The notes under the pieces are model-generated. The model saw only the letters and a list, made by a program, of their open reading frames with translations, searched no databases and was not told the DNA's origin. The translations under genes and the position numbers were made by a program. DNA of 64,000 nt from Thiobacillus denitrificans DSM 12475 (GTDB lineage: Bacteria; Pseudomonadota; Gammaproteobacteria; Burkholderiales; Thiobacillaceae): assembly GCF_000376425.1 (NCBI RefSeq), contig NZ_AQWL01000004.1:1-64000 (forward strand). The letters are read 5' to 3'. How positions within the stretch are numbered: the stretch's first letter is position 1; every line of letters begins with the position of its first letter. Positions 1 through 64,000 of the stretch are shown in pieces.

Positions 1-285
1 GAGGCACCGAGATGGCCGGACACAAGCGCTTTACGTTGGCGACGGACATACAGGTCTATTTCTGTGACCCTCGGAGTCCTTGGCAGCGTGGAACCAATGA
101 AAATACGAATGGGCTACTGCGACAGTATTTCCCCAAGGGAACCGATATTTCGACCTACTCGCAAGCCAAGCTCAATGCCATCGCGAGGAAATTGAATGAG
201 CGCCCTAGGAAAACACTAAACTACGCAACACCCGCCGAACGATTTCACCAATCCGTTGCGTCGATCGGTTGAATCCGCCAGTCCA
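1..285 (+). mobile_element. IS30-family element, right-hand end only
   Basis: The window opens inside an IS30-type transposase gene whose stop codon is followed within a few bases by sequence typical of an IS30 right end. The left part lies outside the window, so whether the element is complete is unknown. The exact right boundary was not determined because the left inverted repeat cannot be compared; 285 is an estimate. Confidence 0.5.
3..272 (+). CDS. IS30-family transposase, C-terminal fragment
   Basis: This is the last ~89 residues of a DDE transposase; the reading frame is already open at the window edge. Visible family features are NGTE near the start (around the second catalytic Asp), the segment [12 protein letters not shown] that carries the catalytic Glu, then RQYFPKGTD and the closing [11 protein letters not shown]...PAERF typical of IS30. 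The enzyme would cut and join the ends of its own element. It sits about 180 bp from the 3' end of the glycan cassette on the opposite strand, which supports an accessory origin for that cassette. The 5' part cannot be judged here. Confidence 0.85.
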
Positions 286-289
286 GAGC

Positions 290-300
290 GGACGTATTCG
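290..300 (+). repeat. 11-bp direct repeat, copy 1 (GGACGTATTCG)
   Basis: The same 11 bases recur at 5588-5598, so the two copies bracket the three-gene glycan cassette. An exact match this long between two short gaps is unlikely by chance, but similar GGAC-rich motifs are common in non-coding debris, so an attachment-site role is only a suggestion. Confidence 0.3.
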
Positions 301-449
301 CCTTGCCCGGCGTAGACCGAGGAGGCGATGGTGGGCCGACTAGTCTCGACCGGCTCGTCGTAGGCCATTGCCGTCATTCCGTTCCTTAGGCCTAAGCGGC
401 GGGATCGGAATGGAAAGCGGCCCCTGATGACTGCGAAATCTGGGGCGAT

Positions 450-2072
450 TCAATCCTTTGCCTGGGGTCGCTTGTTGTCACGAAGGTACTTCTGGTACCT
501 CGTTGACGATTTCAGCATGTAGATACGTCCCTCGACCACAAACCCGTCAAGTTTATGCTGCAACGTGTAAGCTGAAAGATCGGACATCTTGTTGATGAAG
601 CCCTTGTTCTTGAAATTCAGAGATGTATTGCATAAGACGCCATAGCCCGTTAGCGCCTTGAACGCAGCCAGCAACTCGAACATCGGGCGGTTGGTCAGAG
701 CGGACACCGTTTGAATGCGCGCAGTCTGGTTTACATGGGTTACCGCTGCCAGCGCATCCGTGGAGGCCCGATGGGTGTAAAGCATGAACGGGCTTGGGTG
801 ATTGCATCCAAACCACTTTCCCGCGTCATCCTCCAAGCAGACGGGAGCGATCGGACGGAACTGCTCTCGCTGTTTGATGACGTTCAGCCGCTTTCTGGTG
901 CTGGCTTTAAAAGGCGCGGCCAAGATGGAGCGGTTACCAAGAGCGCGCGGTCCAATCTCGTACCGGCCATTTGTCCACCCCATGATCAAATCACTGGCCA
1001 ACATGTCGGCGACGGTTGAAATGTTCGGTTCCCACTCGTCGAAGTGAGCGGCATCGACACCTTCGTCGGACAAGAAATGCAGTCCGGAATAGACATCCCA
1101 CGTGACCTTGGGATTGCCGGTGAAATGGAACTGCGCGTCGATGGCTGTACCAATCGCTGACCCCGAATCGTTCGCGACGGGAGGGACGAACACGTCGCAA
1201 AAGAATCCTGACTCTTTCCACTTCGTGTTCCAGTCGCAATTGAGGCCACATCCTCCCGCTACCAACAATGGCACGCCCCGTTTCAGATTTTCCGTAGCAA
1301 ACCGCTGAAACCGGTCGAACAGACGGTCGCTGAAGATACCCGCGAAGTTGCGGAATTCCGGATCTTCCAGCCCCACGTTGTAGTGCCGCAACTCTTTCAG
1401 GGCTTCACACTGGCTGGGCGTGAGGTGCTGACAATCCTGCAGTAAGAAGGAAATTATTCTCTCTTCCTCTTCCGACGGCTCGCTTCTCTTCGAAAACGAA
1501 GCGAGCGCCATCAATTTTCCTGCATCAGAAAACCGGGAGAATTCGGCGGTGCTTTTGTCGAAAGTTGGATCTGCCAATGCGTAGAGCATTGCGTATCGAT
1601 GGCCAGGCTCTGGCATGACGTCGCCGACCTTCGTCACATTCAACTCTGCATCGATCTCGTAAAACGCTCCGATGACTCCCTCCCAAAGCAGCACGTAACA
1701 GGGAGTTCCCTTCGGCAAGTTGGACATTCCAAAGGCGCATAGGATGTGCGAGCGTTCGTGGGACGATGAAAAGAAGTCGACACTCTTGCCCAACAAGCGC
1801 TTCTTGCTGGTAACTACTTGGTCGCGAAGGCTGCCACGGTAGTCAGCAAAGGCCTCTTGCCCGAGTGGGGAGTCGCCGGGCCACCAACCTCCTCTGCACA
1901 GCACGTCGGGAACGGCCTGAAGTTCGGCGAGTGCGTCGAATGTATCGGGAACAGATAGCGATGAATGCCGGTACTTCGAATTCTTCTCAGCCTCGATGGA
2001 AAACACCAAGCGACCGTCCTCAACATACGTAAATGCGCCGTCGTGGCCAGGGTTATACGAGAGTATCTTCAT
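450..2072 (-). CDS. Carbamoyltransferase, NodU/CmcH family
   Basis: This protein of about 540 residues would transfer a carbamoyl group from carbamoyl phosphate, through an adenylate, to a hydroxyl on a sugar or natural product in the cytoplasm. The N-terminus (MKILSYNPGHDGA) is the family start; a longer frame exists, but the ATG at 2072 matches the family and follows a purine-rich stretch. Further signatures are HERSH near residues 105-109 (HxxxH-type metal site), GGCGLNCDWN near 273-282 and GPRALGNRSI near 374-383. It is the last gene of a minus-strand cassette and overlaps the upstream fusion gene by 20 bp. With glycosyltransferases and a sulfotransferase-like domain next to it, a glycan is the likely acceptor, but its identity is unknown. 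Confidence 0.85.
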   Translation of the reverse strand: MKILSYNPGHDGAFTYVEDGRLVFSIEAEKNSKYRHSSLSVPDTFDALAELQAVPDVLCRGGWWPGDSPLGQEAFADYRGSLRDQVVTSKKRLLGKSVDFFSSSHERSHILCAFGMSNLPKGTPCYVLLWEGVIGAFYEIDAELNVTKVGDVMPEPGHRYAMLYALADPTFDKSTAEFSRFSDAGKLMALASFSKRSEPSEEEERIISFLLQDCQHLTPSQCEALKELRHYNVGLEDPEFRNFAGIFSDRLFDRFQRFATENLKRGVPLLVAGGCGLNCDWNTKWKESGFFCDVFVPPVANDSGSAIGTAIDAQFHFTGNPKVTWDVYSGLHFLSDEGVDAAHFDEWEPNISTVADMLASDLIMGWTNGRYEIGPRALGNRSILAAPFKASTRKRLNVIKQREQFRPIAPVCLEDDAGKWFGCNHPSPFMLYTHRASTDALAAVTHVNQTARIQTVSALTNRPMFELLAAFKALTGYGVLCNTSLNFKNKGFINKMSDLSAYTLQHKLDGFVVEGRIYMLKSSTRYQKYLRDNKRPQAKD

Positions 2073-4296
2073 GTTGCTGTTCCACTGGTAACTGGGCCGT
2101 CCGAGGCGGGATGAACTCATCTTGGCGCTCAGGCAACGATGGGCTGTACGCTCTTACGCGAATCGATTGCACGTGGGTCATGGCCGGAAGCCGGCGGGTG
2201 TTAAGTCGTCCCGCGAGCTGACTGGATCGAGAGGGCCAAGTGTTGATATGTAGTTTCATCGGCAAGTGTGGAATCGGAGTTGGATCCCAAAGCACACGCC
2301 GATGAACAAGCTGATCATCCACCAACCATCGGATCTCGCACGGGGACCATTCGATGGTATACCGATGCATACCCTTCGAGGCGTCGAAGCCCAACTCGAT
2401 GTGGCTTGGGGCACCTCTGTAGCCGTAGTCGAACTGAGCACCTTCATTACCTGGGTTGTAGAAGACGTTGACAAGGAGACGATCTGGCATGTTGCCGGCA
2501 ATCTCGATGTCAATTTCTTGGTGCGGTGAATTACGGTGAAGAAAAAAACCAGTGATCACCCCCGGCACGTTAGACGCTTGGAAAGTAGATTCGAACCTCC
2601 CGAAAAGGTACTGGGCATGACTGCTCAGGGCGCCTGCGCTGTATTGCCGAACGCCTAGCTCTTCTCGACGTACGTGAAACATTGTGCCCCCGGCACCGTG
2701 GAATTCAACGTTCAGCGGACGAAAAAGCGCCAAATTGCCGGTGAAGGTATCGGTCCTTGCAGACCAGCGCAGCGGGTCGAGATGCTCTAGGCGATCATCG
2801 ACATCGATCCACTTTCCTTCGTTCTTATGGACCGTGGGTACAACATGAATACCTAACCAGCCGCGGTGATCAGACTCAACGACCCAGGGGGATCGATCCC
2901 GCTCAGGTGTAGCGCGCTTGCGAGCAAGATCAGTCTTTAGACCGACTTCAAGGGTGTGCCGTTGCCCTAGGTCCTCCAACTTTGGGAACGAGCACGAAGG
3001 TGGCGGACACTTGAGGTGCTCGCAGAGGATCCTCCAAGCATGCACGTCGCCCGAATCAAGCACGACGACGTCCGAGCCTTCGAGGTCGGTTGGAACGCTC
3101 CAAGCGGTTTGAGTAACGGCTTCGCTTGGAGGGAGGGTCACGATGAACTTAGCTTGAGGATAGACGCGTCGAAGGTCCCCGACCATCAATTCCAGACATC
3201 CCACGTTGACGTACGCATTGAAGACCCGGTCGACACTGCCCTCACGAAGCCGCGTCAACTCCAGCAATGGCAGCTCATTCAGATCGCTGCAGCATCGGTA
3301 CCCAAGCATCGACAACGCCATCGCGAGGGAAGACTGGCCTGAGTTGGCAGGCCCAAATGCAAAAACAGGCAGCTGAGTCGGACGAATGTTAAACAGAGCA
3401 GCACCCTCGCTATTGATCGCGCCGATCGTGGAGAGGGTGGGAAGAATCGAGTACAAATTGCTGGAGGGGGCGTCTCTTCTTTGACGAACAAGGGAGCGCC
3501 TCGTTGCTCGCACGTTCAGCACGCTGAACTGATGGTTGATCCAAAGATCGACCGGGCCGCGACAAGGTAGTAAACGAAGAAGCTTTTCTGCGCCTTTTCG
3601 GGAGAGTATGTACCCGGACAAAAACCACAGTCCGCGCACTGGTCGGAACACATTGCTCGACACGAACGTTTTGGGGGCACCATGCGTCACTTCCATGTAC
3701 GACACATAGAGGATGTCGAAGCCTTCGTGCTTTCGTCCTTCGATCGCAATATCCTTCCAAGCTTGGTCCACATGACGGGCAAAACGGGGATGAAACCACA
3801 CGTCGTCTTCAAGGATAAGAGCATTTTCTTGCTCTCCCTGCGCAACTCGCCTCCAAACCTGAATGTGTGATTTGGCAACCGCCACCTCAGCCCTACTCAT
3901 TTGGATAGGTGCTTCAAGCTCGTACCGCGTCGGTAGTGTCTGTGGTTGAGGCTCGACAAAAAGTTGATCTGCCAACGTGTAATAGGGATCGACTTCTGCG
4001 TCTTTGGCGGGATCTTGTGAAAAACATCTTGCATCCACCGCTGCATGCCGTTCCGTGAGGTTGAGAAGCTCAGTGCCGAACGCATCCCGTATGCGTCCAA
4101 GCTCCTGTTTGACGCGGGACCATCGAGTTGGCTCGCGGTCAAGGTTGATTACGTAGATTTTTTCAATCGCCTGACCGTTCAATGTTCGTTGAGCGCCGAA
4201 TGCTTTCGAAGTCTGCACCGGAAGCATCTTGCGAAGGCCGTGCCATAGGTGAAAAGCCAGACGGAGGGCAGCTACGGGGGGGCGTGCCGGATTCAC
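2053..4296 (-). CDS. GT25 glycosyltransferase / sulfotransferase-like / GH16 fusion protein
   Basis: A 747-residue protein with three recognisable parts. Residues ~45-280 look like a GT25 (LPS-type) glycosyltransferase: KIYVINLDREPTRW, then LEDD at 162-165. Residues ~308-450 look like a sulfotransferase: P-loop FGPANSGQSSL at 314-324, YPQAKFIVTL at 379-388, and WRILCEHL...PSCSFPKLED near the end. Residues ~500-715 resemble a GH16 concanavalin-like fold, with the catalytic-type motif EIDIE at 594-598 followed by YTIEW and LVDDQLV. No signal peptide or clear membrane segment is seen. The start is GTG, overlapping the upstream stop as GTGA; an ATG at codon 24 is an alternative. The domain calls rest on motifs only; the middle domain is the least certain. 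Confidence 0.75.
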   Translation of the reverse strand: MNPARPPVAALRLAFHLWHGLRKMLPVQTSKAFGAQRTLNGQAIEKIYVINLDREPTRWSRVKQELGRIRDAFGTELLNLTERHAAVDARCFSQDPAKDAEVDPYYTLADQLFVEPQPQTLPTRYELEAPIQMSRAEVAVAKSHIQVWRRVAQGEQENALILEDDVWFHPRFARHVDQAWKDIAIEGRKHEGFDILYVSYMEVTHGAPKTFVSSNVFRPVRGLWFLSGYILSRKGAEKLLRLLPCRGPVDLWINHQFSVLNVRATRRSLVRQRRDAPSSNLYSILPTLSTIGAINSEGAALFNIRPTQLPVFAFGPANSGQSSLAMALSMLGYRCCSDLNELPLLELTRLREGSVDRVFNAYVNVGCLELMVGDLRRVYPQAKFIVTLPPSEAVTQTAWSVPTDLEGSDVVVLDSGDVHAWRILCEHLKCPPPSCSFPKLEDLGQRHTLEVGLKTDLARKRATPERDRSPWVVESDHRGWLGIHVVPTVHKNEGKWIDVDDRLEHLDPLRWSARTDTFTGNLALFRPLNVEFHGAGGTMFHVRREELGVRQYSAGALSSHAQYLFGRFESTFQASNVPGVITGFFLHRNSPHQEIDIEIAGNMPDRLLVNVFYNPGNEGAQFDYGYRGAPSHIELGFDASKGMHRYTIEWSPCEIRWLVDDQLVHRRVLWDPTPIPHLPMKLHINTWPSRSSQLAGRLNTRRLPAMTHVQSIRVRAYSPSLPERQDEFIPPRTAQLPVEQQHEDTLV

Positions 4297-5168
4297 TGCG
4301 CGTCCGAAAGCGAAGATGCACGGTACGCCTGCTGATTGGACAGCCTCCAGTTCCTCGAGTCGTTGCGGTAGCTAAGTGGCCACTGGCTAATGGATGTCAG
4401 TTCCCAATCGTGCGCAACCATCATCGCGTTAGGCGAGCATCCTTCGTTAAGCACTTCGAACACTGACCGGGTGAGGTTGCCAGGACCGGTCGTAGCCTGG
4501 ACCTCGGGCAACCCGCTCGCTAAATCCGCCTCAAGGGACAAGGTAGCGTTCAACAACGCTCTTTCAACGATGGGGTGATGGCGCGACGCGATCAGAGGCG
4601 TGGTGTTGAAATAGAAAATCCACCCCGGCTGGTTGGCTCCCGGCTCAGTAAAGATTGACGGTGCCACCATTTGAGACGTTGCAATGTCGTAGCAGAACGG
4701 CTGAAGCTTCAGTCGTCCATCCAGGAATAGTTGGTCGATCGGCGTGCCGTGGTAGACATCATCGGCATCGATGTAGAAACCTCCTTCTACGAGCACGTAC
4801 GAGTAACGAAAGTAGTCCGACATCATTGAAGGGTGGTAGCACCTGTTAAAGGCTCTCTCATGGCGAGCACCTAAGCGGTTTCGGATGAACGTTCTTGCAG
4901 AGCTCTCGTCGAACACCTCTAACTCAAACCCGATCCTTTCGAGTTGTTTCCACGAGTCCATGCAGGCTTTGACGTCTTCAGGCAATCGCTGCAGATTGTT
5001 CCAGAACTGCACGATGCGCTTTGGAGTCGGGCTCGCCCACGTCGTCGAGGCGAACGTTAAGACATCACGGCGCTGCACCATGTCACGTACGAAGTTAGAG
5101 CGCGCACGTTCGGTAGGCCCCAGTGGATCGGCTTTGACAGCTTGGTTCATATCTCTTGCTTCGCCCAT
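4293..5168 (-). CDS. GT32-type glycosyltransferase (DXD sugar transferase)
   Basis: A 291-residue cytosolic glycosyltransferase of the DXD sugar-binding (OCH1-like, GT32) group. The fold is shown by RIVQFWNNL at 51-59, the SDYFRYSYVLVEGGFYIDADD segment split around residues 117-137, and the metal/nucleotide-sugar DADD at 134-137. It would transfer a sugar from a nucleotide donor onto a growing surface glycan; donor and acceptor cannot be told. It is the first gene of the cassette and is coupled by a 4-base overlap to the fusion gene. ATG at 5168 is used; an ATG seven codons in is possible. The region upstream is free of genes, so the cassette promoter probably lies in 5169-5300, though no clear boxes are seen. 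Confidence 0.8.
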   Translation of the reverse strand: MGEARDMNQAVKADPLGPTERARSNFVRDMVQRRDVLTFASTTWASPTPKRIVQFWNNLQRLPEDVKACMDSWKQLERIGFELEVFDESSARTFIRNRLGARHERAFNRCYHPSMMSDYFRYSYVLVEGGFYIDADDVYHGTPIDQLFLDGRLKLQPFCYDIATSQMVAPSIFTEPGANQPGWIFYFNTTPLIASRHHPIVERALLNATLSLEADLASGLPEVQATTGPGNLTRSVFEVLNEGCSPNAMMVAHDWELTSISQWPLSYRNDSRNWRLSNQQAYRASSLSDAQ

Positions 5169-5746
5169 TATTACGTTTGTCCCTATGACATAGTGTTGGC
5201 AATTATGGGGGCCTTGGATGAGTTACTACAAACTGCGCGCGCTCTGCGGGGCAGCTGACATGCCTGATTGAGCTGCTCGTTGCGTAGCAGGAGGCGGTAG
5301 ACCTAGTCGCGCGCATACAGAATGGCTGGCCGCCGGGGCAACTGACCGAGCAACGTTCTACGATGGCGGGGCTGAAGGGGGGGTGGACTATCCGGCTTAT
5401 TTTGTTCAGCTAAGGTGACGGGGTGTTCTCCATGCTCCATTTTCGCCGTGGCCTCGTCGGGTCAAAGCCAGACTGAAGTCTTCATTAACCGCAGAACGAT
5501 CACCAGCACTGGCTGCCGACCGGCCGCAACGGGGGCACAGCCCACTGCCTGAACGGTTCTGCTGAACGTCTCTAATCAGCCTATAGGGGACGTATTCGGT
5601 TGCAGTCTTGAGCGGCCGCTCAGGCCGAACAAGAGACAGGCGTACCTCTCAGCTTGAGCTTCTGCTCCTGGCCGGCACCAGCCCGACAACCTGATGCCAG
5701 AAAGCGGCCACCCCGCCGAAAACGGTGTGGCCGCAGAAGAGTATCG
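5169..5746. other. Gene-free stretch between glycan cassette and recombinase
   Basis: About 580 bp without a credible gene in any frame; the short ORFs have no recognisable protein features. It must contain the promoter of the minus-strand cassette and the end of the recombinase gene. It includes one copy of an 11-bp repeat (5588-5598). The texture looks like decayed mobile-element debris, but no family was identified. Confidence 0.5.
5588..5598 (+). repeat. 11-bp direct repeat, copy 2 (GGACGTATTCG)
   Basis: Second copy of the repeat at 290-300, same orientation. TTGC follows shortly after both copies with one base of spacing difference. Confidence 0.3.
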
Positions 5747-6364
5747 CTAGATTTCCGTCTGCTCGGAAATCTCCAAAGCGTCGTCCACCTCGATGCCGAG
5801 GTAGTGGACCGTGCTTTCCAGTTTGGTGTGACCAAGCAGGAGCTGAACGGCCCGAAGATTCTTCGTCCGTTTGTAGATCAGCGTGGCCTTGGTGCGACGC
5901 ATCGAATGCGTCCCATATGCCGATGAATCCAGCCCAACAGCGTGGACCCAATGATGCACGAGGCGCGCATATTGGCGAGTCGACACGTGCGGTGACCTGC
6001 TGACCCGGCTTGGAAACAGATACTGGTCGGTGGTATGCAACTGAGCCTTTTCGATCCAGGCTGCCACAGCGATTCTCGTTGGCTCCGTCAATTCAAATTG
6101 GACGGGACGCTGCGTCTTCCGCTGGATGACCATGGCACGAGAGAGGATCTGGTGCCCGTTGGTCACGTCACGCACGTGCAGATTGACGAGATCGCAGCCG
6201 CGCAGTTTGCTGTCGATCGCCAAGTTGAACATGGCAAGGTCACGGACGGCATGTCTGTTCTGTAGGTGTATACGGATGGCCCAGATGTCCTTGGGCTTCA
6301 GCGGCGGCTTCTGGCCAACAAGCTTGCCCTTGTTCCATGCTTGCCGTTGTGGGATGTTTTCCAT
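5747..6364 (-). CDS. Small tyrosine recombinase, FimB/FimE-sized
   Basis: A 205-residue tyrosine site-specific recombinase made almost only of a catalytic domain. All six expected residues are visible: Arg55 in SKLRG, Lys83 in QRKT, His153 and Arg156 in HSMRR, His179 in LLGHT and the nucleophile Tyr188 in VHYLG. The usual N-terminal core-binding domain is missing; only ~25 residues precede the catalytic fold, the size of FimB/FimE inverters rather than phage integrases (300-400 residues). The ATG at 6364 follows a strong AAGGAG site, so the gene looks intact, not truncated. It ends close to the accessory glycan cassette and may have moved with it. No partner recombinase and no convincing invertible segment were found nearby. 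Confidence 0.85.
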   Translation of the reverse strand: MENIPQRQAWNKGKLVGQKPPLKPKDIWAIRIHLQNRHAVRDLAMFNLAIDSKLRGCDLVNLHVRDVTNGHQILSRAMVIQRKTQRPVQFELTEPTRIAVAAWIEKAQLHTTDQYLFPSRVSRSPHVSTRQYARLVHHWVHAVGLDSSAYGTHSMRRTKATLIYKRTKNLRAVQLLLGHTKLESTVHYLGIEVDDALEISEQTEI

Positions 6365-6457
6365 GACAGACTCCTTGGTTGTTGAAGGGAATCTGTTTGA
6401 AGATCACGGAAGCGAAGTCCGCTATCTGGTGGGGTTTTCTTCGCGCACTATCGGCCA

Positions 6458-6469
6458 AAAAGGGACATT
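6458..6469 (+). repeat. 12-bp direct repeat AAAAGGGACATT, copy 1
   Basis: Identical 12-base copies occur here and at 6504-6515, 46 bp apart, upstream of the recombinase gene. They could be recombinase or transposase binding sites at an element end, or leftover insertion-sequence terminal repeats; which one is not decidable from one window. Confidence 0.5.
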
Positions 6470-6503
6470 GGCCTAGTTCATCTAGGGACCTGCTTACCCT
6501 CCC

Positions 6504-6515
6504 AAAAGGGACATT
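6504..6515 (+). repeat. 12-bp direct repeat AAAAGGGACATT, copy 2
   Basis: Second identical copy, 46 bp downstream of the first and just before an AT-rich stretch that leads to the EAL gene. Confidence 0.5.
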
Positions 6516-6590
6516 CACCCTGTCCATATTATTGGAGGTTATTATAGAGACGCAGGAAATCGATAACGATTAAAAATCAGGAGGATAGGA

Positions 6591-6622
6591 GTCCATAATG
6601 GGCGCCCTGAATAATTATGGAC
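6591..6622. promoter_or_regulatory. Perfect 9-bp inverted repeat in the leader of the EAL gene
   Basis: GTCCATAAT at 6591-6599 is mirrored by ATTATGGAC at 6614-6622, with 14 bp between the arms. A related GTCCATA sits at 6522. The right arm ends 15 bp before the TTG start of the phosphodiesterase gene and overlaps no gene. It could be an operator for a dimeric regulator or an RNA hairpin near the ribosome-binding site (purine-rich, 6626-6634). The role is inferred from position and symmetry only. Confidence 0.45.
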
Positions 6623-6636
6623 GTTAGGGGGGAGGC

Positions 6637-8262
6637 TTGAACAAGCGGGCCGTAATTGGTATCGCCGTAGTCGTAGGCGTCCTTGCGATTGCAGCACCCA
6701 TCGCAGCCTCCCTGTATTGGGCTGAGAAGCAAAACCTCGCGGAACAGCAGAGCCGGGGCGACAGAGTGGCCAGCGAAGTCCTTCGGCGCATGGATCTTAT
6801 GGCCGACGAGACCTTCGAAATGTTCCGCCTGATGAAGGCTGCCAAGGCTACCGACTCATGTTCGGAGCAGAACATCCGCTTGATGCGTCGCATCGCCATG
6901 CAAATGGACCAGCTTAAGGCAGTGGGGTACGTGGCGAACGATCACTTAATATGCAGCTCATTCGGCCGCCATGACGTAGGAAGCATGGGCATCCCGCTCG
7001 GCCCGCCAGCATACCGCAGCCCTCTCGGCTCTGATGTCCGCACATCGGTTCGATTCGAAGATGTTCCGGGCAAGACTTTCCTCGTCTCGACAGACAGATC
7101 AACCGGCTATACCGCCATAATAGATGGCGATCAAGCGCTTCTGCCAAACGTGCCGGATATTTCGATGGGCGCATTTTTCGGTTCCACGAAGACACCCCTT
7201 GTGTCGCATGGCGATTTCAATCCGCGATGGATGGAAGAACTCGGCAGTGCGACAGAGGCACATTTTTCCAGTGGCCGACATCTCGTCGCGTTCAAGAGGT
7301 CTTCAAAATATACGTTCGCATCGTTCGCTGCGATTAAACAAACGACGGTAAGAGAAGGCTTACAACGCGCGGCAATGCTTATGATCCCCGCCGGCGTCGG
7401 TGCCGGTCTGGTGCTCGCGCTCGCAGTCTTTTACGGGACGAGATACCAGATGTCTCCCCGTGCTTTGATCAAGGCCGGTCTGAGGCGGAACGAATTCTTT
7501 CTCGTTTATCAACCGGTTGTCGAGCTACAGAGCGGCAGGTGTGTCGGGGCAGAAGCGCTCATCCGCTGGCGCCGACCTGATGGCACGATAGTAAGACCAG
7601 ACATGTTCATCCCGTACGCCGAAGAATCGGGACTCATCCACGATATAACGAAGGAGGTGCTGCGGCTCGTCGCTCACGACACGGCGCGATTCCTCAAGGC
7701 ACATCCGCATCTGCACATCGGGATCAACCTGTCGTCCAAAGACTTGGTGATCGCCGAGACTACGCAGCTTGTGCGCGACCTCATCCGCGAGATGGGCGTC
7801 AAGCCACATAATATTATGGTTGAGGCGACAGAACGCGGCTTCATGCAGGCGGACGTCGCACGACGCATAATGGACGATATCCACTCCCTCGACGTGCGAA
7901 TCGCCATCGATGATTTCGGCACCGACTATTCCAGCTTGTCCTACCTGGAGAAGTTCCATCTCGACTATCTGAAAATCGACAAGTCCTTTGTTGATACGAT
8001 GGGCGGTGAAGCCGCAACCAGCCAGGTCGCACTGCATATCATTGAGATGGCGAAGTCGCTCAAGCTGGAGATGATTGCCGAAGGAGTGGAAACCGAAGAA
8101 CAACGCCGCTTTTTGGCGCAGCGAGGCGTTCAATACGCGCAGGGCTACCTCTTCGCCAAGCCGTTGCCGTTTGCGGAGTTCGCCGCGTATGTGGAAAAGA
8201 CGGAAAAGCAGCCTGACCCAGTGGTAGGCGCGATGCAATATCCGCTTTTGACCGACTCGTGA
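6637..8262 (+). CDS. CSS-motif cyclic-di-GMP phosphodiesterase (EAL domain)
   Basis: A 541-residue inner-membrane enzyme predicted to hydrolyse c-di-GMP to pGpG. Layout: TM helix at ~5-27; a periplasmic CSS domain with Cys75 and Cys106 (ICSS); a second TM helix at ~245-267; then a cytoplasmic EAL domain. Catalytic features are intact: EAL at 306-308, DDFGT at 425-429, Lys446 in YLKID and AEGVE near 481-485, so it should be active. In this family the periplasmic cysteines are known to be redox-controlled. No GGDEF domain is present. The start is TTG after a strong GGGGGGAGG site; no nearer ATG fits the membrane helix. It is a single-gene unit downstream of the 6591-6622 inverted repeat. Confidence 0.92.
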   Translation: MNKRAVIGIAVVVGVLAIAAPIAASLYWAEKQNLAEQQSRGDRVASEVLRRMDLMADETFEMFRLMKAAKATDSCSEQNIRLMRRIAMQMDQLKAVGYVANDHLICSSFGRHDVGSMGIPLGPPAYRSPLGSDVRTSVRFEDVPGKTFLVSTDRSTGYTAIIDGDQALLPNVPDISMGAFFGSTKTPLVSHGDFNPRWMEELGSATEAHFSSGRHLVAFKRSSKYTFASFAAIKQTTVREGLQRAAMLMIPAGVGAGLVLALAVFYGTRYQMSPRALIKAGLRRNEFFLVYQPVVELQSGRCVGAEALIRWRRPDGTIVRPDMFIPYAEESGLIHDITKEVLRLVAHDTARFLKAHPHLHIGINLSSKDLVIAETTQLVRDLIREMGVKPHNIMVEATERGFMQADVARRIMDDIHSLDVRIAIDDFGTDYSSLSYLEKFHLDYLKIDKSFVDTMGGEAATSQVALHIIEMAKSLKLEMIAEGVETEEQRRFLAQRGVQYAQGYLFAKPLPFAEFAAYVEKTEKQPDPVVGAMQYPLLTDS

Positions 8263-8723
8263 CGGTGCTCTTCGGAGGCGTGTGCCGCTGAACGGCGGCT
8301 TGCAGAAACGACCGCCGCAGTCGACACGCGCCTGTAGCCTGACGTTGAACGACTGCTTCCCGGCTGACAACAGACAGAAACTGTAGGGTCACAAACGCCT
8401 GCTATGGGTCGAAAGTGCGCGTTCGCCGTATTGGAAAGCTGCCGTTCGGCGTGAGCTCTGATCAGCGACTGCTCAAAACCGCATAGCGGACCACGTTTAC
8501 CCAGAACCCCACCGGCCGCTTCGGCCGATTAGCAGACAACCAACGGATAGGGGCAGGTCTTGCAAAGTAACATTCCCATCCGCTTCTCTTCAGTGGAGCA
8601 AGACAACGCCGGAGGGCAGTAAGAAGAGCCCATTAGCGCCTCCGGGCACCTGAGGGAGAATTCAGCTTCCTGGACTCCCGCTCTCCCACCCTGGCACGCC
8701 AGGATGGAACTTCCCCCACACTC
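8263..8723. other. Gene-free stretch with degenerate short repeats
   Basis: About 460 bp with no credible coding frame. Two related ~22-bp units lie in tandem at 8406-8451, both of the form GGxxGAAAGxxGCxxGTTCGxC. This pattern is common in non-coding debris of proteobacterial genomes. CCGGAGG at 8609 and CCTCCGG at 8639 could pair over a 23-base loop. The promoter of the TonB-like gene should lie at the right end but is not recognisable. Confidence 0.45.
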
Positions 8724-9542
8724 ATGCCCCCCGTCAGGTTCCGGTTGCTCTCGGCCCTCGCGCTGTCGCTGGGCGTTCACGCCGGCCTGCTGGCGCTGGG
8801 CAAGTTCCACGCGCCGCTCCCTCCGCCCCCGGCCGTCGAGGAGCCGTTGCGGGTCGAGCTCACGCTTGCGCCGGTGCGGCCGGTGAACCCTGTCCACCCT
8901 GCCCCGACGCCGCAACGCGTGGAGCAGAAACGGGTTCGCGTGCCGGATGCGCCGGTGCCACCCGTGGCCGAGAAGACACCCGCCACGATGGCCGCGCCGC
9001 TCGCGCCCACCGCGGAGGAGTGGCAACTCGCCTCCACCTACACGCTCAAGAACAGCAAGCGCTACCGCTACAACTGGGGCCAGCAGGTACGCAGCATGAT
9101 GGGGACGGCGATCGAGGGCGAACGTCAGGGCCTGGTGCGTTTCCGCATCGAGATCGCGCCCGACGGCAGGCTCATGAAGGCGGACGTGCTGTGGTCGACC
9201 TCGGATGTCGTCGAGAAGCTGGCCCTGCAGGCGATCCGCGCCATGCCGCCGCTGCCGCCGACGCCGACGGGCAAGCCGCTGGTATTCGAGAAGACCATCG
9301 CCTTCCTGCCCTTCGAGACGGGCTGGCCGCCGATCTACAAGTACGACTGCCTGCCGGATCCGCCGTCTTTCCGCAACCCGTTCGCGCGGAACGGCGCTGC
9401 GCCTGCCCATTCTGAGCGTACTTCGCCGCCGGACAGCGCCACGTCGGAGACCGAGTGTCCGGACACCGGGCTGGACTCGATCGAGGCCGAGGAAAAGGAC
9501 ATGGAGCGCCAGTTCAAGGAATGGGGTTCGGTCGGCGAGTGA
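8724..9542 (+). CDS. TonB-family energy transducer-like protein
   Basis: A 272-residue protein with a TonB-like plan: short cytoplasmic start, one TM helix at ~8-26, a Pro-rich periplasmic linker (~35-95) and a C-terminal TonB-type domain (~130-205: GLVRFRIEIAPDGRL, then LALQAIRAMPPLPP). Such proteins pass proton-motive energy from ExbB/ExbD to outer-membrane receptors. No exbB or exbD lies near. After the TonB domain come ~65 extra, polar and acidic residues not typical of the family. The ATG at 8724 has only a weak ribosome site; no better start was seen. Confidence 0.75.
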   Translation: MPPVRFRLLSALALSLGVHAGLLALGKFHAPLPPPPAVEEPLRVELTLAPVRPVNPVHPAPTPQRVEQKRVRVPDAPVPPVAEKTPATMAAPLAPTAEEWQLASTYTLKNSKRYRYNWGQQVRSMMGTAIEGERQGLVRFRIEIAPDGRLMKADVLWSTSDVVEKLALQAIRAMPPLPPTPTGKPLVFEKTIAFLPFETGWPPIYKYDCLPDPPSFRNPFARNGAAPAHSERTSPPDSATSETECPDTGLDSIEAEEKDMERQFKEWGSVGE

Positions 9543-9602
9543 ACGGGGCGATTGCGTTCCGGGAATGACAGCTTTGGCACCGTGCGGGGGACGCGAACAA
9601 AT

Positions 9603-9643
9603 CCTTCGACAAGCTCAGGCTGCGTCGTGAGCCTGTCGAACGG
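9603..9643. repeat. REP-like palindromic element
   Basis: CCTTCGACAAGCTCAGG at 9603-9619 faces GTGAGCCTGTCGAACGG at 9627-9643, forming an imperfect hairpin. This is a very common intergenic repeat in Pseudomonadota. It sits between the convergent TonB-like and msrA genes and may help end both transcripts. Confidence 0.7.
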
Positions 9644-9693
9644 ACGAACGGCAAAATCTGCGCCTGATCGACCTGCTTGAGCGGCTCCGCACT

Positions 9694-10230
9694 TCAGCCC
9701 TTGAGCAGCCCGCCGAACTTCGCCTCGGCCTTGGCCACCTTCGGCGCGACCACGAACTGGCAATACGGCCGATGCGGGTTCTGCTCGTAGTAGCGCTGAT
9801 GGTAGTCCTCGGCGGGATAGAAGGTCGTCGCTTCAGTCACTTCCGTCACGATGGGCACGGCGAACTGCTTTGACGCATTCAGCTCGGCGATCGCGGCTTC
9901 GGCCTCGGCCTTCTGCCCGACCGTGTGCCAGAAGATGGCCGAGCGGTACTGGGTGCCGACGTCGTTGCCCTGGCGGTTGAGCTGGGTGGGATCGTGGATC
10001 GTGAAGAAGACGTCGAGCAGGTCGCGAAACGCAATCACGTCGGGGTCGAACGTCACCCGTACGACTTCGGCATGGCCGGTGTCGCCGTTGCAGATGTCCT
10101 CGTAGGTGGGGTTGAGCGTGTGGCCGCCCATGTAGCCCGAGGCGGCGGATTCGACGCCGTGCAGGCGGTTGAAAACGGTTTCGGTGCACCAGAAGCAGCC
10201 GCCGGCGAGGGTTGCGATTTCACGAGCCAT
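9694..10230 (-). CDS. msrA: Peptide methionine sulfoxide reductase A
   Basis: MsrA reduces the S-form of methionine sulfoxide in oxidised proteins using thioredoxin. The catalytic motif GCFWC stands at residues 11-15, followed by the family segments SGYMGGH, PTYEDICNGDTGHAEVV and FFTIHDPTQLNRQGNDVGTQYRS. About 178 residues, normal length. The ATG at 10230 is chosen over one six codons upstream because it follows a GGAG site and matches family N-termini (MAREIATLAGGCFWC). It is a single gene, convergent with the TonB-like gene. Confidence 0.95.
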   Translation of the reverse strand: MAREIATLAGGCFWCTETVFNRLHGVESAASGYMGGHTLNPTYEDICNGDTGHAEVVRVTFDPDVIAFRDLLDVFFTIHDPTQLNRQGNDVGTQYRSAIFWHTVGQKAEAEAAIAELNASKQFAVPIVTEVTEATTFYPAEDYHQRYYEQNPHRPYCQFVVAPKVAKAEAKFGGLLKG

Positions 10231-10353
10231 TCCATTTCTCCATTGCACGGTCGTTCAGATTTGCCTCTCACCCGCAAGGAATACGCCAGTGGATGCCCCG
10301 TTGCCTGGCAACGCCCCTCCTGCAGCCGCTTGCAGGGAAGGAGAGTGAGCACA

Positions 10354-10962
10354 TCAGACGACCGGCACGGTTTCCTTGAACGAGGCGCGCGCCATCAGCT
10401 TGTCGAAAAGTTTTGCCAGGTTGGGGTGCGCGTCGCGCCAGTCGATTTCAGGGAAGCGCAGATTCAGATACCCCAGCGTGCAACCGCAGGCGACGTCGGC
10501 GAGCGTCATGCTGTTGCCAAGATACCAGGGCTTTTCGCCGAGTGCCTCGGACAGGGCTTCGAGTCCGCGGAACAGAGTTTTTTCCTGCATCGTCAGCCAG
10601 TCGGCGCTCTGTTTGTCGGCGGGGCGTTTTTTCTCGTAGAAAATCGCGACCGCGGAGTCGGTAACGCCATCGGCCAGCGCTTCGACGCCGCGCACCATCA
10701 TGCGGCTTTTCGGCTCGCCGGGAATCAGGTGCGAAACCGGACTGATGTGGTCGAGATACTCGACGATGACGCGCGAATCGAACACCGATTCACCGTCTTC
10801 CAGCACCAGCACCGGCACCTTGCCGAGCGGGTTGAAGTCGGACACCGGGCTGTCGGGCCGCCAGGGGTCCTCGATCTGGAGTTGGAACGGGATTTTCTTT
10901 TCCGCCAGCACCACACGAACTTTGCGGCCGTAAGGACTGGTGAGCGAGGTGACGAGTTTCAT
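10354..10962 (-). CDS. Glutathione S-transferase family protein
   Basis: A 202-residue cytosolic GST-fold protein. The N-terminal thioredoxin-like half begins MKLVTSLTSPYGRKVRVVL and contains the glutathione-contact segment GKVPVLVLEDGESVFDS; the all-helical C-terminal half contains the N-capping-type motif SMTLADVACG. The early Ser-Pro-Tyr region is where the catalytic Ser/Tyr of bacterial GSTs sits. The substrate cannot be told from sequence; stringent-starvation-like or detoxifying roles are both possible. It lies 34 bp downstream of the UDG-like gene and may be co-transcribed with it. Confidence 0.85.
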   Translation of the reverse strand: MKLVTSLTSPYGRKVRVVLAEKKIPFQLQIEDPWRPDSPVSDFNPLGKVPVLVLEDGESVFDSRVIVEYLDHISPVSHLIPGEPKSRMMVRGVEALADGVTDSAVAIFYEKKRPADKQSADWLTMQEKTLFRGLEALSEALGEKPWYLGNSMTLADVACGCTLGYLNLRFPEIDWRDAHPNLAKLFDKLMARASFKETVPVV

Positions 10963-10996
10963 TCGGGTTCCCTGAGTACAGCTTTGTTAGGCATGG

Positions 10997-11665
10997 TTAT
11001 GGCGCAGCGCCGTCATTATCACCCGGCGCCAGCGCGGCTCCAACCCGTTCGCGCAGGGCCGGCAACACTTCGGTCTCGAACCAGGGATTACGTTTCAGCC
11101 ACAGGCGGTTGCGCGGACTGGGATGCGGCAGCGGAAATAAATTCGGGGAGAATTCGCGCCACCTGGCCACCGTGTCGGCCAGCGTTCTGCCACGGCGCCG
11201 CCCCAGGTAATACGCCTGGGCGTAGGCACCGATCAACAGCGTCAGCCGGATCTGCGGCATGGCCTGGATCAACTGCGGATGCCACAGTGGCGCGCATTCC
11301 GGGCGCGGCGGCAGGTCGCCGCCTTTCGCCGTGCCGGGGTAGCACAGGCCGGTGGGGACGATGGCAATGCGCGCCGCATCGTAGAACTGTTCGCGCGTCA
11401 TTCCCAGCCATTGCCGCAGTAAATCGCCGGAGGGATCGTTCCATGGAATGCCGGTCTCGTGCACGCGCCGTCCCGGCGCCTGGCCGACAATCAGCAGGCG
11501 CGCGGTGGGAGAGACCTGCAGAACGGGGCGTGGGGAATGGGGCAAGTTTGCGGCGCAGACGGTGCACGCCTGCACCTTCTCCACCAGCCTGCCAAGGCCT
11601 TCCGGCTGGTCGGGATCAGCCGGCGTGGTCGACGATAAACTGCTTGACCGCATCGATGTCGGCAT
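10997..11665 (-). CDS. Uracil-DNA glycosylase superfamily protein
   Basis: About 222 residues with the UDG fold: LLIVGQAPGRRVHETGIPWNDPSGDLLR carries the water-activating GQAPG loop, and HPSPRN near residue 182 is the DNA-intercalating motif. A CTVC pair near the N-terminus resembles cysteines of the iron-sulfur UDG families, but the full four-cysteine set is not evident. The likely role is excision of deaminated bases; the substrate is not proven. The called start overlaps the 3' end of thrC by 50 bp, and a second ATG lies four codons in; the true start could be further inside. It follows thrC in the same direction. Confidence 0.75.
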   Translation of the reverse strand: MPTSMRSSSLSSTTPADPDQPEGLGRLVEKVQACTVCAANLPHSPRPVLQVSPTARLLIVGQAPGRRVHETGIPWNDPSGDLLRQWLGMTREQFYDAARIAIVPTGLCYPGTAKGGDLPPRPECAPLWHPQLIQAMPQIRLTLLIGAYAQAYYLGRRRGRTLADTVARWREFSPNLFPLPHPSPRNRLWLKRNPWFETEVLPALRERVGAALAPGDNDGAAP

Positions 11666-13040
11666 CCATGACGTATTTTTTCTGCGGCTGCGCCTCCAAC
11701 TCGGCGAGTTCGGCCGGGCGCACCGGCTCGACGCCGAGCGCCTCGCGGATTGCGTCCTCGAACTTGGCCGGCTGCGCGGTTTCCATGCAGATCAGCGGTA
11801 CGCCCGGCTCGCGGTGCTCGAGGCCCACTTTCAGGCCGTCGGCGGTGTGCGGATCGATCATGGTGCCATAGACCTCGTACACGGTGCGGATGGTGTCGAT
11901 GCGGCTGGCGTGGTTGCTCGATCCCGAGACCATGCCGAACTCGGCCACGCGCCTGAACAGGCCATCTGCATCGAGATCGAAACTGCCGCCGGACTCCACC
12001 GCCGCCCACAGGCTGCGGATCCTGGCGGCATCGCGCCCGCTGAGATCGAACACGAAGCGCTCGAAGTTGGACGCCTTGGAGATGTCCATCGACGGGCTGG
12101 AAGTGTGTTTGGTCTCAGGCCGCGGACGGTAGACGCCGGTCTTGAAAAATTCGTCGAGCACGTCGTTTTCGTTGGTGGCGACGATCAGCTTGCGGATCGG
12201 CAGGCCCATCTGGCGCGCGATATGGCCGGCGCAGACGTTGCCGAAATTGCCCGACGGTACGGAGAACGACACCGGCTGGTCGTTGTCGTGGGTGGCAGCG
12301 AAGTAGGCCTTGAAGTAGTAGACGCTCTGCGCCGCGACACGCGCCCAGTTGATCGAGTTGACCACGCCGATGTGATGCTTCGTTTTAAAGCCGAGATCGT
12401 TGGAGACCGCCTTGACGATGTCCTGGCACTGGTCGAACACGCCGCGGATCACCAGGTTGTGGATGTTGGCGTCCGTGAGCGCATACATCTGCGCCTGCTG
12501 GAAGCGCGTCATGCCGTGCTCGGGCGACAGCATGAAGACGCGGATGCCGCGCTTGCCGCGCATCGCGTATTCGGCGGCGGAACCGGTGTCGCCCGAGGTG
12601 GCGCCGAGGATGTTGAGCTCGCCGCCGGTTTTCGCCAGCACGTACTCGAACAGGTTGCCCAGGAGCTGCATCGCCATGTCCTTGAACGCCAGCGTCGGGC
12701 CGTTCGACAGCGCCAGCACGTGCAGGCCGGGCTCCAGCGTTTTCAGCGGGGTGATGTCCTCGGCGTTCTCGCCCGGGCTGGCGTAGCGGTAGACATCGGC
12801 GGTGTAGGTCTTGTCGATCAGCCGGCGCAGGTCGTCGTGCGGGATGTCGTCGATCAGGCGCGACAGTACGGCGAAGGCCAGTTCGCGGTAATTCATTCCG
12901 CGCATCGTCGCGAGTTCGGCCTCGCTGAAGTGCGGATAGGTCTCCGGCACATAGAGGCCGCCGTCACTGGCGAGTCCGCCGAGCAGGATTTCGGAGAAAC
13001 GTAATTGCGGTGCAAGGCCGCGCGTGCTGAGGTAGTTCAT
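11616..13040 (-). CDS. thrC: Threonine synthase
   Basis: ThrC is the PLP enzyme that turns O-phospho-L-homoserine into threonine. The N-terminus MNYLSTRG is typical; the PLP-binding lysine lies in LAFKDM (near residue 110) and the phosphate-binding segment is GATSGDTG. The length of 474 matches the longer ThrC class found in Proteobacteria and yeast. It lies 13 bp after hom, so the two consecutive pathway steps are in one transcription unit. Confidence 0.97.
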   Translation of the reverse strand: MNYLSTRGLAPQLRFSEILLGGLASDGGLYVPETYPHFSEAELATMRGMNYRELAFAVLSRLIDDIPHDDLRRLIDKTYTADVYRYASPGENAEDITPLKTLEPGLHVLALSNGPTLAFKDMAMQLLGNLFEYVLAKTGGELNILGATSGDTGSAAEYAMRGKRGIRVFMLSPEHGMTRFQQAQMYALTDANIHNLVIRGVFDQCQDIVKAVSNDLGFKTKHHIGVVNSINWARVAAQSVYYFKAYFAATHDNDQPVSFSVPSGNFGNVCAGHIARQMGLPIRKLIVATNENDVLDEFFKTGVYRPRPETKHTSSPSMDISKASNFERFVFDLSGRDAARIRSLWAAVESGGSFDLDADGLFRRVAEFGMVSGSSNHASRIDTIRTVYEVYGTMIDPHTADGLKVGLEHREPGVPLICMETAQPAKFEDAIREALGVEPVRPAELAELEAQPQKKYVMDADIDAVKQFIVDHAG

Positions 13041-13053
13041 TGCCTGCCCCTGG

Positions 13054-14367
13054 TTACCTGGCTGCCAGTTCTTCGAGACGGATGCGCATCACCTGCCCCG
13101 CCACGGCGTCGAGCGCCTCGATCCTGGCGATCGCGGCATTGACGTTTTTTTCCACCGTGAGATGAGTCAGCAGGATGATGTTGACCTGCTCCTCGCCCTC
13201 GGCGGGTTCCTTCTGCACCATGGCGTCGATGGAGATGTCGCTGTCGGCCAGGATGCGGGTGATGTCGGCCAGCACGCCCGGACGGTCGAAGGCGCGCAGG
13301 CGCAGGTAGTAGGCAGTGCGCACCTCGTCCATCGGCAGGATCGGCGTGGCGGCCAGCTGGTCGGGCTGGAACGCCAGATGCGGCACGCGATGGTGCGGAT
13401 CGGCGGTATGCAGCCGGGTGACGTCGACCAGGTCGGCGACCACCGCGGAAGCGGTCGGCTCGGCGCCGGCGCCAGCGCCGTAATACAGCGTCGGGCCGAC
13501 GGCGTCGCCCTTCACCAGCACCGCGTTCATCGCGCCGTCGACATTGGCGATGAGGCGCCGCTCGGGAATCAGCGTCGGGTGGACGCGCAGTTCGATACCG
13601 GCCTCCGCACGGCGGGCGATGCCCAGCAGCTTGATGCGGTATCCCAGTTCCTCGGCGTATTGCACGTCCTCGCGCGTGAGATTCGAGATGCCCTCGGTGT
13701 AGACACGCTCGAACTGCATCGGGATGCCAAAGGCGATCGCCGACAGGATGGTGAGCTTGTGCGCGGCATCGATGCCCTCGATGTCGAAGGTCGGGTCGGC
13801 CTCGGCGTAGCCGAGCTCCTGTGCCTGCTTCAGCACGTCGGCGAAGGCGGCGCCCTTGTCGCGCATCTCGGTGAGAATGAAGTTGCTGGTGCCGTTGATG
13901 ATGCCGGCCAGCCACTCGATACGGTTGGCGGAAAGCCCTTCGCGCAGCGCCTTGATGATGGGGATGCCACCCGCCACTGCGGCCTCGAACGTCACCATCA
14001 CGCCCCTGGCCTGCGCCGCGGCGAAGATTTCATTGCCGTGCTTGGCGACCAGATGCTTGTTGGCGGTCACCACGTGCTTGCCGTTGGCGATCGCCTGCAT
14101 CACCAGCTCACGCGCCGGCTCCAACCCGCCGATCAGCTCGACCACGATGTCGATATCGGGATCGTCGACCACGTCGAACGGGTTGGTCGTCAGCGGCAGG
14201 TCGCCCGCCAATGCCCTGGCCTTTTCAAGATTGCGTACCGCCGCGCGCAGCACACGGATTTCGCGGCCGGCGCGACGGGTGATTTCTTCGGCATTGCGGC
14301 GCAGCACGGTGAGCGTGCCGCCACCGACGGTTCCCAGGCCCAGCAGGCCGACGTGGATGGGCTTCAT
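13054..14367 (-). CDS. hom: Homoserine dehydrogenase
   Basis: Reduces aspartate semialdehyde to homoserine with NAD(P)H, the branch step to threonine and methionine. The Rossmann motif GLLGLGTVGGG follows directly on the start; the catalytic region includes GIINGTSNFILTEM and KLTILSAIAFG; the C-terminus (from about residue 350) is an ACT domain (YYLRLRAFDRPGVLADIT), which usually gives feedback control by threonine. The frame continues upstream, but the ATG at 14367 gives the normal 437-residue protein and excludes a repeat-derived N-terminus. Confidence 0.96.
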   Translation of the reverse strand: MKPIHVGLLGLGTVGGGTLTVLRRNAEEITRRAGREIRVLRAAVRNLEKARALAGDLPLTTNPFDVVDDPDIDIVVELIGGLEPARELVMQAIANGKHVVTANKHLVAKHGNEIFAAAQARGVMVTFEAAVAGGIPIIKALREGLSANRIEWLAGIINGTSNFILTEMRDKGAAFADVLKQAQELGYAEADPTFDIEGIDAAHKLTILSAIAFGIPMQFERVYTEGISNLTREDVQYAEELGYRIKLLGIARRAEAGIELRVHPTLIPERRLIANVDGAMNAVLVKGDAVGPTLYYGAGAGAEPTASAVVADLVDVTRLHTADPHHRVPHLAFQPDQLAATPILPMDEVRTAYYLRLRAFDRPGVLADITRILADSDISIDAMVQKEPAEGEEQVNIILLTHLTVEKNVNAAIARIEALDAVAGQVMRIRLEELAAR

Positions 14368-14391
14368 TGTGTGATCTCGGTCAAAAAAACA

Positions 14392-14520
14392 TTTATCCGC
14401 GAATACCCGAAGGGCATAAAGGACGCGAAGAAGCGCGAAGAAAACCCAGGACATTCGAATCGTTTCCTGGAATTTTCTCTTGCATTGTCTTCGGGTCTCT
14501 TCGCGTACTTCGCGGATGAA
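14392..14520. repeat. Long imperfect palindrome with CGCGAAG motifs
   Basis: The arms TTTATCCGCGAA (14392-14403) and TTCGCGGATGAA (14509-14520) are nearly perfect inverse copies. Inside, AGAAAACCCAGGA faces TCCTGGAATTTTCT around a centre near 14456. CGCGAAG and CCCGAAG units recur along both arms. It fills the alaT-hom gap and looks like a miniature mobile or REP-type element that would fold into one long hairpin in RNA. Confidence 0.65.
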
Positions 14521-14526
14521 AAAAAA

Positions 14527-15771
14527 TCAGCGATGTGCCCGTTGCCGGTCGAGAAAGCGGCTCATGCGGCCGATTGCCTCGATCAGGCCTTCTTCGTGCG
14601 GCAGGAACGCCACCCGGATGTGATCCGGATGCGGCCAGTTGAAACCGGTTCCCTGCACCACCAGCACACGCTCCTCATCCAGCAGATCGAGGATGAATTT
14701 CTGGTCGTCGTGGATGCGGTAGTACTTGGGGTCGAGCCGCGGGAACAGGTACATCGCCGCCTTCGGCTTGACGCAGCTGACGCCAGGAATCAGGCTCAGC
14801 AGTTCGTGCGCCAGGTCGCGCTGGCGGGCCAGCCGGCCGCCTGGCGCGACCAGGTCGTTGATGCTCTGGTAGCCGCCCAGCGCGGTCTGGATCGCGTATT
14901 GCCCCGGCACGTTGGAGCACAGGCGCATCGACGCCAGCATGTTGAGGCCTTCCAGATAGTCCTTGGCGTGGCGCTTGTCGCCCGACACGATCAGCCAGCC
15001 GGAACGATAGCCGCAGGCGCGGTAGTTTTTCGACAGGCCGTTGAAGGTGACGATCAGCACGTCCTCGGCCAGCGAGGCGATCGAGGTGTGCACCACGCCG
15101 TCGTACAGCACCTTGTCATAGATCTCGTCGGCGTACACGATCAGTTGATGCTGGCGCGCGATCTCCAGGAGTTCCAGCAGCAGTTCGGTCGGATACAGCG
15201 CACCGGTGGGGTTGTTCGGATTGATGATGACGATGGCGCGCGTATGTGGCGTGATCTTGGCGCGGATGTCGTCGAGATCGGGCAGCCAGCCGGCGCCCTC
15301 GTCGCACAGGTAGTGCCGCGGCTTGCCGCCGCCCAGGCTTACTGCTGCGGTCCACAAGGGGTAGTCCGGCGCCGGCACCAGCACCTCGTCGCCGTTGTTC
15401 AGCAGCGCCTGCATCGCCATCACGATCAGTTCGGAGGCGCCGTTGCCGACGATGATGTCATCGATGGTCACCCCGGCGATGCCTTTGCGCTGGGTCTCGT
15501 GCATGATCGCCTTGCGCGCCGAGAACAGGCCCTTGGAGTCGCTGTAGCCGGACGCATTCGGCAGGTTGACGATCACGTCCTGGACGATCTCCTCGGGCGC
15601 GTCGAAGCCGAACGGCGCCGGATTGCCGATGTTCAGCTTGATGATGCGCTGGCCCTCTTCCTCCATCTGCCGTGCGCGCGCCAATACCGGGCCGCGGATG
15701 TCGTAGCAGACGTTGTCCAGCTTGGACGATTTACGAATGGTGCGTAAGCATGGCTTGGTGTCTGCCGTCAC
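14527..15771 (-). CDS. alaT: Alanine-synthesising aminotransferase (AlaT/AlaA type)
   Basis: A class I/II PLP aminotransferase of the AlaA group that makes alanine from pyruvate and glutamate. Family features are LNIGNPAPFGFDAPEEI, the substrate segment INPNNPTGALY, YADEIYDKVLYD, and the PLP lysine in GLSKNYRACGYRSGW. 414 residues is normal. The start is GTG at 15771 after an AAGGA site; no ATG fits. It precedes hom and thrC on the same strand, the order seen in several Betaproteobacteria, but the palindromic repeat between alaT and hom may separate or attenuate the transcripts. Confidence 0.92.
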   Translation of the reverse strand: MTADTKPCLRTIRKSSKLDNVCYDIRGPVLARARQMEEEGQRIIKLNIGNPAPFGFDAPEEIVQDVIVNLPNASGYSDSKGLFSARKAIMHETQRKGIAGVTIDDIIVGNGASELIVMAMQALLNNGDEVLVPAPDYPLWTAAVSLGGGKPRHYLCDEGAGWLPDLDDIRAKITPHTRAIVIINPNNPTGALYPTELLLELLEIARQHQLIVYADEIYDKVLYDGVVHTSIASLAEDVLIVTFNGLSKNYRACGYRSGWLIVSGDKRHAKDYLEGLNMLASMRLCSNVPGQYAIQTALGGYQSINDLVAPGGRLARQRDLAHELLSLIPGVSCVKPKAAMYLFPRLDPKYYRIHDDQKFILDLLDEERVLVVQGTGFNWPHPDHIRVAFLPHEEGLIEAIGRMSRFLDRQRAHR

Positions 15772-15927
15772 AACGAATCCTTGTCAACCTGCGTAAAATC
15801 AAGGCAACAAATCAAAGTAAAACAACGCCTTGGAAAACGCGCGATTTTACCGGAGCCGCCCCGCCCCGGCAAACGCTGCGCAGGGCGGCAGAAAGCCGGC
15901 TACCTTCGAATCTGCTATGGTTTCGTC

Positions 15928-16308
15928 ATGAAACTGCACCTCAATACCGCCCCGAACCAGCTGCTGTTCACCGGCTATGCGGCCGGCCACGTGCTGATTG
16001 GCGGCACACGCCACGATACGGGCCTGTTGCTCACCGCCCGCGGCATCGAGGCCGCGCCTTGGGCGGGGCTGGACTTTACGGCGCTCACGGTGGCGCACTT
16101 TGCCTGGATCGCCGAGCACCCGGTCGACATCGTGCTGCTCGGCACCGGCACCCGGCTGCGCTTTCCCCAGCCTGCGCTCACCCGCCCGCTGCTGGATGCC
16201 CGCATCGGGCTGGAAGTCATGGACCTCGGCGCGCTCTGCCGCACCTACAACATCCTGATCGCCGAAGGCCGCAACGTGGGCGCAGCGGTGCTGATCGACC
16301 CCGATTAG
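15928..16308 (+). CDS. Mth938-like domain protein (DUF498 / Xcc1710-like)
   Basis: A 126-residue single-domain protein with the Mth938-like fold, as in Xcc1710 and the mitochondrial assembly factor NDUFAF3. Typical parts are FTGYAAGHVLIGG, VDIVLLGTGTRLRFP, the GLEVMDLGALCRTYNIL segment and AEGRNVGAAVLID. Its bacterial function is not established. The ATG at 15928 is preferred to an upstream in-frame ATG because it matches the family start. It is divergent from alaT and converges on the nucleotidase gene. Confidence 0.85.
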   Translation: MKLHLNTAPNQLLFTGYAAGHVLIGGTRHDTGLLLTARGIEAAPWAGLDFTALTVAHFAWIAEHPVDIVLLGTGTRLRFPQPALTRPLLDARIGLEVMDLGALCRTYNILIAEGRNVGAAVLIDPD

Positions 16309-16326
16309 CCCGGCTCCCGCGAACGC

Positions 16327-16980
16327 CTATTCCGGCATCATCTGCGCAAAGCTGGCGATGGCGGTGAATTCGCCGCAGTCCTTGTGCGGCTGTTTCGAAT
16401 CCGGATTGCACACCGCCAGCAGGTGGGCGATGCCATAGGCCTGCGCACTCCGCAGTACCGGCAGGCTGTCGTCGACGAACAAGGTGCGCGCCTTGTCGTA
16501 CGGCTCGACCTTCTGCAAGCCCTGCCAGAAATCCGGATGCTCCTTCGGTAGGCCGACCTGATGGGAAGAGACCAGCGCATCGAAATAGGCATCGATGCGG
16601 GTTTCGCGCATTTTCAGGCCGAGACTCTTGGGATGCGCGTTGGTCACCATCACCACCCGGCGTCCCGTCGCGCGCACCGCCTGCAAGAATGCCGGGACGT
16701 CCGGGCGCACGGCGATCAGGTGCGCGACCTCTTCCTTCAACTGCACGATGTCGAGCGCAAGCTCATTGCTCCAGAAGTCGAGGCAATACCAGTTGAGCGT
16801 GCCGCTGTGGCGCTCGTAATGCGCGGTGAGCCGGGCGCGTGCCACTTCCGGCGCCAGGCCGTGGTATTCGGCATAGCGACGCGGCATGTGCTCCAGCCAG
16901 AAGTGGTTGTCGAAATGGAGATCCAGCAGCGTGCCGTCCATGTCGAGGAAGACGCTCTGTATCTGCTGCCAATCGATCAC
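16327..16980 (-). CDS. yrfG: GMP/IMP nucleotidase, HAD family (YrfG-like)
   Basis: A 217-residue HAD-superfamily phosphatase. Motif I is DMDGTLLD (nucleophile Asp near residue 13), motif II VTNAHPKS, motif III Lys in LPKEHPDFW, and motif IV VDDSLPV. The HFWLEHMPRRYAEYHGL stretch matches YrfG, which removes phosphate from GMP and IMP. The start is GTG at 16980. It lies just downstream of rpoS on the same strand, with a 46-bp gap. Confidence 0.88.
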   Translation of the reverse strand: MIDWQQIQSVFLDMDGTLLDLHFDNHFWLEHMPRRYAEYHGLAPEVARARLTAHYERHSGTLNWYCLDFWSNELALDIVQLKEEVAHLIAVRPDVPAFLQAVRATGRRVVMVTNAHPKSLGLKMRETRIDAYFDALVSSHQVGLPKEHPDFWQGLQKVEPYDKARTLFVDDSLPVLRSAQAYGIAHLLAVCNPDSKQPHKDCGEFTAIASFAQMMPE

Positions 16981-17026
16981 TGCAGCGCCTCCCCATGCGC
17001 CGGCGACGGTCGCTGCCGTTTCCGGG

Positions 17027-17968
17027 TTAAAACAACTCGTCCTTGGATACGCCGCGCCGCCGCAACAGCTGCCGCAGCACGCGCAGGGATTCCATCTGGA
17101 TCTGGCGCACGCGCTCGCGCGTCACCTGCAGTTCGAGCGCCAGGTCTTCCAGCGTGCAGGCTTCGCAGTTGTTGAGGCCGAAGCGCCGCTCGATCACCCA
17201 GCGCTGCTTGTCATTGAGCTGGGTCAGCCATTCGTGGACATGGTGTTCGATTTCTTCGATCTGCAGCATTTCGTCCGGCAGATGAACATTGTCGTCGGCG
17301 ATCGTTTCGCCCAGCGACAGCGTGGGATCGACGTCGAGCGGCGCATCGAGCGATGCCACTCTTTCATTCAGCCGCATGATGCGGCGCACGTTCTCGACCG
17401 GATGACCGGTCAGTGCGGCGATATCGTCCGAGGTGGCATCGGTCACGCCGTGGGTTTCCAGATGCCGCTTGGCACGCAGATAGATGTTGAGTTCCTTGAT
17501 GATGTGCACCGGCAGGCGGATGGTGCGCGACTGGTTCATGATCGCGCGCTCGATGTTCTGGCGGATCCACCAGGTGGCGTAGGTCGAGAAGCGGAAACCG
17601 CGCTCGGGGTCGAATTTTTCCAGCGCATGGATGAGACCGAGATTGCCCTCTTCCACCAGGTCGAGCAGCGTCAGGCCGCGGTTGGCGTAATGCTTGGCGA
17701 TGTTGACCACCAGCCGCAGGTTGCGCTCGATCATGGTCTGCCGCGCCTCGAAGTCGCCCAGCACGGTGCGCCGCGCCAGCGCGACTTCCTCCGCTGCGGT
17801 CAGCAGCGGCGCCTGGCCGATTTCGTTGAGATAGAGCTGGGTGACGTCGACCTGCGGCTCGTCGAGGATGGCCGACGCCAGTTCTTCGCTGCTGTCCGCC
17901 ACCGGCTGCTCCGTTTCGGCATCGCCTGGCGTCAGGTCTTCGGATTCGTCGCTGGATTGACGGCTCAT
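17027..17968 (-). CDS. rpoS: RNA polymerase sigma factor RpoS (sigma-38)
   Basis: The stationary-phase and general-stress sigma factor. Region 1.2 (LYLNEIGQAPLLTAAEE), region 2 with RFSTYATWWIRQNIERA for the -10 element, region 3 and the region 4 helix-turn-helix (LEDLALELQVTRERVRQIQ) are intact in 313 residues. The ATG at 17968 follows GGAG, and its first bases overlap the nlpD stop (ATGA), the classical nlpD-rpoS arrangement. In other Proteobacteria the main rpoS promoter lies inside nlpD; that is expected but could not be located by eye here. Confidence 0.97.
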   Translation of the reverse strand: MSRQSSDESEDLTPGDAETEQPVADSSEELASAILDEPQVDVTQLYLNEIGQAPLLTAAEEVALARRTVLGDFEARQTMIERNLRLVVNIAKHYANRGLTLLDLVEEGNLGLIHALEKFDPERGFRFSTYATWWIRQNIERAIMNQSRTIRLPVHIIKELNIYLRAKRHLETHGVTDATSDDIAALTGHPVENVRRIMRLNERVASLDAPLDVDPTLSLGETIADDNVHLPDEMLQIEEIEHHVHEWLTQLNDKQRWVIERRFGLNNCEACTLEDLALELQVTRERVRQIQMESLRVLRQLLRRRGVSKDELF

Positions 17969-18933
17969 GAACGCTCCGGAAGGTAGTTCAGTGGATCGAG
18001 CGGTTTGCCATAACGGCGGATTTCAAAATGAAGTTTAACCCGATCGGCATCGCTATCACCCATCAGCGCGATTTTTTGTCCGGCGCTCACGCTGTCGCCT
18101 TCCTTCACCAGGATCGCTTCGTTGTGTGCATAGGCGGAGAGGAACTCGCCCGCATGCTTGACGATCAGCAGACGCCCGTAGCCGCGCAGGCCGCTGCCGC
18201 TGTATACCACCTTGCCGGGCGCCACCGCTTTCACCGGCGCATTGCGTTGCCCGACGATGTCGATGCCTTTGCCGCCCGCTGCACCAAAACGCCCCGCCAG
18301 GGTGCCGTCGACCGGCCACAGCCAGTTGTCGACCGCCGCGCTCGGAGCGGGGGTCGGAGTCACGCTCCGAGCCGGAGCCGCGCTCGGAGCGGGAGCCGGA
18401 GCGGGAGCCGGAGCCGGAGCGGGGGTCGGAGCGGCGGCGGGCACCGGCTGGGCGACGGTGGGCGCGGCCGACACCTGCGCCCAGTTGGCCTCGGAATACG
18501 CCAGCAACACGGCTTGCGGTTCGCGCTGCAAAGGCGGCTCGACCAGCGGGCGCGCGCTCGGCACGGCCACCTCGTCGAGCGGTTTGATTTCGACCGCACC
18601 CGGTGGCGGCGTCAGCCGCAGCACCTGGCCAACCAGGATGCGGTCGGGCGAATCGAGCCGGTTCCAGTCGGCAACTTCGCGGTAATCCAGGCTGTTGGCA
18701 AACGCAATGGCATACAGCGTATCGCCGCGCTGAACCGTATACAGGCCGTTGGCGGACGGCACGATCTGCTGCGCCGGGCCGGGTTTGGCCGTAGCGGGTG
18801 GCATGCTGCCGACGCGCGCTGGCGTCCGTTCGCTCACCGGCGCCGGCGTGTGCGAGGCGCACCCCGCCATTCCCAACAGCAGTCCGCCCAGCCATACGGC
18901 CCTCACGCCGCCGCGGGCGGCCATCCTGATCAC
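17965..18933 (-). CDS. nlpD: NlpD-type lipoprotein with LysM and degenerate LytM domains
   Basis: An outer-membrane lipoprotein that in relatives switches on the cell-division amidase AmiC. Order: signal peptide with lipobox MAGC (Cys25 from the GTG start), LysM at ~63-108 ([13 protein letters not shown]), a Pro-Ala-rich linker at ~155-198, and a LytM/M23 fold at ~203-317. The first zinc histidine is missing: the expected HxGxD is GKGIDI here, so it probably cannot cleave peptidoglycan itself. The GTG at 18933 overlaps the pcm stop (GTGA) behind a GGGGG site; the ATG three codons later is an alternative. The linker is encoded by a GGAGCC/GGAGCG tandem run. Confidence 0.9.
18369..18437. repeat. 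GGAGCC/GGAGCG tandem hexamers inside nlpD
   Basis: A run of near-identical 6-bp units that encodes the alternating Pro-Ala linker of NlpD on the minus strand. Such tracts can change length by slippage in units of two residues without shifting the frame. Confidence 0.7.
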
Positions 18934-19610
18934 GCCACCCCCGGCAGCAAAGGGACGAATTTCACGCCTTCGAGCCGACGCTCGGTGAACTGATCGCCCT
19001 GGCGCTCGAACACGCACAGCGTCTGCGTGGCATTGCCGAGCGGCATCACCAGACGCCCGCCATCGCCCAGCTGGGCCAGCAAACCATGCGGCACCTCGGC
19101 AAACGCGGCCGCAATCACGATGGCGTCGAACGGCGCGAAATCCTTCGCCCCCGCCATGCCGTCGCCGTGCTTGGGCTTGACGTTGTTGACCCGCAGTTCA
19201 CGCAGGCGCTGGCGGGTTTTGCCGACCAGCGCGGCGATGCGTTCCAGCGACACCACTTCGCGCGCCAGCCTGCCCAGCACGGCTGCCTGATAGCCGCAGC
19301 CCAGCCCGATTTCCAGTACGCGGCCCAGTTCATGGCCCTGGCTCGCCTCGCCGTGGCGCGCCAGTTCGGCCATGCGCGCCACGGTGTAAGGATTCGAAAT
19401 GGTCTGTCCGAAGCCGATCGGCAGCGCTGTGTCCTCGTAGGCGCGCGACTCCAGCGCCTGGTCGACGAACAGATGGCGCGGCACCGCGCCCATCGCCGCC
19501 AGCACGATCTCGTCCTTGATGCCCTGCTCGCGCAGGCGCTCGACCATGCGGCCGCGCGTGCGTGCCGAGGTCATGCCGATGCCGGCGCGCAGGTTCAGGG
19601 ATTCAGCCAT
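18930..19610 (-). CDS. pcm: Protein-L-isoaspartate O-methyltransferase
   Basis: Uses S-adenosylmethionine to methylate isoaspartyl residues in aged proteins and start their repair. The 226 residues contain the substrate-side segment [37 protein letters not shown] and the SAM-binding loop [15 protein letters not shown]. It starts 16 bases inside the end of surE and overlaps nlpD, so it is the middle of the surE-pcm-nlpD-rpoS stationary-phase operon. Confidence 0.95.
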
Positions 19611-20338
19611 ACGCTTACGCTGTCCATCTGGCTGAAACGGGTCAGGTCCATTTGCAGCGGGGTGATCGAAACGAAGCCGTTGGCGATGGCATGAAAATCG
19701 GTGCCTTCGCCCGCATCCTGCGCGCCTCCCGATGCCCCCACCCAGTACACGGTCTGTCCGCGCGGGTTGGTGGTTTTCACCACCGGTTCGGCCTTGTGGC
19801 GCTTGCCCAGTCGGGTCACGCGTATGCCGCCGAGATCGGCCCAGGCGCGATCCGGCACATTGACGTTGAGCAGCATCGGCTCGGTCGGTGGCTGCGCCTG
19901 GATACGTTGCACCAGTTCGACCACCACGCGTGCGGCAGTGTCGAAGTGCTGCGCGCTGTGGTTGGCGAGCGATACCGCAATCGACGGGACACCGAGCAGA
20001 TAGCCTTCGGTGGCGGCGGCGACGGTGCCCGAATAAATCGTGTCGTCGCCCATGTTGGCGCCGTGGTTGATGCCGGAGATCACCATGTCCGGCAGATGGT
20101 CGAGCATGCCGGTGACAGCCAGATGAACGCAGTCGGTCGGGGTGCCGTTGACGTAGTAAAAGCCACCCGGCTCCTGCCGCAACATCAGCGGGCGATCGAG
20201 CGTCAGCGAATTGGAAGCGCCGCTGCGGTCGCGTTCGGGCGCCACCACGGTGATGTCGGCCAGGGGAGCGAGCGTCCGCGCCAGCGCGGCAAGACCGGGG
20301 GCGAAGTAACCGTCATCGTTGGAAAGCAGGATGCGCAT
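19595..20338 (-). CDS. surE: 5'/3'-nucleotidase SurE
   Basis: A metal-dependent nucleoside monophosphatase linked to stationary-phase survival. The hallmark NDDGYFAPG starts at residue 6 (the Asp pair binds metal), followed by [26 protein letters not shown] and [14 protein letters not shown]. 247 residues, normal length. First gene of the operon; the ~100 bp upstream (20339-20436) should hold its promoter and the end of tamB. Confidence 0.96.
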
Positions 20339-20436
20339 CAGCGGCCCCCAGCACTATCTATCGTCGAAAACACGGGCTGCATGAGAACAAGCAGGGGATG
20401 AAACATGCCGGATTCTATCATCGCCGCTTGATGGAT

Positions 20437-23400
20437 TCAGTCGTATTCCAGGCTGTAAAACGCGTCGAAGCTGCTTTGCTGCCCGGCCTGCGCTTCCAGT
20501 CGCACGCGCGGCGTCAGCTGGTACAGCACCTTGACCACCTGGCTCAGCCCGTCCAGGCTCTGCTCGTAGCTCAGCATCGCGCGCGACGAAAGGCGCTTGC
20601 CGACACTGACCACGCTGCCGGTGAGGTCGTCACCGCTGCCGGCACGCACGTCGAAACTGTCGATGCCCAGCGCGTCGGCCAGTTTTGACTGAAAGTTCAC
20701 CGATTCGGCCTGGCTCAGCAGCGCACCGGCCGCAACCTGAAGCAGCACGAATTCCTGCTGCCCGCTGTTTTCCAGGCCGTGCCCCAGCACCAGCCAGGCG
20801 AGCTTTTCGGTGTCGGGCAGGGCCGGATCGGAATACAGCTTCACCACCGGGCGCTGCACCGTGCCGCTGACCTGTACGCCGGCCTTGACGCTCGGATTCT
20901 TGCGCACCGCCAGCACGTCCAGCCCGGGGTTGTCGATCGGCCCGGCAAAGCGCAGCACCCCGCGCTCGATCTCCAGCGTCTGCGCATACGCCGCGTAGCG
21001 CCCTTCTTCCACCTGGATCGTGCCTTCGCCGCGCAGCACCTGCGAGGGGTATGCCGCCTGCGGTTTACGCCCATCAGGATGCTCGTTCTGCGGGGGGTCC
21101 GGGCGCAGCGTCCGGCTTACGGTGAACACGCGCAACTGGCCGCCCAGCCGCGCATCGAGCCCGCCGCCCTTGAACAGGAAGTCGTCGCCCAGCCTGAGCG
21201 TCAGGTCGAGCGCCAGCGGGAAACGCTGCGCTACCGGTTTTTCACGCGGCGGCTGGCCGATGACGACGACGTCGCTCGACAATACGGGCCGTCCCGCCTC
21301 CGGCATTTCCAGCCGGGCGCGGTCTGCAGTGAGTTCGCCGGTGAGTTGCAGGCGCTGCGGGTCGAGATTGAGACGGGTCGTGCCGGACACGCTCACGCGG
21401 CGGTCGCTGCGATTGATGGCGGCAAATTTCTCGAAGACCAGCGTGAGCCCCGCCTGCGGGTTTTTCAGCTGCGCTTCGCCGCTCACCACAATGCGTCCGC
21501 TCTGGCCTTTCAGTTCGCCCTGCTGCACCCGCACCCGGTCACCGTCCAGCAGCAGTTTCAGGCTGCCGTCGGTGATGGCGATGCCTTCTTCCGGCATCGC
21601 AAAGCGGATCGCGCCGGCATCGATCTGGCCGTCGATGCGCGGTGCCGCCAGGCTGCCGCTGCCCGCGAGCTGCGTGGCCAGGCGCGCATCCAGCTGGATG
21701 CCGACTGGCAGGAAAGGCCTGGCCAGACGCAGGTCGGGCACGTTGAGCGTGGCCGTCCATGCCAGCGGCGCGCTGCGCGGCAAGCCGAAGGCGGCGCCCG
21801 TGCGTTCCAGCGTGGCGCGTCCTTCGGCACGCACCTGTCCGGCCTCGCGGGTATCGGCTTCGAGGCGGGCCGTGACGCGGCTGGCGTCGGCACGAAAATT
21901 CAGTGCGAGCGCGGTCAGCCCCAGATTCATCGCCGGCTCGGTCAGGTGCACGTCGCCGCTCTGGCGCAGCAGGCGCGCCTGGCCGTCGAGCGTATCGCCC
22001 AGGCGCAGGCTCCAGTCGCCGTTCATCCGCAGGTCGGTGGTGAACGGCAACGGCTTTTCCAGCAGGCCGAGCACGGGCGTCAGCGGCAGGTTGGCCAAGC
22101 TGCCGCGCGTGGCCAGCTGCGCGCCCTGACGGTCGATCTGCATTACGTTGACCTGGCCGCCCGCCAGCGTCAGCACCAGATCGTTCACCTGTTGCCGCTC
22201 GCGCGACAGCGTCAGCGCGGCGGGCGCGCTCAGCCGCATCGGCCAGGCGCCCTCCACCTCGGCCCGGTTCAACTGTCCGCGCCACGACATCCGCGTGGCG
22301 TCCAGTCCGCCGGCGAGATTCGCCGTCACCCGCCAGGCAGGCAGACGGGCGTCGAGCGACAGTGTGTGCGCGTTGCGGCGACCCTGCAGGTCTGCCTGGA
22401 TGACACTCAGGCGCTGCCCGGCCAGACGCACCCCGCGTGCGTCGAGCCGGCCGTTGAACGCGCCGGCCGCCGTCGCCTGCAGTTCGAGTTGCAGATCCAG
22501 GCTATCGGCCGCGATGTCGCCCGGCAGGCGCAGGCCGCTGGCTGCCACCTTTGCATCGATCTGCAACTGGGCAGGATCGCCACCGGCACTGCCCGTGCTG
22601 GTCAGCCGCCCGGCCAGTCCCAGGTTCAGCCGCGCCAGCGCGGGCGCGTCGATGTCCCACTTCAGGCGGTCGCCGGCACGGCCATAGGCACCCGTCAGCT
22701 GCGCGCGGTTGCCGGCGATATCGAGATCGATGTCGGCACCGGTCAGATGCCGGTTTTCGTAGCGCAAGCGTCCCTGCCCGCGGACCGGGCGGCCCTCGAG
22801 CTCGCCCGGCGGCAGGGTGAATTGCGTTTGCATCCGCAGGCCGGGCAGCAGCGCGCCGCTCACCTGGCCGCGCGCGTTGAGCCGCGCGCGCGGAAACTGT
22901 CCGAAGCGCGCCGGATTGATCTGCGTGGCGTCGAACTCGGCGGAAAACGCGCGGCTGGCATCGAGCTGCAGCATGCCTTTCGCCGTCAGCCGGCCGGCCT
23001 GGCCGCTGAAATTTGCCGTTTCCAGCCGCAAGCGCGAATCGGCATGACTCAGCGTGAAACGTCCTTGCCCCCAGGTTTCGTCCACCTCGGCGTCGAGCGC
23101 CTGGCGCGCGGCATCGCCGGTCAGTTGCAGCGTCGTGCGCAGACGCGTGGCGTAGAGATCGCGGTGCAGGCCGGCCAGATCGAGACGCGGGCTGGCGAGA
23201 TCGAGCGCAAAGCGGCCATTGTGCCACTGGCCTGTTCCCGTGAGTTGCCCGGCTGCGCCCAGGTCGATCGCCAGCGCGCTGAAATCCGCATCGGTCATGT
23301 CGCCCGCCAGCGCCCCGGTCAGGTTGGCCACTGGCAGCCGGTGCTGGTCGAGCCGGCCAGCCAGCCGGTTGGTCAGGCTGAAGCTGCCGAGCAGGCGTTC

Positions 23401-24237
23401 GCCGACACGCCCCTCGAATACCCCGGAAAACGCCAGATCGGCGGCCGGCGCGTCCGTCACGAACAGCCGCGGGTCGATCCCCTGCCCGCTCAGCAGCAAT
23501 CGGGGCAGGCGCACGCGTGCGAACGGCGCGGCTTCGCCGCTGGCCATCATGCGCATGCTTTCCGCCTCGGCATCGAGCCTGAATTGCAATGCCGTCAGGG
23601 TACCGGTCAGGCCGAGCCGGGCCGTTATCGGCACCGGTTCGTCGCGCACGGCGTCGATGCGCCCCTGCAAGACAAATGGCGCATCCTTGCCGATCTCGAC
23701 TTGCCCCTGCAGCCCGGCCCACGGCGAGCTTACGCTTGCCTGGGTCAGGCGATAGCGCTGGCCGTCGTCATCGAGCCGCCCGCGCAACGCGCCGAGCGTC
23801 AACCCTGCACCGGCATCGACGATCTCCAGCTGCGCCAGGTCGAATGTGCGCACCTGCACAGCGAGCGGCAGGCGCAGGCTGCGCGGCAATTGCAGCGGCG
23901 TGGGGTCGGGCTTCAGGATCGTCACCCGCACATTGCGCGCCGCCAGCAGGTCGACGTCGAGCCGGCGCTGCCACAGTGCACGCGGTTGCCATTCGAGGCG
24001 GATGCCCTCGATTTCGATACGCCGGGCGGCGGTGGCGATCGTCAGCTTGCGGATGCCGAGCGGCACGCCGAGATGACCGTCGACGCCTTCGATCTGCACA
24101 CGGCCGCCGCTCAAGTTCGCCGCTGCTCCGCTCAGCCAGCGGAACCCGGTGGCCGTGCCTGCCAGGAAGGCACCCGCCGCGACCAACAGGCCCAGCAGCG
24201 CAAACAGGCCCGCCAGCCACCGAATGGCGCGCCTCAA
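20437..24237 (-). CDS. tamB: Translocation and assembly module subunit TamB
   Basis: A 1266-residue inner-membrane-anchored protein that spans the periplasm and works with TamA; relatives assist outer-membrane protein insertion and lipid movement. An N-terminal TM helix (WLAGLFALLGLLVAAGAFLA) is followed by a very long repetitive beta-rich body and the conserved C-terminal TamB domain (VSGTVQRPVVKLYSDP, then TEKLAWLVLGHG, ending in an aromatic FYSLEYD). The frame runs far upstream inside tamA; the start chosen is TTG at 24237, overlapping the tamA stop as TTGA with GGAG seven bases before it. No ATG or GTG fits the membrane helix better. Confidence 0.93.
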   Translation of the reverse strand: MRRAIRWLAGLFALLGLLVAAGAFLAGTATGFRWLSGAAANLSGGRVQIEGVDGHLGVPLGIRKLTIATAARRIEIEGIRLEWQPRALWQRRLDVDLLAARNVRVTILKPDPTPLQLPRSLRLPLAVQVRTFDLAQLEIVDAGAGLTLGALRGRLDDDGQRYRLTQASVSSPWAGLQGQVEIGKDAPFVLQGRIDAVRDEPVPITARLGLTGTLTALQFRLDAEAESMRMMASGEAAPFARVRLPRLLLSGQGIDPRLFVTDAPAADLAFSGVFEGRVGERLLGSFSLTNRLAGRLDQHRLPVANLTGALAGDMTDADFSALAIDLGAAGQLTGTGQWHNGRFALDLASPRLDLAGLHRDLYATRLRTTLQLTGDAARQALDAEVDETWGQGRFTLSHADSRLRLETANFSGQAGRLTAKGMLQLDASRAFSAEFDATQINPARFGQFPRARLNARGQVSGALLPGLRMQTQFTLPPGELEGRPVRGQGRLRYENRHLTGADIDLDIAGNRAQLTGAYGRAGDRLKWDIDAPALARLNLGLAGRLTSTGSAGGDPAQLQIDAKVAASGLRLPGDIAADSLDLQLELQATAAGAFNGRLDARGVRLAGQRLSVIQADLQGRRNAHTLSLDARLPAWRVTANLAGGLDATRMSWRGQLNRAEVEGAWPMRLSAPAALTLSRERQQVNDLVLTLAGGQVNVMQIDRQGAQLATRGSLANLPLTPVLGLLEKPLPFTTDLRMNGDWSLRLGDTLDGQARLLRQSGDVHLTEPAMNLGLTALALNFRADASRVTARLEADTREAGQVRAEGRATLERTGAAFGLPRSAPLAWTATLNVPDLRLARPFLPVGIQLDARLATQLAGSGSLAAPRIDGQIDAGAIRFAMPEEGIAITDGSLKLLLDGDRVRVQQGELKGQSGRIVVSGEAQLKNPQAGLTLVFEKFAAINRSDRRVSVSGTTRLNLDPQRLQLTGELTADRARLEMPEAGRPVLSSDVVVIGQPPREKPVAQRFPLALDLTLRLGDDFLFKGGGLDARLGGQLRVFTVSRTLRPDPPQNEHPDGRKPQAAYPSQVLRGEGTIQVEEGRYAAYAQTLEIERGVLRFAGPIDNPGLDVLAVRKNPSVKAGVQVSGTVQRPVVKLYSDPALPDTEKLAWLVLGHGLENSGQQEFVLLQVAAGALLSQAESVNFQSKLADALGIDSFDVRAGSGDDLTGSVVSVGKRLSSRAMLSYEQSLDGLSQVVKVLYQLTPRVRLEAQAGQQSSFDAFYSLEYD

Positions 24238-25970
24238 AACGATACTCCGAGCGAGAAATGCAGACGGAATTTGGCGGTGGCTTCGCCATAGGCGAGGTCG
24301 AGATTCACCGGGCCGACCGGAGAGCGGTAGCGCACACCCGTGCCATAGCCCAGCACCGGCGACAGAGCACCCGGGCTGTCGGCCGCATCGCCAGCATCGA
24401 CGAACAGCGCCATGCCCCAGTCGCGGTTGAAAAAATAGTTGTATTCGACACTGCCGGTGGCGAGATAGCGCACCGATGCCACCCCGCCGGTGAGCGTGCG
24501 GCCCAGGCTCTGATAGGCATAGCCGCGCACCGAATTGTCGCCGCCGGCGCGGAACAGGAAATCGGTGGGAATGCCGTCGCGCGACTCCGCCAGTACGCTG
24601 CCGAATTCGCCGCGCAGGATCAGCCGGCCACTGTTGCCGGCACGGAAATACTGGGTGTGGCGGCCATACAGCCGGACGAAATCGGTATCCGACAGCAAGG
24701 CCTCGGCCGCACCACCGCCCTGCAGGCTCAGCACGTAGCCGCGCCGCGGATAGAACGCGCGTCCGACCGTGCGCTGCGTCCACGCATAGTTGGCCACCAG
24801 CGCCTGGTTGCGCACGTCCAGCACCTCGGCAATGCTCTGCTGTTCGGTCTGGTATTGCAGCGACAGGGTCGATTCGATCTGCCCACGCGTGCGGCTGCGC
24901 TTGGCCACAAATACCGTGGAACGGGTTTCCTGCCCCTTGATGTCTTCCTGCTTGAGCTGCATGCCAAGACTGTGTTCGTAACCCTTGGTCGTGCGCGGCC
25001 AGGCCAGTTCCGCCGCCCCCGTTTGGCGCATGGTTTCCAGGCGCGCATCGAGCTTGAGGCGCATGCCACGGTCCAGGATGTCGCGATCCAGCCACGATGC
25101 CTGCACCCGCGCGCCGGTGTCGGTACTGACGCCGGCCCCCACGCTGAACCGTTTCTCCGGCCGCTCCACCACCTCGACCCGGAGCGGCACCGCCGCCGCC
25201 AGCGCCGGATCGGGTTCGATGCGTACCGTGGCCTGTGCGTAATAGCCGCTGGATTCGAGCGCCGTCTGATAGTCCAGCAGATCCTGCTGGCGAACCGGCT
25301 TGCCGGGCCTGACCGGATTGAGGTTGCGGATGATCGACTCGGGGTAGCGCTGGCTGCCGCTGATGGTCGGCTGGCCGTAAAAGAAGGCAGGTCCGCTGTC
25401 GACCGTCAAGGTCAAGTCCGCCGCCTGTGCGGCGGGATCGATGCGCGCCTCGCTCGACTCGATCTGCGCCGCCGGATAGGCCCCCGCCAGCAGGGGCCGC
25501 AGCACTGCCAGCTTGGCCGCCTCCCAGTCCACCTGGCGAAACGGCATGCCCTGCTTCAACGTAAAGCTGCGTTCGACGCGCCCTCGCAGGCTGGCCGCAT
25601 CGGGCCGTGTTTTCAAGGCGCCGCCGAAGGCCAGTTTCACGCTGCGCACCCGCGTGCGCGCACCGGGGTCGACCCGGTAAACCACCCGCCAGTCGTCGCC
25701 CGTCCGCGTCACCGCGCTGTCCACCTGCGGCGAAAAATAGCCCTCGGTCGCCAGCAGGTCGCGTGCCGTCAGCTCGCTCTGCCGCTGCAAGCGGGCGACT
25801 TCTTCGGCATCGGGCCTTACGCCCGAGCGCGCCGCCCGCGCCGTTTCCAGATGCTGCGTCAGGAGTGCCTTGATCTCATCCGGCGCTTCGACTTCCAGCG
25901 TCAACGCGTGCGCCGGCGTCGCGGCAAGCGCCGCGAGAAGCAGCAAGGCTTTGAAAAGGCGAACAGGCAA
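24234..25970 (-). CDS. tamA: Translocation and assembly module subunit TamA (Omp85 family)
   Basis: A 578-residue outer-membrane barrel of the Omp85 family and partner of TamB. It has a signal peptide (LFKALLLLAALAATPAHA), N-terminal POTRA domains to about residue 260, and a C-terminal 16-strand barrel with the Omp85 motif region FLFRAGGDNSVRGYAYQSLG and a final aromatic residue (LGVSF). The start is TTG, with no ATG or GTG available ahead of the signal peptide and only a weak ribosome site. It is translationally coupled to tamB. Confidence 0.94.
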   Translation of the reverse strand: MPVRLFKALLLLAALAATPAHALTLEVEAPDEIKALLTQHLETARAARSGVRPDAEEVARLQRQSELTARDLLATEGYFSPQVDSAVTRTGDDWRVVYRVDPGARTRVRSVKLAFGGALKTRPDAASLRGRVERSFTLKQGMPFRQVDWEAAKLAVLRPLLAGAYPAAQIESSEARIDPAAQAADLTLTVDSGPAFFYGQPTISGSQRYPESIIRNLNPVRPGKPVRQQDLLDYQTALESSGYYAQATVRIEPDPALAAAVPLRVEVVERPEKRFSVGAGVSTDTGARVQASWLDRDILDRGMRLKLDARLETMRQTGAAELAWPRTTKGYEHSLGMQLKQEDIKGQETRSTVFVAKRSRTRGQIESTLSLQYQTEQQSIAEVLDVRNQALVANYAWTQRTVGRAFYPRRGYVLSLQGGGAAEALLSDTDFVRLYGRHTQYFRAGNSGRLILRGEFGSVLAESRDGIPTDFLFRAGGDNSVRGYAYQSLGRTLTGGVASVRYLATGSVEYNYFFNRDWGMALFVDAGDAADSPGALSPVLGYGTGVRYRSPVGPVNLDLAYGEATAKFRLHFSLGVSF

Positions 25971-26129
25971 GACAAACCCGACGGAGAATAACGTCGAGCC
26001 ATTCTAGGGGGTGCGGTGGAATCGGGCAAAACCACGCGCGAACCGCTCCGGCTTTCCCGGACGTCTTCGGGCCGCTTGTTGCATTACGCGGCCTCCCGGA
26101 CGCCGCCGGAGTCAGTCCGGCTGGCTTTA

Positions 26130-28721
<2,592 letters not shown>

Positions 28722-28757
28722 AGGTGACCTCGTGCTTAAGGTATATTGAATGACAGC

Positions 28758-28788
28758 TAAATGATGCCTTGCCGGGCGATTTCAACCC
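28758..28788 (-). promoter_or_regulatory. Candidate heat-shock (sigma-32-like) promoter of clpB
   Basis: On the minus strand, GGGTTGAA (28788-28781) resembles the -35 core CTTGAA, and CATCATTTA (28766-28758) is a partial match to the -10 CCCATNT, with 14 bp between. The distance to the clpB ATG is about 37 bp. The match is partial and rests on the expectation that clpB is heat-inducible. Confidence 0.35.
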
Positions 28789-28791
28789 TTT

Positions 28792-29637
28792 ATGTCTGAA
28801 TTGAGCGTAGAACAGGTTTTGTCCGATGTCGCGCGCGCGCTGGCCGAAGATGTCGGCAGCGGCGATCTTACCGCCCAACTGATCCCCGCAGCGCAAACCG
28901 CCCGCGCCCGTGTCATCACCCGCGAACCCGCCGTGATCGCCGGACGGCCGTGGTTCGACGCCTGTTTCCGCGTGCTCGACTCCGCCTGCACCCTCGACTG
29001 GCGGGTCGGCGAGGGCGCTGCCGTCGCCGCCGGCAGCGTGCTGGTGGATATCGGCGGCAACGCCCGCGCGCTGCTGACCGCCGAGCGCGCGGCGCTGAAT
29101 TTCCTGCAGGCCCTGTCGGCCGTGGCCACCGCCACCCGGCCCTACGTCGAGGCGGTGCGCGGCACCCACGCCGTCATTCTCGATACCCGCAAGACCCTGC
29201 CCGGTCTGCGCATCGCCGAAAAATACGCGGTGCGAGCCGGCGGCGGACAGAACCAGCGCACAGGCCTGTACGACGGCATCCTGATCAAGGAAAACCACAT
29301 CGCCGCGGCGGGCGGCATCGCACCAGTGCTGGAAGCGGCGCTCAGACTGGCTGACGGCAAGGCCAGCGTGCAGATCGAGGTGGAAAACCTCGACGAGCTC
29401 GAACAGGCGCTGGCCGCCGGCGCGCCACTGATCCTGCTCGACAATTTCGGTCTGGCCGATCTGCGCCGCGCGGTGCAGCTCACCCATGGCCGCGCCCTGC
29501 TCGAAGCTTCCGGCAACATCACGCTGGAGACGGTGCGCGCCGTGGCCGAAACCGGGGTCGACCGCATTTCCATCGGCGGACTCACCAAGCATATCCGCGC
29601 GGTCGACCTGTCGATGCGCATCGACGCCGATGATTGA
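28792..29637 (+). CDS. nadC: Nicotinate-nucleotide pyrophosphorylase (quinolinate phosphoribosyltransferase)
   Basis: NadC converts quinolinate and PRPP to nicotinate mononucleotide, the entry of de novo NAD synthesis. Visible family motifs are LNFLQALSAVATATR, ILDTRKTLPGLR, KYAVRAGGGQNQRTGLYD, IKENHI and the C-terminal EASGNITLETVRA. 281 residues, normal. The ATG at 28792 is unambiguous. It is followed by a GNAT gene with an 8-base overlap, so they are likely co-transcribed. The last NAD step (nadE) is also in this window at 33852-35480. Confidence 0.96.
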   Translation: MSELSVEQVLSDVARALAEDVGSGDLTAQLIPAAQTARARVITREPAVIAGRPWFDACFRVLDSACTLDWRVGEGAAVAAGSVLVDIGGNARALLTAERAALNFLQALSAVATATRPYVEAVRGTHAVILDTRKTLPGLRIAEKYAVRAGGGQNQRTGLYDGILIKENHIAAAGGIAPVLEAALRLADGKASVQIEVENLDELEQALAAGAPLILLDNFGLADLRRAVQLTHGRALLEASGNITLETVRAVAETGVDRISIGGLTKHIRAVDLSMRIDADD

Positions 29638-30112
29638 GCTTGTCCGTGCCCGCTACGGCCACCCCCCGCATGCCGCCGCGCTGCTCGCATTGCTGGATGC
29701 CTATGCGCGCGACCCGGCGGGTGGCGGCGTGCCGCTCAGCGACTTCGCCCGCGACAACCTGATCGGCGAACTCGCTGCGCGACCATCCATCTTCAGCGTG
29801 CTGGCGTTCGACGACGGTGTTCCGGTCGGCCTTATCAACGCCATCGAAGGCTTTTCCACCTTCGCCTGCCGGCCGCTGGTCAACGTCCACGACGTCGTCG
29901 TCCTGCAAAGCCATCGCGGCCGCGGCATTGCCGCGCAATTGTTCGCCGGGGTCGAGGCCATCGCGCGCGAGCGCAACGCCTGCAAGCTGACGCTGGAAGT
30001 CCTCTCCGGCAACCGCGCCGCGCGCTCGCTGTATGAAAAACTGGGCTTTGCCGACTACCAGCTTGATCCCGTGATGGGTCACGCACAGTTCCTGCAGAAG
30101 TGGCTGGATTGA
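29630..30112 (+). CDS. GNAT family N-acetyltransferase
   Basis: A 160-residue acetyl-CoA-dependent acetyltransferase of unknown acceptor. The CoA-binding loop is QSHRGRGIAAQLF (motif A, Q/RxxGxG/A form), followed by LTLEVLSGNRAARSLYEKLGFADY (motif B). The frame extends upstream in nadC, but the ATG at 29630 gives a normal GNAT start. It overlaps nadC by 8 bases and is overlapped by the ligase gene downstream. Confidence 0.85.
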   Translation: MIELVRARYGHPPHAAALLALLDAYARDPAGGGVPLSDFARDNLIGELAARPSIFSVLAFDDGVPVGLINAIEGFSTFACRPLVNVHDVVVLQSHRGRGIAAQLFAGVEAIARERNACKLTLEVLSGNRAARSLYEKLGFADYQLDPVMGHAQFLQKWLD

Positions 30113-30951
30113 AGCGCGCGCTGGCCGCGCTGGTGCTGGCATGGGCCGCATGGCTACCGCAGCCGGCACCGGCCGACACTGCACCGGCGATGCTGCTGGC
30201 CGAGGTGTACGCTGCCGACGTCGACGTCACGCGATACTGGGTGAGCGAGAAATTCGACGGCGTGCGCGCCCAGTGGGACGGCCGCACCCTGCGCTTTCGC
30301 GGCGGCGGCCTGGTTCCAGCGCCGCCCTGGTTCACCGAAAACTTTCCGCCGCTGCCGCTCGACGGCGAACTGTGGATAGCCCGCGACCAGTTCGATGCCC
30401 TGTCGGGCACGGTGCGCAGGATCGAGCCGGTCGATGCCGAATGGCGGCAGGTGCGTTACCTGGTTTTCGAACTGCCCGGCGCGGCCGGCGACTTCAGCCA
30501 GCGCGTCCGGCAGATGCGAACCATCGTCGAACTCGCCGCCGTGCCCTGGCTGCAGGCCGTCGAGCAGACGCGCGTGGCTGACCGCGCCGGGCTGATGCAG
30601 CGGCTCGACGCCGTGGTGCAGGGTGGCGGCGAAGGCCTGATGCTGCATCGCGCCGACGCGCCCACCCTCGCCGGCCGCAGCGATACGCTGCTGAAACTGA
30701 AACCCTGGCTGGATACCGAGGCGGTCGTGGTCGGCTACGTTCCCGGCAAGGGCAAATACCGGGGCATGACCGGCGCACTGCAGATGGAAATGCCGGACGG
30801 CAGGCGCTTCCGCATCGGCAGCGGCCTCTCCGACGCGTTGCGCCGCCAGCCGCCGCCCATCGGCGCACGCATCACCTATCGCTACCAGCAGTTGACGAAG
30901 AACGGCCTGCCGCGGTTTCCGCGCTATCTGCGGGTGAGGGAAGATTTCTAA
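30100..30951 (+). CDS. Periplasmic ATP-dependent DNA ligase (LigE type)
   Basis: A 283-residue minimal ATP-dependent DNA ligase with a signal peptide (LVLAWAAWLPQPAPA), pointing to a periplasmic Lig E enzyme, proposed in relatives to act on incoming or extracellular DNA. The adenylation motif KFDG has its Lys at residue 51; LDGELW (motif III), EGLMLH (IV) and LLKLKPW (V) follow; the last ~80 residues form the OB-fold, ending in the RxDK-like region TKNGLPRFP. The start is GTG at 30100; a TTG at 30109 overlapping the upstream stop (TTGA) is an alternative. Extra DNA-binding domains are absent, as in the family. Confidence 0.88.
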   Translation: MAGLKRALAALVLAWAAWLPQPAPADTAPAMLLAEVYAADVDVTRYWVSEKFDGVRAQWDGRTLRFRGGGLVPAPPWFTENFPPLPLDGELWIARDQFDALSGTVRRIEPVDAEWRQVRYLVFELPGAAGDFSQRVRQMRTIVELAAVPWLQAVEQTRVADRAGLMQRLDAVVQGGGEGLMLHRADAPTLAGRSDTLLKLKPWLDTEAVVVGYVPGKGKYRGMTGALQMEMPDGRRFRIGSGLSDALRRQPPPIGARITYRYQQLTKNGLPRFPRYLRVREDF

Positions 30952-30955
30952 CGGC

Positions 30956-31678
30956 TTATCCCAGCCAGATCAGCGCCGCCATCCGTCCGGTCACGCCGTC
31001 GCGGCGGTATGAATAGAAACTGTCCGCTTCGCTGAACGTGCAGCGCCCACCGCCGTAGACTGCCTGCACGCCCACACGATCAAGGCGGATGCGCGCCAGT
31101 TGATAAATGTCGGCAAGCCATTTGCCCGGCGCAGGTTGTGGAACAAACGCGGCACCAGCGTCGGGGTGCCGGTTCACGAACGCCTGCCGCACCTCGTCGC
31201 CGACTTCGAACGCCTGCGGCCCGATGGCGGCGCCCATCCAGGCGATGATCTCGGCCGGCGGCGCCTGCATCGCGGCGACGGTAGCTTCGAGCACGCCGCC
31301 GGCCAGCCCGCGCCAGCCCGCGTGGGCAGCCGCGACAACACTGCCGGCACGGTCGCAGAACAGCACCGGCAGGCAGTCGGCGGTGAGCACGGCGCAGACC
31401 TGCCCGGGTTCACGAGTGAACGATGCATCGGCTTCGGGATTCGGTTCGGGTCCGAGTTCGAGTGCGCGCGCGCTGTGGACCTGTTTGAGCCAGCCCGGCT
31501 CGGCAGGAAGACGCTGGCGCAGTCGCGCGCGATTGGCGGCAACGCGGGCAGGGGCGTCGCCGACGTGGTCGCCGAGGTTGAGGCTGGCCCAGGAGGCCTC
31601 GCTGACGCCGCCCGTACGGGTGGTCATCAGGCTTTTTACCCGCGCCGGCGCGGGCCAGTCGGGAACGATCGGCTTCAC
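30956..31678 (-). CDS. pgeF: Multicopper-oxidase-fold purine nucleosidase / polyphenol oxidase (YfiH family)
   Basis: A 240-residue member of the YfiH/LACC1 family. In relatives it acts as a purine nucleoside enzyme or clears mis-incorporated UDP-MurNAc-L-Ser (PgeF); the precise job here is not shown. Metal-site residues lie in LKQVHS, CLPVLFCD and AAHAGWRGLAGGVLE, and the conserved IGPQAFEVGDEV follows. It overlaps the rluD stop by four bases (ATGA), a common neighbour pair in Proteobacteria (rluD-yfiH). Confidence 0.88.
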   Translation of the reverse strand: MKPIVPDWPAPARVKSLMTTRTGGVSEASWASLNLGDHVGDAPARVAANRARLRQRLPAEPGWLKQVHSARALELGPEPNPEADASFTREPGQVCAVLTADCLPVLFCDRAGSVVAAAHAGWRGLAGGVLEATVAAMQAPPAEIIAWMGAAIGPQAFEVGDEVRQAFVNRHPDAGAAFVPQPAPGKWLADIYQLARIRLDRVGVQAVYGGGRCTFSEADSFYSYRRDGVTGRMAALIWLG

Positions 31679-32652
31679 TTGCCCCAGTCGGTGTTGTCGC
31701 GCAGTGCCTGCAGCAGCGAGGCGAAATCAGGCGGCAAAGGGCATTCCCATTGCATGTAATCCTGCGTGACCGGGTGGATCAGGCCGAGCTTTTCGGCGTG
31801 CAGCGCCTGGCGCGGGAACGGAATCTTGAGGTGGCTGCGGCGGCTGGCGCTGTAGACCGATTCGCCGACCAGCGGATGGCCGATGTGCTGCATGTGGACG
31901 CGGATCTGGTGGGTGCGCCCGGTTTCCAGCTTGCAGCGCAGCAGGGTGATCCCCGGAAAGCGCTCGACCACGTCGTAATGGGTGACCGCCTGCTTGCCCA
32001 TGCTGTGCACGGTGCGCTTGGTGCGGTTGTGCGGATCGCGCGCCAGCGGCGCATCGACGGTGCCGGCGTGGTCGACCTCGCCATACACCAGGGCGAGGTA
32101 TTCGCGCTTGACGCTGCGCGCCTGCAGCTGGCGCACCAGGTCGGTATGCGCGCGCAGGGTTTTGGCGACGACCAGCAGGCCGGATGTGTCCTTGTCGAGC
32201 CGGTGCACGATGCCGGCGCGCGGCAGTTCGGCGACCTGCGGCACGTGATGCAGCAGCGCGTTGAGCAGCGTTCCCTGGCGGTTTCCGCTGCCAGGATGGA
32301 CCACCAGCCCGACCGGTTTGTCGATGACCATCAGCACCGGATCTTCGAACACCACGTTGAGCGGAATGGCCTCCGGCGCGTCGGGGGTGGCGTCCGGATC
32401 CGGCTCGATTTCGACCCGTACCGCCTCGCCGCCGCTGACCTTCATCCTGGTCGTGCCCCAGGCGTCGTCCACCGCGATCTTGCGCGCACGGATCCAGTTC
32501 TGGATGCGGTTGCGCGAAAACTCCGGCAGCAGGGCGGCCAGGGCCTGGTCCAGGCGCTGGCCGCCCTGCGCATCCGGGATCACCAGCTGACGGATATCGC
32601 CCTGGCTATTTCCCTTATAATCGGTCGACGAATTTTCTGTGTCTTTTCCCAT
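31675..32652 (-). CDS. rluD: 23S rRNA pseudouridine synthase RluD
   Basis: Makes pseudouridines in helix 69 of 23S rRNA (1911/1915/1917 in E. coli). The N-terminal S4 domain (QRLDQALAALLPEFSRNRIQNWI) is followed by the catalytic segment IVHRLDKDTSGLLVVAKT with the essential Asp, and RTHQIRVHMQHIGHPLVGE. The frame extends upstream, but that would run into bamD; the ATG at 32652 gives 325 residues, the usual length. Its start codon shares CATG with the divergent bamD start. Confidence 0.92.
   Translation of the reverse strand: MGKDTENSSTDYKGNSQGDIRQLVIPDAQGGQRLDQALAALLPEFSRNRIQNWIRARKIAVDDAWGTTRMKVSGGEAVRVEIEPDPDATPDAPEAIPLNVVFEDPVLMVIDKPVGLVVHPGSGNRQGTLLNALLHHVPQVAELPRAGIVHRLDKDTSGLLVVAKTLRAHTDLVRQLQARSVKREYLALVYGEVDHAGTVDAPLARDPHNRTKRTVHSMGKQAVTHYDVVERFPGITLLRCKLETGRTHQIRVHMQHIGHPLVGESVYSASRRSHLKIPFPRQALHAEKLGLIHPVTQDYMQWECPLPPDFASLLQALRDNTDWGK
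32616..32621 (+). promoter_or_regulatory. Candidate -10 box (TATAAT) for bamD
   Basis: A perfect TATAAT, rare in this GC-rich sequence, lies 30 bp before the bamD ATG, inside the first codons of rluD on the other strand. No good -35 hexamer is visible at 16-18 bp. If used, the mRNA leader would be about 20-25 bases. Confidence 0.4.
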
Positions 32653-33496
32653 GCTTAAGCAACGTTCATCCGGTTTCAATACATTCAATCGGGCGCCCGG
32701 CCTCAAACCGGCGCTGGGCAGCGCACTCCTGGCCGCTGCGCTCACCCTGGGCGGCTGCGGCCTGCTGCCCGAGGTCAAGGATGAAACCGCGGGCTGGTCG
32801 GCGCAAAAGCTCTATGCCGAGGCGAAAGACAATCTCAACGAGGGCAACTACGAACGGTCGGTCAAGCTGTTCGAAACGCTGGAGTCGCGCTACCCGTTCG
32901 GCCGCTATGCGCAGCAGGCGCAGCTCGAAGTCGCCTACGCCTACTACAAGGACAACGAGCCGATTTCCGCCATTGCCGCGTGCGACCGCTTCATCAAGCT
33001 GCACCCCAATCACCCTAACGTCGATTACGCCTACTATCTGAAGGGCCTGGCGAATTTTAACGACGACCTCGGCCTGTTGGGCAACCTGGTCGATCAGGAC
33101 ATGAGCGAACGCGATCCCAAGGCTGCACGCGACGCATTCCTGTCGTTCAAGGAACTGGCCACCCGCTTCCCCGACAGCAAGTACGCCGCCGATTCGACCG
33201 CCCGCATGAAGTACCTGGTCAATGCGCTGGCCGGCAACGAAGTCCACGTCGCCAAATACTATCTGAAACGCGAGGCCTGGGTAGCCGCTGCCAATCGTGC
33301 CAAGGAAGTGCTGAAAACCTATCCCGAAGCCCCTGCCCTGGAAGAGGCGCTGGCGATCATGGTGATTGCCTACGACAAGCTGAAACTGACCGACCTGCGC
33401 GACGATGCGCAGCGCGTGCTGACGCTCAATTTCCCCAATAGCAAGTACAGCAAGGGTGTCAGTACCGAGGGCAAGGCCTGGTACCGGTTCTGGTGA
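32651..33496 (+). CDS. bamD: Outer membrane protein assembly factor BamD
   Basis: A lipoprotein of the BAM complex that inserts outer-membrane barrels. The signal peptide has lipobox LGGC; five TPR repeats follow (for example WSAQKLYAEAKDNLNEGNYERSVKLFETLESRYPFG, shown here only as its boundaries at ~45-80). The length of 281 is normal. The ATG at 32651 is chosen; a GTG four codons upstream is in frame. It partners with BamA, encoded at 45172-47472. It is transcribed alone, divergent from rluD and convergent with glnB. Confidence 0.95.
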   Translation: MLKQRSSGFNTFNRAPGLKPALGSALLAAALTLGGCGLLPEVKDETAGWSAQKLYAEAKDNLNEGNYERSVKLFETLESRYPFGRYAQQAQLEVAYAYYKDNEPISAIAACDRFIKLHPNHPNVDYAYYLKGLANFNDDLGLLGNLVDQDMSERDPKAARDAFLSFKELATRFPDSKYAADSTARMKYLVNALAGNEVHVAKYYLKREAWVAAANRAKEVLKTYPEAPALEEALAIMVIAYDKLKLTDLRDDAQRVLTLNFPNSKYSKGVSTEGKAWYRFW

Positions 33497-33516
33497 TCGA
33501 TCGGCAAGGCGGCAGA

Positions 33517-37509
<3,993 letters not shown>

Positions 37510-37519
37510 GTGTTTTTCG

Positions 37520-38716
37520 ATGGAAGCTCGCCAAAACGTGCATTTTGAAGCAAACCCCCCCGATGCGGAAGCTGTCATCCGCGTCGTTCCTCACATGGCC
37601 GAACTGCCGGCCGACGCCTGGAACGCCCTGGCCGGCGACTCGCCCTTCGTGCAGCACGCTTTCCTGCATGCGCTGGAGATCACCGGCTGCGTCGGCGCCG
37701 ACATCGGCTGGGAGCCGGTGCACCTGGCGCTATTCAGGAACGGCCGGCTGGATGCCGCGATGCCGCTCTATGTCAAGCATCACTCGTGGGGCGAATTCGT
37801 GTTCGATTGGTCGTGGGCCGATGCCTACCGCCGTCATGGTCTGAACTACTATCCCAAGCTGGTGTGCTGCGCACCCTTCTCGCCAGTACCCGGCCCGCGT
37901 CTGCTGGCACGGAATGACGCCGACCGTGCCATGCTGATCCAGGCCGCGCTGAAGCTCACCCGCGATCTGAACTGCTCGTCCTTCCACATCCTGTTCCCCT
38001 CCGAGCCCGATCATGCCGCGCTTGAGGCCACCTCCCTCCTGCACCGCAGCGGCTTCCAGTTCCATTGGAACTCATGCCCGCCAGGCTGCAACGCGGGCTA
38101 CGCCAGCTTCGACGACTTCCTTGCCGCGATGACGCACGACAAGCGCAAGAAAATCCGTCAGGAAAGAAAGAAGCTCGCCTCGCTGGGCGTGCGCTTCCGC
38201 TGGGTCGAGGGCACGGAGAGCACCGACGCCGACTGGGACCATTTCTATCGCTGCTACGCCGACACCTACGCCCGTCACCGCAGCGAACCGCATCTCAACC
38301 GTGCCTTTTTTGCCGCCCTGCGCAGGACGATGCCGGACAAGCTGCTGCTGATCATCGCGGACAAGGACGGCGAGCCGATCGCCTGCTCGTTCTGTGTGAA
38401 AGACGGCACGCGGCTGTACGGCCGCCACTGGGGCACGCTGGAATACGTGCCCGGCCTGCATTTCGAAACCTGCTACCAGCAGGGCATCGAATACGCGATC
38501 GTGCACGGCCTGCAGGTGTTCGAAGGGGGGGCGCAGGGCGAGCACAAGCTGTCGCGCGGCCTGGTGCCCACCGCTACCCACTCCTGGCACTGGCTGGAAA
38601 ACACCGAATTCCGCGAGGCGGTCGACCGTTTCCTGGAACGCGAAACCGACGCCATCACGCATTACATGGATGAACTCGAGGGGCCGTTCCGGCGCGATCC
38701 GCCAGGCCCGGCATAA
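37520..38716 (+). CDS. FemAB-like / GNAT acyltransferase (PF04339 type)
   Basis: A ~398-residue protein of the group annotated as peptidoglycan biosynthesis/recognition acyltransferases (DUF482, FemAB-like double GNAT fold). Family segments are WNALAGDSPFVQHAFLHALE, PLYVKHHSWGEFVFDWSWADAYRRHGLNYYPKL, and the C-terminal FEGGAQGEHKLSRGLVPTATHSWHW. Substrate and biological role are not established for the family. The start is uncertain: ATG at 37520 is used; an ATG at 37508 shares CATG with the sucC start. It ends at a strong bidirectional terminator. Confidence 0.82.
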   Translation: MEARQNVHFEANPPDAEAVIRVVPHMAELPADAWNALAGDSPFVQHAFLHALEITGCVGADIGWEPVHLALFRNGRLDAAMPLYVKHHSWGEFVFDWSWADAYRRHGLNYYPKLVCCAPFSPVPGPRLLARNDADRAMLIQAALKLTRDLNCSSFHILFPSEPDHAALEATSLLHRSGFQFHWNSCPPGCNAGYASFDDFLAAMTHDKRKKIRQERKKLASLGVRFRWVEGTESTDADWDHFYRCYADTYARHRSEPHLNRAFFAALRRTMPDKLLLIIADKDGEPIACSFCVKDGTRLYGRHWGTLEYVPGLHFETCYQQGIEYAIVHGLQVFEGGAQGEHKLSRGLVPTATHSWHWLENTEFREAVDRFLERETDAITHYMDELEGPFRRDPPGPA

Positions 38717-38736
38717 AGACGGATACGCCACACGAC

Positions 38737-38762
38737 AAAACGGCGGGGAAACCCGCCGTTTT
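38737..38762. terminator. Bidirectional intrinsic terminator
   Basis: A 7-bp GC stem (CGGCGGG / CCCGCCG) with a GAAA loop, flanked by AAAA on the left and TTTT on the right, so it works in both directions. It lies exactly between the convergent FemAB-like and antiporter genes. Confidence 0.92.
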
Positions 38763-38764
38763 CA

Positions 38765-39766
38765 TTACACCAGCACCACGCTCAGGTAGGTCACGTACAG
38801 GGCGCCGTTGACGAACAAGTGCCACACGCGCAGCCCGCCGTTCAATGCCGCCCAGCGCAGCCAGAACGCAGCGACCAGGGTGACCAGCACGCCCAGCAGC
38901 ACCTCCTTCTGCGGCGCCCACGGCGTAAGCGAGATGCCGATGGCGGGCAACAGCGTACCCTGGAACACCATCGCGCCGGTGATGTTGCCGAAGGCGAGCG
39001 TGTCCTTGTGCTTGCGGATCCACAGGATCGAGTTGACCTTCTCCGGCAGTTCGGTGGCGATCGGGATGATCATCAGCGACAGCAGCAGCGCGGAGATCCC
39101 GATGATGGGCGCGGCTTCTTCCACGCCATGGATGAAGCCCTTGGCGCCGACGACCAGCAGCCCCAGTCCCAGCGCCAGCTGTACCACGATGAACAGCAGG
39201 TTCTGCGGCAGGCCGAGGCGGCTCAGCAGCATCGGCGATCCGGCTTCGGTGGCGTGGCCTTCCTCGACCAGCTTGGCCGAGGCCCGCAGCGTCAGCATCA
39301 CATAGAAGAAATAGATCATCACCATGACGAAGGCGAGCGCGCCGCGCACCCAGCCTTCGCTGTGCGGCACGAACATGGCGACGAAGGCCAGCACGAACGC
39401 CATCAGGAAGAAATCCAGATCGCGCTTGAGGCCGGTCCGCTCGGGCGTGAGCCGGCCCAGCAGGCCACGACGCTTCAGTACCGCCACGCTCATCAGGCAC
39501 AACGACAGCGTCGACAGCATCAGCGGCGCGCCCAGAATGGCGCCGACTCCGATTTCCTCGTTGGTGGTAGCGTTGCCGGTGGTGGCGAAGATCGCCAGCA
39601 ACGGCACCAGGGTTTCCGGCATGGCGGTGCCGACGGCGGCGAACAGCGAGCCGGTCACGCCTTCCGAGATATTCAGCTTCTCGCCCAGGTGTTCGAGCGC
39701 GTTGACAAAGATTTCCGCCGCCACCAGGATGAGCAGCAGATAACCGAGGAGTTCGAGGAACAGCAT
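38765..39766 (-). CDS. Sodium/calcium exchanger-family antiporter
   Basis: A 333-residue inner-membrane protein of the CaCA superfamily. It has about ten hydrophobic segments and two internally related alpha-repeats with conserved acidic residues: GSLFAAVGTAMPETLVPLLA in the first half and LLSLMIIPIATELPEKVNSI in the second. It likely exchanges Na+ or H+ for Ca2+; ion choice cannot be read from sequence. Its start codon shares CATG with the divergent thioredoxin-fold gene. Confidence 0.85.
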   Translation of the reverse strand: MLFLELLGYLLLILVAAEIFVNALEHLGEKLNISEGVTGSLFAAVGTAMPETLVPLLAIFATTGNATTNEEIGVGAILGAPLMLSTLSLCLMSVAVLKRRGLLGRLTPERTGLKRDLDFFLMAFVLAFVAMFVPHSEGWVRGALAFVMVMIYFFYVMLTLRASAKLVEEGHATEAGSPMLLSRLGLPQNLLFIVVQLALGLGLLVVGAKGFIHGVEEAAPIIGISALLLSLMIIPIATELPEKVNSILWIRKHKDTLAFGNITGAMVFQGTLLPAIGISLTPWAPQKEVLLGVLVTLVAAFWLRWAALNGGLRVWHLFVNGALYVTYLSVVLV

Positions 39767-40160
39767 GAGCGCCAGTCAGGGGGAAAAGTGCGATTCTAGC
39801 AGTACCGCGGCCACGGCCCTGCCGGCTTTTTCGCGTCTGGCTGAGGGCGAGTTTCACCGCCGTCTGGCTGCCTCGTCTGGTTTGGGCGTGGTGCTGTTCA
39901 GCGCGCCGCACTGCGGTGCATGCCGCGCCTGGAAGACGTTGCTGCCGCAGGCGCTGGCCGACATGGCCGACGCATTCCATGAAGTCGATGTCAGCGAGGC
40001 CACCGGGATAGCCCGCTATTTCGACATCTTCCATCTGCCCACGGTGTACCTCTACCGCGACGGGCGGTTTCATGCCGAGCTGCAGTGCGAAGCGCGGCGG
40101 GAAGCCATCCGGCAGGCCGTACGCGCACTGCTGGCAGCCCCCGCGCAGAGCGAGCCCTGA
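39765..40160 (+). CDS. Thioredoxin-fold protein with CGAC motif
   Basis: A 131-residue protein with a thioredoxin-like domain: VVLFSAPHCGACRAW holds a redox CxxC (Cys50, Cys53) and HLPTVYLYRDGRFHAEL contains the cis-Pro loop. There is no signal peptide, so it acts in the cytoplasm, unlike most DsbA-type proteins. The partner is unknown. A GAGGAA site precedes the ATG at 39765, which supports this start even though it overlaps the antiporter start. Confidence 0.82.
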   Translation: MSASQGEKCDSSSTAATALPAFSRLAEGEFHRRLAASSGLGVVLFSAPHCGACRAWKTLLPQALADMADAFHEVDVSEATGIARYFDIFHLPTVYLYRDGRFHAELQCEARREAIRQAVRALLAAPAQSEP

Positions 40161-40616
40161 TCAAACCGCCAGCGCGCGTCCCAGGAATACCGCCGCAATC
40201 GTCACCAGCCCCAGGCTGAGATTGATGCCGATCAGCCTGCGGATCTGCCCCAGCGCGGCACCGCCGGCTTTCCAATCCTGCGCCGCGACTGCGCGCCTGA
40301 GCCGGCCGTAGGGCGCAAAGAACACGTGAGCGAAGATCGCCATCATCGCTACACCCAGCACCAGCATGGTCAGCATGTAATGCGGCGCCGCGGCGCCGCC
40401 GAGCTTCATCAGCATATGCAGGCCGGTTGCCAGAATCAGGGCTACGGCCACCCATACCCAGGGAAAGAACTTGCCGAACACGCCGGCCCACAGTGCCAGG
40501 CGCTGCGGCGGTTCGAGCACGCTGGCGGCCACCGGACGCAACGCCATGTAGGCGAAGAACATGCCGCCGACCCAGACGACGACGCTCAGGAGATGCAGGA
40601 ACAGGGACAGGGTCAC
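40161..40616 (-). CDS. CopD-family integral membrane protein
   Basis: A 151-residue protein with four predicted TM helices, related to the CopD/YcnJ membrane domain: conserved His in [16 protein letters not shown] and ATGLHMLM suggest metal or heme contact. The function is not established for this short form. The start is GTG, overlapping the rnhB stop (GTGA), so it is translated with rnhB. It converges on the thioredoxin-fold gene with no gap. Confidence 0.72.
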
Positions 40617-41239
40617 GGGATTTCCTTTCCAAACGGGGTGGGGTGATCGAGCACGAGTTTAACCGGGCCGAAGCTTCTGCGATGCTGCGGGCAGGCGCCA
40701 TGCATCTTCAATGCATCCAGATGCGCGGCGGTGCCGTAGCCCATGTGCCGGGCAAATCCGTAGGCGGGATATTCGTCGTGCAGGCGGCACATGAACTGGT
40801 CGCGTACGGTCTTGGCAAGGATCGAGGCGGCGGCAATGGCAGCCACCTTGTCGTCGCCCTTGACCACCGCCTGCGAGCGCCACGCCCAGTTGGGGCAGCG
40901 GTTGCCGTCCACCCATACGTCGTCGGGCGTACGCCCCAGCCCGGCGACGGCACGCTGCATCGCCAGCAGGGTAGCCTGCAGGATGTTCAGCTGATCGATT
41001 TCGGCGACGCTGGCCTCGGCAACGCACCAGGCGGCGGCGCGCGCACGTATTTCATCGGCCAGACGTTCGCGCACGGCAGCGCCAAGTTTCTTGGAATCGC
41101 GCAGGCCATCGATCGGCTGGCCCGGATCGAGCATGACCGCCGCCGCCACCACCGGACCCGCCAGCGGGCCGCGCCCGGCCTCGTCGACGCCGCACAGCCC
41201 GAGCGGCCCCAGATGCAATACGACGGGCTGGCGCCGCAT
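40613..41239 (-). CDS. rnhB: Ribonuclease HII
   Basis: Removes ribonucleotides from DNA by cutting RNA-DNA junctions. The metal-binding motif [14 protein letters not shown] is near the N-terminus; DSKKL, a second acidic site in VWVDGN and the [21 protein letters not shown] segment follow. 208 residues. The frame is open upstream into lpxB; the ATG at 41239 shares its A with the lpxB stop (TGATG). lpxB-rnhB is a conserved pair. Confidence 0.95.
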
Positions 41240-42372
41240 CACCCCTTCCTCGCCAGATAGGGCTGAACGGCTTCGGCAATCCGCGCGCTGGCGTCCTGCC
41301 GCAGGCTCAGGTGCATGGCGCGGAAAGTGTCGGCGGCGGCGCGCCGGCGCGGCGCATCGTCGAGCCAGGCCAGGGCATCCGCGGCGAGATTGTCCGCGGT
41401 GGCGGCTTCCTGTACCCGTTCCGGCACCACGAAATCGCGCGCCAGGATGTTCGGCAGACCGATCCACGGCTGCAGGGCCTTCTTGCGCATCAGATACGCG
41501 GTGAGCGCGGGCACGCGGTAAGTGATGACCATCGGCTTTTTGAACAGCGCCGCTTCGAGCGTGGCCGTGCCCGACGCCACCAGCGTCAGGTCACATGCGG
41601 CCAGCGCGGTGTGCGACTGGCCGTCCAGAAGATGCAGCGCCAAATCCAGCCCCTGCGCCGCCTGCCGGATCAGCCGTGCGGCCGCCTCGCTGGCGGCGGG
41701 CAGCACGAACTGCGCATCCGGATAGTGGCGGCGGATACGCACCGCCGCATCGAGCATCAGTCGCGCGTGACGCATCACTTCGGAGAGCCGGCTGCCGGGC
41801 AGCAGCGCGATGACCGGCCCCGGCGCCAGGCCCAGCGTCGCGCGTGCGGCTGCCGTGTCGGGTTCCAGTGGGATCACGTCGGCCAGCGGATGGCCGACGT
41901 AGCTGACCGGAATGCCGGCAGCGCGATAAATTTGCTCTTCGAACGGAAACACCACCAGCATGTGCGACACCGCCTGCCTGATGCGGTGGATGCGTTCGGG
42001 CCGCCATGCCCAGATCGACGGGCTGACGAAATGCACGGTAGGGATGCCGGCCTGCTTGAGTTTGGCCTCGAGCGTGAAATTGAAATCCGGCGCATCGATG
42101 CCGACGAAGACGCGCGGCCGCTGGTGCAGGAAATAGCGGGCGATGCGCGAACGGATCCACAGCAGTTCGGGCAGGTGCCGCAGCACCTCGACGTAGCCGT
42201 TGACCGCCAGCTTCTCGCTGGGGTAGATCGCCTCGACCCCAATCGCCTGCAAGCGTGGCCCGGCAATGCCGGCTGCGCGCAGGTCGGGGTAAGCCTGTTG
42301 CAGCGCAGCGATGAAATGCGCGCCCAAGAGGTCGCCGGAGGTTTCGCCGGCGACCACTCCCAGATCAATCAC
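41239..42372 (-). CDS. lpxB: Lipid-A-disaccharide synthase
   Basis: A GT19 enzyme that joins UDP-diacylglucosamine and lipid X to give the lipid A disaccharide. The N-terminus [47 protein letters not shown] and [11 protein letters not shown] are all family hallmarks. 377 residues. The start is GTG, overlapping the lpxA stop (GTGA). Confidence 0.96.
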
Positions 42373-43145
42373 CGGATGATGCCGCGCTCGGCGCGTGCCA
42401 GAAAATCGAGCAGTTGCTGCACTTCGGCATGGCTCGCCGCTTCGGGCGCAAGTTTGGCCTGCGCTTCGGCCAGCGTGTTGCCTTCGCGATAGAGAATTTT
42501 GTAGGCGCGCTTCAATGCCGCCAGCGCGTCGGCGGAAAATCCGCGCCGTTTGAGCCCCTCGCTGTTGAGGCCATGCGGCGCGGCCGGCTGACCCGAAGCC
42601 ATGACGAAAGGCGGGATGTCCTTGAACACCACGCTGGAAATGCCGGTCATCACGTGGGCACCGACCTTGCAGAACTGGTGCACGCCGGTGAAGCCGCCGA
42701 GGATCGCCCAGTCGCCGACTTCGGCGTGTCCCGCCAGCGAGGCATTGTTGGCGAAAATGGTGCGGTCGCCCACCACGCAGTCGTGCGCGATGTGGACATA
42801 GGCCATGATCCAGTTGTGGTTGCCGATGGTGGTGACGCTGCGATCCTGCACGGTACCCGTATTGAACGTGCAGAACTCGCGGATCACGTTGTGGTCGCCG
42901 ATTTCCAGGCGCGTCGGTTCACCAGCGTATTTCTTGTCTTGCGGCGCCTCGCCGAGCGAGACGAAATGGAAGATCTGGTTGCATTCACCGATTCTGGTAT
43001 GCCCGGTGATCACGGCATGCGCGCCGACCGTGGTGCCGGCGCCGATCTCGACGTGTTCGCCGATGATCGTGTAGGGGCCGATCGCGACGTCGCTGGCGAG
43101 CCGGGCGCCTGCTGCGACCAGCGCGGTGGGGTGGATCTTCATCAT
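42369..43145 (-). CDS. lpxA: UDP-N-acetylglucosamine acyltransferase
   Basis: First committed step of lipid A synthesis: transfer of a 3-hydroxyacyl chain from ACP to UDP-GlcNAc. It is a left-handed beta-helix built from hexapeptide repeats, with the catalytic His in the ILGGFTGVHQFCKVGAH region (first His of HDC around residue 125 in ...MAYVHIAHDCVVGD). 258 residues. Two adjacent ATGs (43145, 43142) are possible starts. It directly follows fabZ. Confidence 0.96.
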   Translation of the reverse strand: MMKIHPTALVAAGARLASDVAIGPYTIIGEHVEIGAGTTVGAHAVITGHTRIGECNQIFHFVSLGEAPQDKKYAGEPTRLEIGDHNVIREFCTFNTGTVQDRSVTTIGNHNWIMAYVHIAHDCVVGDRTIFANNASLAGHAEVGDWAILGGFTGVHQFCKVGAHVMTGISSVVFKDIPPFVMASGQPAAPHGLNSEGLKRRGFSADALAALKRAYKILYREGNTLAEAQAKLAPEAASHAEVQQLLDFLARAERGIIR

Positions 43146-43589
43146 TTAAGGCTTGTCGCGCAGGGTGGCCATCAGTTCGGCTTCGGCCACCAAGGCACCG
43201 TCCACTTCGGCGCGTCCGGTGTATTTCCAGATGCCGCGCATCTCGCGCACGATCTCGGCCTTGAGCACCAGCTGGTCTCCCGGCTTGACCGGCCTCTTGA
43301 AGCGCGCGCCGTCAATACCGGCAAAATAGATGATGCCGATTTCTTCCGGCGCGTAGTTCTTGGTCTTGAACGAGAGGATCCCCGCCGCCTGCGCCATCGC
43401 TTCCAGGATCAGCACACCCGGCATCACCGGCGCCCCGGGAAAGTGGCCGTTGAAGAACGGCTCGTTGATGGTGACGTTCTTGATTGCGGTGATGGACTTG
43501 CCGAGTTCAAGCTCGGTCACCTTGTCGATCAGCAGGAAGGGGTAGCGGTGCGGCAGGTACTGCATCACCTGCTCGATATCCATGATCAT
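43146..43589 (-). CDS. fabZ: 3-hydroxyacyl-ACP dehydratase FabZ
   Basis: Dehydrates 3-hydroxyacyl-ACP in fatty-acid elongation and competes with LpxA/LpxD for that substrate. The hot-dog fold has the catalytic His in [13 protein letters not shown] and Glu in [26 protein letters not shown] is between them. 147 residues. An ATG two codons in is an alternative start. It overlaps the lpxD stop by four bases. Confidence 0.97.
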
Positions 43590-44617
43590 GATTTGCCTTC
43601 GAGTTCATTGAGTCGTTTTTCAAGCTGTTTGACCCGGTTCACCAGCTTGTCGAGGTTGCGCATGTGGACGGCGTTCTTCTGCCAGACCTCGTGTTCGGAA
43701 AACGGCAACGCCGAGGTATAGGTGCCCGCCCGCGGCAGCGATTTGGTGATCAGCGTGTTGGTCGAGATGCGGGTACCGTCGGCAATCTCGATGTGGCCGA
43801 AAATCATCGCTGCCCCACCGATCGTGCAATGGCGCCCGATTCTGGTGCTGCCGGCGATCCCGGTGCACGCCGCAATCGCGGTATGCGCGCCGATCGTGAC
43901 GTTGTGCGCGACCTGGATCAGGTTGTCGAGCTTGACGCCCTCCTCGATCACCGTGTCTTCCAGCGCACCGCGGTCGATGGTGGTGCAGGCGCCGATCTCG
44001 ACATCGTCGCCGACCAGCACACGACCGATCTGCGGAATTTTCTCCCAGCGCCCTTCGTCGGGCGCAAAGCCGAAGCCATCGGCTCCAACGACGCAGCCCG
44101 AATGCAGAATGGCGCGGTCGCCCACTTCGCAACGGTGGTACAGGGTGACGTTGGCGTGCAGCAGGCAATCGGCGCCGATGCGCGCACGATCGCCCACCAC
44201 GCAGTTGGGGCCGATCACCGAGCGGGCGCCGATGCGCGCACCGCTACCGATGACCGCGCCGGCGGCGATGCTGGCATCGGCGGCAACCTCTGCATCCGGC
44301 GCGACCGTCGCCGCAGGATGGATGCCCGCCGGCGGGCGCGGCGGCGGGTTCAGCAAGGCGGAGACGCGCGCGAAATACAGATAGGGATTGGCTGTGAGGA
44401 TGCGCGGCAGACCGGTGGCATCGCGCGCATCCGCCGGCAGGATCACCGCCCCGGCGCGCGTATCGGCCAGCTGGGACAGGTATTTGCTCTGCGAAACGAA
44501 GCCGATTTCGTCTGCCGCGGCCCGGTCCAGCGGCGCGACCTGACGGATCGAAACGTCGCCGTCTCCCACCAGTTCCCCACCAAAATGCGCGACCAGTTCG
44601 GCCAGCGTAGATGTCAT
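43586..44617 (-). CDS. lpxD: UDP-3-O-(3-hydroxyacyl)glucosamine N-acyltransferase
   Basis: Third step of lipid A synthesis, N-acylating UDP-3-O-acyl-glucosamine. An N-terminal uridine-binding domain (~1-100) precedes a hexapeptide beta-helix with the catalytic His in [16 protein letters not shown], then [16 protein letters not shown]-type repeats and a C-terminal helix. 343 residues. It is followed by fabZ-lpxA-lpxB in the usual order. Confidence 0.96.
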
Positions 44618-44643
44618 CGGGTGCTTGTTTTCCGCGGCCAGAC

Positions 44644-45147
44644 TTACTTCCCGCCCAGGGCCTTCATCACCCGGTCGGTGATGTCGCTCTTGGGATCGAC
44701 AAAGACGGCCTGCTCGACGATAAGGTCGAATTTCTCGGCGCGCGCGATGTCCTGGATCGCCTTGCGTGCGCGTTCCTGAATCTGTCCCAGTTCCTCGTTG
44801 CGGCGCAGGTTGAGATCCTCGCGGAATTCCCGGCCCTGGCGCTGCAGATCGCGATTGAGATTACCGAGGTCGCGCTCCTTGGCCTTGCGCTCGCTGTCCG
44901 ACATGGTCACGCCGTCCTTGTCGAGTTGCGCCTGCAGGTCACGCGCCTGCTTGGCGAGCTTTTGCAATTCCTGGTCGCGCGCGGCGAATTCGCGCTCGAG
45001 TTTCTTCTGCGCGGTAACCGACAGCGGCGCCTCGCGCAGCAGCTTTTCGGTGTTGACGAAGCCGATCTTGGTATTGGCCAGGGCGGGGGCGGCCGCACAC
45101 GCGGACGCCAGGATCAGGGAGACGGCAAGCTGCTTGATTTTCATCAT
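44644..45147 (-). CDS. skp: Periplasmic chaperone Skp (OmpH)
   Basis: A trimeric periplasmic holdase that delivers unfolded outer-membrane proteins to BAM. A signal peptide ends at APALA; the mature part begins [12 protein letters not shown] and is dominated by long charged coiled-coil helices (~45-125), then [15 protein letters not shown]. 167 residues. Two adjacent ATGs are possible starts. It lies directly after bamA. Confidence 0.94.
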
Positions 45148-45171
45148 GAATACTCCAGTAACGGTCTACCC

Positions 45172-47472
45172 TCAGAACGTATTGCCCAAGGTGAATTGAA
45201 ACATTTCTTCCTTGTCGCCCGACTTGCTGACCAGCGGTTGCGCCAGACTGAATTTAAGCGGACCGAGCGGCGACACCCACAGTACAGCAATGCCCGCCGA
45301 ATAACGCAGATCATCGAATGCGAAATCCTTGTATCTGCCCTGGTGATCGTTGGGGCCGAAGGTCGCGCCCGCATCGACGAAGGCCGACATGCGCAGCGAC
45401 TGGTCATCCTTGAGTCCCGGCAGCGGGAAGAAGAGTTCCGCATTGCCGAGGATGCGCTTGTCGCCGCCGAGCGCATCCTCGTTCTGGTCCTGCGGTCCCA
45501 GAGTGCCATTTTTGAAGCCACGCACCGAGCTGTTGCCGCCCGCATAGAAGTTCTTGAAGAACGGCAGCGGCTTGCCCGACAGGCCACCGCCGATTCCCAC
45601 CTCGCCGTTCAGCATCAGGGTGAAGCGCTTGCTCAGCGGCAGGAACTGCTGATGCTGGAACGATAGTTTGTAATACTGCAGGCTGCCAGCCGGGGTGCCG
45701 ACTTCGGCCGCTACCCGCTGCAGCTGGCCCTTGGTCGGGAACAGGTAACTGTTGCGGGTGTCGCGCGCCCACGAGGTATCGAGACGCAGGGTATCGTTGT
45801 CTCTGCCGAACTCCTGCTCGAACAGCTGGTAGATGGTCGGGCTGCTCGGGTTGGTGGTGAGCGAGGTCTGCTCGTAGGTCAGGCCGAAGGAAATGAAGTC
45901 GCGTTCGTTGACCGGCAGACCGAAGCGCACACCGGCACCGTAGGTGGAAGTCTTGTAGTCGCCGACATTGTCGAGATCGGTTGCGTCGATGTCGCGCCGG
46001 TACAGGTCGTAGCCCAGGCTGATGCCGTCGATGGTGTAGTAGGGGTTGGTGAACGACAGCGAATACACCTTGTTGACGCTACCCGAGTTGATCTGCGCCG
46101 ACAGCCGGTTGCCAGTGCCGAACACGTTGCTCTGCGACACCGAGCCCGACAGCACCAGTCCTTCGGACGACGAAAAGCCGGCACCCAACATCACGTTGCC
46201 GGTAGACTTTTCCGTCACGCCGACGTTGACGTCGACCTGGTCGGTGGTGCCCGCCACGCTCGGCGTTTCGATGTTGACTTCGTTGAAATAGCCAAGGCGA
46301 TTCAAGCGATCGCGCGAACGGCTGATCTTTTCGGCGTCGTAATACGCGCCTTCCATCTGGCGGATCTCGCGGCGCACCACTTCGTCGCGGGTTTTGGTGT
46401 TGCCTGTCACGTTGACGCGGTTCACGTAGACACGGCGACCGGGATCGACGAACAGGGTGAAAGCGACCGTGCTCTTGTCCTTGTCGAGTTCGGGTACCGC
46501 GTTGACGTTGGCGAACGCATAGCCGTCGTTGCCGAGGCGGTCGGCGATTTTCTTGGTGGTCTCGGTGAGGCGGTCGCGTTCGAATACCTCACCCGGCTTC
46601 ACCGTGACGAGTTTTTGCAATTCCGCTTCCGGCACCAGCATCTGCCCCGCCAGCTTGACGTCGGATACCTTGTATTGCGGCCCTTCCGTCACGTTGACGG
46701 TGATGTAGATGCCCTGCTTGTCGGGAGAGATCGACACCTGGGTGGAATCGACGTTGAATTCGAGATAGCCGCGGTTGAGGTAGAACGAGCGCAAGGCCTC
46801 GATATCGCCGCCCAGCCGCGATTTTGAATACTGGTCGTTCTTGGTGTACCAGGTCAACCAGCCCGGCGTGGTGGAAGTGAACTGATTCAGCAATTCCTTC
46901 TCCTTGAACGCCTTGTTGCCGACGATGTTGATCTGTCGAATTCTGGCACTATCGCCTTCCACCACGTCGAACTGCACGGCGACCCGGTTGCGCTCCAGCG
47001 GCGTCAGGGTGGACTTGATTTCCACCGCATACCTGCCGCGGTTGAAGTATTGCCGCTGCAGTTCCTGCTCGGCCTTGTCCAGCAGCGCGCGATCGAGCAC
47101 GCGGCCTTCGGCCAGGCCGGTCTGCTTGAGGCCGTTTTTCAGATCGTCCTCGGAAAACTCCTTGATTCCGTTCAGGGTGATCTTGGCAATCGAAGGGCGC
47201 TCTTCAACCGTGACGATCACCACACCGTCGCGCGCTTCCAGCCGTACATCCTTGAAAAATCCGGTGGCATACAGCGCCTTGATCGCCGCCGCCGTCTTCT
47301 CGTCCGTCATCACCTCGCCGACCTTGACCGGCAGGTAGCTGAACACCGTACCCGCCTCGGTGCGCTGAATGCCTTCGACCCGGATGTCCTTGACGACGAA
47401 AGGCTCGTCGGCGAACACGGGTTGCACGGCAAATAGGGCTGCGAGGGCGAGCGCGAGACGATTCGGGGTCAT
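45172..47472 (-). CDS. bamA: Outer membrane protein assembly factor BamA
   Basis: Central Omp85 barrel of the BAM complex. A signal peptide (LALAALFAVQPVFA) is followed by five POTRA domains (~24-425), then a 16-strand barrel with the VRGF lock motif (NSSVRGFKNGTLGP) and a C-terminal aromatic residue (LGNTF). 766 residues, full length. It sits between rseP and skp in the conserved envelope cluster; BamD is at 32651-33496. Confidence 0.97.
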   Translation of the reverse strand: MTPNRLALALAALFAVQPVFADEPFVVKDIRVEGIQRTEAGTVFSYLPVKVGEVMTDEKTAAAIKALYATGFFKDVRLEARDGVVIVTVEERPSIAKITLNGIKEFSEDDLKNGLKQTGLAEGRVLDRALLDKAEQELQRQYFNRGRYAVEIKSTLTPLERNRVAVQFDVVEGDSARIRQINIVGNKAFKEKELLNQFTSTTPGWLTWYTKNDQYSKSRLGGDIEALRSFYLNRGYLEFNVDSTQVSISPDKQGIYITVNVTEGPQYKVSDVKLAGQMLVPEAELQKLVTVKPGEVFERDRLTETTKKIADRLGNDGYAFANVNAVPELDKDKSTVAFTLFVDPGRRVYVNRVNVTGNTKTRDEVVRREIRQMEGAYYDAEKISRSRDRLNRLGYFNEVNIETPSVAGTTDQVDVNVGVTEKSTGNVMLGAGFSSSEGLVLSGSVSQSNVFGTGNRLSAQINSGSVNKVYSLSFTNPYYTIDGISLGYDLYRRDIDATDLDNVGDYKTSTYGAGVRFGLPVNERDFISFGLTYEQTSLTTNPSSPTIYQLFEQEFGRDNDTLRLDTSWARDTRNSYLFPTKGQLQRVAAEVGTPAGSLQYYKLSFQHQQFLPLSKRFTLMLNGEVGIGGGLSGKPLPFFKNFYAGGNSSVRGFKNGTLGPQDQNEDALGGDKRILGNAELFFPLPGLKDDQSLRMSAFVDAGATFGPNDHQGRYKDFAFDDLRYSAGIAVLWVSPLGPLKFSLAQPLVSKSGDKEEMFQFTLGNTF

Positions 47473-47479
47473 GGTTGTT

Positions 47480-48832
47480 TCATCCGCCTAGCAGGCGTTG
47501 CAAATCATTGAACAGGGCAAACGACATCAGCAGCAGCAGCAGCGCCATACCGATCCGGCCGCCTATCTCCATGGCGCGTTCGGACACGGGACGGCCGGTA
47601 AAAACTTCGACAACATAATACATGAGGTGCCCCCCATCCAGTAACGGCACAGGCAGCAGATTGAGCACCCCCAGACTCACGCTCACCAGCGCCAGAAAAC
47701 CGACAAAACTGATCCAGCCGAGCGCGGCGCTCTGGCCTGCGTAATCGGCGATGGTCAACGGGCCGGAAAGGTTTTTCCACGACACCTGGCCCAGCACCAT
47801 GCGTCCCATCATCTCCAGCGTGAACACGCTCATGTCCCAGGTCTTGACAGCGCCCCGCCCCAGCGCTTCGAGCGGTCCATAGCGTACCTCGGTCATCAGC
47901 GCGGCCAGCATCGCCTCGTCGACCTGCGGACCTGCGCCGATCTTGCCGATGCGCCGGCCGCCTTCGTCCACCGCGTCGGGATCAAGTTTCAGCGCCTTGC
48001 GCTGGCCCTGGCGCTCGTATTCGATATGCAAGGGCGTGGCCGGATGCTGGCGTATCAGCTGCACCCAGCCCTGCCAGTTCGCCACTGCCCTGCCATCGGC
48101 GGCGATCAGCCGGTCGCCCGGCTGGAGACCGGCGCGCGCGGCGGCGCCATCGGGCAGCACCTTGCCGATGACCGCGGGGATCTCGGGTTCATAGCGCACG
48201 ATGCCGAGCGGCCGCAAGGTATCCTGTTCCAGGTTCTCGGTCTGCAGCGGCGGGGCATCGAGCTGCACGCTACGGCCGTCGGCCAGTTCCAGCGCAAGCG
48301 CTCCGCCCGCCACCCCCGCGCGCAGCAGATTCAGCCGCAAATCCTGGAACGACGGCGTGTCGGTGCCGTTGACACGGCGGATCTCGTCGCCCGCCACCAA
48401 GCCGGCCTGCGCTGCCGGCGTGCCTGCGGGCGGCTCGCCGATCAGCGGCTTCAGCACAGGCAGGCCATGCAGGAACAGCGCCCAGTAGAGCACGGTGGCG
48501 AGCAGAAAATTGGCGGCCGGCCCGGCCGCCACGATGCCGATGCGGCGCCACACGGTGGCGCGGTTGAAGCTGCGGTGCGCCACTGCGGCAGGTACGGCAC
48601 CCTCGCGCTCGTCGAGCATCTTGACGTAGCCACCGAGCGGCAGGGCGGCCAGCGTCCACTCGGTCTGGTCGCGGCCGAAGCGGCGGCTGAGCAGGGGTTT
48701 GCCGAAGCCGACCGAAAAACGCAGAACTTTGACTCCCGCCAGCCGTGCCGCGAGGTAGTGGCCAAATTCGTGCACCACCACCAGGATGCCGATGGCGACC
48801 AGAAACCAGAGAATGGTGTGCAGCAGGCTCAT
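47480..48832 (-). CDS. rseP: Site-2 zinc metalloprotease RseP
   Basis: An inner-membrane intramembrane protease that cuts anti-sigma RseA (sigma-E response) and remnant signal peptides. The zinc motif HEFGH is near residue 21, with LDGGHL as the third-ligand motif near the C-terminus; two PDZ domains lie between (~115-190, ~210-280). 450 residues. It overlaps the dxr stop by four bases and precedes bamA. Confidence 0.96.
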   Translation of the reverse strand: MSLLHTILWFLVAIGILVVVHEFGHYLAARLAGVKVLRFSVGFGKPLLSRRFGRDQTEWTLAALPLGGYVKMLDEREGAVPAAVAHRSFNRATVWRRIGIVAAGPAANFLLATVLYWALFLHGLPVLKPLIGEPPAGTPAAQAGLVAGDEIRRVNGTDTPSFQDLRLNLLRAGVAGGALALELADGRSVQLDAPPLQTENLEQDTLRPLGIVRYEPEIPAVIGKVLPDGAAARAGLQPGDRLIAADGRAVANWQGWVQLIRQHPATPLHIEYERQGQRKALKLDPDAVDEGGRRIGKIGAGPQVDEAMLAALMTEVRYGPLEALGRGAVKTWDMSVFTLEMMGRMVLGQVSWKNLSGPLTIADYAGQSAALGWISFVGFLALVSVSLGVLNLLPVPLLDGGHLMYYVVEVFTGRPVSERAMEIGGRIGMALLLLLMSFALFNDLQRLLGG

Positions 48833-50013
48833 GCGCGCAGCTGTCCGAGGTACGCGTCGGCCACACGGCGCGCCTGCCGGTCGGCCTCGAGCAGGTCGTC
48901 CAGCGTATGCGCCGCCCCGTTCGCCAGCTTGCCCAGCGTATGCGCAATGCTGGCGGCGATGGCGTTGAACGAGGCGGCGCCTTCGAGGAAACGCGCAACC
49001 GCGACTTCATTGGCGGCGTTCAGCACCGCCGCCGCGTTGCCACCAGCGACAAGCGCGTCGAACGCCAGTTGCAGGCAGGGGAAGCGCGCGGTATCGGGCG
49101 CCTCGAAGCTGAGCTGCCTGCCCATCAGTTGCAGTGCCGACACCCCCGCATCGATGCGCTCGGGAAAACCCAGCGCGTAGGCGATCGGCGTGCGCATGTC
49201 CGGCGTACCCATCTGCGCAATCACCGAGCCGTCGGCGTACTCGACCATCGAATGCACGATGCTCTGCGGATGCACCACCACCTTGATCTGCTCGGGGCGC
49301 GCGTTGAACAGCCAGCGCGCCTCGATCACCTCAAGCCCCTTGTTCATCAGGCTTGCCGAATCGACTGAGATCTTTTTCCCCATCACCCAGTTGGGGTGCG
49401 CCACCGCCTGCGCCGGGGTGGCGGCGGCAATGGCTTCGGCCGACAAGGTGCGGAAGGGGCCGCCGGACGCGGTGAGCCACAGCGCCTTCACTCCGGCCTG
49501 CTGGAAATCGCCATCGAAGTCGCGCGGCAGCGCCTGGAAAATGGCGTTGTGCTCGGAGTCGATCGGCAGCAGTTCGGCGCCGCTGGCGGCGATCGCGTCC
49601 ATGAACAGCTGGCCGGAGACCACCAGGGTCTCCTTGTTGGCCAGCAGAATCCGCTTGCCCGCCCGGGCCGCCGCCAGAGTGGCCGGCAGACCGGCTGCGC
49701 CGACGATCGCCGCCATCAGGGTATCGATCTCGGGCGCGGTCGCCACTTCGGTCAATGCCGCGGCGCCCTCGAGTACTTCGACCGCCAGGCATTCCTCGGC
49801 AATCCGCGCGCGCAGCTCCGCCGCCGCCGCCGGCTCGCTCATCACCGCAAAGCGCGGACGATGGGTGCGACACTGCTCGACCATGCGTTCGACTTGCGTT
49901 GCGCCGGTCAGGGCAAAAATCTCGAATCGCCCGGGGTGACGCGCCACCACATCGAGCGTATTGACGCCGATGGTGCCGGTGGCGCCCAGAATGGTGAGGA
50001 CGCGCGGCTTCAT
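48829..50013 (-). CDS. dxr: 1-deoxy-D-xylulose 5-phosphate reductoisomerase
   Basis: Second step of the MEP isoprenoid pathway, NADPH-dependent; the target of fosmidomycin. The N-terminal ILGATGTIGVNTLDV binds NADPH; ANKETLV, LLPIDSEHNAIFQ and the SASLMNKGLEVIEA segment hold metal and substrate residues. 394 residues. It feeds undecaprenyl synthesis by the neighbouring uppS and overlaps cdsA by four bases. Confidence 0.97.
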   Translation of the reverse strand: MKPRVLTILGATGTIGVNTLDVVARHPGRFEIFALTGATQVERMVEQCRTHRPRFAVMSEPAAAAELRARIAEECLAVEVLEGAAALTEVATAPEIDTLMAAIVGAAGLPATLAAARAGKRILLANKETLVVSGQLFMDAIAASGAELLPIDSEHNAIFQALPRDFDGDFQQAGVKALWLTASGGPFRTLSAEAIAAATPAQAVAHPNWVMGKKISVDSASLMNKGLEVIEARWLFNARPEQIKVVVHPQSIVHSMVEYADGSVIAQMGTPDMRTPIAYALGFPERIDAGVSALQLMGRQLSFEAPDTARFPCLQLAFDALVAGGNAAAVLNAANEVAVARFLEGAASFNAIAASIAHTLGKLANGAAHTLDDLLEADRQARRVADAYLGQLRA

Positions 50014-50816
50014 GCGGTGCGCTCCAGCCAGATCAGGATGCCCGATGCGAGCGGCAGCGTGGAGGTCAGCGCATCGACACGGTCGAGCATCCCGCCATGG
50101 CCGGGCAGCAGATCGCCGCTGTCCTTCATCCCGGAGACACGCTTGATCCAGGATTCGAACAGGTCGCCCAGCACCGACAGGTATAGCAGTCCCGCCACCG
50201 CGGCGAACAACGGCAGCAGCGGCAGGCCGATGGTGCCGCTCAGTACGCCGGCATACAGCGCCAGCGCGACGAGCGCTCCCGCCACCCCTTCCCAGGTTTT
50301 GCCGGGGCTGATGGCGGGGGCGAGTTTATGCCGGCCGAAGCGGCGCCCGGCAAAATAGGCCGCGCTGTCGGCAATCCAGACGATCGCCATCACCGCCAGG
50401 AGCACGCCGGGGCCGCGTGTATGCAGATACAGCAGCGCAGCCCAGGTGGGCAACAGCAACACGACGCCGACGGCGGCACGCAGAAACGCCTGTTCGGCAT
50501 GCCAGCGCCCCAGCAGCCACAATGGGGCGACCCCCAGCCAGAATGCAGCCGCCAGCAGGATGAGGGCATTCTGGAAAATCGGCCATTGCGTACCCAGAAC
50601 GTAGGGCAGAGCCAGTGCGCACACGGTCAGCAGCGCGGCATAGAGGCGCGCCGGCAAAGCGGGGAAATGGCTCAGGCGCGCCCATTCGTGCGCCGCCACA
50701 CCGACCACGCCGGCGATCAGGATCGTCCACAACCATGTGGGTGCCCACAGCACTGCCGGCACGAATACCGCCAGCAGGATCGCAGCGGTCAGCACCCGGC
50801 TGAGGAGCGGTGTCAT
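50010..50816 (-). CDS. cdsA: Phosphatidate cytidylyltransferase
   Basis: Makes CDP-diacylglycerol, precursor of all phospholipids, in the inner membrane. About seven TM helices; the family signature is seen as SGMKDSGDLLPGHGGMLDRVDAL with the conserved Lys and Asp residues. 268 residues. It is the usual neighbour between uppS and dxr. Confidence 0.96.
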   Translation of the reverse strand: MTPLLSRVLTAAILLAVFVPAVLWAPTWLWTILIAGVVGVAAHEWARLSHFPALPARLYAALLTVCALALPYVLGTQWPIFQNALILLAAAFWLGVAPLWLLGRWHAEQAFLRAAVGVVLLLPTWAALLYLHTRGPGVLLAVMAIVWIADSAAYFAGRRFGRHKLAPAISPGKTWEGVAGALVALALYAGVLSGTIGLPLLPLFAAVAGLLYLSVLGDLFESWIKRVSGMKDSGDLLPGHGGMLDRVDALTSTLPLASGILIWLERTA

Positions 50817-50838
50817 CGATGCGGTGCCCGGAAATGAT

Positions 50839-51585
<747 letters not shown>

Positions 51586-51596
51586 GCCGGATATGC

Positions 51597-52166
51597 TCAG
51601 ACCGCGAGCAGGTCTTTCTCTTTGTCGGCCAGCATCTTGTCGATTTCGCCGATGAACTTGTCGGTCAGCTTCTGCACCTCGTCCTGGGTGCGGCGCTCCT
51701 CGTCTTCGGTCGCGGTCTTGGCCTTGACCATGTCCTTCAGCGTGCCGTTGGCGTCGCGGCGAATGTTGCGTACGGCGACGCGTGCGCCTTCGGCTTCGTT
51801 GCGCACCACCTTGATCAGGTCGCGACGGCGTTCTTCGGTCAGCGAGGGCATCGGCACGCGGATGATATCGCCGTGTGTCGCCGGATTCAGGCCCAGATCG
51901 CCGTCGCGAATCGCTTTCTCGATCTTGCCGACCATGTTCTTTTCGTACGGCTGGACGCCGAGGGTACGGCTGTCGACCAGCGACACGCTGGCCACCTGCG
52001 GAACCGGCGTCGGGTTGCCGTAGTAGTCGACCATGACGTGGTCGAGGATACCAGTATGGGCGCGCCCCGTGCGCACCTTGGCCAGGTCGTTTTTCAACGC
52101 TTCCAGGGTCTTGCCCATTTTCTGTTCGGCGGATTGCTTGATCTCGACAATGCTGGTTTCAGCCAT
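51597..52166 (-). CDS. frr: Ribosome recycling factor
   Basis: Splits post-termination ribosomes with EF-G. It is an L-shaped, mostly helical protein; typical segments are [37 protein letters not shown] and [12 protein letters not shown]. 189 residues, slightly longer than the usual 185. Preceded by a GGAGTTG site and followed by uppS after 11 bp. Confidence 0.97.
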
Positions 52167-52175
52167 TTCAACTCC

Positions 52176-52886
52176 TTACAAAGTCACCCGCGTGCCTTCA
52201 TTCTCACCCATCACCACGCGCTTCAGCGCGCCGGGCTTGAAGACATTGAACACGACCAGGGACAGTTTCTGTTCGCGGCACAAGGCAAAGGCAGCGGTAT
52301 CGAGCACGCCCAGGTTATTGGCGATCGCCTCGTCGAAGGAGAGCGTCTCGTAGCGGCGGGCGCTCGCGTCCTTCTTCGGATCGGCGGTGTAGACGCCATC
52401 GACCTTGGTCGCCTTCAACAACAAATCGGCGCCAATTTCAGCCGCACGCAGCGCCGCCGCCGTATCCGTGGTGAAGAACGGGTTGCCGGTGCCGCCGCCA
52501 AAGATCACCACTCGCGCCGCTTCCAGATGGCGCACTGCCGCGTCACGCTCGAAACCCTCGCCAACATGGGCAATGCTGACCGCGGTCTGCACCCGCGCCT
52601 CGATCCCTGCCTGCTGCAAGGCATCCTTCAGCGCCAGCGCGTTCATCACCGTGGCCAGCATGCCCATCGAATCCGCGCTGGCACGGTTCATCCCGGACAG
52701 CGCGCCGGTGGCGCCACGGAACAGATTGCCACCGCCAACCACGATGCCGACCTGCACGCCTGCCGCCACCACTTCGCGGATCTGACCGACAAAACCGGCC
52801 ATGGTATCGGCGTGATAGCCGAAGCTGTCCGGCCCCATCAGGGCCTCGCCGGACAGCTTCAGCAGGATGCGACGGACCGGCGCCAT
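52176..52886 (-). CDS. pyrH: Uridylate kinase (UMP kinase)
   Basis: Phosphorylates UMP to UDP, regulated by GTP and UTP in relatives. The amino-acid-kinase fold shows [21 protein letters not shown], and [22 protein letters not shown]. 236 residues. It sits in the conserved tsf-pyrH-frr order. Confidence 0.97.
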
Positions 52887-52892
52887 GCCCGA

Positions 52893-53765
52893 TCAGACCT
52901 GGGAAGCCGCCGCTACTTCGGCAGCGAAGTCGTTCACTTTCTTCTCGATGCCCTCGCCTACCACGTACATCACGAAGCCGTGGCACTGCGAGTTCTTCGC
53001 TTTGAGCACCTGATCGACAGTCTGCTTGTCGTCCTTGACGAAGGGCTGCGACAGCAGGGTGACTTCCTTGAGGAATTTCTGCACCGTGCCTTCGGCGATC
53101 TTCTCCAGCATGGCTTCCGGTTTGCCGGCCTCCTTGGCCTTCTCGATCGCGACGCGGCGTTCCGTATCAATCAGCTCCTGCGATACGCCCGACGCATCCA
53201 GCGACTTCGGCTTGGACGCCGCGATGTGCATGGCAACGTCGCGCGCCAGCGCTTCGTCGCCGGTTACGTCGACCAGCACACCGATCTTGCCGCCGTGGAT
53301 GTAGCTGGCGAATTTGCCCTGACCGTCCAGGCGCACGAAACGGCGTACCGCCATGTTCTCGCCGATCTTGCCGACCAGTTCGGTGCGGAAAGCCTCCACC
53401 GTGGCGCCCTTGTAAGGCAACGCGGACAGCGCGGCAACGTCGGCCGGATTCTGGCTCAGCACCATCTCGGCCAGCGCGTTCGACAGCGCCAGGAAATCGT
53501 CGTTCTTCGCCACGAAGTCGGTCTCGCAGTTGACTTCGACCATGGCGGCCGACTTGCCATCGGCACCGATGGCGATCGTCACTACGCCTTCGGCTGCGAC
53601 ACGGCTGGCGCTCTTGGCCGCCTTGTTGCCGAAGCGCACGCGCAGGATCTCTTCCGCCTTCTGCATGTCGCCGCCGGCTTCCGCCAGCGCTTTTTTACAG
53701 TCCATCATCGGCGCATCGGTTTTTTCGCGCAGCTCCTTGACCATGCTTGCAGTGATTTCAGCCAT
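52893..53765 (-). CDS. tsf: Translation elongation factor Ts
   Basis: Guanine-nucleotide exchange factor for EF-Tu. The N-terminal UBA-like domain ([19 protein letters not shown]) and the exchange motif [14 protein letters not shown] are clear. 290 residues. The ATG at 53765 is chosen over one seven codons upstream because it gives the family start [11 protein letters not shown] hairpin separates it from rpsB. Confidence 0.97.
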
Positions 53766-53823
53766 TTCGAACTCCCCAGGATTCAATTAAATACAGCCAG
53801 TTTCAAACGATTCAATACAGAAA

Positions 53824-53841
53824 GAGGGGCAGACGCCCCTC
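53824..53841 (-). terminator. Hairpin with T-rich tail between rpsB and tsf
   Basis: A 7-bp stem GAGGGGC/GCCCCTC with a 4-base loop; on the minus strand it is followed by TTTCT. It lies in the rpsB-tsf gap, so it may be a partial terminator that lowers tsf relative to rpsB. A second short hairpin (CGCCGG at 53855, CCGGCG at 53870) lies closer to rpsB. Confidence 0.55.
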
Positions 53842-53895
53842 CTCTAAACACGACCGCCGGAAAGCCCTCCCGGCGATGTTGCAGTGCGCCGCGCC

Positions 53896-54639
53896 TTATT
53901 CGGCAGCGGGCGCGCCCTCTTCCTCGATCTCGACGAACTCTTCGCCACCGACAAGCTCGCTGATGACCTGGGCGCGGCCTTCCAGCGCCGCATCGGCCAT
54001 GCCGCGCGCATACAGGCGAATCGCACGGGCCGAGTCATCGTTGCCGGGAACGACATAGTCCACGCCTTCCGGGCTGTTGTTGGTGTCGACCACGCCGATC
54101 ACCGGGATACCCAGCTTCCTGGCCTCGACCACGGCGCCCTTCTGGTAGCCGACGTCGATGATGAACAGCGCGTCGGGCAGGCCGCCCATTTCGCGGATGC
54201 CGCCCAGGCTGCGGTTCAGCTTGTCGACCTCACGCTGCACGGTGAGGATTTCCTTCTTCGACAGGCGACCGGGCTCGGCGATTTGGGCCTCCAGGTCGTT
54301 CAGGCGCTTGATCGACTGCTTGACCGTCTTGAAGTTGGTCAGCATGCCGCCCAGCCAGCGGTTGTCGACATAAGGCATGCCGGCGCGCTGCGCCTCTTCG
54401 CGGACGATGTCGCGCGCGGCGCGCTTGGTACCTACGAACAGCACGTTGCCTTTGTTGGACGCCAGCTTACGCACGAATTTCTGCGCCTCCTGGAACATCG
54501 GCAGCGATTTTTCCAGGTTGACGATATGAATCTTGTTGCGATGACCGAAAATGAACGGGGCCATCTTGGGGTTCCAGAAGCGGGTCTGGTGACCGAAGTG
54601 GACACCGGCTTCCAGCATTTGACGCATGGTGACAGACAT
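53896..54639 (-). CDS. rpsB: 30S ribosomal protein S2
   Basis: Large protein of the small ribosomal subunit, needed for S1 binding. The family start [26 protein letters not shown] and [33 protein letters not shown] (boundaries ~10-30 and ~155-190) are clear. 247 residues with an acidic Glu-rich tail. The start has a strong AGGAG site. It is the first gene of the long minus-strand cluster. Confidence 0.97.
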
Positions 54640-54736
54640 TTGAATCTCCTAAAGGGTTGAGCCTCCACCCGCCAGCAGCCGCGCATCGCTTGTCCGGATG
54701 CGCCGCCACCCTTTTTCAATGACAGGTGTGCGAATT

Positions 54737-54756
54737 TGTCCGAACCATTTCGGACA
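54737..54756. promoter_or_regulatory. Perfect 8-bp inverted repeat upstream of rpsB
   Basis: TGTCCGAA and TTCGGACA are separated by four bases. It lies in the rpsB-map divergent gap, ~100 bp upstream of the rpsB start. It has no T-tract on either side, so it is more likely an operator or a leader-RNA hairpin than a terminator. rpsB leaders with S2-binding structures are known in other Proteobacteria; whether this is related is unknown. Confidence 0.4.
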
Positions 54757-54938
54757 GCCCGCAATTCTAATTCGTCGAGGCCTTCATTTCAAGGAGGAAG
54801 CCTGCCGGCGCATGACCCCGCCGATTGGCGGGCCATGCGGATGGCCTGTGCCCGGGCAGCCGGCACGTCGGGGTTTCTCTGGCGTACAGCCGGCACGCTG
54901 GCTAGAATGTGGCTTTAAAACTCCCGTCTGTCCGTTAC

Positions 54939-55748
54939 ATGACTGTCACCATCAAAACCGGCGCCGAGATCGAAGGCATGCGCATTGCCTGCCGTCTCGC
55001 CTCGGAAGTGCTCGATTACATCACGCCTTTTATCAAACCCGGCGTCACCACCGGCGAACTCGACCGGCTGTGCCACGACTACATGGTGGACGTGCAGAGC
55101 ACGATCCCCGCGCCCTTGAACTATGCGCCGTCCGGCCACACCCCCTACCCCAAGTCGATCTGTACCTCGATCAACAACCAGGTATGCCACGGCGTGCCGA
55201 GCGACAAGGCACTGAAAAACGGCGATATCGTGAACCTCGACATCACCGTGATCAAGGACGGCTGGCACGGCGACACCAGCCGCATGTTTGCGGTGGGCGA
55301 AGCGTCGATCCAGGCCAAGCGGCTGATCCAGGTGACCTACGAGGCGATGTGGGTCGGCATCGTCCAGGTGAAACCCGGCGCGCGGCTCGGCGACATCGGC
55401 CATGCGATCCAGCGTTTTGCCGAAAACCACGGCTACAGCGTAGTGCGCGAATTCTGCGGCCACGGCATCGGCCTCGATTTCCATGAGGAGCCGCAGGTGC
55501 TGCATTACGGCAAGCCCGGCACCGGTCTCGTGCTGGAGCCCGGCATGACTTTCACCATTGAACCGATGATCAACGCCGGCCGCCGCGACATTCGCCAGAT
55601 GCCGGACGGCTGGACCATCGTCACCAAGGACCGCAGTCTGTCGGCGCAATGGGAACACACGGTGCTGGTCACCGACAGCGGTTACGAAGTGCTGACCGTC
55701 TCGGCCGGCACCCCGGCGATTCCCGATCGCGTCTGCCACGCCGCGTGA
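54939..55748 (+). CDS. map: Methionine aminopeptidase, type I
   Basis: Removes the initiator methionine from nascent proteins. The metal ligands are visible in NLDITV and HGDTSRM (two Asp), GHGIGLDFHEEP (His), FTIEPM (Glu) and QWEHTVLV (Glu). 269 residues. The ATG at 54939 is preferred to a GTG ten codons upstream because the family starts right before IKTGAEIEGMR. It is divergent from rpsB, an arrangement common in Proteobacteria, and overlaps glnD by four bases. Confidence 0.97.
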   Translation: MTVTIKTGAEIEGMRIACRLASEVLDYITPFIKPGVTTGELDRLCHDYMVDVQSTIPAPLNYAPSGHTPYPKSICTSINNQVCHGVPSDKALKNGDIVNLDITVIKDGWHGDTSRMFAVGEASIQAKRLIQVTYEAMWVGIVQVKPGARLGDIGHAIQRFAENHGYSVVREFCGHGIGLDFHEEPQVLHYGKPGTGLVLEPGMTFTIEPMINAGRRDIRQMPDGWTIVTKDRSLSAQWEHTVLVTDSGYEVLTVSAGTPAIPDRVCHAA

Positions 55749-58297
55749 GCGCCCCGCCGTTCGCCGATCTGCGCGAGCGGCTCAAATCCGGCCGCGCGGC
55801 ACTGGCGGCGGCCTATCTTGAAAAAGCGGTCGTTTCTTCCTACCTGGCGCGCCACACCGCTCTGGTGGACGGCGTGCTGGCGGAAATCGGCGTCCGGCTC
55901 GCGCTGCCCGCCAGCTTCTGCCTTGCTGCTGTCGGCGGCTACGGGCGCGGCGAACTGTTCCCCGGTTCGGACGTGGACGTGCTGCTGTTGCTGCCGCACG
56001 AACCCGCAACCGGGCAGCAGGCCACGCTGGAAAGCTGGGTGCAGGCGTGCTGGGACGTCGGACTGGAAATCGGCCACAGCGTACGCACCGTCGAGGCCTG
56101 CATCGGCGAGGCCGACGCCGACATCACGGTCGAGACCAATCTGCTTGAAGCACGCTTCCTGTGGGGCGACCGCCCGCTGTTCGGGGAACTCGAACGCCGC
56201 TTCCAGGCACGCTTCAGCCCCCAGCACTTCTTCGACGGCAAGCTCGCCGAGCAGCAGGCGCGCCACGCCCGCTTCGACGACAGTGCCTACAAACTCGAAC
56301 CCAACCTCAAGGACAGCCCGGGCGGCCTGCGCGATTTGCACATGATTCACTGGCTGGCGCAGGCCTGCGGCATCGCCGGCGGCTGGAACGGCATCGCACG
56401 CGCCGGGCTGCTGACCCAAGCGGAGGCGCAGCGCATCGCGCGGGTGGAACGCGCCCTGTCGGCGCTGCGCATCCATCTGCACCTGCTGGCAAGGCGGCGC
56501 GACGACCGCCTCGCCTTCGATTACCAGACCGAACTCGCTGCTCGCCTGGGACTCGCTGCCACTGTGCACAAGCGCGCAGGCGAACGCCTGATGCAGGGCT
56601 ATTACCGCTCCGCCAAGCTGATCCAGCGCACCAACGACATTCTCATCCAGTCATTGCGGGTGCGGCTGTTTCCGGTGACGGCGCCGCCCAGCCCGATCGA
56701 CGCCGACTTCCAGCTGCGCGCCAACCTGCTCGAAGCGCGCGCCGCCGACTTGTTCGAACGCAAGCCCGATGCCCTGCTGCGCGCCTTCATCCTGTATGCC
56801 CAGCATCCGGCACTGGCCGGGTTCGAGCCGGCCACGCTGCGCGCGCTGTGGCGTGGCAGCATCCGCATCGATGCCGCCTTCCGCGCCAATCCGGCACACC
56901 ACGCACTGTTCATGGCGCTGCTGCGCCAGCCGCTGGGCATCACCCGGGCGCTGCGCGCCATGCATCGCTATGGCCTGCTGGGACGCTACATCCCGGCATT
57001 CGGCCGCATCGTCGGGCAGATGCAGCACGACCTGTTTCACGTCTACACCGTCGATGAACACATCCTCACCGTGCTGCGCAACGTGCGGCGCTTCACCGTG
57101 CCGGCACTGGCGCACGAGCTTCCGCTCGCCAGCCGCCTGATCGCCGGTTTCGACAAACCCGAACTGCTCTACCTGGCCGCCCTGTTTCACGATATTGCCA
57201 AAGGCCGCGGCGGCGACCACTCCGAACTGGGAGCGGCCGATGCACGGAGATTTTGCCGCCGGCACGGCCTCGACAAGGCCGATACCGAACTGGTCGCCTG
57301 GCTGGTGGAAATGCACCTGGCGATGTCGCGCACCTCGCAAAAGGAAGACACCAGCGACCCCGGGGTGATTGCCGCGTTTGCCGCCAGGATAGGCAACCTG
57401 CGTCGGCTCACGGCCCTCTATCTGCTGACCGTGGCCGATATCCGCGGCACCAGCCCCACGGTATGGAATGCCTGGAAAGGCAAGCTGCTGGAAGACCTCT
57501 ACCATGCCACGCGGGCGCAGCTGCTTGGCGGCGACGAAGCCGTCGCCGACATCGCCGCCAAGCAGAACGAAGCGCGCGTCAACCTCGCCCTGTATGGCCT
57601 GCCTACCGGCGCCGCCGACGCACTGTGGCAGCACCTCGACACGCGTTATTTTGCCCGTTTCGACGCCCGCGACATGGCCTGGCAGGCACGCATGCTGTGG
57701 CGCCGCACCGACAGCGCCGACGCCATCGTGAGGGCACGCCTGTCGCCGGTCGGTGAAGGCATCCAGGTGCTGGTCTACACCCCCGACCGGCCCGACCTGT
57801 TTGCCCGCATCTGCGGCTTTTTTGCGCGTATCCAGTACACCATTCTCGAAGCCAAGATCCACACCACCCGGCATGGCTATGCGCTCGACAGCTTTCAGGT
57901 GATGGACCTGGCCAACCGCGGCATTCATTACCGCGATTTTCTGAGCTTTGTGGAACACGAGCTGGCGCGCGACCTCGACCCGGCGCAGCCGATGCAGCCG
58001 GCACCGCGCGGCCGCCTGTCACGCCATCAGCGGCACCATCCCTACCCCACCACGGTACAGCTGGAAGCCGATGCGCAGGGGCACGGCTACATGCTGTCGA
58101 TCATCTGTGCGGATCGCGGGGGCTTGCTGTTTGCGGTAGCCGAGGTGCTGATGCGGCATGGGGTAAACGTCTATGCCGCCAAAATCGACACGCTGGGCGA
58201 GCGTGTCGAGGACACCTTTCTGATCCGCGGAGGCGCTTTGCATACCCCGGCCGGAAGACAGGCGCTGGAAACCGACGTGCACGAAGTGCTGAAGTGA
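55745..58297 (+). CDS. glnD: Bifunctional uridylyltransferase/uridylyl-removing enzyme GlnD
   Basis: Nitrogen sensor that uridylylates PII when glutamine is low and removes the UMP when it is high. Order: nucleotidyltransferase domain (GGYGRGELFPGSDVDVLLLL, ~70-90), a helical linker, an HD domain (LAALFHDIAKGRGGDHSELG), and two C-terminal ACT domains (IQVLVYTPDRPDLFARIC; LSIICADRGGLLFAVAEVL) that bind glutamine. 850 residues. The GTG at 55745 overlaps the map stop (GTGA); the longer frame lies inside map. Its substrate GlnB is at 33517-33855. Confidence 0.96.
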   Translation: MSAPPFADLRERLKSGRAALAAAYLEKAVVSSYLARHTALVDGVLAEIGVRLALPASFCLAAVGGYGRGELFPGSDVDVLLLLPHEPATGQQATLESWVQACWDVGLEIGHSVRTVEACIGEADADITVETNLLEARFLWGDRPLFGELERRFQARFSPQHFFDGKLAEQQARHARFDDSAYKLEPNLKDSPGGLRDLHMIHWLAQACGIAGGWNGIARAGLLTQAEAQRIARVERALSALRIHLHLLARRRDDRLAFDYQTELAARLGLAATVHKRAGERLMQGYYRSAKLIQRTNDILIQSLRVRLFPVTAPPSPIDADFQLRANLLEARAADLFERKPDALLRAFILYAQHPALAGFEPATLRALWRGSIRIDAAFRANPAHHALFMALLRQPLGITRALRAMHRYGLLGRYIPAFGRIVGQMQHDLFHVYTVDEHILTVLRNVRRFTVPALAHELPLASRLIAGFDKPELLYLAALFHDIAKGRGGDHSELGAADARRFCRRHGLDKADTELVAWLVEMHLAMSRTSQKEDTSDPGVIAAFAARIGNLRRLTALYLLTVADIRGTSPTVWNAWKGKLLEDLYHATRAQLLGGDEAVADIAAKQNEARVNLALYGLPTGAADALWQHLDTRYFARFDARDMAWQARMLWRRTDSADAIVRARLSPVGEGIQVLVYTPDRPDLFARICGFFARIQYTILEAKIHTTRHGYALDSFQVMDLANRGIHYRDFLSFVEHELARDLDPAQPMQPAPRGRLSRHQRHHPYPTTVQLEADAQGHGYMLSIICADRGGLLFAVAEVLMRHGVNVYAAKIDTLGERVEDTFLIRGGALHTPAGRQALETDVHEVLK

Positions 58298-58298
58298 C

Positions 58299-58535
58299 TC
58301 AGCGCGCCGGCTGCGCGTATTCGTCCACGTAGCGCCCGCGCGCGGGGGCCTTGCGTGCTGGCGGCGACTTCTTGCGCACGCTGCCGTCCGGTTTCTTGAG
58401 CTTTTCGTCCAGTTCGGTCTTGCTGCGGTTGCGGACACGGCCGGGACGCACCGAGGGGGTGGTGCCCGCCGCGTCGACTGCAGCATCGGCCAGACCGCTA
58501 TCCGGGCCCGGCACTGCATACTGCGAAGCCTTCAT
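58299..58535 (-). CDS. Small basic hypothetical protein after the flaF-like gene
   Basis: 78 residues, rich in Lys, Arg, Pro and Ala in the second half (KTELDEKLKKPDGSVRKKSPP), probably disordered. No family recognised. It is kept because it starts with an ATGA overlap with the FlaF-like gene and has the coding texture of its neighbours. It converges on glnD with a single base between the two stops. Confidence 0.5.
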   Translation of the reverse strand: MKASQYAVPGPDSGLADAAVDAAGTTPSVRPGRVRNRSKTELDEKLKKPDGSVRKKSPPARKAPARGRYVDEYAQPAR

Positions 58536-58915
58536 GCCGCCTCCCGCCATTCCTTGAGGCTGCCTGCCAGCGTATGGGTCAGCGCGATCAGGCTGCCCAG
58601 CGTGTCGGCGCTGGGCGCAAGCTCGCATGCGCTGATCTTGCTGTCGGCATACACTGACAGAATCAGCAGGTTCTGCTGCACTTCCAGCGGGAAAACCAGG
58701 GCGCCTTCGGCCAGCGCGATTTGAATGCCATGCCACACCGCGCGGCTGGTCGCCAGTACCGCGGTCAGGTGGGCTTCGCGGCCAGGGGCGTTCCATTGCC
58801 GCTGCACCGCCATCAACTGGGCCGCAATGGCGTCGAGCTGGGCCGCCTCCCCCATCATCACGTCGGCATGATGGATGCGGTACCGAGCCTGCCGGATCTG
58901 TTGTTCGGAGTTCAT
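58532..58915 (-). CDS. FlaF-like protein (flagellar biosynthesis regulator family)
   Basis: A 127-residue, mostly helical protein. Its pattern fits FlaF (PF07309): an early helix with QLDAIAAQL, the W in QRQWNAPG, AVLATSRAVWHGIQIAL in place of the NRRLW segment, FPLEVQQNLLILSVYAD, and a final TLGSLIALTHTLAGSLKEW. FlaF in Alphaproteobacteria promotes flagellin production together with FlbT. No flagellar gene is nearby in this window. The ATG at 58915 follows AAGGA; a longer frame exists. The family call is made by eye from spacing and key residues. Confidence 0.58.
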   Translation of the reverse strand: MNSEQQIRQARYRIHHADVMMGEAAQLDAIAAQLMAVQRQWNAPGREAHLTAVLATSRAVWHGIQIALAEGALVFPLEVQQNLLILSVYADSKISACELAPSADTLGSLIALTHTLAGSLKEWREAA

Positions 58916-59032
58916 TGTCGTCCTTGCAGCTTGTGCCGGGGCACCTCGCCCACGGTTACGCTTCAAGTTAGCGGCGTGAACAGGGGCAACTTTAGGCAAG
59001 CTAAATGCATGCCCAAAAGCGTCGAGAACCCG

Positions 59033-59566
59033 TCAATCGTCCTGCAGGTTCTGCCCCGGGAACAGGGTGTCGGTGAAGCCGAAATGACGCAGGTCGCGAA
59101 TGCGCATCGGATACAGGATGCCGCGCAGATGATCGACTTCGTGCTGCACCACGCGTGCGTGGAAACCGCTCACACTGCGATCGATCGGCTGCCCCGTCGC
59201 GTCGAAGCCCTGGTAGCGCAAACCGACATGGCGCGGCACCAATCCGCGCATCCCGGGAACCGACAGGCACCCCTCCCAGGCTTCCTCCATTGCATCGGAC
59301 AACGGGGTCAGCACGGGGTTGATGAGGACGGTGAACGGCACGCTTTCGGCGTCCGGATAACGCGGGTTGGCATTGACCTCGAAGACCGCCACCTGCAGGC
59401 CGATACCGATTTGCGGCGCCGCCAGGCCGGCGCCGTTCAATGCGCGCATGGTGTCGTGCATGTCGACGATCAGCTGCGCCAGTTCGGGTGAGGCAAACTC
59501 CTCCACCGGGCGTGCCGCTTCCAGTAGGCGCGGATCGCCCATTTTCAGGACGTCGCGGATGGCCAT
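59033..59566 (-). CDS. def: Peptide deformylase
   Basis: Removes the formyl group from N-terminal fMet. All three motifs are intact: [10 protein letters not shown] (motif 1), EGCLSVPG (motif 2, metal Cys) and QHEVDHLRG (motif 3, HExxH). 177 residues. The ATG at 59566 lies inside the end of rsuA (22-bp overlap). In many genomes def pairs with fmt; here it pairs with rsuA, so it may be a second deformylase. Confidence 0.95.
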
Positions 59567-60267
59567 GGCTGCTCCAGTCGGGTGAGATCGCCAGCTTCCA
59601 GCCAGCGCCATGCGCCGGCGGGCAAGCTTGCGGGCAGGACTTGGCCGCCGATGGCTTCGCGATGCAGCGACTCGACCCGGTTGCCGGCCGCAGCGATCAT
59701 GCGCTTGACCTGATGGTATTTGCCCTCGCCCAGGGTCAGGCGCAAGCTGCGTCCACCGAGCGCCTCGCACGCCAGCGCGGCAATTGGCGCCGGCTCGTCG
59801 TTGAGCTGGACGCCGCGGCGCAAAGCCTCCAGCATGGCGTCGTCGAGCTGCTCGGCGCAGTCTGCGCGATACACCTTGGCGATGCCCTTCTTCGGCGAGG
59901 TCATGCGGTGGATGAACTGGCCGTCGTCGGAAAACAGCAACAGCCCGGTGGTGTCCTGATCGAGACGTCCCACGCACTGCACCCCGCGCTGCACCAGTGG
60001 TGGCGGCAACAGGGCAAACACGCTGGGATGGTGGCGGGGATGATGCGAGCATTCATACCCGGCCGGCTTATGCATTAGCACATAGGCTTTCTCGCGGTAA
60101 AGCCAGCTGACGCCGTCGAGCGTCAGTTCCAGCTGCGCCGGGTCGACCTCGGTCTCGGGGTCGTCGCAGACCACGCCGTTGACCGCCACCTCGCCCATGC
60201 GCACTTGCGCCATGCAGGCTTTGCGGCTGCCGAATCCCTGCGACTGCAGGGCGCGGTAGAGTTTCAT
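59545..60267 (-). CDS. rsuA: 16S rRNA pseudouridine-516 synthase (RsuA family)
   Basis: A 240-residue pseudouridine synthase. The N-terminal S4 domain ([27 protein letters not shown]) precedes the catalytic [17 protein letters not shown] with the essential Asp, KVYRAD, and [18 protein letters not shown]. Length and sequence fit RsuA rather than the longer RluB/E/F, though RluE-like activity cannot be fully excluded. It overlaps def. Confidence 0.88.
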
Positions 60268-60288
60268 ACGGCCCGCTTCATCGCGCGT

Positions 60289-61050
60289 TCAGAACGTGCA
60301 CAACCCGGCAGCGTCGTTGAGCACCAGCTGCTCGAGCAGATGGCGCACCTGCAGCATCACCTCGCCCAGCACGGACTGGATCTCTTCCATCTGGATGCCG
60401 TCGGTCGACAGGCCACGGCCGGCCGCGTAGTTCACCACCACGCCCACCGCCGCGTAGCAGAGCGCCAGCTCGCGCCCCAGATAGGCTTCCGGCATGCCGG
60501 TCATTCCCACCATATCGGCACCGTCGCGCTCCATGCGGTTGATTTCGGCTGCGGTTTCCAGGCGTGGTCCCTGCACCGCGCCATACACGCCGCCATCGCG
60601 CAGACTGATGCCTGCGCTGATCGCAGCCTGAAGCAGCGCCTTGCGCATCCGGTCGCAATAGGGGAACGTGAAATCGAGATGGGTGACCGGTTTGTCGCTT
60701 TCGACAATACAGGTGGCCGCCCGGCCATGGGTGTAGTCGATGATCTGGTCCGGGATGACCAGCATGCCGGGAATCAGCCCGGGATGAATGCCACCGACCG
60801 TGGCCACCGACACCACGCGGTCGACGCCATGGTCTTTCAGCGCCCACAGGTTGGCACGATAGTTCACCTCGTGCGGCGGAATGGTGTGGCCATAGCCATG
60901 GCGTGCCAGAAAGATCACTTCCTGGTCGCAGATGTGGCCAAAGGTGAGCGCACCAGACGGCTCGCCAAAGGGCGTGCGCGCCACCTTGCGATGGGTGATT
61001 TCCAGATTGGCGAGCTGGGTCAGCCCCGTGCCGCCGATAATGCCTAACAT
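60289..61050 (-). CDS. S-methyl-5'-thioinosine phosphorylase (MTAP/PNP family)
   Basis: A 253-residue trimeric PNP-type phosphorylase. Phosphate and substrate segments are IIGGTGL near the start, ARHGYGHTIPPHEVNYRANLWAL, TVGGI and VGMTGMPEA. At the purine-recognition position the protein has Asn207 (VVVNYAAG), the residue type that reads 6-oxopurines in PNPs; adenine-specific MTAPs have Asp there. So methylthioinosine is the likely substrate, giving hypoxanthine and methylthioribose-1-phosphate. The next gene upstream encodes a hypoxanthine phosphoribosyltransferase one base away, which fits. Often annotated as MtnP. Confidence 0.85.
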   Translation of the reverse strand: MLGIIGGTGLTQLANLEITHRKVARTPFGEPSGALTFGHICDQEVIFLARHGYGHTIPPHEVNYRANLWALKDHGVDRVVSVATVGGIHPGLIPGMLVIPDQIIDYTHGRAATCIVESDKPVTHLDFTFPYCDRMRKALLQAAISAGISLRDGGVYGAVQGPRLETAAEINRMERDGADMVGMTGMPEAYLGRELALCYAAVGVVVNYAAGRGLSTDGIQMEEIQSVLGEVMLQVRHLLEQLVLNDAAGLCTF

Positions 61051-61051
61051 A

Positions 61052-61597
61052 TTATTTGTCCTTCAAAGCATAGATAGCGGGCAGATTGCGCCACAGCCCG
61101 TAAGCGTCCATGCCGCAGCCGAACACATAGCGGTCGGGCACATCCAGCCCCACGAAATCGGCCCGGACCGGTTTGTCCAGCCCGTTGTCCTTGTTGGTCA
61201 GCACCGCCGACCATACCCGCGCCGCGCCCATGTGCATGAGCTTGTCGCGGATCGCGGCCAGGGTCTCGCCCTCGTCCAGGATGTCGTCCAGCACCAGCAC
61301 GTTGCGGCCCACCACGTTCTGCCCCGGCAGGACCCGCCATTCCACCTCGCCGCCGCTGGTTTTACCGCGATAGCGCGTCACGTGCAGGTAATCGAACTCC
61401 AGCGGAAAACCCAGCCGCGGCAGCAACTGGCCGGCAAACACCACCGCGCCGCCCATCACCGCCAGCACCAGCGGAAAGTCCTCCGCCAGCACGCGGACAA
61501 TCTCCTGACCCAGGCGGTCGAGCACGGCCTGGACGCTGTCCGCAGACGCAATGCACTCGGCATTGTCCAGCAACTGTCGCGCTTCAAACGGCGTCAT
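61052..61597 (-). CDS. hpt: Hypoxanthine-guanine phosphoribosyltransferase
   Basis: A 181-residue type I phosphoribosyltransferase that salvages hypoxanthine or guanine to IMP or GMP with PRPP. The PRPP loop is VLVLDDILDEGETL and the early MGGAVVFAGQLL corresponds to the PPi loop; the late GLDVPDRYVFGCGMDAYG stacks the purine. It is transcribed just ahead of the thioinosine phosphorylase, so the pair forms a purine-salvage unit. Divergent from ampD. Confidence 0.92.
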   Translation of the reverse strand: MTPFEARQLLDNAECIASADSVQAVLDRLGQEIVRVLAEDFPLVLAVMGGAVVFAGQLLPRLGFPLEFDYLHVTRYRGKTSGGEVEWRVLPGQNVVGRNVLVLDDILDEGETLAAIRDKLMHMGAARVWSAVLTNKDNGLDKPVRADFVGLDVPDRYVFGCGMDAYGLWRNLPAIYALKDK

Positions 61598-61686
61598 GGC
61601 GAGGGGAAGGATTCGGCAAAAGCCGGCAGTCTAAGCCCTCGACGCCGATGTTTCCAGACTTTGTGCGGGTCGAGTAAGCTTGCGCC

Positions 61687-62247
61687 ATGCCGCTCTCCGC
61701 CCCCCATCCCCGCGTCCTCGATGCAGCTGGCTGGCTGTCCGCTTCGCGCCGGCTGGCCTCGCCCAATTGCGACGCGCGCCCGGAAGGGACGGCGATCGAA
61801 CTCATCATCATCCACAATATTTCGCTGCCGCCGGGCGTGTTCGACGGCGATGCGGTGATCGACCTCTTCACCAACCGGCTCGACTGGGATGCGCATCCGT
61901 ATTACCAGGGCATCCGTGGGCTCAGGGTATCGGCGCATTTTTTCATTCGCCGCGACGGTACCCTGATCCAGTTCGTGCCGTGCACGCTGCGCGCCTGGCA
62001 CGCAGGAGTGTCGACCTGGCAAGGGCGCGAACGCTGCAACGATTTTTCCATCGGGATCGAACTCGAAGGCACGGACGAGCAGCCTTTCACCGAGGCCCAG
62101 TACACCGCCCTGGCTCCGCTGGTGCGCTTGCTGAAACAGGCCTATCCCATCCAGGCCGTGGTGGGGCACAGCGACATCGCTGCGGGCCGCAAGACCGATC
62201 CGGGCCCCCATTTCGACTGGCAACGCCTGCATGCGCAAACCGCTTGA
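61687..62247 (+). CDS. ampD: 1,6-anhydro-N-acetylmuramyl-L-alanine amidase AmpD
   Basis: Cytosolic zinc amidase of peptidoglycan recycling, cutting anhydro-MurNAc from the stem peptide; its loss induces AmpC in species that have it. N-acetylmuramoyl-L-alanine amidase fold with zinc His in ELIIIHNISLPPG, AWHAGVSTWQGR, and HFDW near the end (DPGPHFDW). No signal peptide, as expected. 186 residues. It overlaps the next gene by 17 bases. Confidence 0.95.
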   Translation: MPLSAPHPRVLDAAGWLSASRRLASPNCDARPEGTAIELIIIHNISLPPGVFDGDAVIDLFTNRLDWDAHPYYQGIRGLRVSAHFFIRRDGTLIQFVPCTLRAWHAGVSTWQGRERCNDFSIGIELEGTDEQPFTEAQYTALAPLVRLLKQAYPIQAVVGHSDIAAGRKTDPGPHFDWQRLHAQTA

Positions 62248-63820
62248 ATCGCTCCGCCTTGCCGGCGCCGTGCTGGCCGCGCTGCTGGCGCTTGCCGGCT
62301 GCGCGCCCACGCTCAGGATGAGCGCCGAGCGCCCGCCTTCGCAGGCCGTCTCAAACCAGGCCGACAGCCCATTGAAAGCATATCTGTCGGCACAGATCCC
62401 GGCCGGCGAATCGGGCTTTCATCTGCTGCAGGAAGGCCGTGCGGCGCTGGCCGCCAGGCTGGCGCTGGCGCAGCGCGCGACCCGCACGCTCGACGTCCAG
62501 TATTACCTTTTCCACAACGACGCCACCGGCAAGCTGGTCGCCGCGGCCTTGCTGGCCGCCGCCGAGCGCGGCGTGCGCGTGCGCGTGCTGGTCGACGACA
62601 TCGACACCGCCGACAAGGAACTCCGGCTCGCCACGCTGAACGCCCATCCCAACATCCAGGTGCGGCTGTTCAACCCCTTCCACACCCGCAGCACCAATCT
62701 TTTCGTCAAGGGCTGGCAGGCGTTGCGCGAAAGCGTCCGCCTCAACCGCCGCATGCACAACAAGGTCTTCATCGCCGACAACCAGCTCGGCATCACCGGC
62801 GGGCGCAATATCGGCGACGAGTATTTCGATGCCCACCATGACCTGGCCTTCGTCGATCTCGACGTCATTGCGGCGGGCGCCATCGTCGACAGCCTGTCGC
62901 GATCGTTCGATCAATACTGGAACAGCGATGCGGCGGTACCCGCCGCCGCCCTGCCAGTCAATGCCAGCGACATCCGGCTGCAGCGCACCGTCCGATTCTT
63001 GCAGCAGTACCGCGCGCAGCAGATCGACAGCGACTATGGCCGCGCGCTGACTGCGGCCGATCCACTCCCCAAACTGCTGACAGGCAAAGCCCCCTGGCAC
63101 ATCGCACGCGCGGATCTCATCGTCGATCCGCCGGGAAAGGTGCTCAGGCGCAGCAAATCGCCGTCCAGGCTGCTGATCGGCCAGCTTGCAGGGCTTTGGG
63201 TCGACCCCACCCGGCGTGCCCTCATCGTGTCGCCCTATTTCGTGCCCAGCGCCTACGGCATGGCTTACTTCGAGTACTGGCGCAGCCAGGGCGTGCAGAT
63301 CGACGTGCTGACCAACGCCTATGCCGCCAGCGACGTGCCGGTGGTGCACGCCGGCTATGCCAATTACCGCATCCCGCTGCTGCAAGCGGGCGTCAATCTC
63401 CACGAACTGAAACCGGTCGCCGAACCCACCGGCGGCCGCCTGCGCGACCTCGGCAGCGGCTCCTCGCGCGCCAGCCTGCACGCCAAGACCTTCGTCTTCG
63501 ACGACGAGCACGTCTTCATCGGCAGTTTCAATCTCGATCCGCGCTCGGCATTGCTCAATACTGAAATGGGACTGGTCATCCACTCCACCGAACTGGCCCG
63601 CCAGGTCACCGTCATCGTCGAAGACGCGATGCGTCCCGAACGCAGCTACCAGCCTCGGCTCGTCGTCGAAAAAACCGAAAAAGGCGTCGCGAAACGCCTG
63701 CAATGGCGCGATATCCACCAGGGTTCCGAGCGCATTTTCGATCTCGAACCCGAAACCACCCCGATCCAGCGCGGCCTGTTGCGTGTGCTGCAGGCACTGC
63801 CGATCGAGGAACATCTCTGA
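62231..63820 (+). CDS. Phospholipase D-family lipoprotein, ClsC-like
   Basis: A 529-residue protein with two HKD half-sites: [20 protein letters not shown] and [22 protein letters not shown], each with the HxKx4D pattern and a following GG/GS. It starts with a signal peptide and lipobox ALAGC (Cys24), so it is a membrane-anchored lipoprotein. ClsC in E. coli makes cardiolipin from phosphatidylglycerol and phosphatidylethanolamine; the usual partner YmdB is not next to it here, so cardiolipin synthesis is likely but not certain. It is translated with ampD. Confidence 0.82.
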
Positions 63821-63861
63821 ACACGGTAAAATCCCGTTTGATTGTTTCCAGGATTCCGGCC

Positions 63862-64000
63862 ATGCGCCTCGGCACCCCCCTCTCTCCTTCCGCCACCCGC
63901 GTCATGCTGCTGGGTGCGGGCGAACTCGGCAAGGAAGTCGCCATCGCCCTGCAACGCCTCGGCGTCGAAGTCATCGCGGTGGATCGCTACGCCGACGCCC
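63862..64000 (+). CDS. purT: Formate-dependent GAR transformylase PurT, N-terminal fragment
   Basis: The first 46 codons before the window ends. The sequence [34 protein letters not shown] is near-identical in layout to the N-terminal Rossmann-like region of PurT, which makes formyl-GAR in purine synthesis from formate and ATP. The ATP-grasp domain lies outside. A CCAGGAT stretch 12 bases upstream is a plausible ribosome site; the 41-bp gap after the phospholipase gene allows read-through. Confidence 0.92.

Follow-up and report, generated by a model that had tools for sequence, protein, structure and literature searches.

The fusion gene encoded in the 64,000-nucleotide stretch of Thiobacillus denitrificans DSM 12475 analyzed here (the window) is one of two or three genes that are transferred together, a point that the original prediction had missed. 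The set is best read as a mobile two-gene core, composed of an OCH1-like glycosyltransferase gene (gene 1) and a gene joining GT25, sulfotransferase-fold and GH16 domains (gene 2), often with a carbamoyltransferase as a third gene (gene 3). Its gene content and order, shared history, mostly sharp edges, conserved catalytic residues and neighbourhood are established at the level of sequence comparison. What does the cassette do? We propose that a mobile glycan cassette with a signature fusion, protecting its host against phages or against other mobile elements, is the best explanation as a whole, and we hold it with just short of even confidence. Having spread among bacteria of very different kinds, and among plasmids and prophages, and lying often near anti-virus genes, the set may represent a module for defence or for changing the cell surface that has not been described before.

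Architecture of the fusion protein

Gene 2 occupies positions 2053..4296 of the minus strand, with a GTG start at 4296, and its 747-codon frame lies exactly where the original prediction had placed it. The three segments do sit on a single chain free of any frameshift scar, and the motifs by which they had been recognized (VINLDREPTRW, FGPANSGQSSL, WRILCEHL...FPKLED and EIDIE) are each present in the 747-residue translation. A Pfam search recovers two of the three proposed domains clearly, GH16 at residues 545-695 (E 4.4e-28) and GT25 at residues 45-250 (E 5.5e-14), and the third marginally, with Sulfotransfer_4 passing at residues 311-387 (23.5 bits, cut-off 22.8). A profile scan of 65 family members, consisting of 62 of the 74 rows of the fusion alignment and three plasmid copies, found GH16 and GT25 in all 65 and Sulfotransfer_4 in 49 at E<=0.01. 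The structure model of the fusion has a pLDDT of 82.3 and a pTM of 0.68.

The same architecture was sought in other genomes, and fusion relatives occur in 89 fetched loci (L003-L008, L011-L090 and L121-L123), some cut by contig ends; because of these relatives, we reject an assembly error as the origin of the fusion. Six of the loci come from the nine plasmid records that align with 80% or more of the query at a single place. The fusion alignment holds the window and 73 of 80 genome loci, the partial or off-length L067, L070, L071, L082, L084, L085 and L089 being left out, and a further row set (A8) holds 73 of the 74 rows, L081 being left out. Residue counts over 81 rows cover the window, L003-L009 and the 73 genome loci of the fusion alignment, and represent 79 different proteins, with L009 identical to L018 and L006 identical to L080.

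The GT25 domain (residues 44-300; 3397..4167, minus strand) scores 52.9 bits against a cut-off of 24, and its acidic metal-binding motif E163 D164 D165 (EDD at 3802-3810) is unchanged in 81 of 81 rows. It thus resembles the GT25 glycosyltransferases of PF01755 (procollagen galactosyltransferase and LgtB type), and its best solved relative is procollagen galactosyltransferase 1 (E about 4e-6). Unlike other GT25 domains, it is fused to two more domains, and an OCH1-like enzyme is encoded beside the fusion in 84 of 89 loci. By its sequence this is a glycosyltransferase domain with intact catalytic residues, predicted to transfer a sugar.

Similarly, the GH16 domain (residues 495-718; 2143..2814, minus strand; EIDIE at 2503-2517), delimited by Pfam and lichenase structures, keeps the ExDxE residues E594, D596 and E598 in 81 of 81 rows. 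Foldseek supports a beta-jelly-roll GH16 fold, with lichenases as matches at E about 1e-17. Because the model fits them so well (target-normalized TM 0.83-0.86 for the nine best chains), this part does not look like a non-catalytic lectin; the invariant ExDxE likewise led us to reject a lectin-like C-terminus. The proposed catalytic GH16 module is therefore upheld, its activity being predicted. The fold and ExDxE residues are common to lichenases, Crh and XTH-type transglycosylases; the best matches are bacterial 1,3-1,4-beta-glucanases, followed by Crh5, carrageenases, laminarinases and XTH-type enzymes. Unlike known GH16 enzymes, this one is joined to a glycosyltransferase and shows no sign of a signal peptide, which is odd because solved GH16 relatives act on extracellular polymers. 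Neither a signal peptide nor a clear membrane span is indicated in the fusion by crude hydropathy over 81 rows, none of which holds within residues 1-50 a 19-residue stretch with a Kyte-Doolittle mean of 1.6. The model does place a basic helix at residues 6-24 (4225..4281, minus strand), a possible membrane-surface anchor.

The middle domain

Is the middle domain a sulfotransferase? The proposed fold is present, by sequence profile as well as by model, in a shrunken domain at residues 301-445 (2962..3396, minus strand) with a dN/dS of 0.15-0.44 in seven pairs. Against the PDB, the first nine profile matches are sulfotransferases or SgdX2 (E 2.3e-5 to 4.8e-3), and the first five Foldseek matches are sulfotransferases, of which only the best (E 7.5e-4) falls below 0.001, with gluconate kinase at rank six. 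Like the PAPS sulfotransferases (Sulfotransfer_4; Schistosoma SULT-OR, SgdX2), the domain has a P-loop alpha/beta core and a closing W..LC motif. The glycine/serine P-loop is kept in most members (G315 in 73, G320 in 70 and S323 in 67 of 74 rows); in L006, L007 and L008 the P-loop is not recognizable.

In contrast to those enzymes, the domain has 147 residues rather than about 250, and nearly all rows lack the PAPS-binding basic residues. Fusion position 318, which by eye we take to be that of the PAPS-loop (5'-phosphosulfate loop) Lys/Arg, is Gly in 41, Asn in 22, Asp in 10, Ser in four, Ile in one and Glu in one of 81 rows (two rows not printed), so that Gly, Asn, Asp or Ser fills 77 of 81; Lys appears in one row of the 74-row alignment. 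No conserved second PAPS-binding segment is seen in those 74 rows at positions 388-395, where the 3'-phosphate binding segment with its Arg/Ser presumably belongs, and the profile alignments to 5tiz and 8y9p leave out about 60-70 sulfotransferase residues after these positions. Because the basic residue is usually missing, the second segment is unconserved and dozens of residues are lacking, we think it probable that the domain is no sulfotransferase; we reject an active one, and consider the domain very probably non-catalytic. The original prediction had envisaged a single polypeptide able to make a glycan, sulfate it and cut it. The GT25 and GH16 parts predicted to carry the first and last activities keep their catalytic residues intact, and the sulfate-adding activity is not supported: the fold sits in the right place and retains its P-loop glycines and serine in most members, but these losses, and the P-loop unrecognizable in three members, make the three-activity enzyme highly improbable.

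Partner genes

Directly upstream of the fusion, and overlapping it by 4 nt, gene 1 (4293..5168, minus strand) encodes a 291-residue OCH1-like glycosyltransferase (Gly_transf_sug, Pfam PF04488, 1.1e-5) with the DxD motif YIDADD. Its family profile matches the initiation-specific alpha-1,6-mannosyltransferase (E 8.5e-7), and D134 and D136 are invariant in the alignment of 59 of the 71 rows listed. Gene 1 accompanies the fusion at 84 of the 89 loci, and four of the five misses lie at contig ends.

Gene 3 (450..2120, minus strand) encodes a NodU/GdmN/TobZ-type carbamoyltransferase (Carbam_trans_C 1.2e-52, Carbam_trans_N 3.2e-22). Its likely start is the ATG at 2072, giving 540 residues and a 20-nt overlap with gene 2, and the family consensus begins MKILSYN. 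Like the NodU/GdmN/TobZ O-carbamoyltransferases, it has both the N- and C-terminal Pfam domains, and its PDB matches are carbamoyltransferases (best E 4.7e-45); the NodU model scores 252.5 bits, under its curated cut-off of 1000. The H121-x3-H125 motif, which we take to be metal-binding, is kept in 28 of 28 rows (of 39 rows listed). Gene 3 was matched at 54 of 89 loci, some matches being partial, and is absent at 24 of 89 with at least 2.5 kb visible on either side. In contrast to its relatives, it belongs to a glycan cassette, as an optional third gene, and not to a Nod-factor or antibiotic cluster. Could the cassette nevertheless make a small molecule or signal, such as a carbamoylated oligosaccharide resembling a Nod factor or an aminoglycoside, exported or acting on neighbours? 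The matches of gene 3 to NodU (under the cut-off), GdmN and TobZ-type enzymes would fit, but the gene is dispensable, and apart from recombinases no additional gene cluster recurs in more than five of 88 loci; we find this reading improbable.

The cassette as a mobile unit

Genes 1 and 2 are co-oriented in all 83 measured pairs and lie at most 100 nt apart in 81 of them, the commonest spacing being the 4-nt overlap. The identity matrices of the cassette genes correlate with rho of 0.91, 0.81 and 0.85 (74, 40 and 37 loci), values that none of 999 permutations reached. DNA homology to the window stays inside 450-5191 in 13 close loci among the matches listed, and in most of 11 compared locus pairs the shared DNA is the cassette and at most a few hundred flanking bases. 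For example, a Halieaceae and a Cupriavidus locus have 3.5 kb in common at 95% and no other shared DNA. A transposon-like unit bounded by ends of its own was rejected, since no convincing terminal repeat was seen at the edges of nine loci, only a few 9-mers. The window holds no tRNA gene and no Rfam family above its gathering score.

The distribution of the cassette is patchy. Among 101 near genomes, two gave a match at E<=0.001, namely the genome itself and one weak GT25-only match; two of 398 genomes matched in a phylum sample at 1e-20 and one of 369 in a class sample at 1e-50, the genome itself counted in each. The row labels of the fusion tree span 20 phyla, many rows coming from bins, and the hosts include Gram-negative and Gram-positive bacteria. 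Because the phylum labels are more clustered than shuffled ones (28 changes against a mean of 37), some steps do not cross a phylum boundary. A typical phage gene was rejected (no match among 50,697 phage records; three IMG/VR contigs), as was an E. coli cassette, the Citrobacter copy having no match there by megablast, the only search used.

Conjugative and non-mobilizable plasmids carry the cassette, and recombinases lie near some loci. This carriage would also suit cargo of another kind, selfish or favouring fitness, that stabilizes plasmids and islands or excludes related plasmids without being directed at phages. Against it, the catalytic families are glycan enzymes rather than toxin-antitoxin types, and neighbours of anti-phage type are enriched (see below), which leaves such cargo distinctly improbable.

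Genomic neighbourhood

Through 147 cassette neighbours (of 350 eligible, from 76 loci) 382 PADLOC models were matched, against 41 through 135 control proteins from 20 regions of 20 genomes, the models being redundant and the control regions being random chromosome stretches rather than other islands. The control also matched the defence models mad, AriA, HEC and DrmC. Pfam families among the neighbours include integrases, AAA_15, UvrD, TIR, GmrSD and OLD-TOPRIM, and for several plasmid copies Shedu, Abi, RES/Xre, multiubiquitin/ThiF or DUF262 genes occur no more than about 15 kb away. A defence-island location is thus supported relative to random chromosome. The surroundings are not always defensive, since drug-resistance genes are also found near the copies of Citrobacter and A. 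butzleri, and metabolic genes surround that of Rhizobium. Moreover, neighbourhood is guilt by association, and any mobile-island cargo would give a similar picture. Neither genes 1-3 nor the recombinase described below has a match at E<=1 in PADLOC-DB 2.0.0 of 2023, and no described system matching the gene set was found among the papers listed from the open-licence literature.

In a P2-like prophage, one copy comes after the portal gene, and in this it is like the cargo of the cos-proximal antiviral hotspot of such prophages, the gpA-gpQ hotspot lying on that side of the portal gene according to PMC9122126; the words glycosyl and carbamoyl are missing from the main text of that paper. The prophage copy is also what one would expect if the cassette decorated O-antigen, capsule or another surface glycan, in the style of lysogenic conversion, and affected phages through altered receptors. 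Ordinary surface modification could equally yield phage resistance, and ExoK is among the GH16 models matched, though at 48.6 bits against a curated cut-off of 350.

The GT25, OCH1-like and carbamoyltransferase families are all found in surface-glycan pathways. However, a Gtr-type serotype conversion operon has a membrane flippase and membrane glycosyltransferases, and the cassette by crude hydropathy has no membrane protein, a 19-residue Kyte-Doolittle mean of 1.6 being reached in two of 81 rows for gene 2, none of 77 for gene 1 and one of 43 for gene 3. Nucleotide-sugar, flippase and polymerase families are not among the 25 commonest Pfam matches of the 147 neighbours, and the control has epimerases. 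Furthermore, a host-specific surface polymer would be a poor common acceptor because the hosts mix Gram-negative and Gram-positive bacteria. We consider surface-glycan cargo rather unlikely.

Proposed function

How might a resistance cassette of this kind work? We propose a self-contained cytosolic unit, probably at the inner face of the membrane, in which the two glycosyltransferase activities, of gene 1 and of GT25, would make a short glycan, using an acceptor that is widely available. Tethered to the same chain through a retired sulfotransferase-fold spacer, GH16 would trim or transfer this glycan, and gene 3, where present, would add a carbamoyl cap. That the glycan is built on a membrane acceptor is a tentative suggestion, somewhat below an even chance; whether GH16 acts on the cassette's own product seems to us evenly balanced. 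The benefit would most likely lie in resisting phages or other mobile elements, and this would account for carriage by plasmids, prophages and defence islands; judged from sequence and neighbourhood, an anti-phage benefit has slightly better than even prospects. A bolder and more doubtful version is a previously undescribed pan-bacterial intracellular defence by glycan chemistry, in which the OCH1-like and GT25/GH16 enzymes would add and remodel a sugar, with carbamoylation as an option, on an acceptor common to all bacteria (a lipid carrier, a glycolipid or a protein) and thereby stop phages or plasmids, with the retired domain as ligand sensor or hinge.

If protective, the cassette would be a defence module in which glycosyltransferases and a glycoside hydrolase take the place of nucleases, NADases or pore formers, and the acceptor would be an interesting question because the cassette would be portable between bacteria without a common surface polymer. 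Even as a surface modification system, a unit of 3.5-4.7 kb that occurs across so many lineages would offer a compact tool for glyco-engineering. The cassette also gives a name to plasmid genes so far annotated as "family 16 glycosylhydrolase", "glycosyltransferase" or "hypothetical protein".

A neighbouring recombinase

Outside the conserved unit, at 5747..6364 on the minus strand, lies a gene for a small tyrosine recombinase of 205 residues (Phage_integrase, 2.3e-20). We rejected it as a cassette member, recombinase genes clustering in 12 of 88 loci and relatives occurring on 1,393 plasmid records. It shares 60% identity with two copies bordering the cassette on a Klebsiella michiganensis plasmid.

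Results

Which of its predicted activities does the fusion protein retain? Its gene (gene 2) occupies 2053-4296 on the minus strand (GTG start at 4296, stop at 2053, 747 aa), and Pfam matched GT25 (residues 45-250), Sulfotransfer_4 (residues 311-387, marginal) and GH16 (residues 545-695) in one chain. Both the frame and the order of segments in the original prediction, which saw here a glycan enzyme with three activities, were thus confirmed. An OCH1-like glycosyltransferase gene (gene 1) lies 5' on the same strand with a 4-nt overlap, and a NodU-like carbamoyltransferase gene (gene 3) lies 3', with a 20-nt overlap if it starts at the ATG at 2072, the likely start because the family consensus begins there. 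Genes 1 and 2, often with gene 3, form what we call the cassette; a gene for a small tyrosine recombinase is found 0.6 kb upstream. The G+C content is about 55% across the contig's first 8 kb, which include the fusion gene, and 59-71% per kilobase beyond; since the contig begins at position 1, the island's left edge is out of view. The same low-G+C stretch carries a gene for a CSS-motif EAL cyclic-di-GMP phosphodiesterase (6637-8262, plus strand).

The GT25 residues E163-D164-D165 are invariant in 81/81 full-length rows (79 different sequences), as are E594, D596 and E598 of the GH16 domain and its W650 and W657. In the predicted whole-protein model (pLDDT 82), the C-terminal part matches bacterial lichenases first, followed by Crh, carrageenase, laminarinase and XTH-type enzymes. 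Because the catalytic residues are invariant and the model resembles lichenases, the GT25 and GH16 activities are very likely intact, and these two parts appear catalytically equipped, as originally claimed.

The middle domain is, as judged by profile and model, a genuine sulfotransferase relative. Sulfotransfer_4 was matched in 49 of 65 fusion members, the nine top matches of the domain's profile in the PDB are sulfotransferases or SgdX2, and its own model (pLDDT 87) has blood-fluke sulfotransferases as top match (E 7.5e-4) and gluconate kinase as sixth. The domain comprises 147 residues, however, versus about 250 in sulfotransferases; alignment by eye puts Gly, Asn, Asp or Ser at its loop Lys/Arg position in 77 of the 81 rows and Lys in one; and the second PAPS-binding segment is unconserved. 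The loop residue and this segment are essential in sulfotransferases. These features argue against the predicted sulfotransferase activity, although the fold stands, and we take the domain to be a retired sulfotransferase kept as a spacer or ligand-binding part. Its P-loop is not recognisable in three divergent plasmid copies (L006, L007 and L008). Across seven pairs, its dN/dS is 0.15-0.44 versus 0.09-0.16 for GT25 and 0.08-0.24 for GH16, purifying selection being looser than on GT25 in 7/7 pairs and than on GH16 in 6/7.

The fusion is recurrent, not a single occurrence. An alignment-based search of 84,980 species genomes found 149 stretches encoding a relative, the best 80 of which were retained for analysis. 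By tblastn, nine plasmid records carry relatives over at least 80% of the length (Citrobacter freundii, 72% identity; Rhizorhabdus wittichii, 69%; Klebsiella michiganensis, 50%; Sphingobium, 43%; four Aliarcobacter, 42%; Rhizobium leguminosarum, 36%), and phage records gave no match. The fusion is rare within any group: it was present in 2/398 genomes of a phylum sample, its own genome counted, and in 1/369 of a class sample, again its own.

The labels carried by 72 of the 81 tree rows span 20 phyla. Many of these rows are bins, however, and some labels are doubtful: L080, for example, a Fusobacteriaceae bin, is 99.9% identical over 3.4 kb to an Aliarcobacter butzleri plasmid (L006). At least four phyla (Pseudomonadota, Bacteroidota, Campylobacterota and Actinomycetota) are represented by named strains or complete plasmids, the last through Pseudarthrobacter siccitolerans 4J27. 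Phylum labels change 28 times on the fusion tree versus a shuffled mean of 37 and a possible minimum of 19, and are thus clustered more than shuffled, a test that by itself is no proof of transfer. This clustering, together with 11 changes for Pseudomonadota alone, argues that the fusion both descends within groups and moves from one group to another. A Methylomirabilota bin (L011) and a Burkholderiaceae bin (L020) have 5,788 bp in common at 99.97%, cassette included, which a very recent transfer or faulty binning would explain; L080 and the Aliarcobacter plasmid are a similar case.

Gene 1 accompanies the fusion in 84/89 loci. In four of the remaining five, the contig ends at most 113 nt from where the fusion is matched; the last one, L085, matches the fusion only in part. 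Genes 1 and 2 are on one strand in all 83 measured pairs and at most 100 nt apart in 81, and the plasmids with gene 1 relatives at 40% or more are exactly the nine bearing the fusion. Gene 3 is matched in 54/89 loci: in 45 it lies downstream and shares the strand, in 7 it is on the opposite strand, and in 2 it lies upstream. Another 24 loci lack it although at least 2.5 kb can be seen to either side, and 11 are undecided. In L053, L055, L059, L061, L063, L068 and L122 it adjoins gene 1 on the opposite strand; the third gene has therefore joined or been rearranged more than once. The three genes have a common history, with identity rank correlations of 0.91, 0.81 and 0.85 (74, 40 and 37 loci) and 0 of 999 permutations as high.

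Among the matches listed, DNA similarity to the window is confined to 450-5191 in 13 close loci. Halieaceae and Cupriavidus loci have 3,478 bp in common at 95%, with no further similarity across 22 kb of either, and a Citrobacter plasmid and a Rheinheimera genome 4,640 bp at 92%. The exceptions among 11 compared pairs are L011/L020 and L006/L080, alike across the entire short contig, and L015/L016, alike over a further 209 bp. With no convincing terminal repeats at its edges, the cassette looks like passive cargo. On the K. michiganensis plasmid, it is bracketed by a directly repeated gene for a small tyrosine recombinase (copies at 12624-13226 and 17283-17885; 94% identical over about 706 bp), possibly a route of its capture there; the recombinase beside the window's cassette is a 60% relative. 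On the A. butzleri plasmid, the annotation splits gene 1 into two consecutive hypothetical proteins (14083-14932), so this copy appears broken, and other Aliarcobacter plasmids have intact annotated copies. On the R. wittichii plasmid, an annotated IS4-family transposase interrupts the carbamoyltransferase gene (17178-19739), genes 1 and 2 still being open.

Discussion

What might the cassette do? A crude hydropathy test gave no signal peptide in the three proteins and hardly any candidate membrane span, and the two glycosyltransferases, GH16 and carbamoyltransferase are thus expected to be cytosolic, perhaps held to the membrane by an N-terminal helix. Since nucleotide-sugar, flippase and polymerase families are missing from the 25 commonest Pfam families of the scanned neighbours, the cassette probably uses universal donors and an acceptor common to very different envelopes. 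We propose that this portable cassette would build and reshape a short glycan on a widely present acceptor, and that its most likely benefit is to make cells resistant to phages or other mobile elements. The strongest rival is surface-glycan decoration with receptor change.

The surroundings bear on this proposal. Recombinases are the commonest non-cassette cluster near the fusion (12/88 loci; every other cluster, at most 5). At a threshold of 1e-5, the 147 nearest neighbours (76 loci) matched 382 PADLOC models, frequently GajA, GajB, PtuA, AriA, AbiLi and RTasHel, versus 41 models, including mad, AriA, HEC and DrmC, for 135 control proteins from 20 distant regions in 20 of the same genomes. 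Integrases, SMC/AAA_15/AAA_21, UvrD, TIR, GmrSD and OLD-TOPRIM are among the 25 commonest Pfam families around the cassette; the corresponding list for the control regions includes epimerases, TPR and ABC transporters. The cassette thus sits in islands of defence type; because the control is random chromosome, the enrichment by itself is no proof of a defence role. Several plasmid copies lie near Shedu, Abi, RES/Xre, multiubiquitin/ThiF or DUF262 genes, and plasmid copies also lie near drug-resistance or metabolic genes.

None of the cassette genes is covered by a PADLOC (2023) model, and the main text of two defence papers (PMC9122126, PMC9519451) contains no glycosyl or carbamoyl terms. Among the open-licence papers listed, no title or opening of an abstract describes the gene combination, which is weak evidence of absence. 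The enzyme families are all known; the fusion, the pairing and the mobility appear to be new.

Three IMG/VR contigs also encode fusion relatives. On L121, genes for a scaffold protease, terminase, portal and DNA methylase precede genes 1-2-3, a position that corresponds to the portal side of the hotspot described in P2 between gpA and gpQ (PMC9122126, PMC9519451); the contig ends after gene 3, the gpA side being beyond view. L122 carries serine recombinase and terminase genes, and L123 two helicase genes. Finally, in two Chryseobacterium loci a gene for a 532-aa DUF6119 protein directly precedes gene 1 (L048, 7522-9117, E 1.7e-131; L049, 339-1934, protein in the same cluster).
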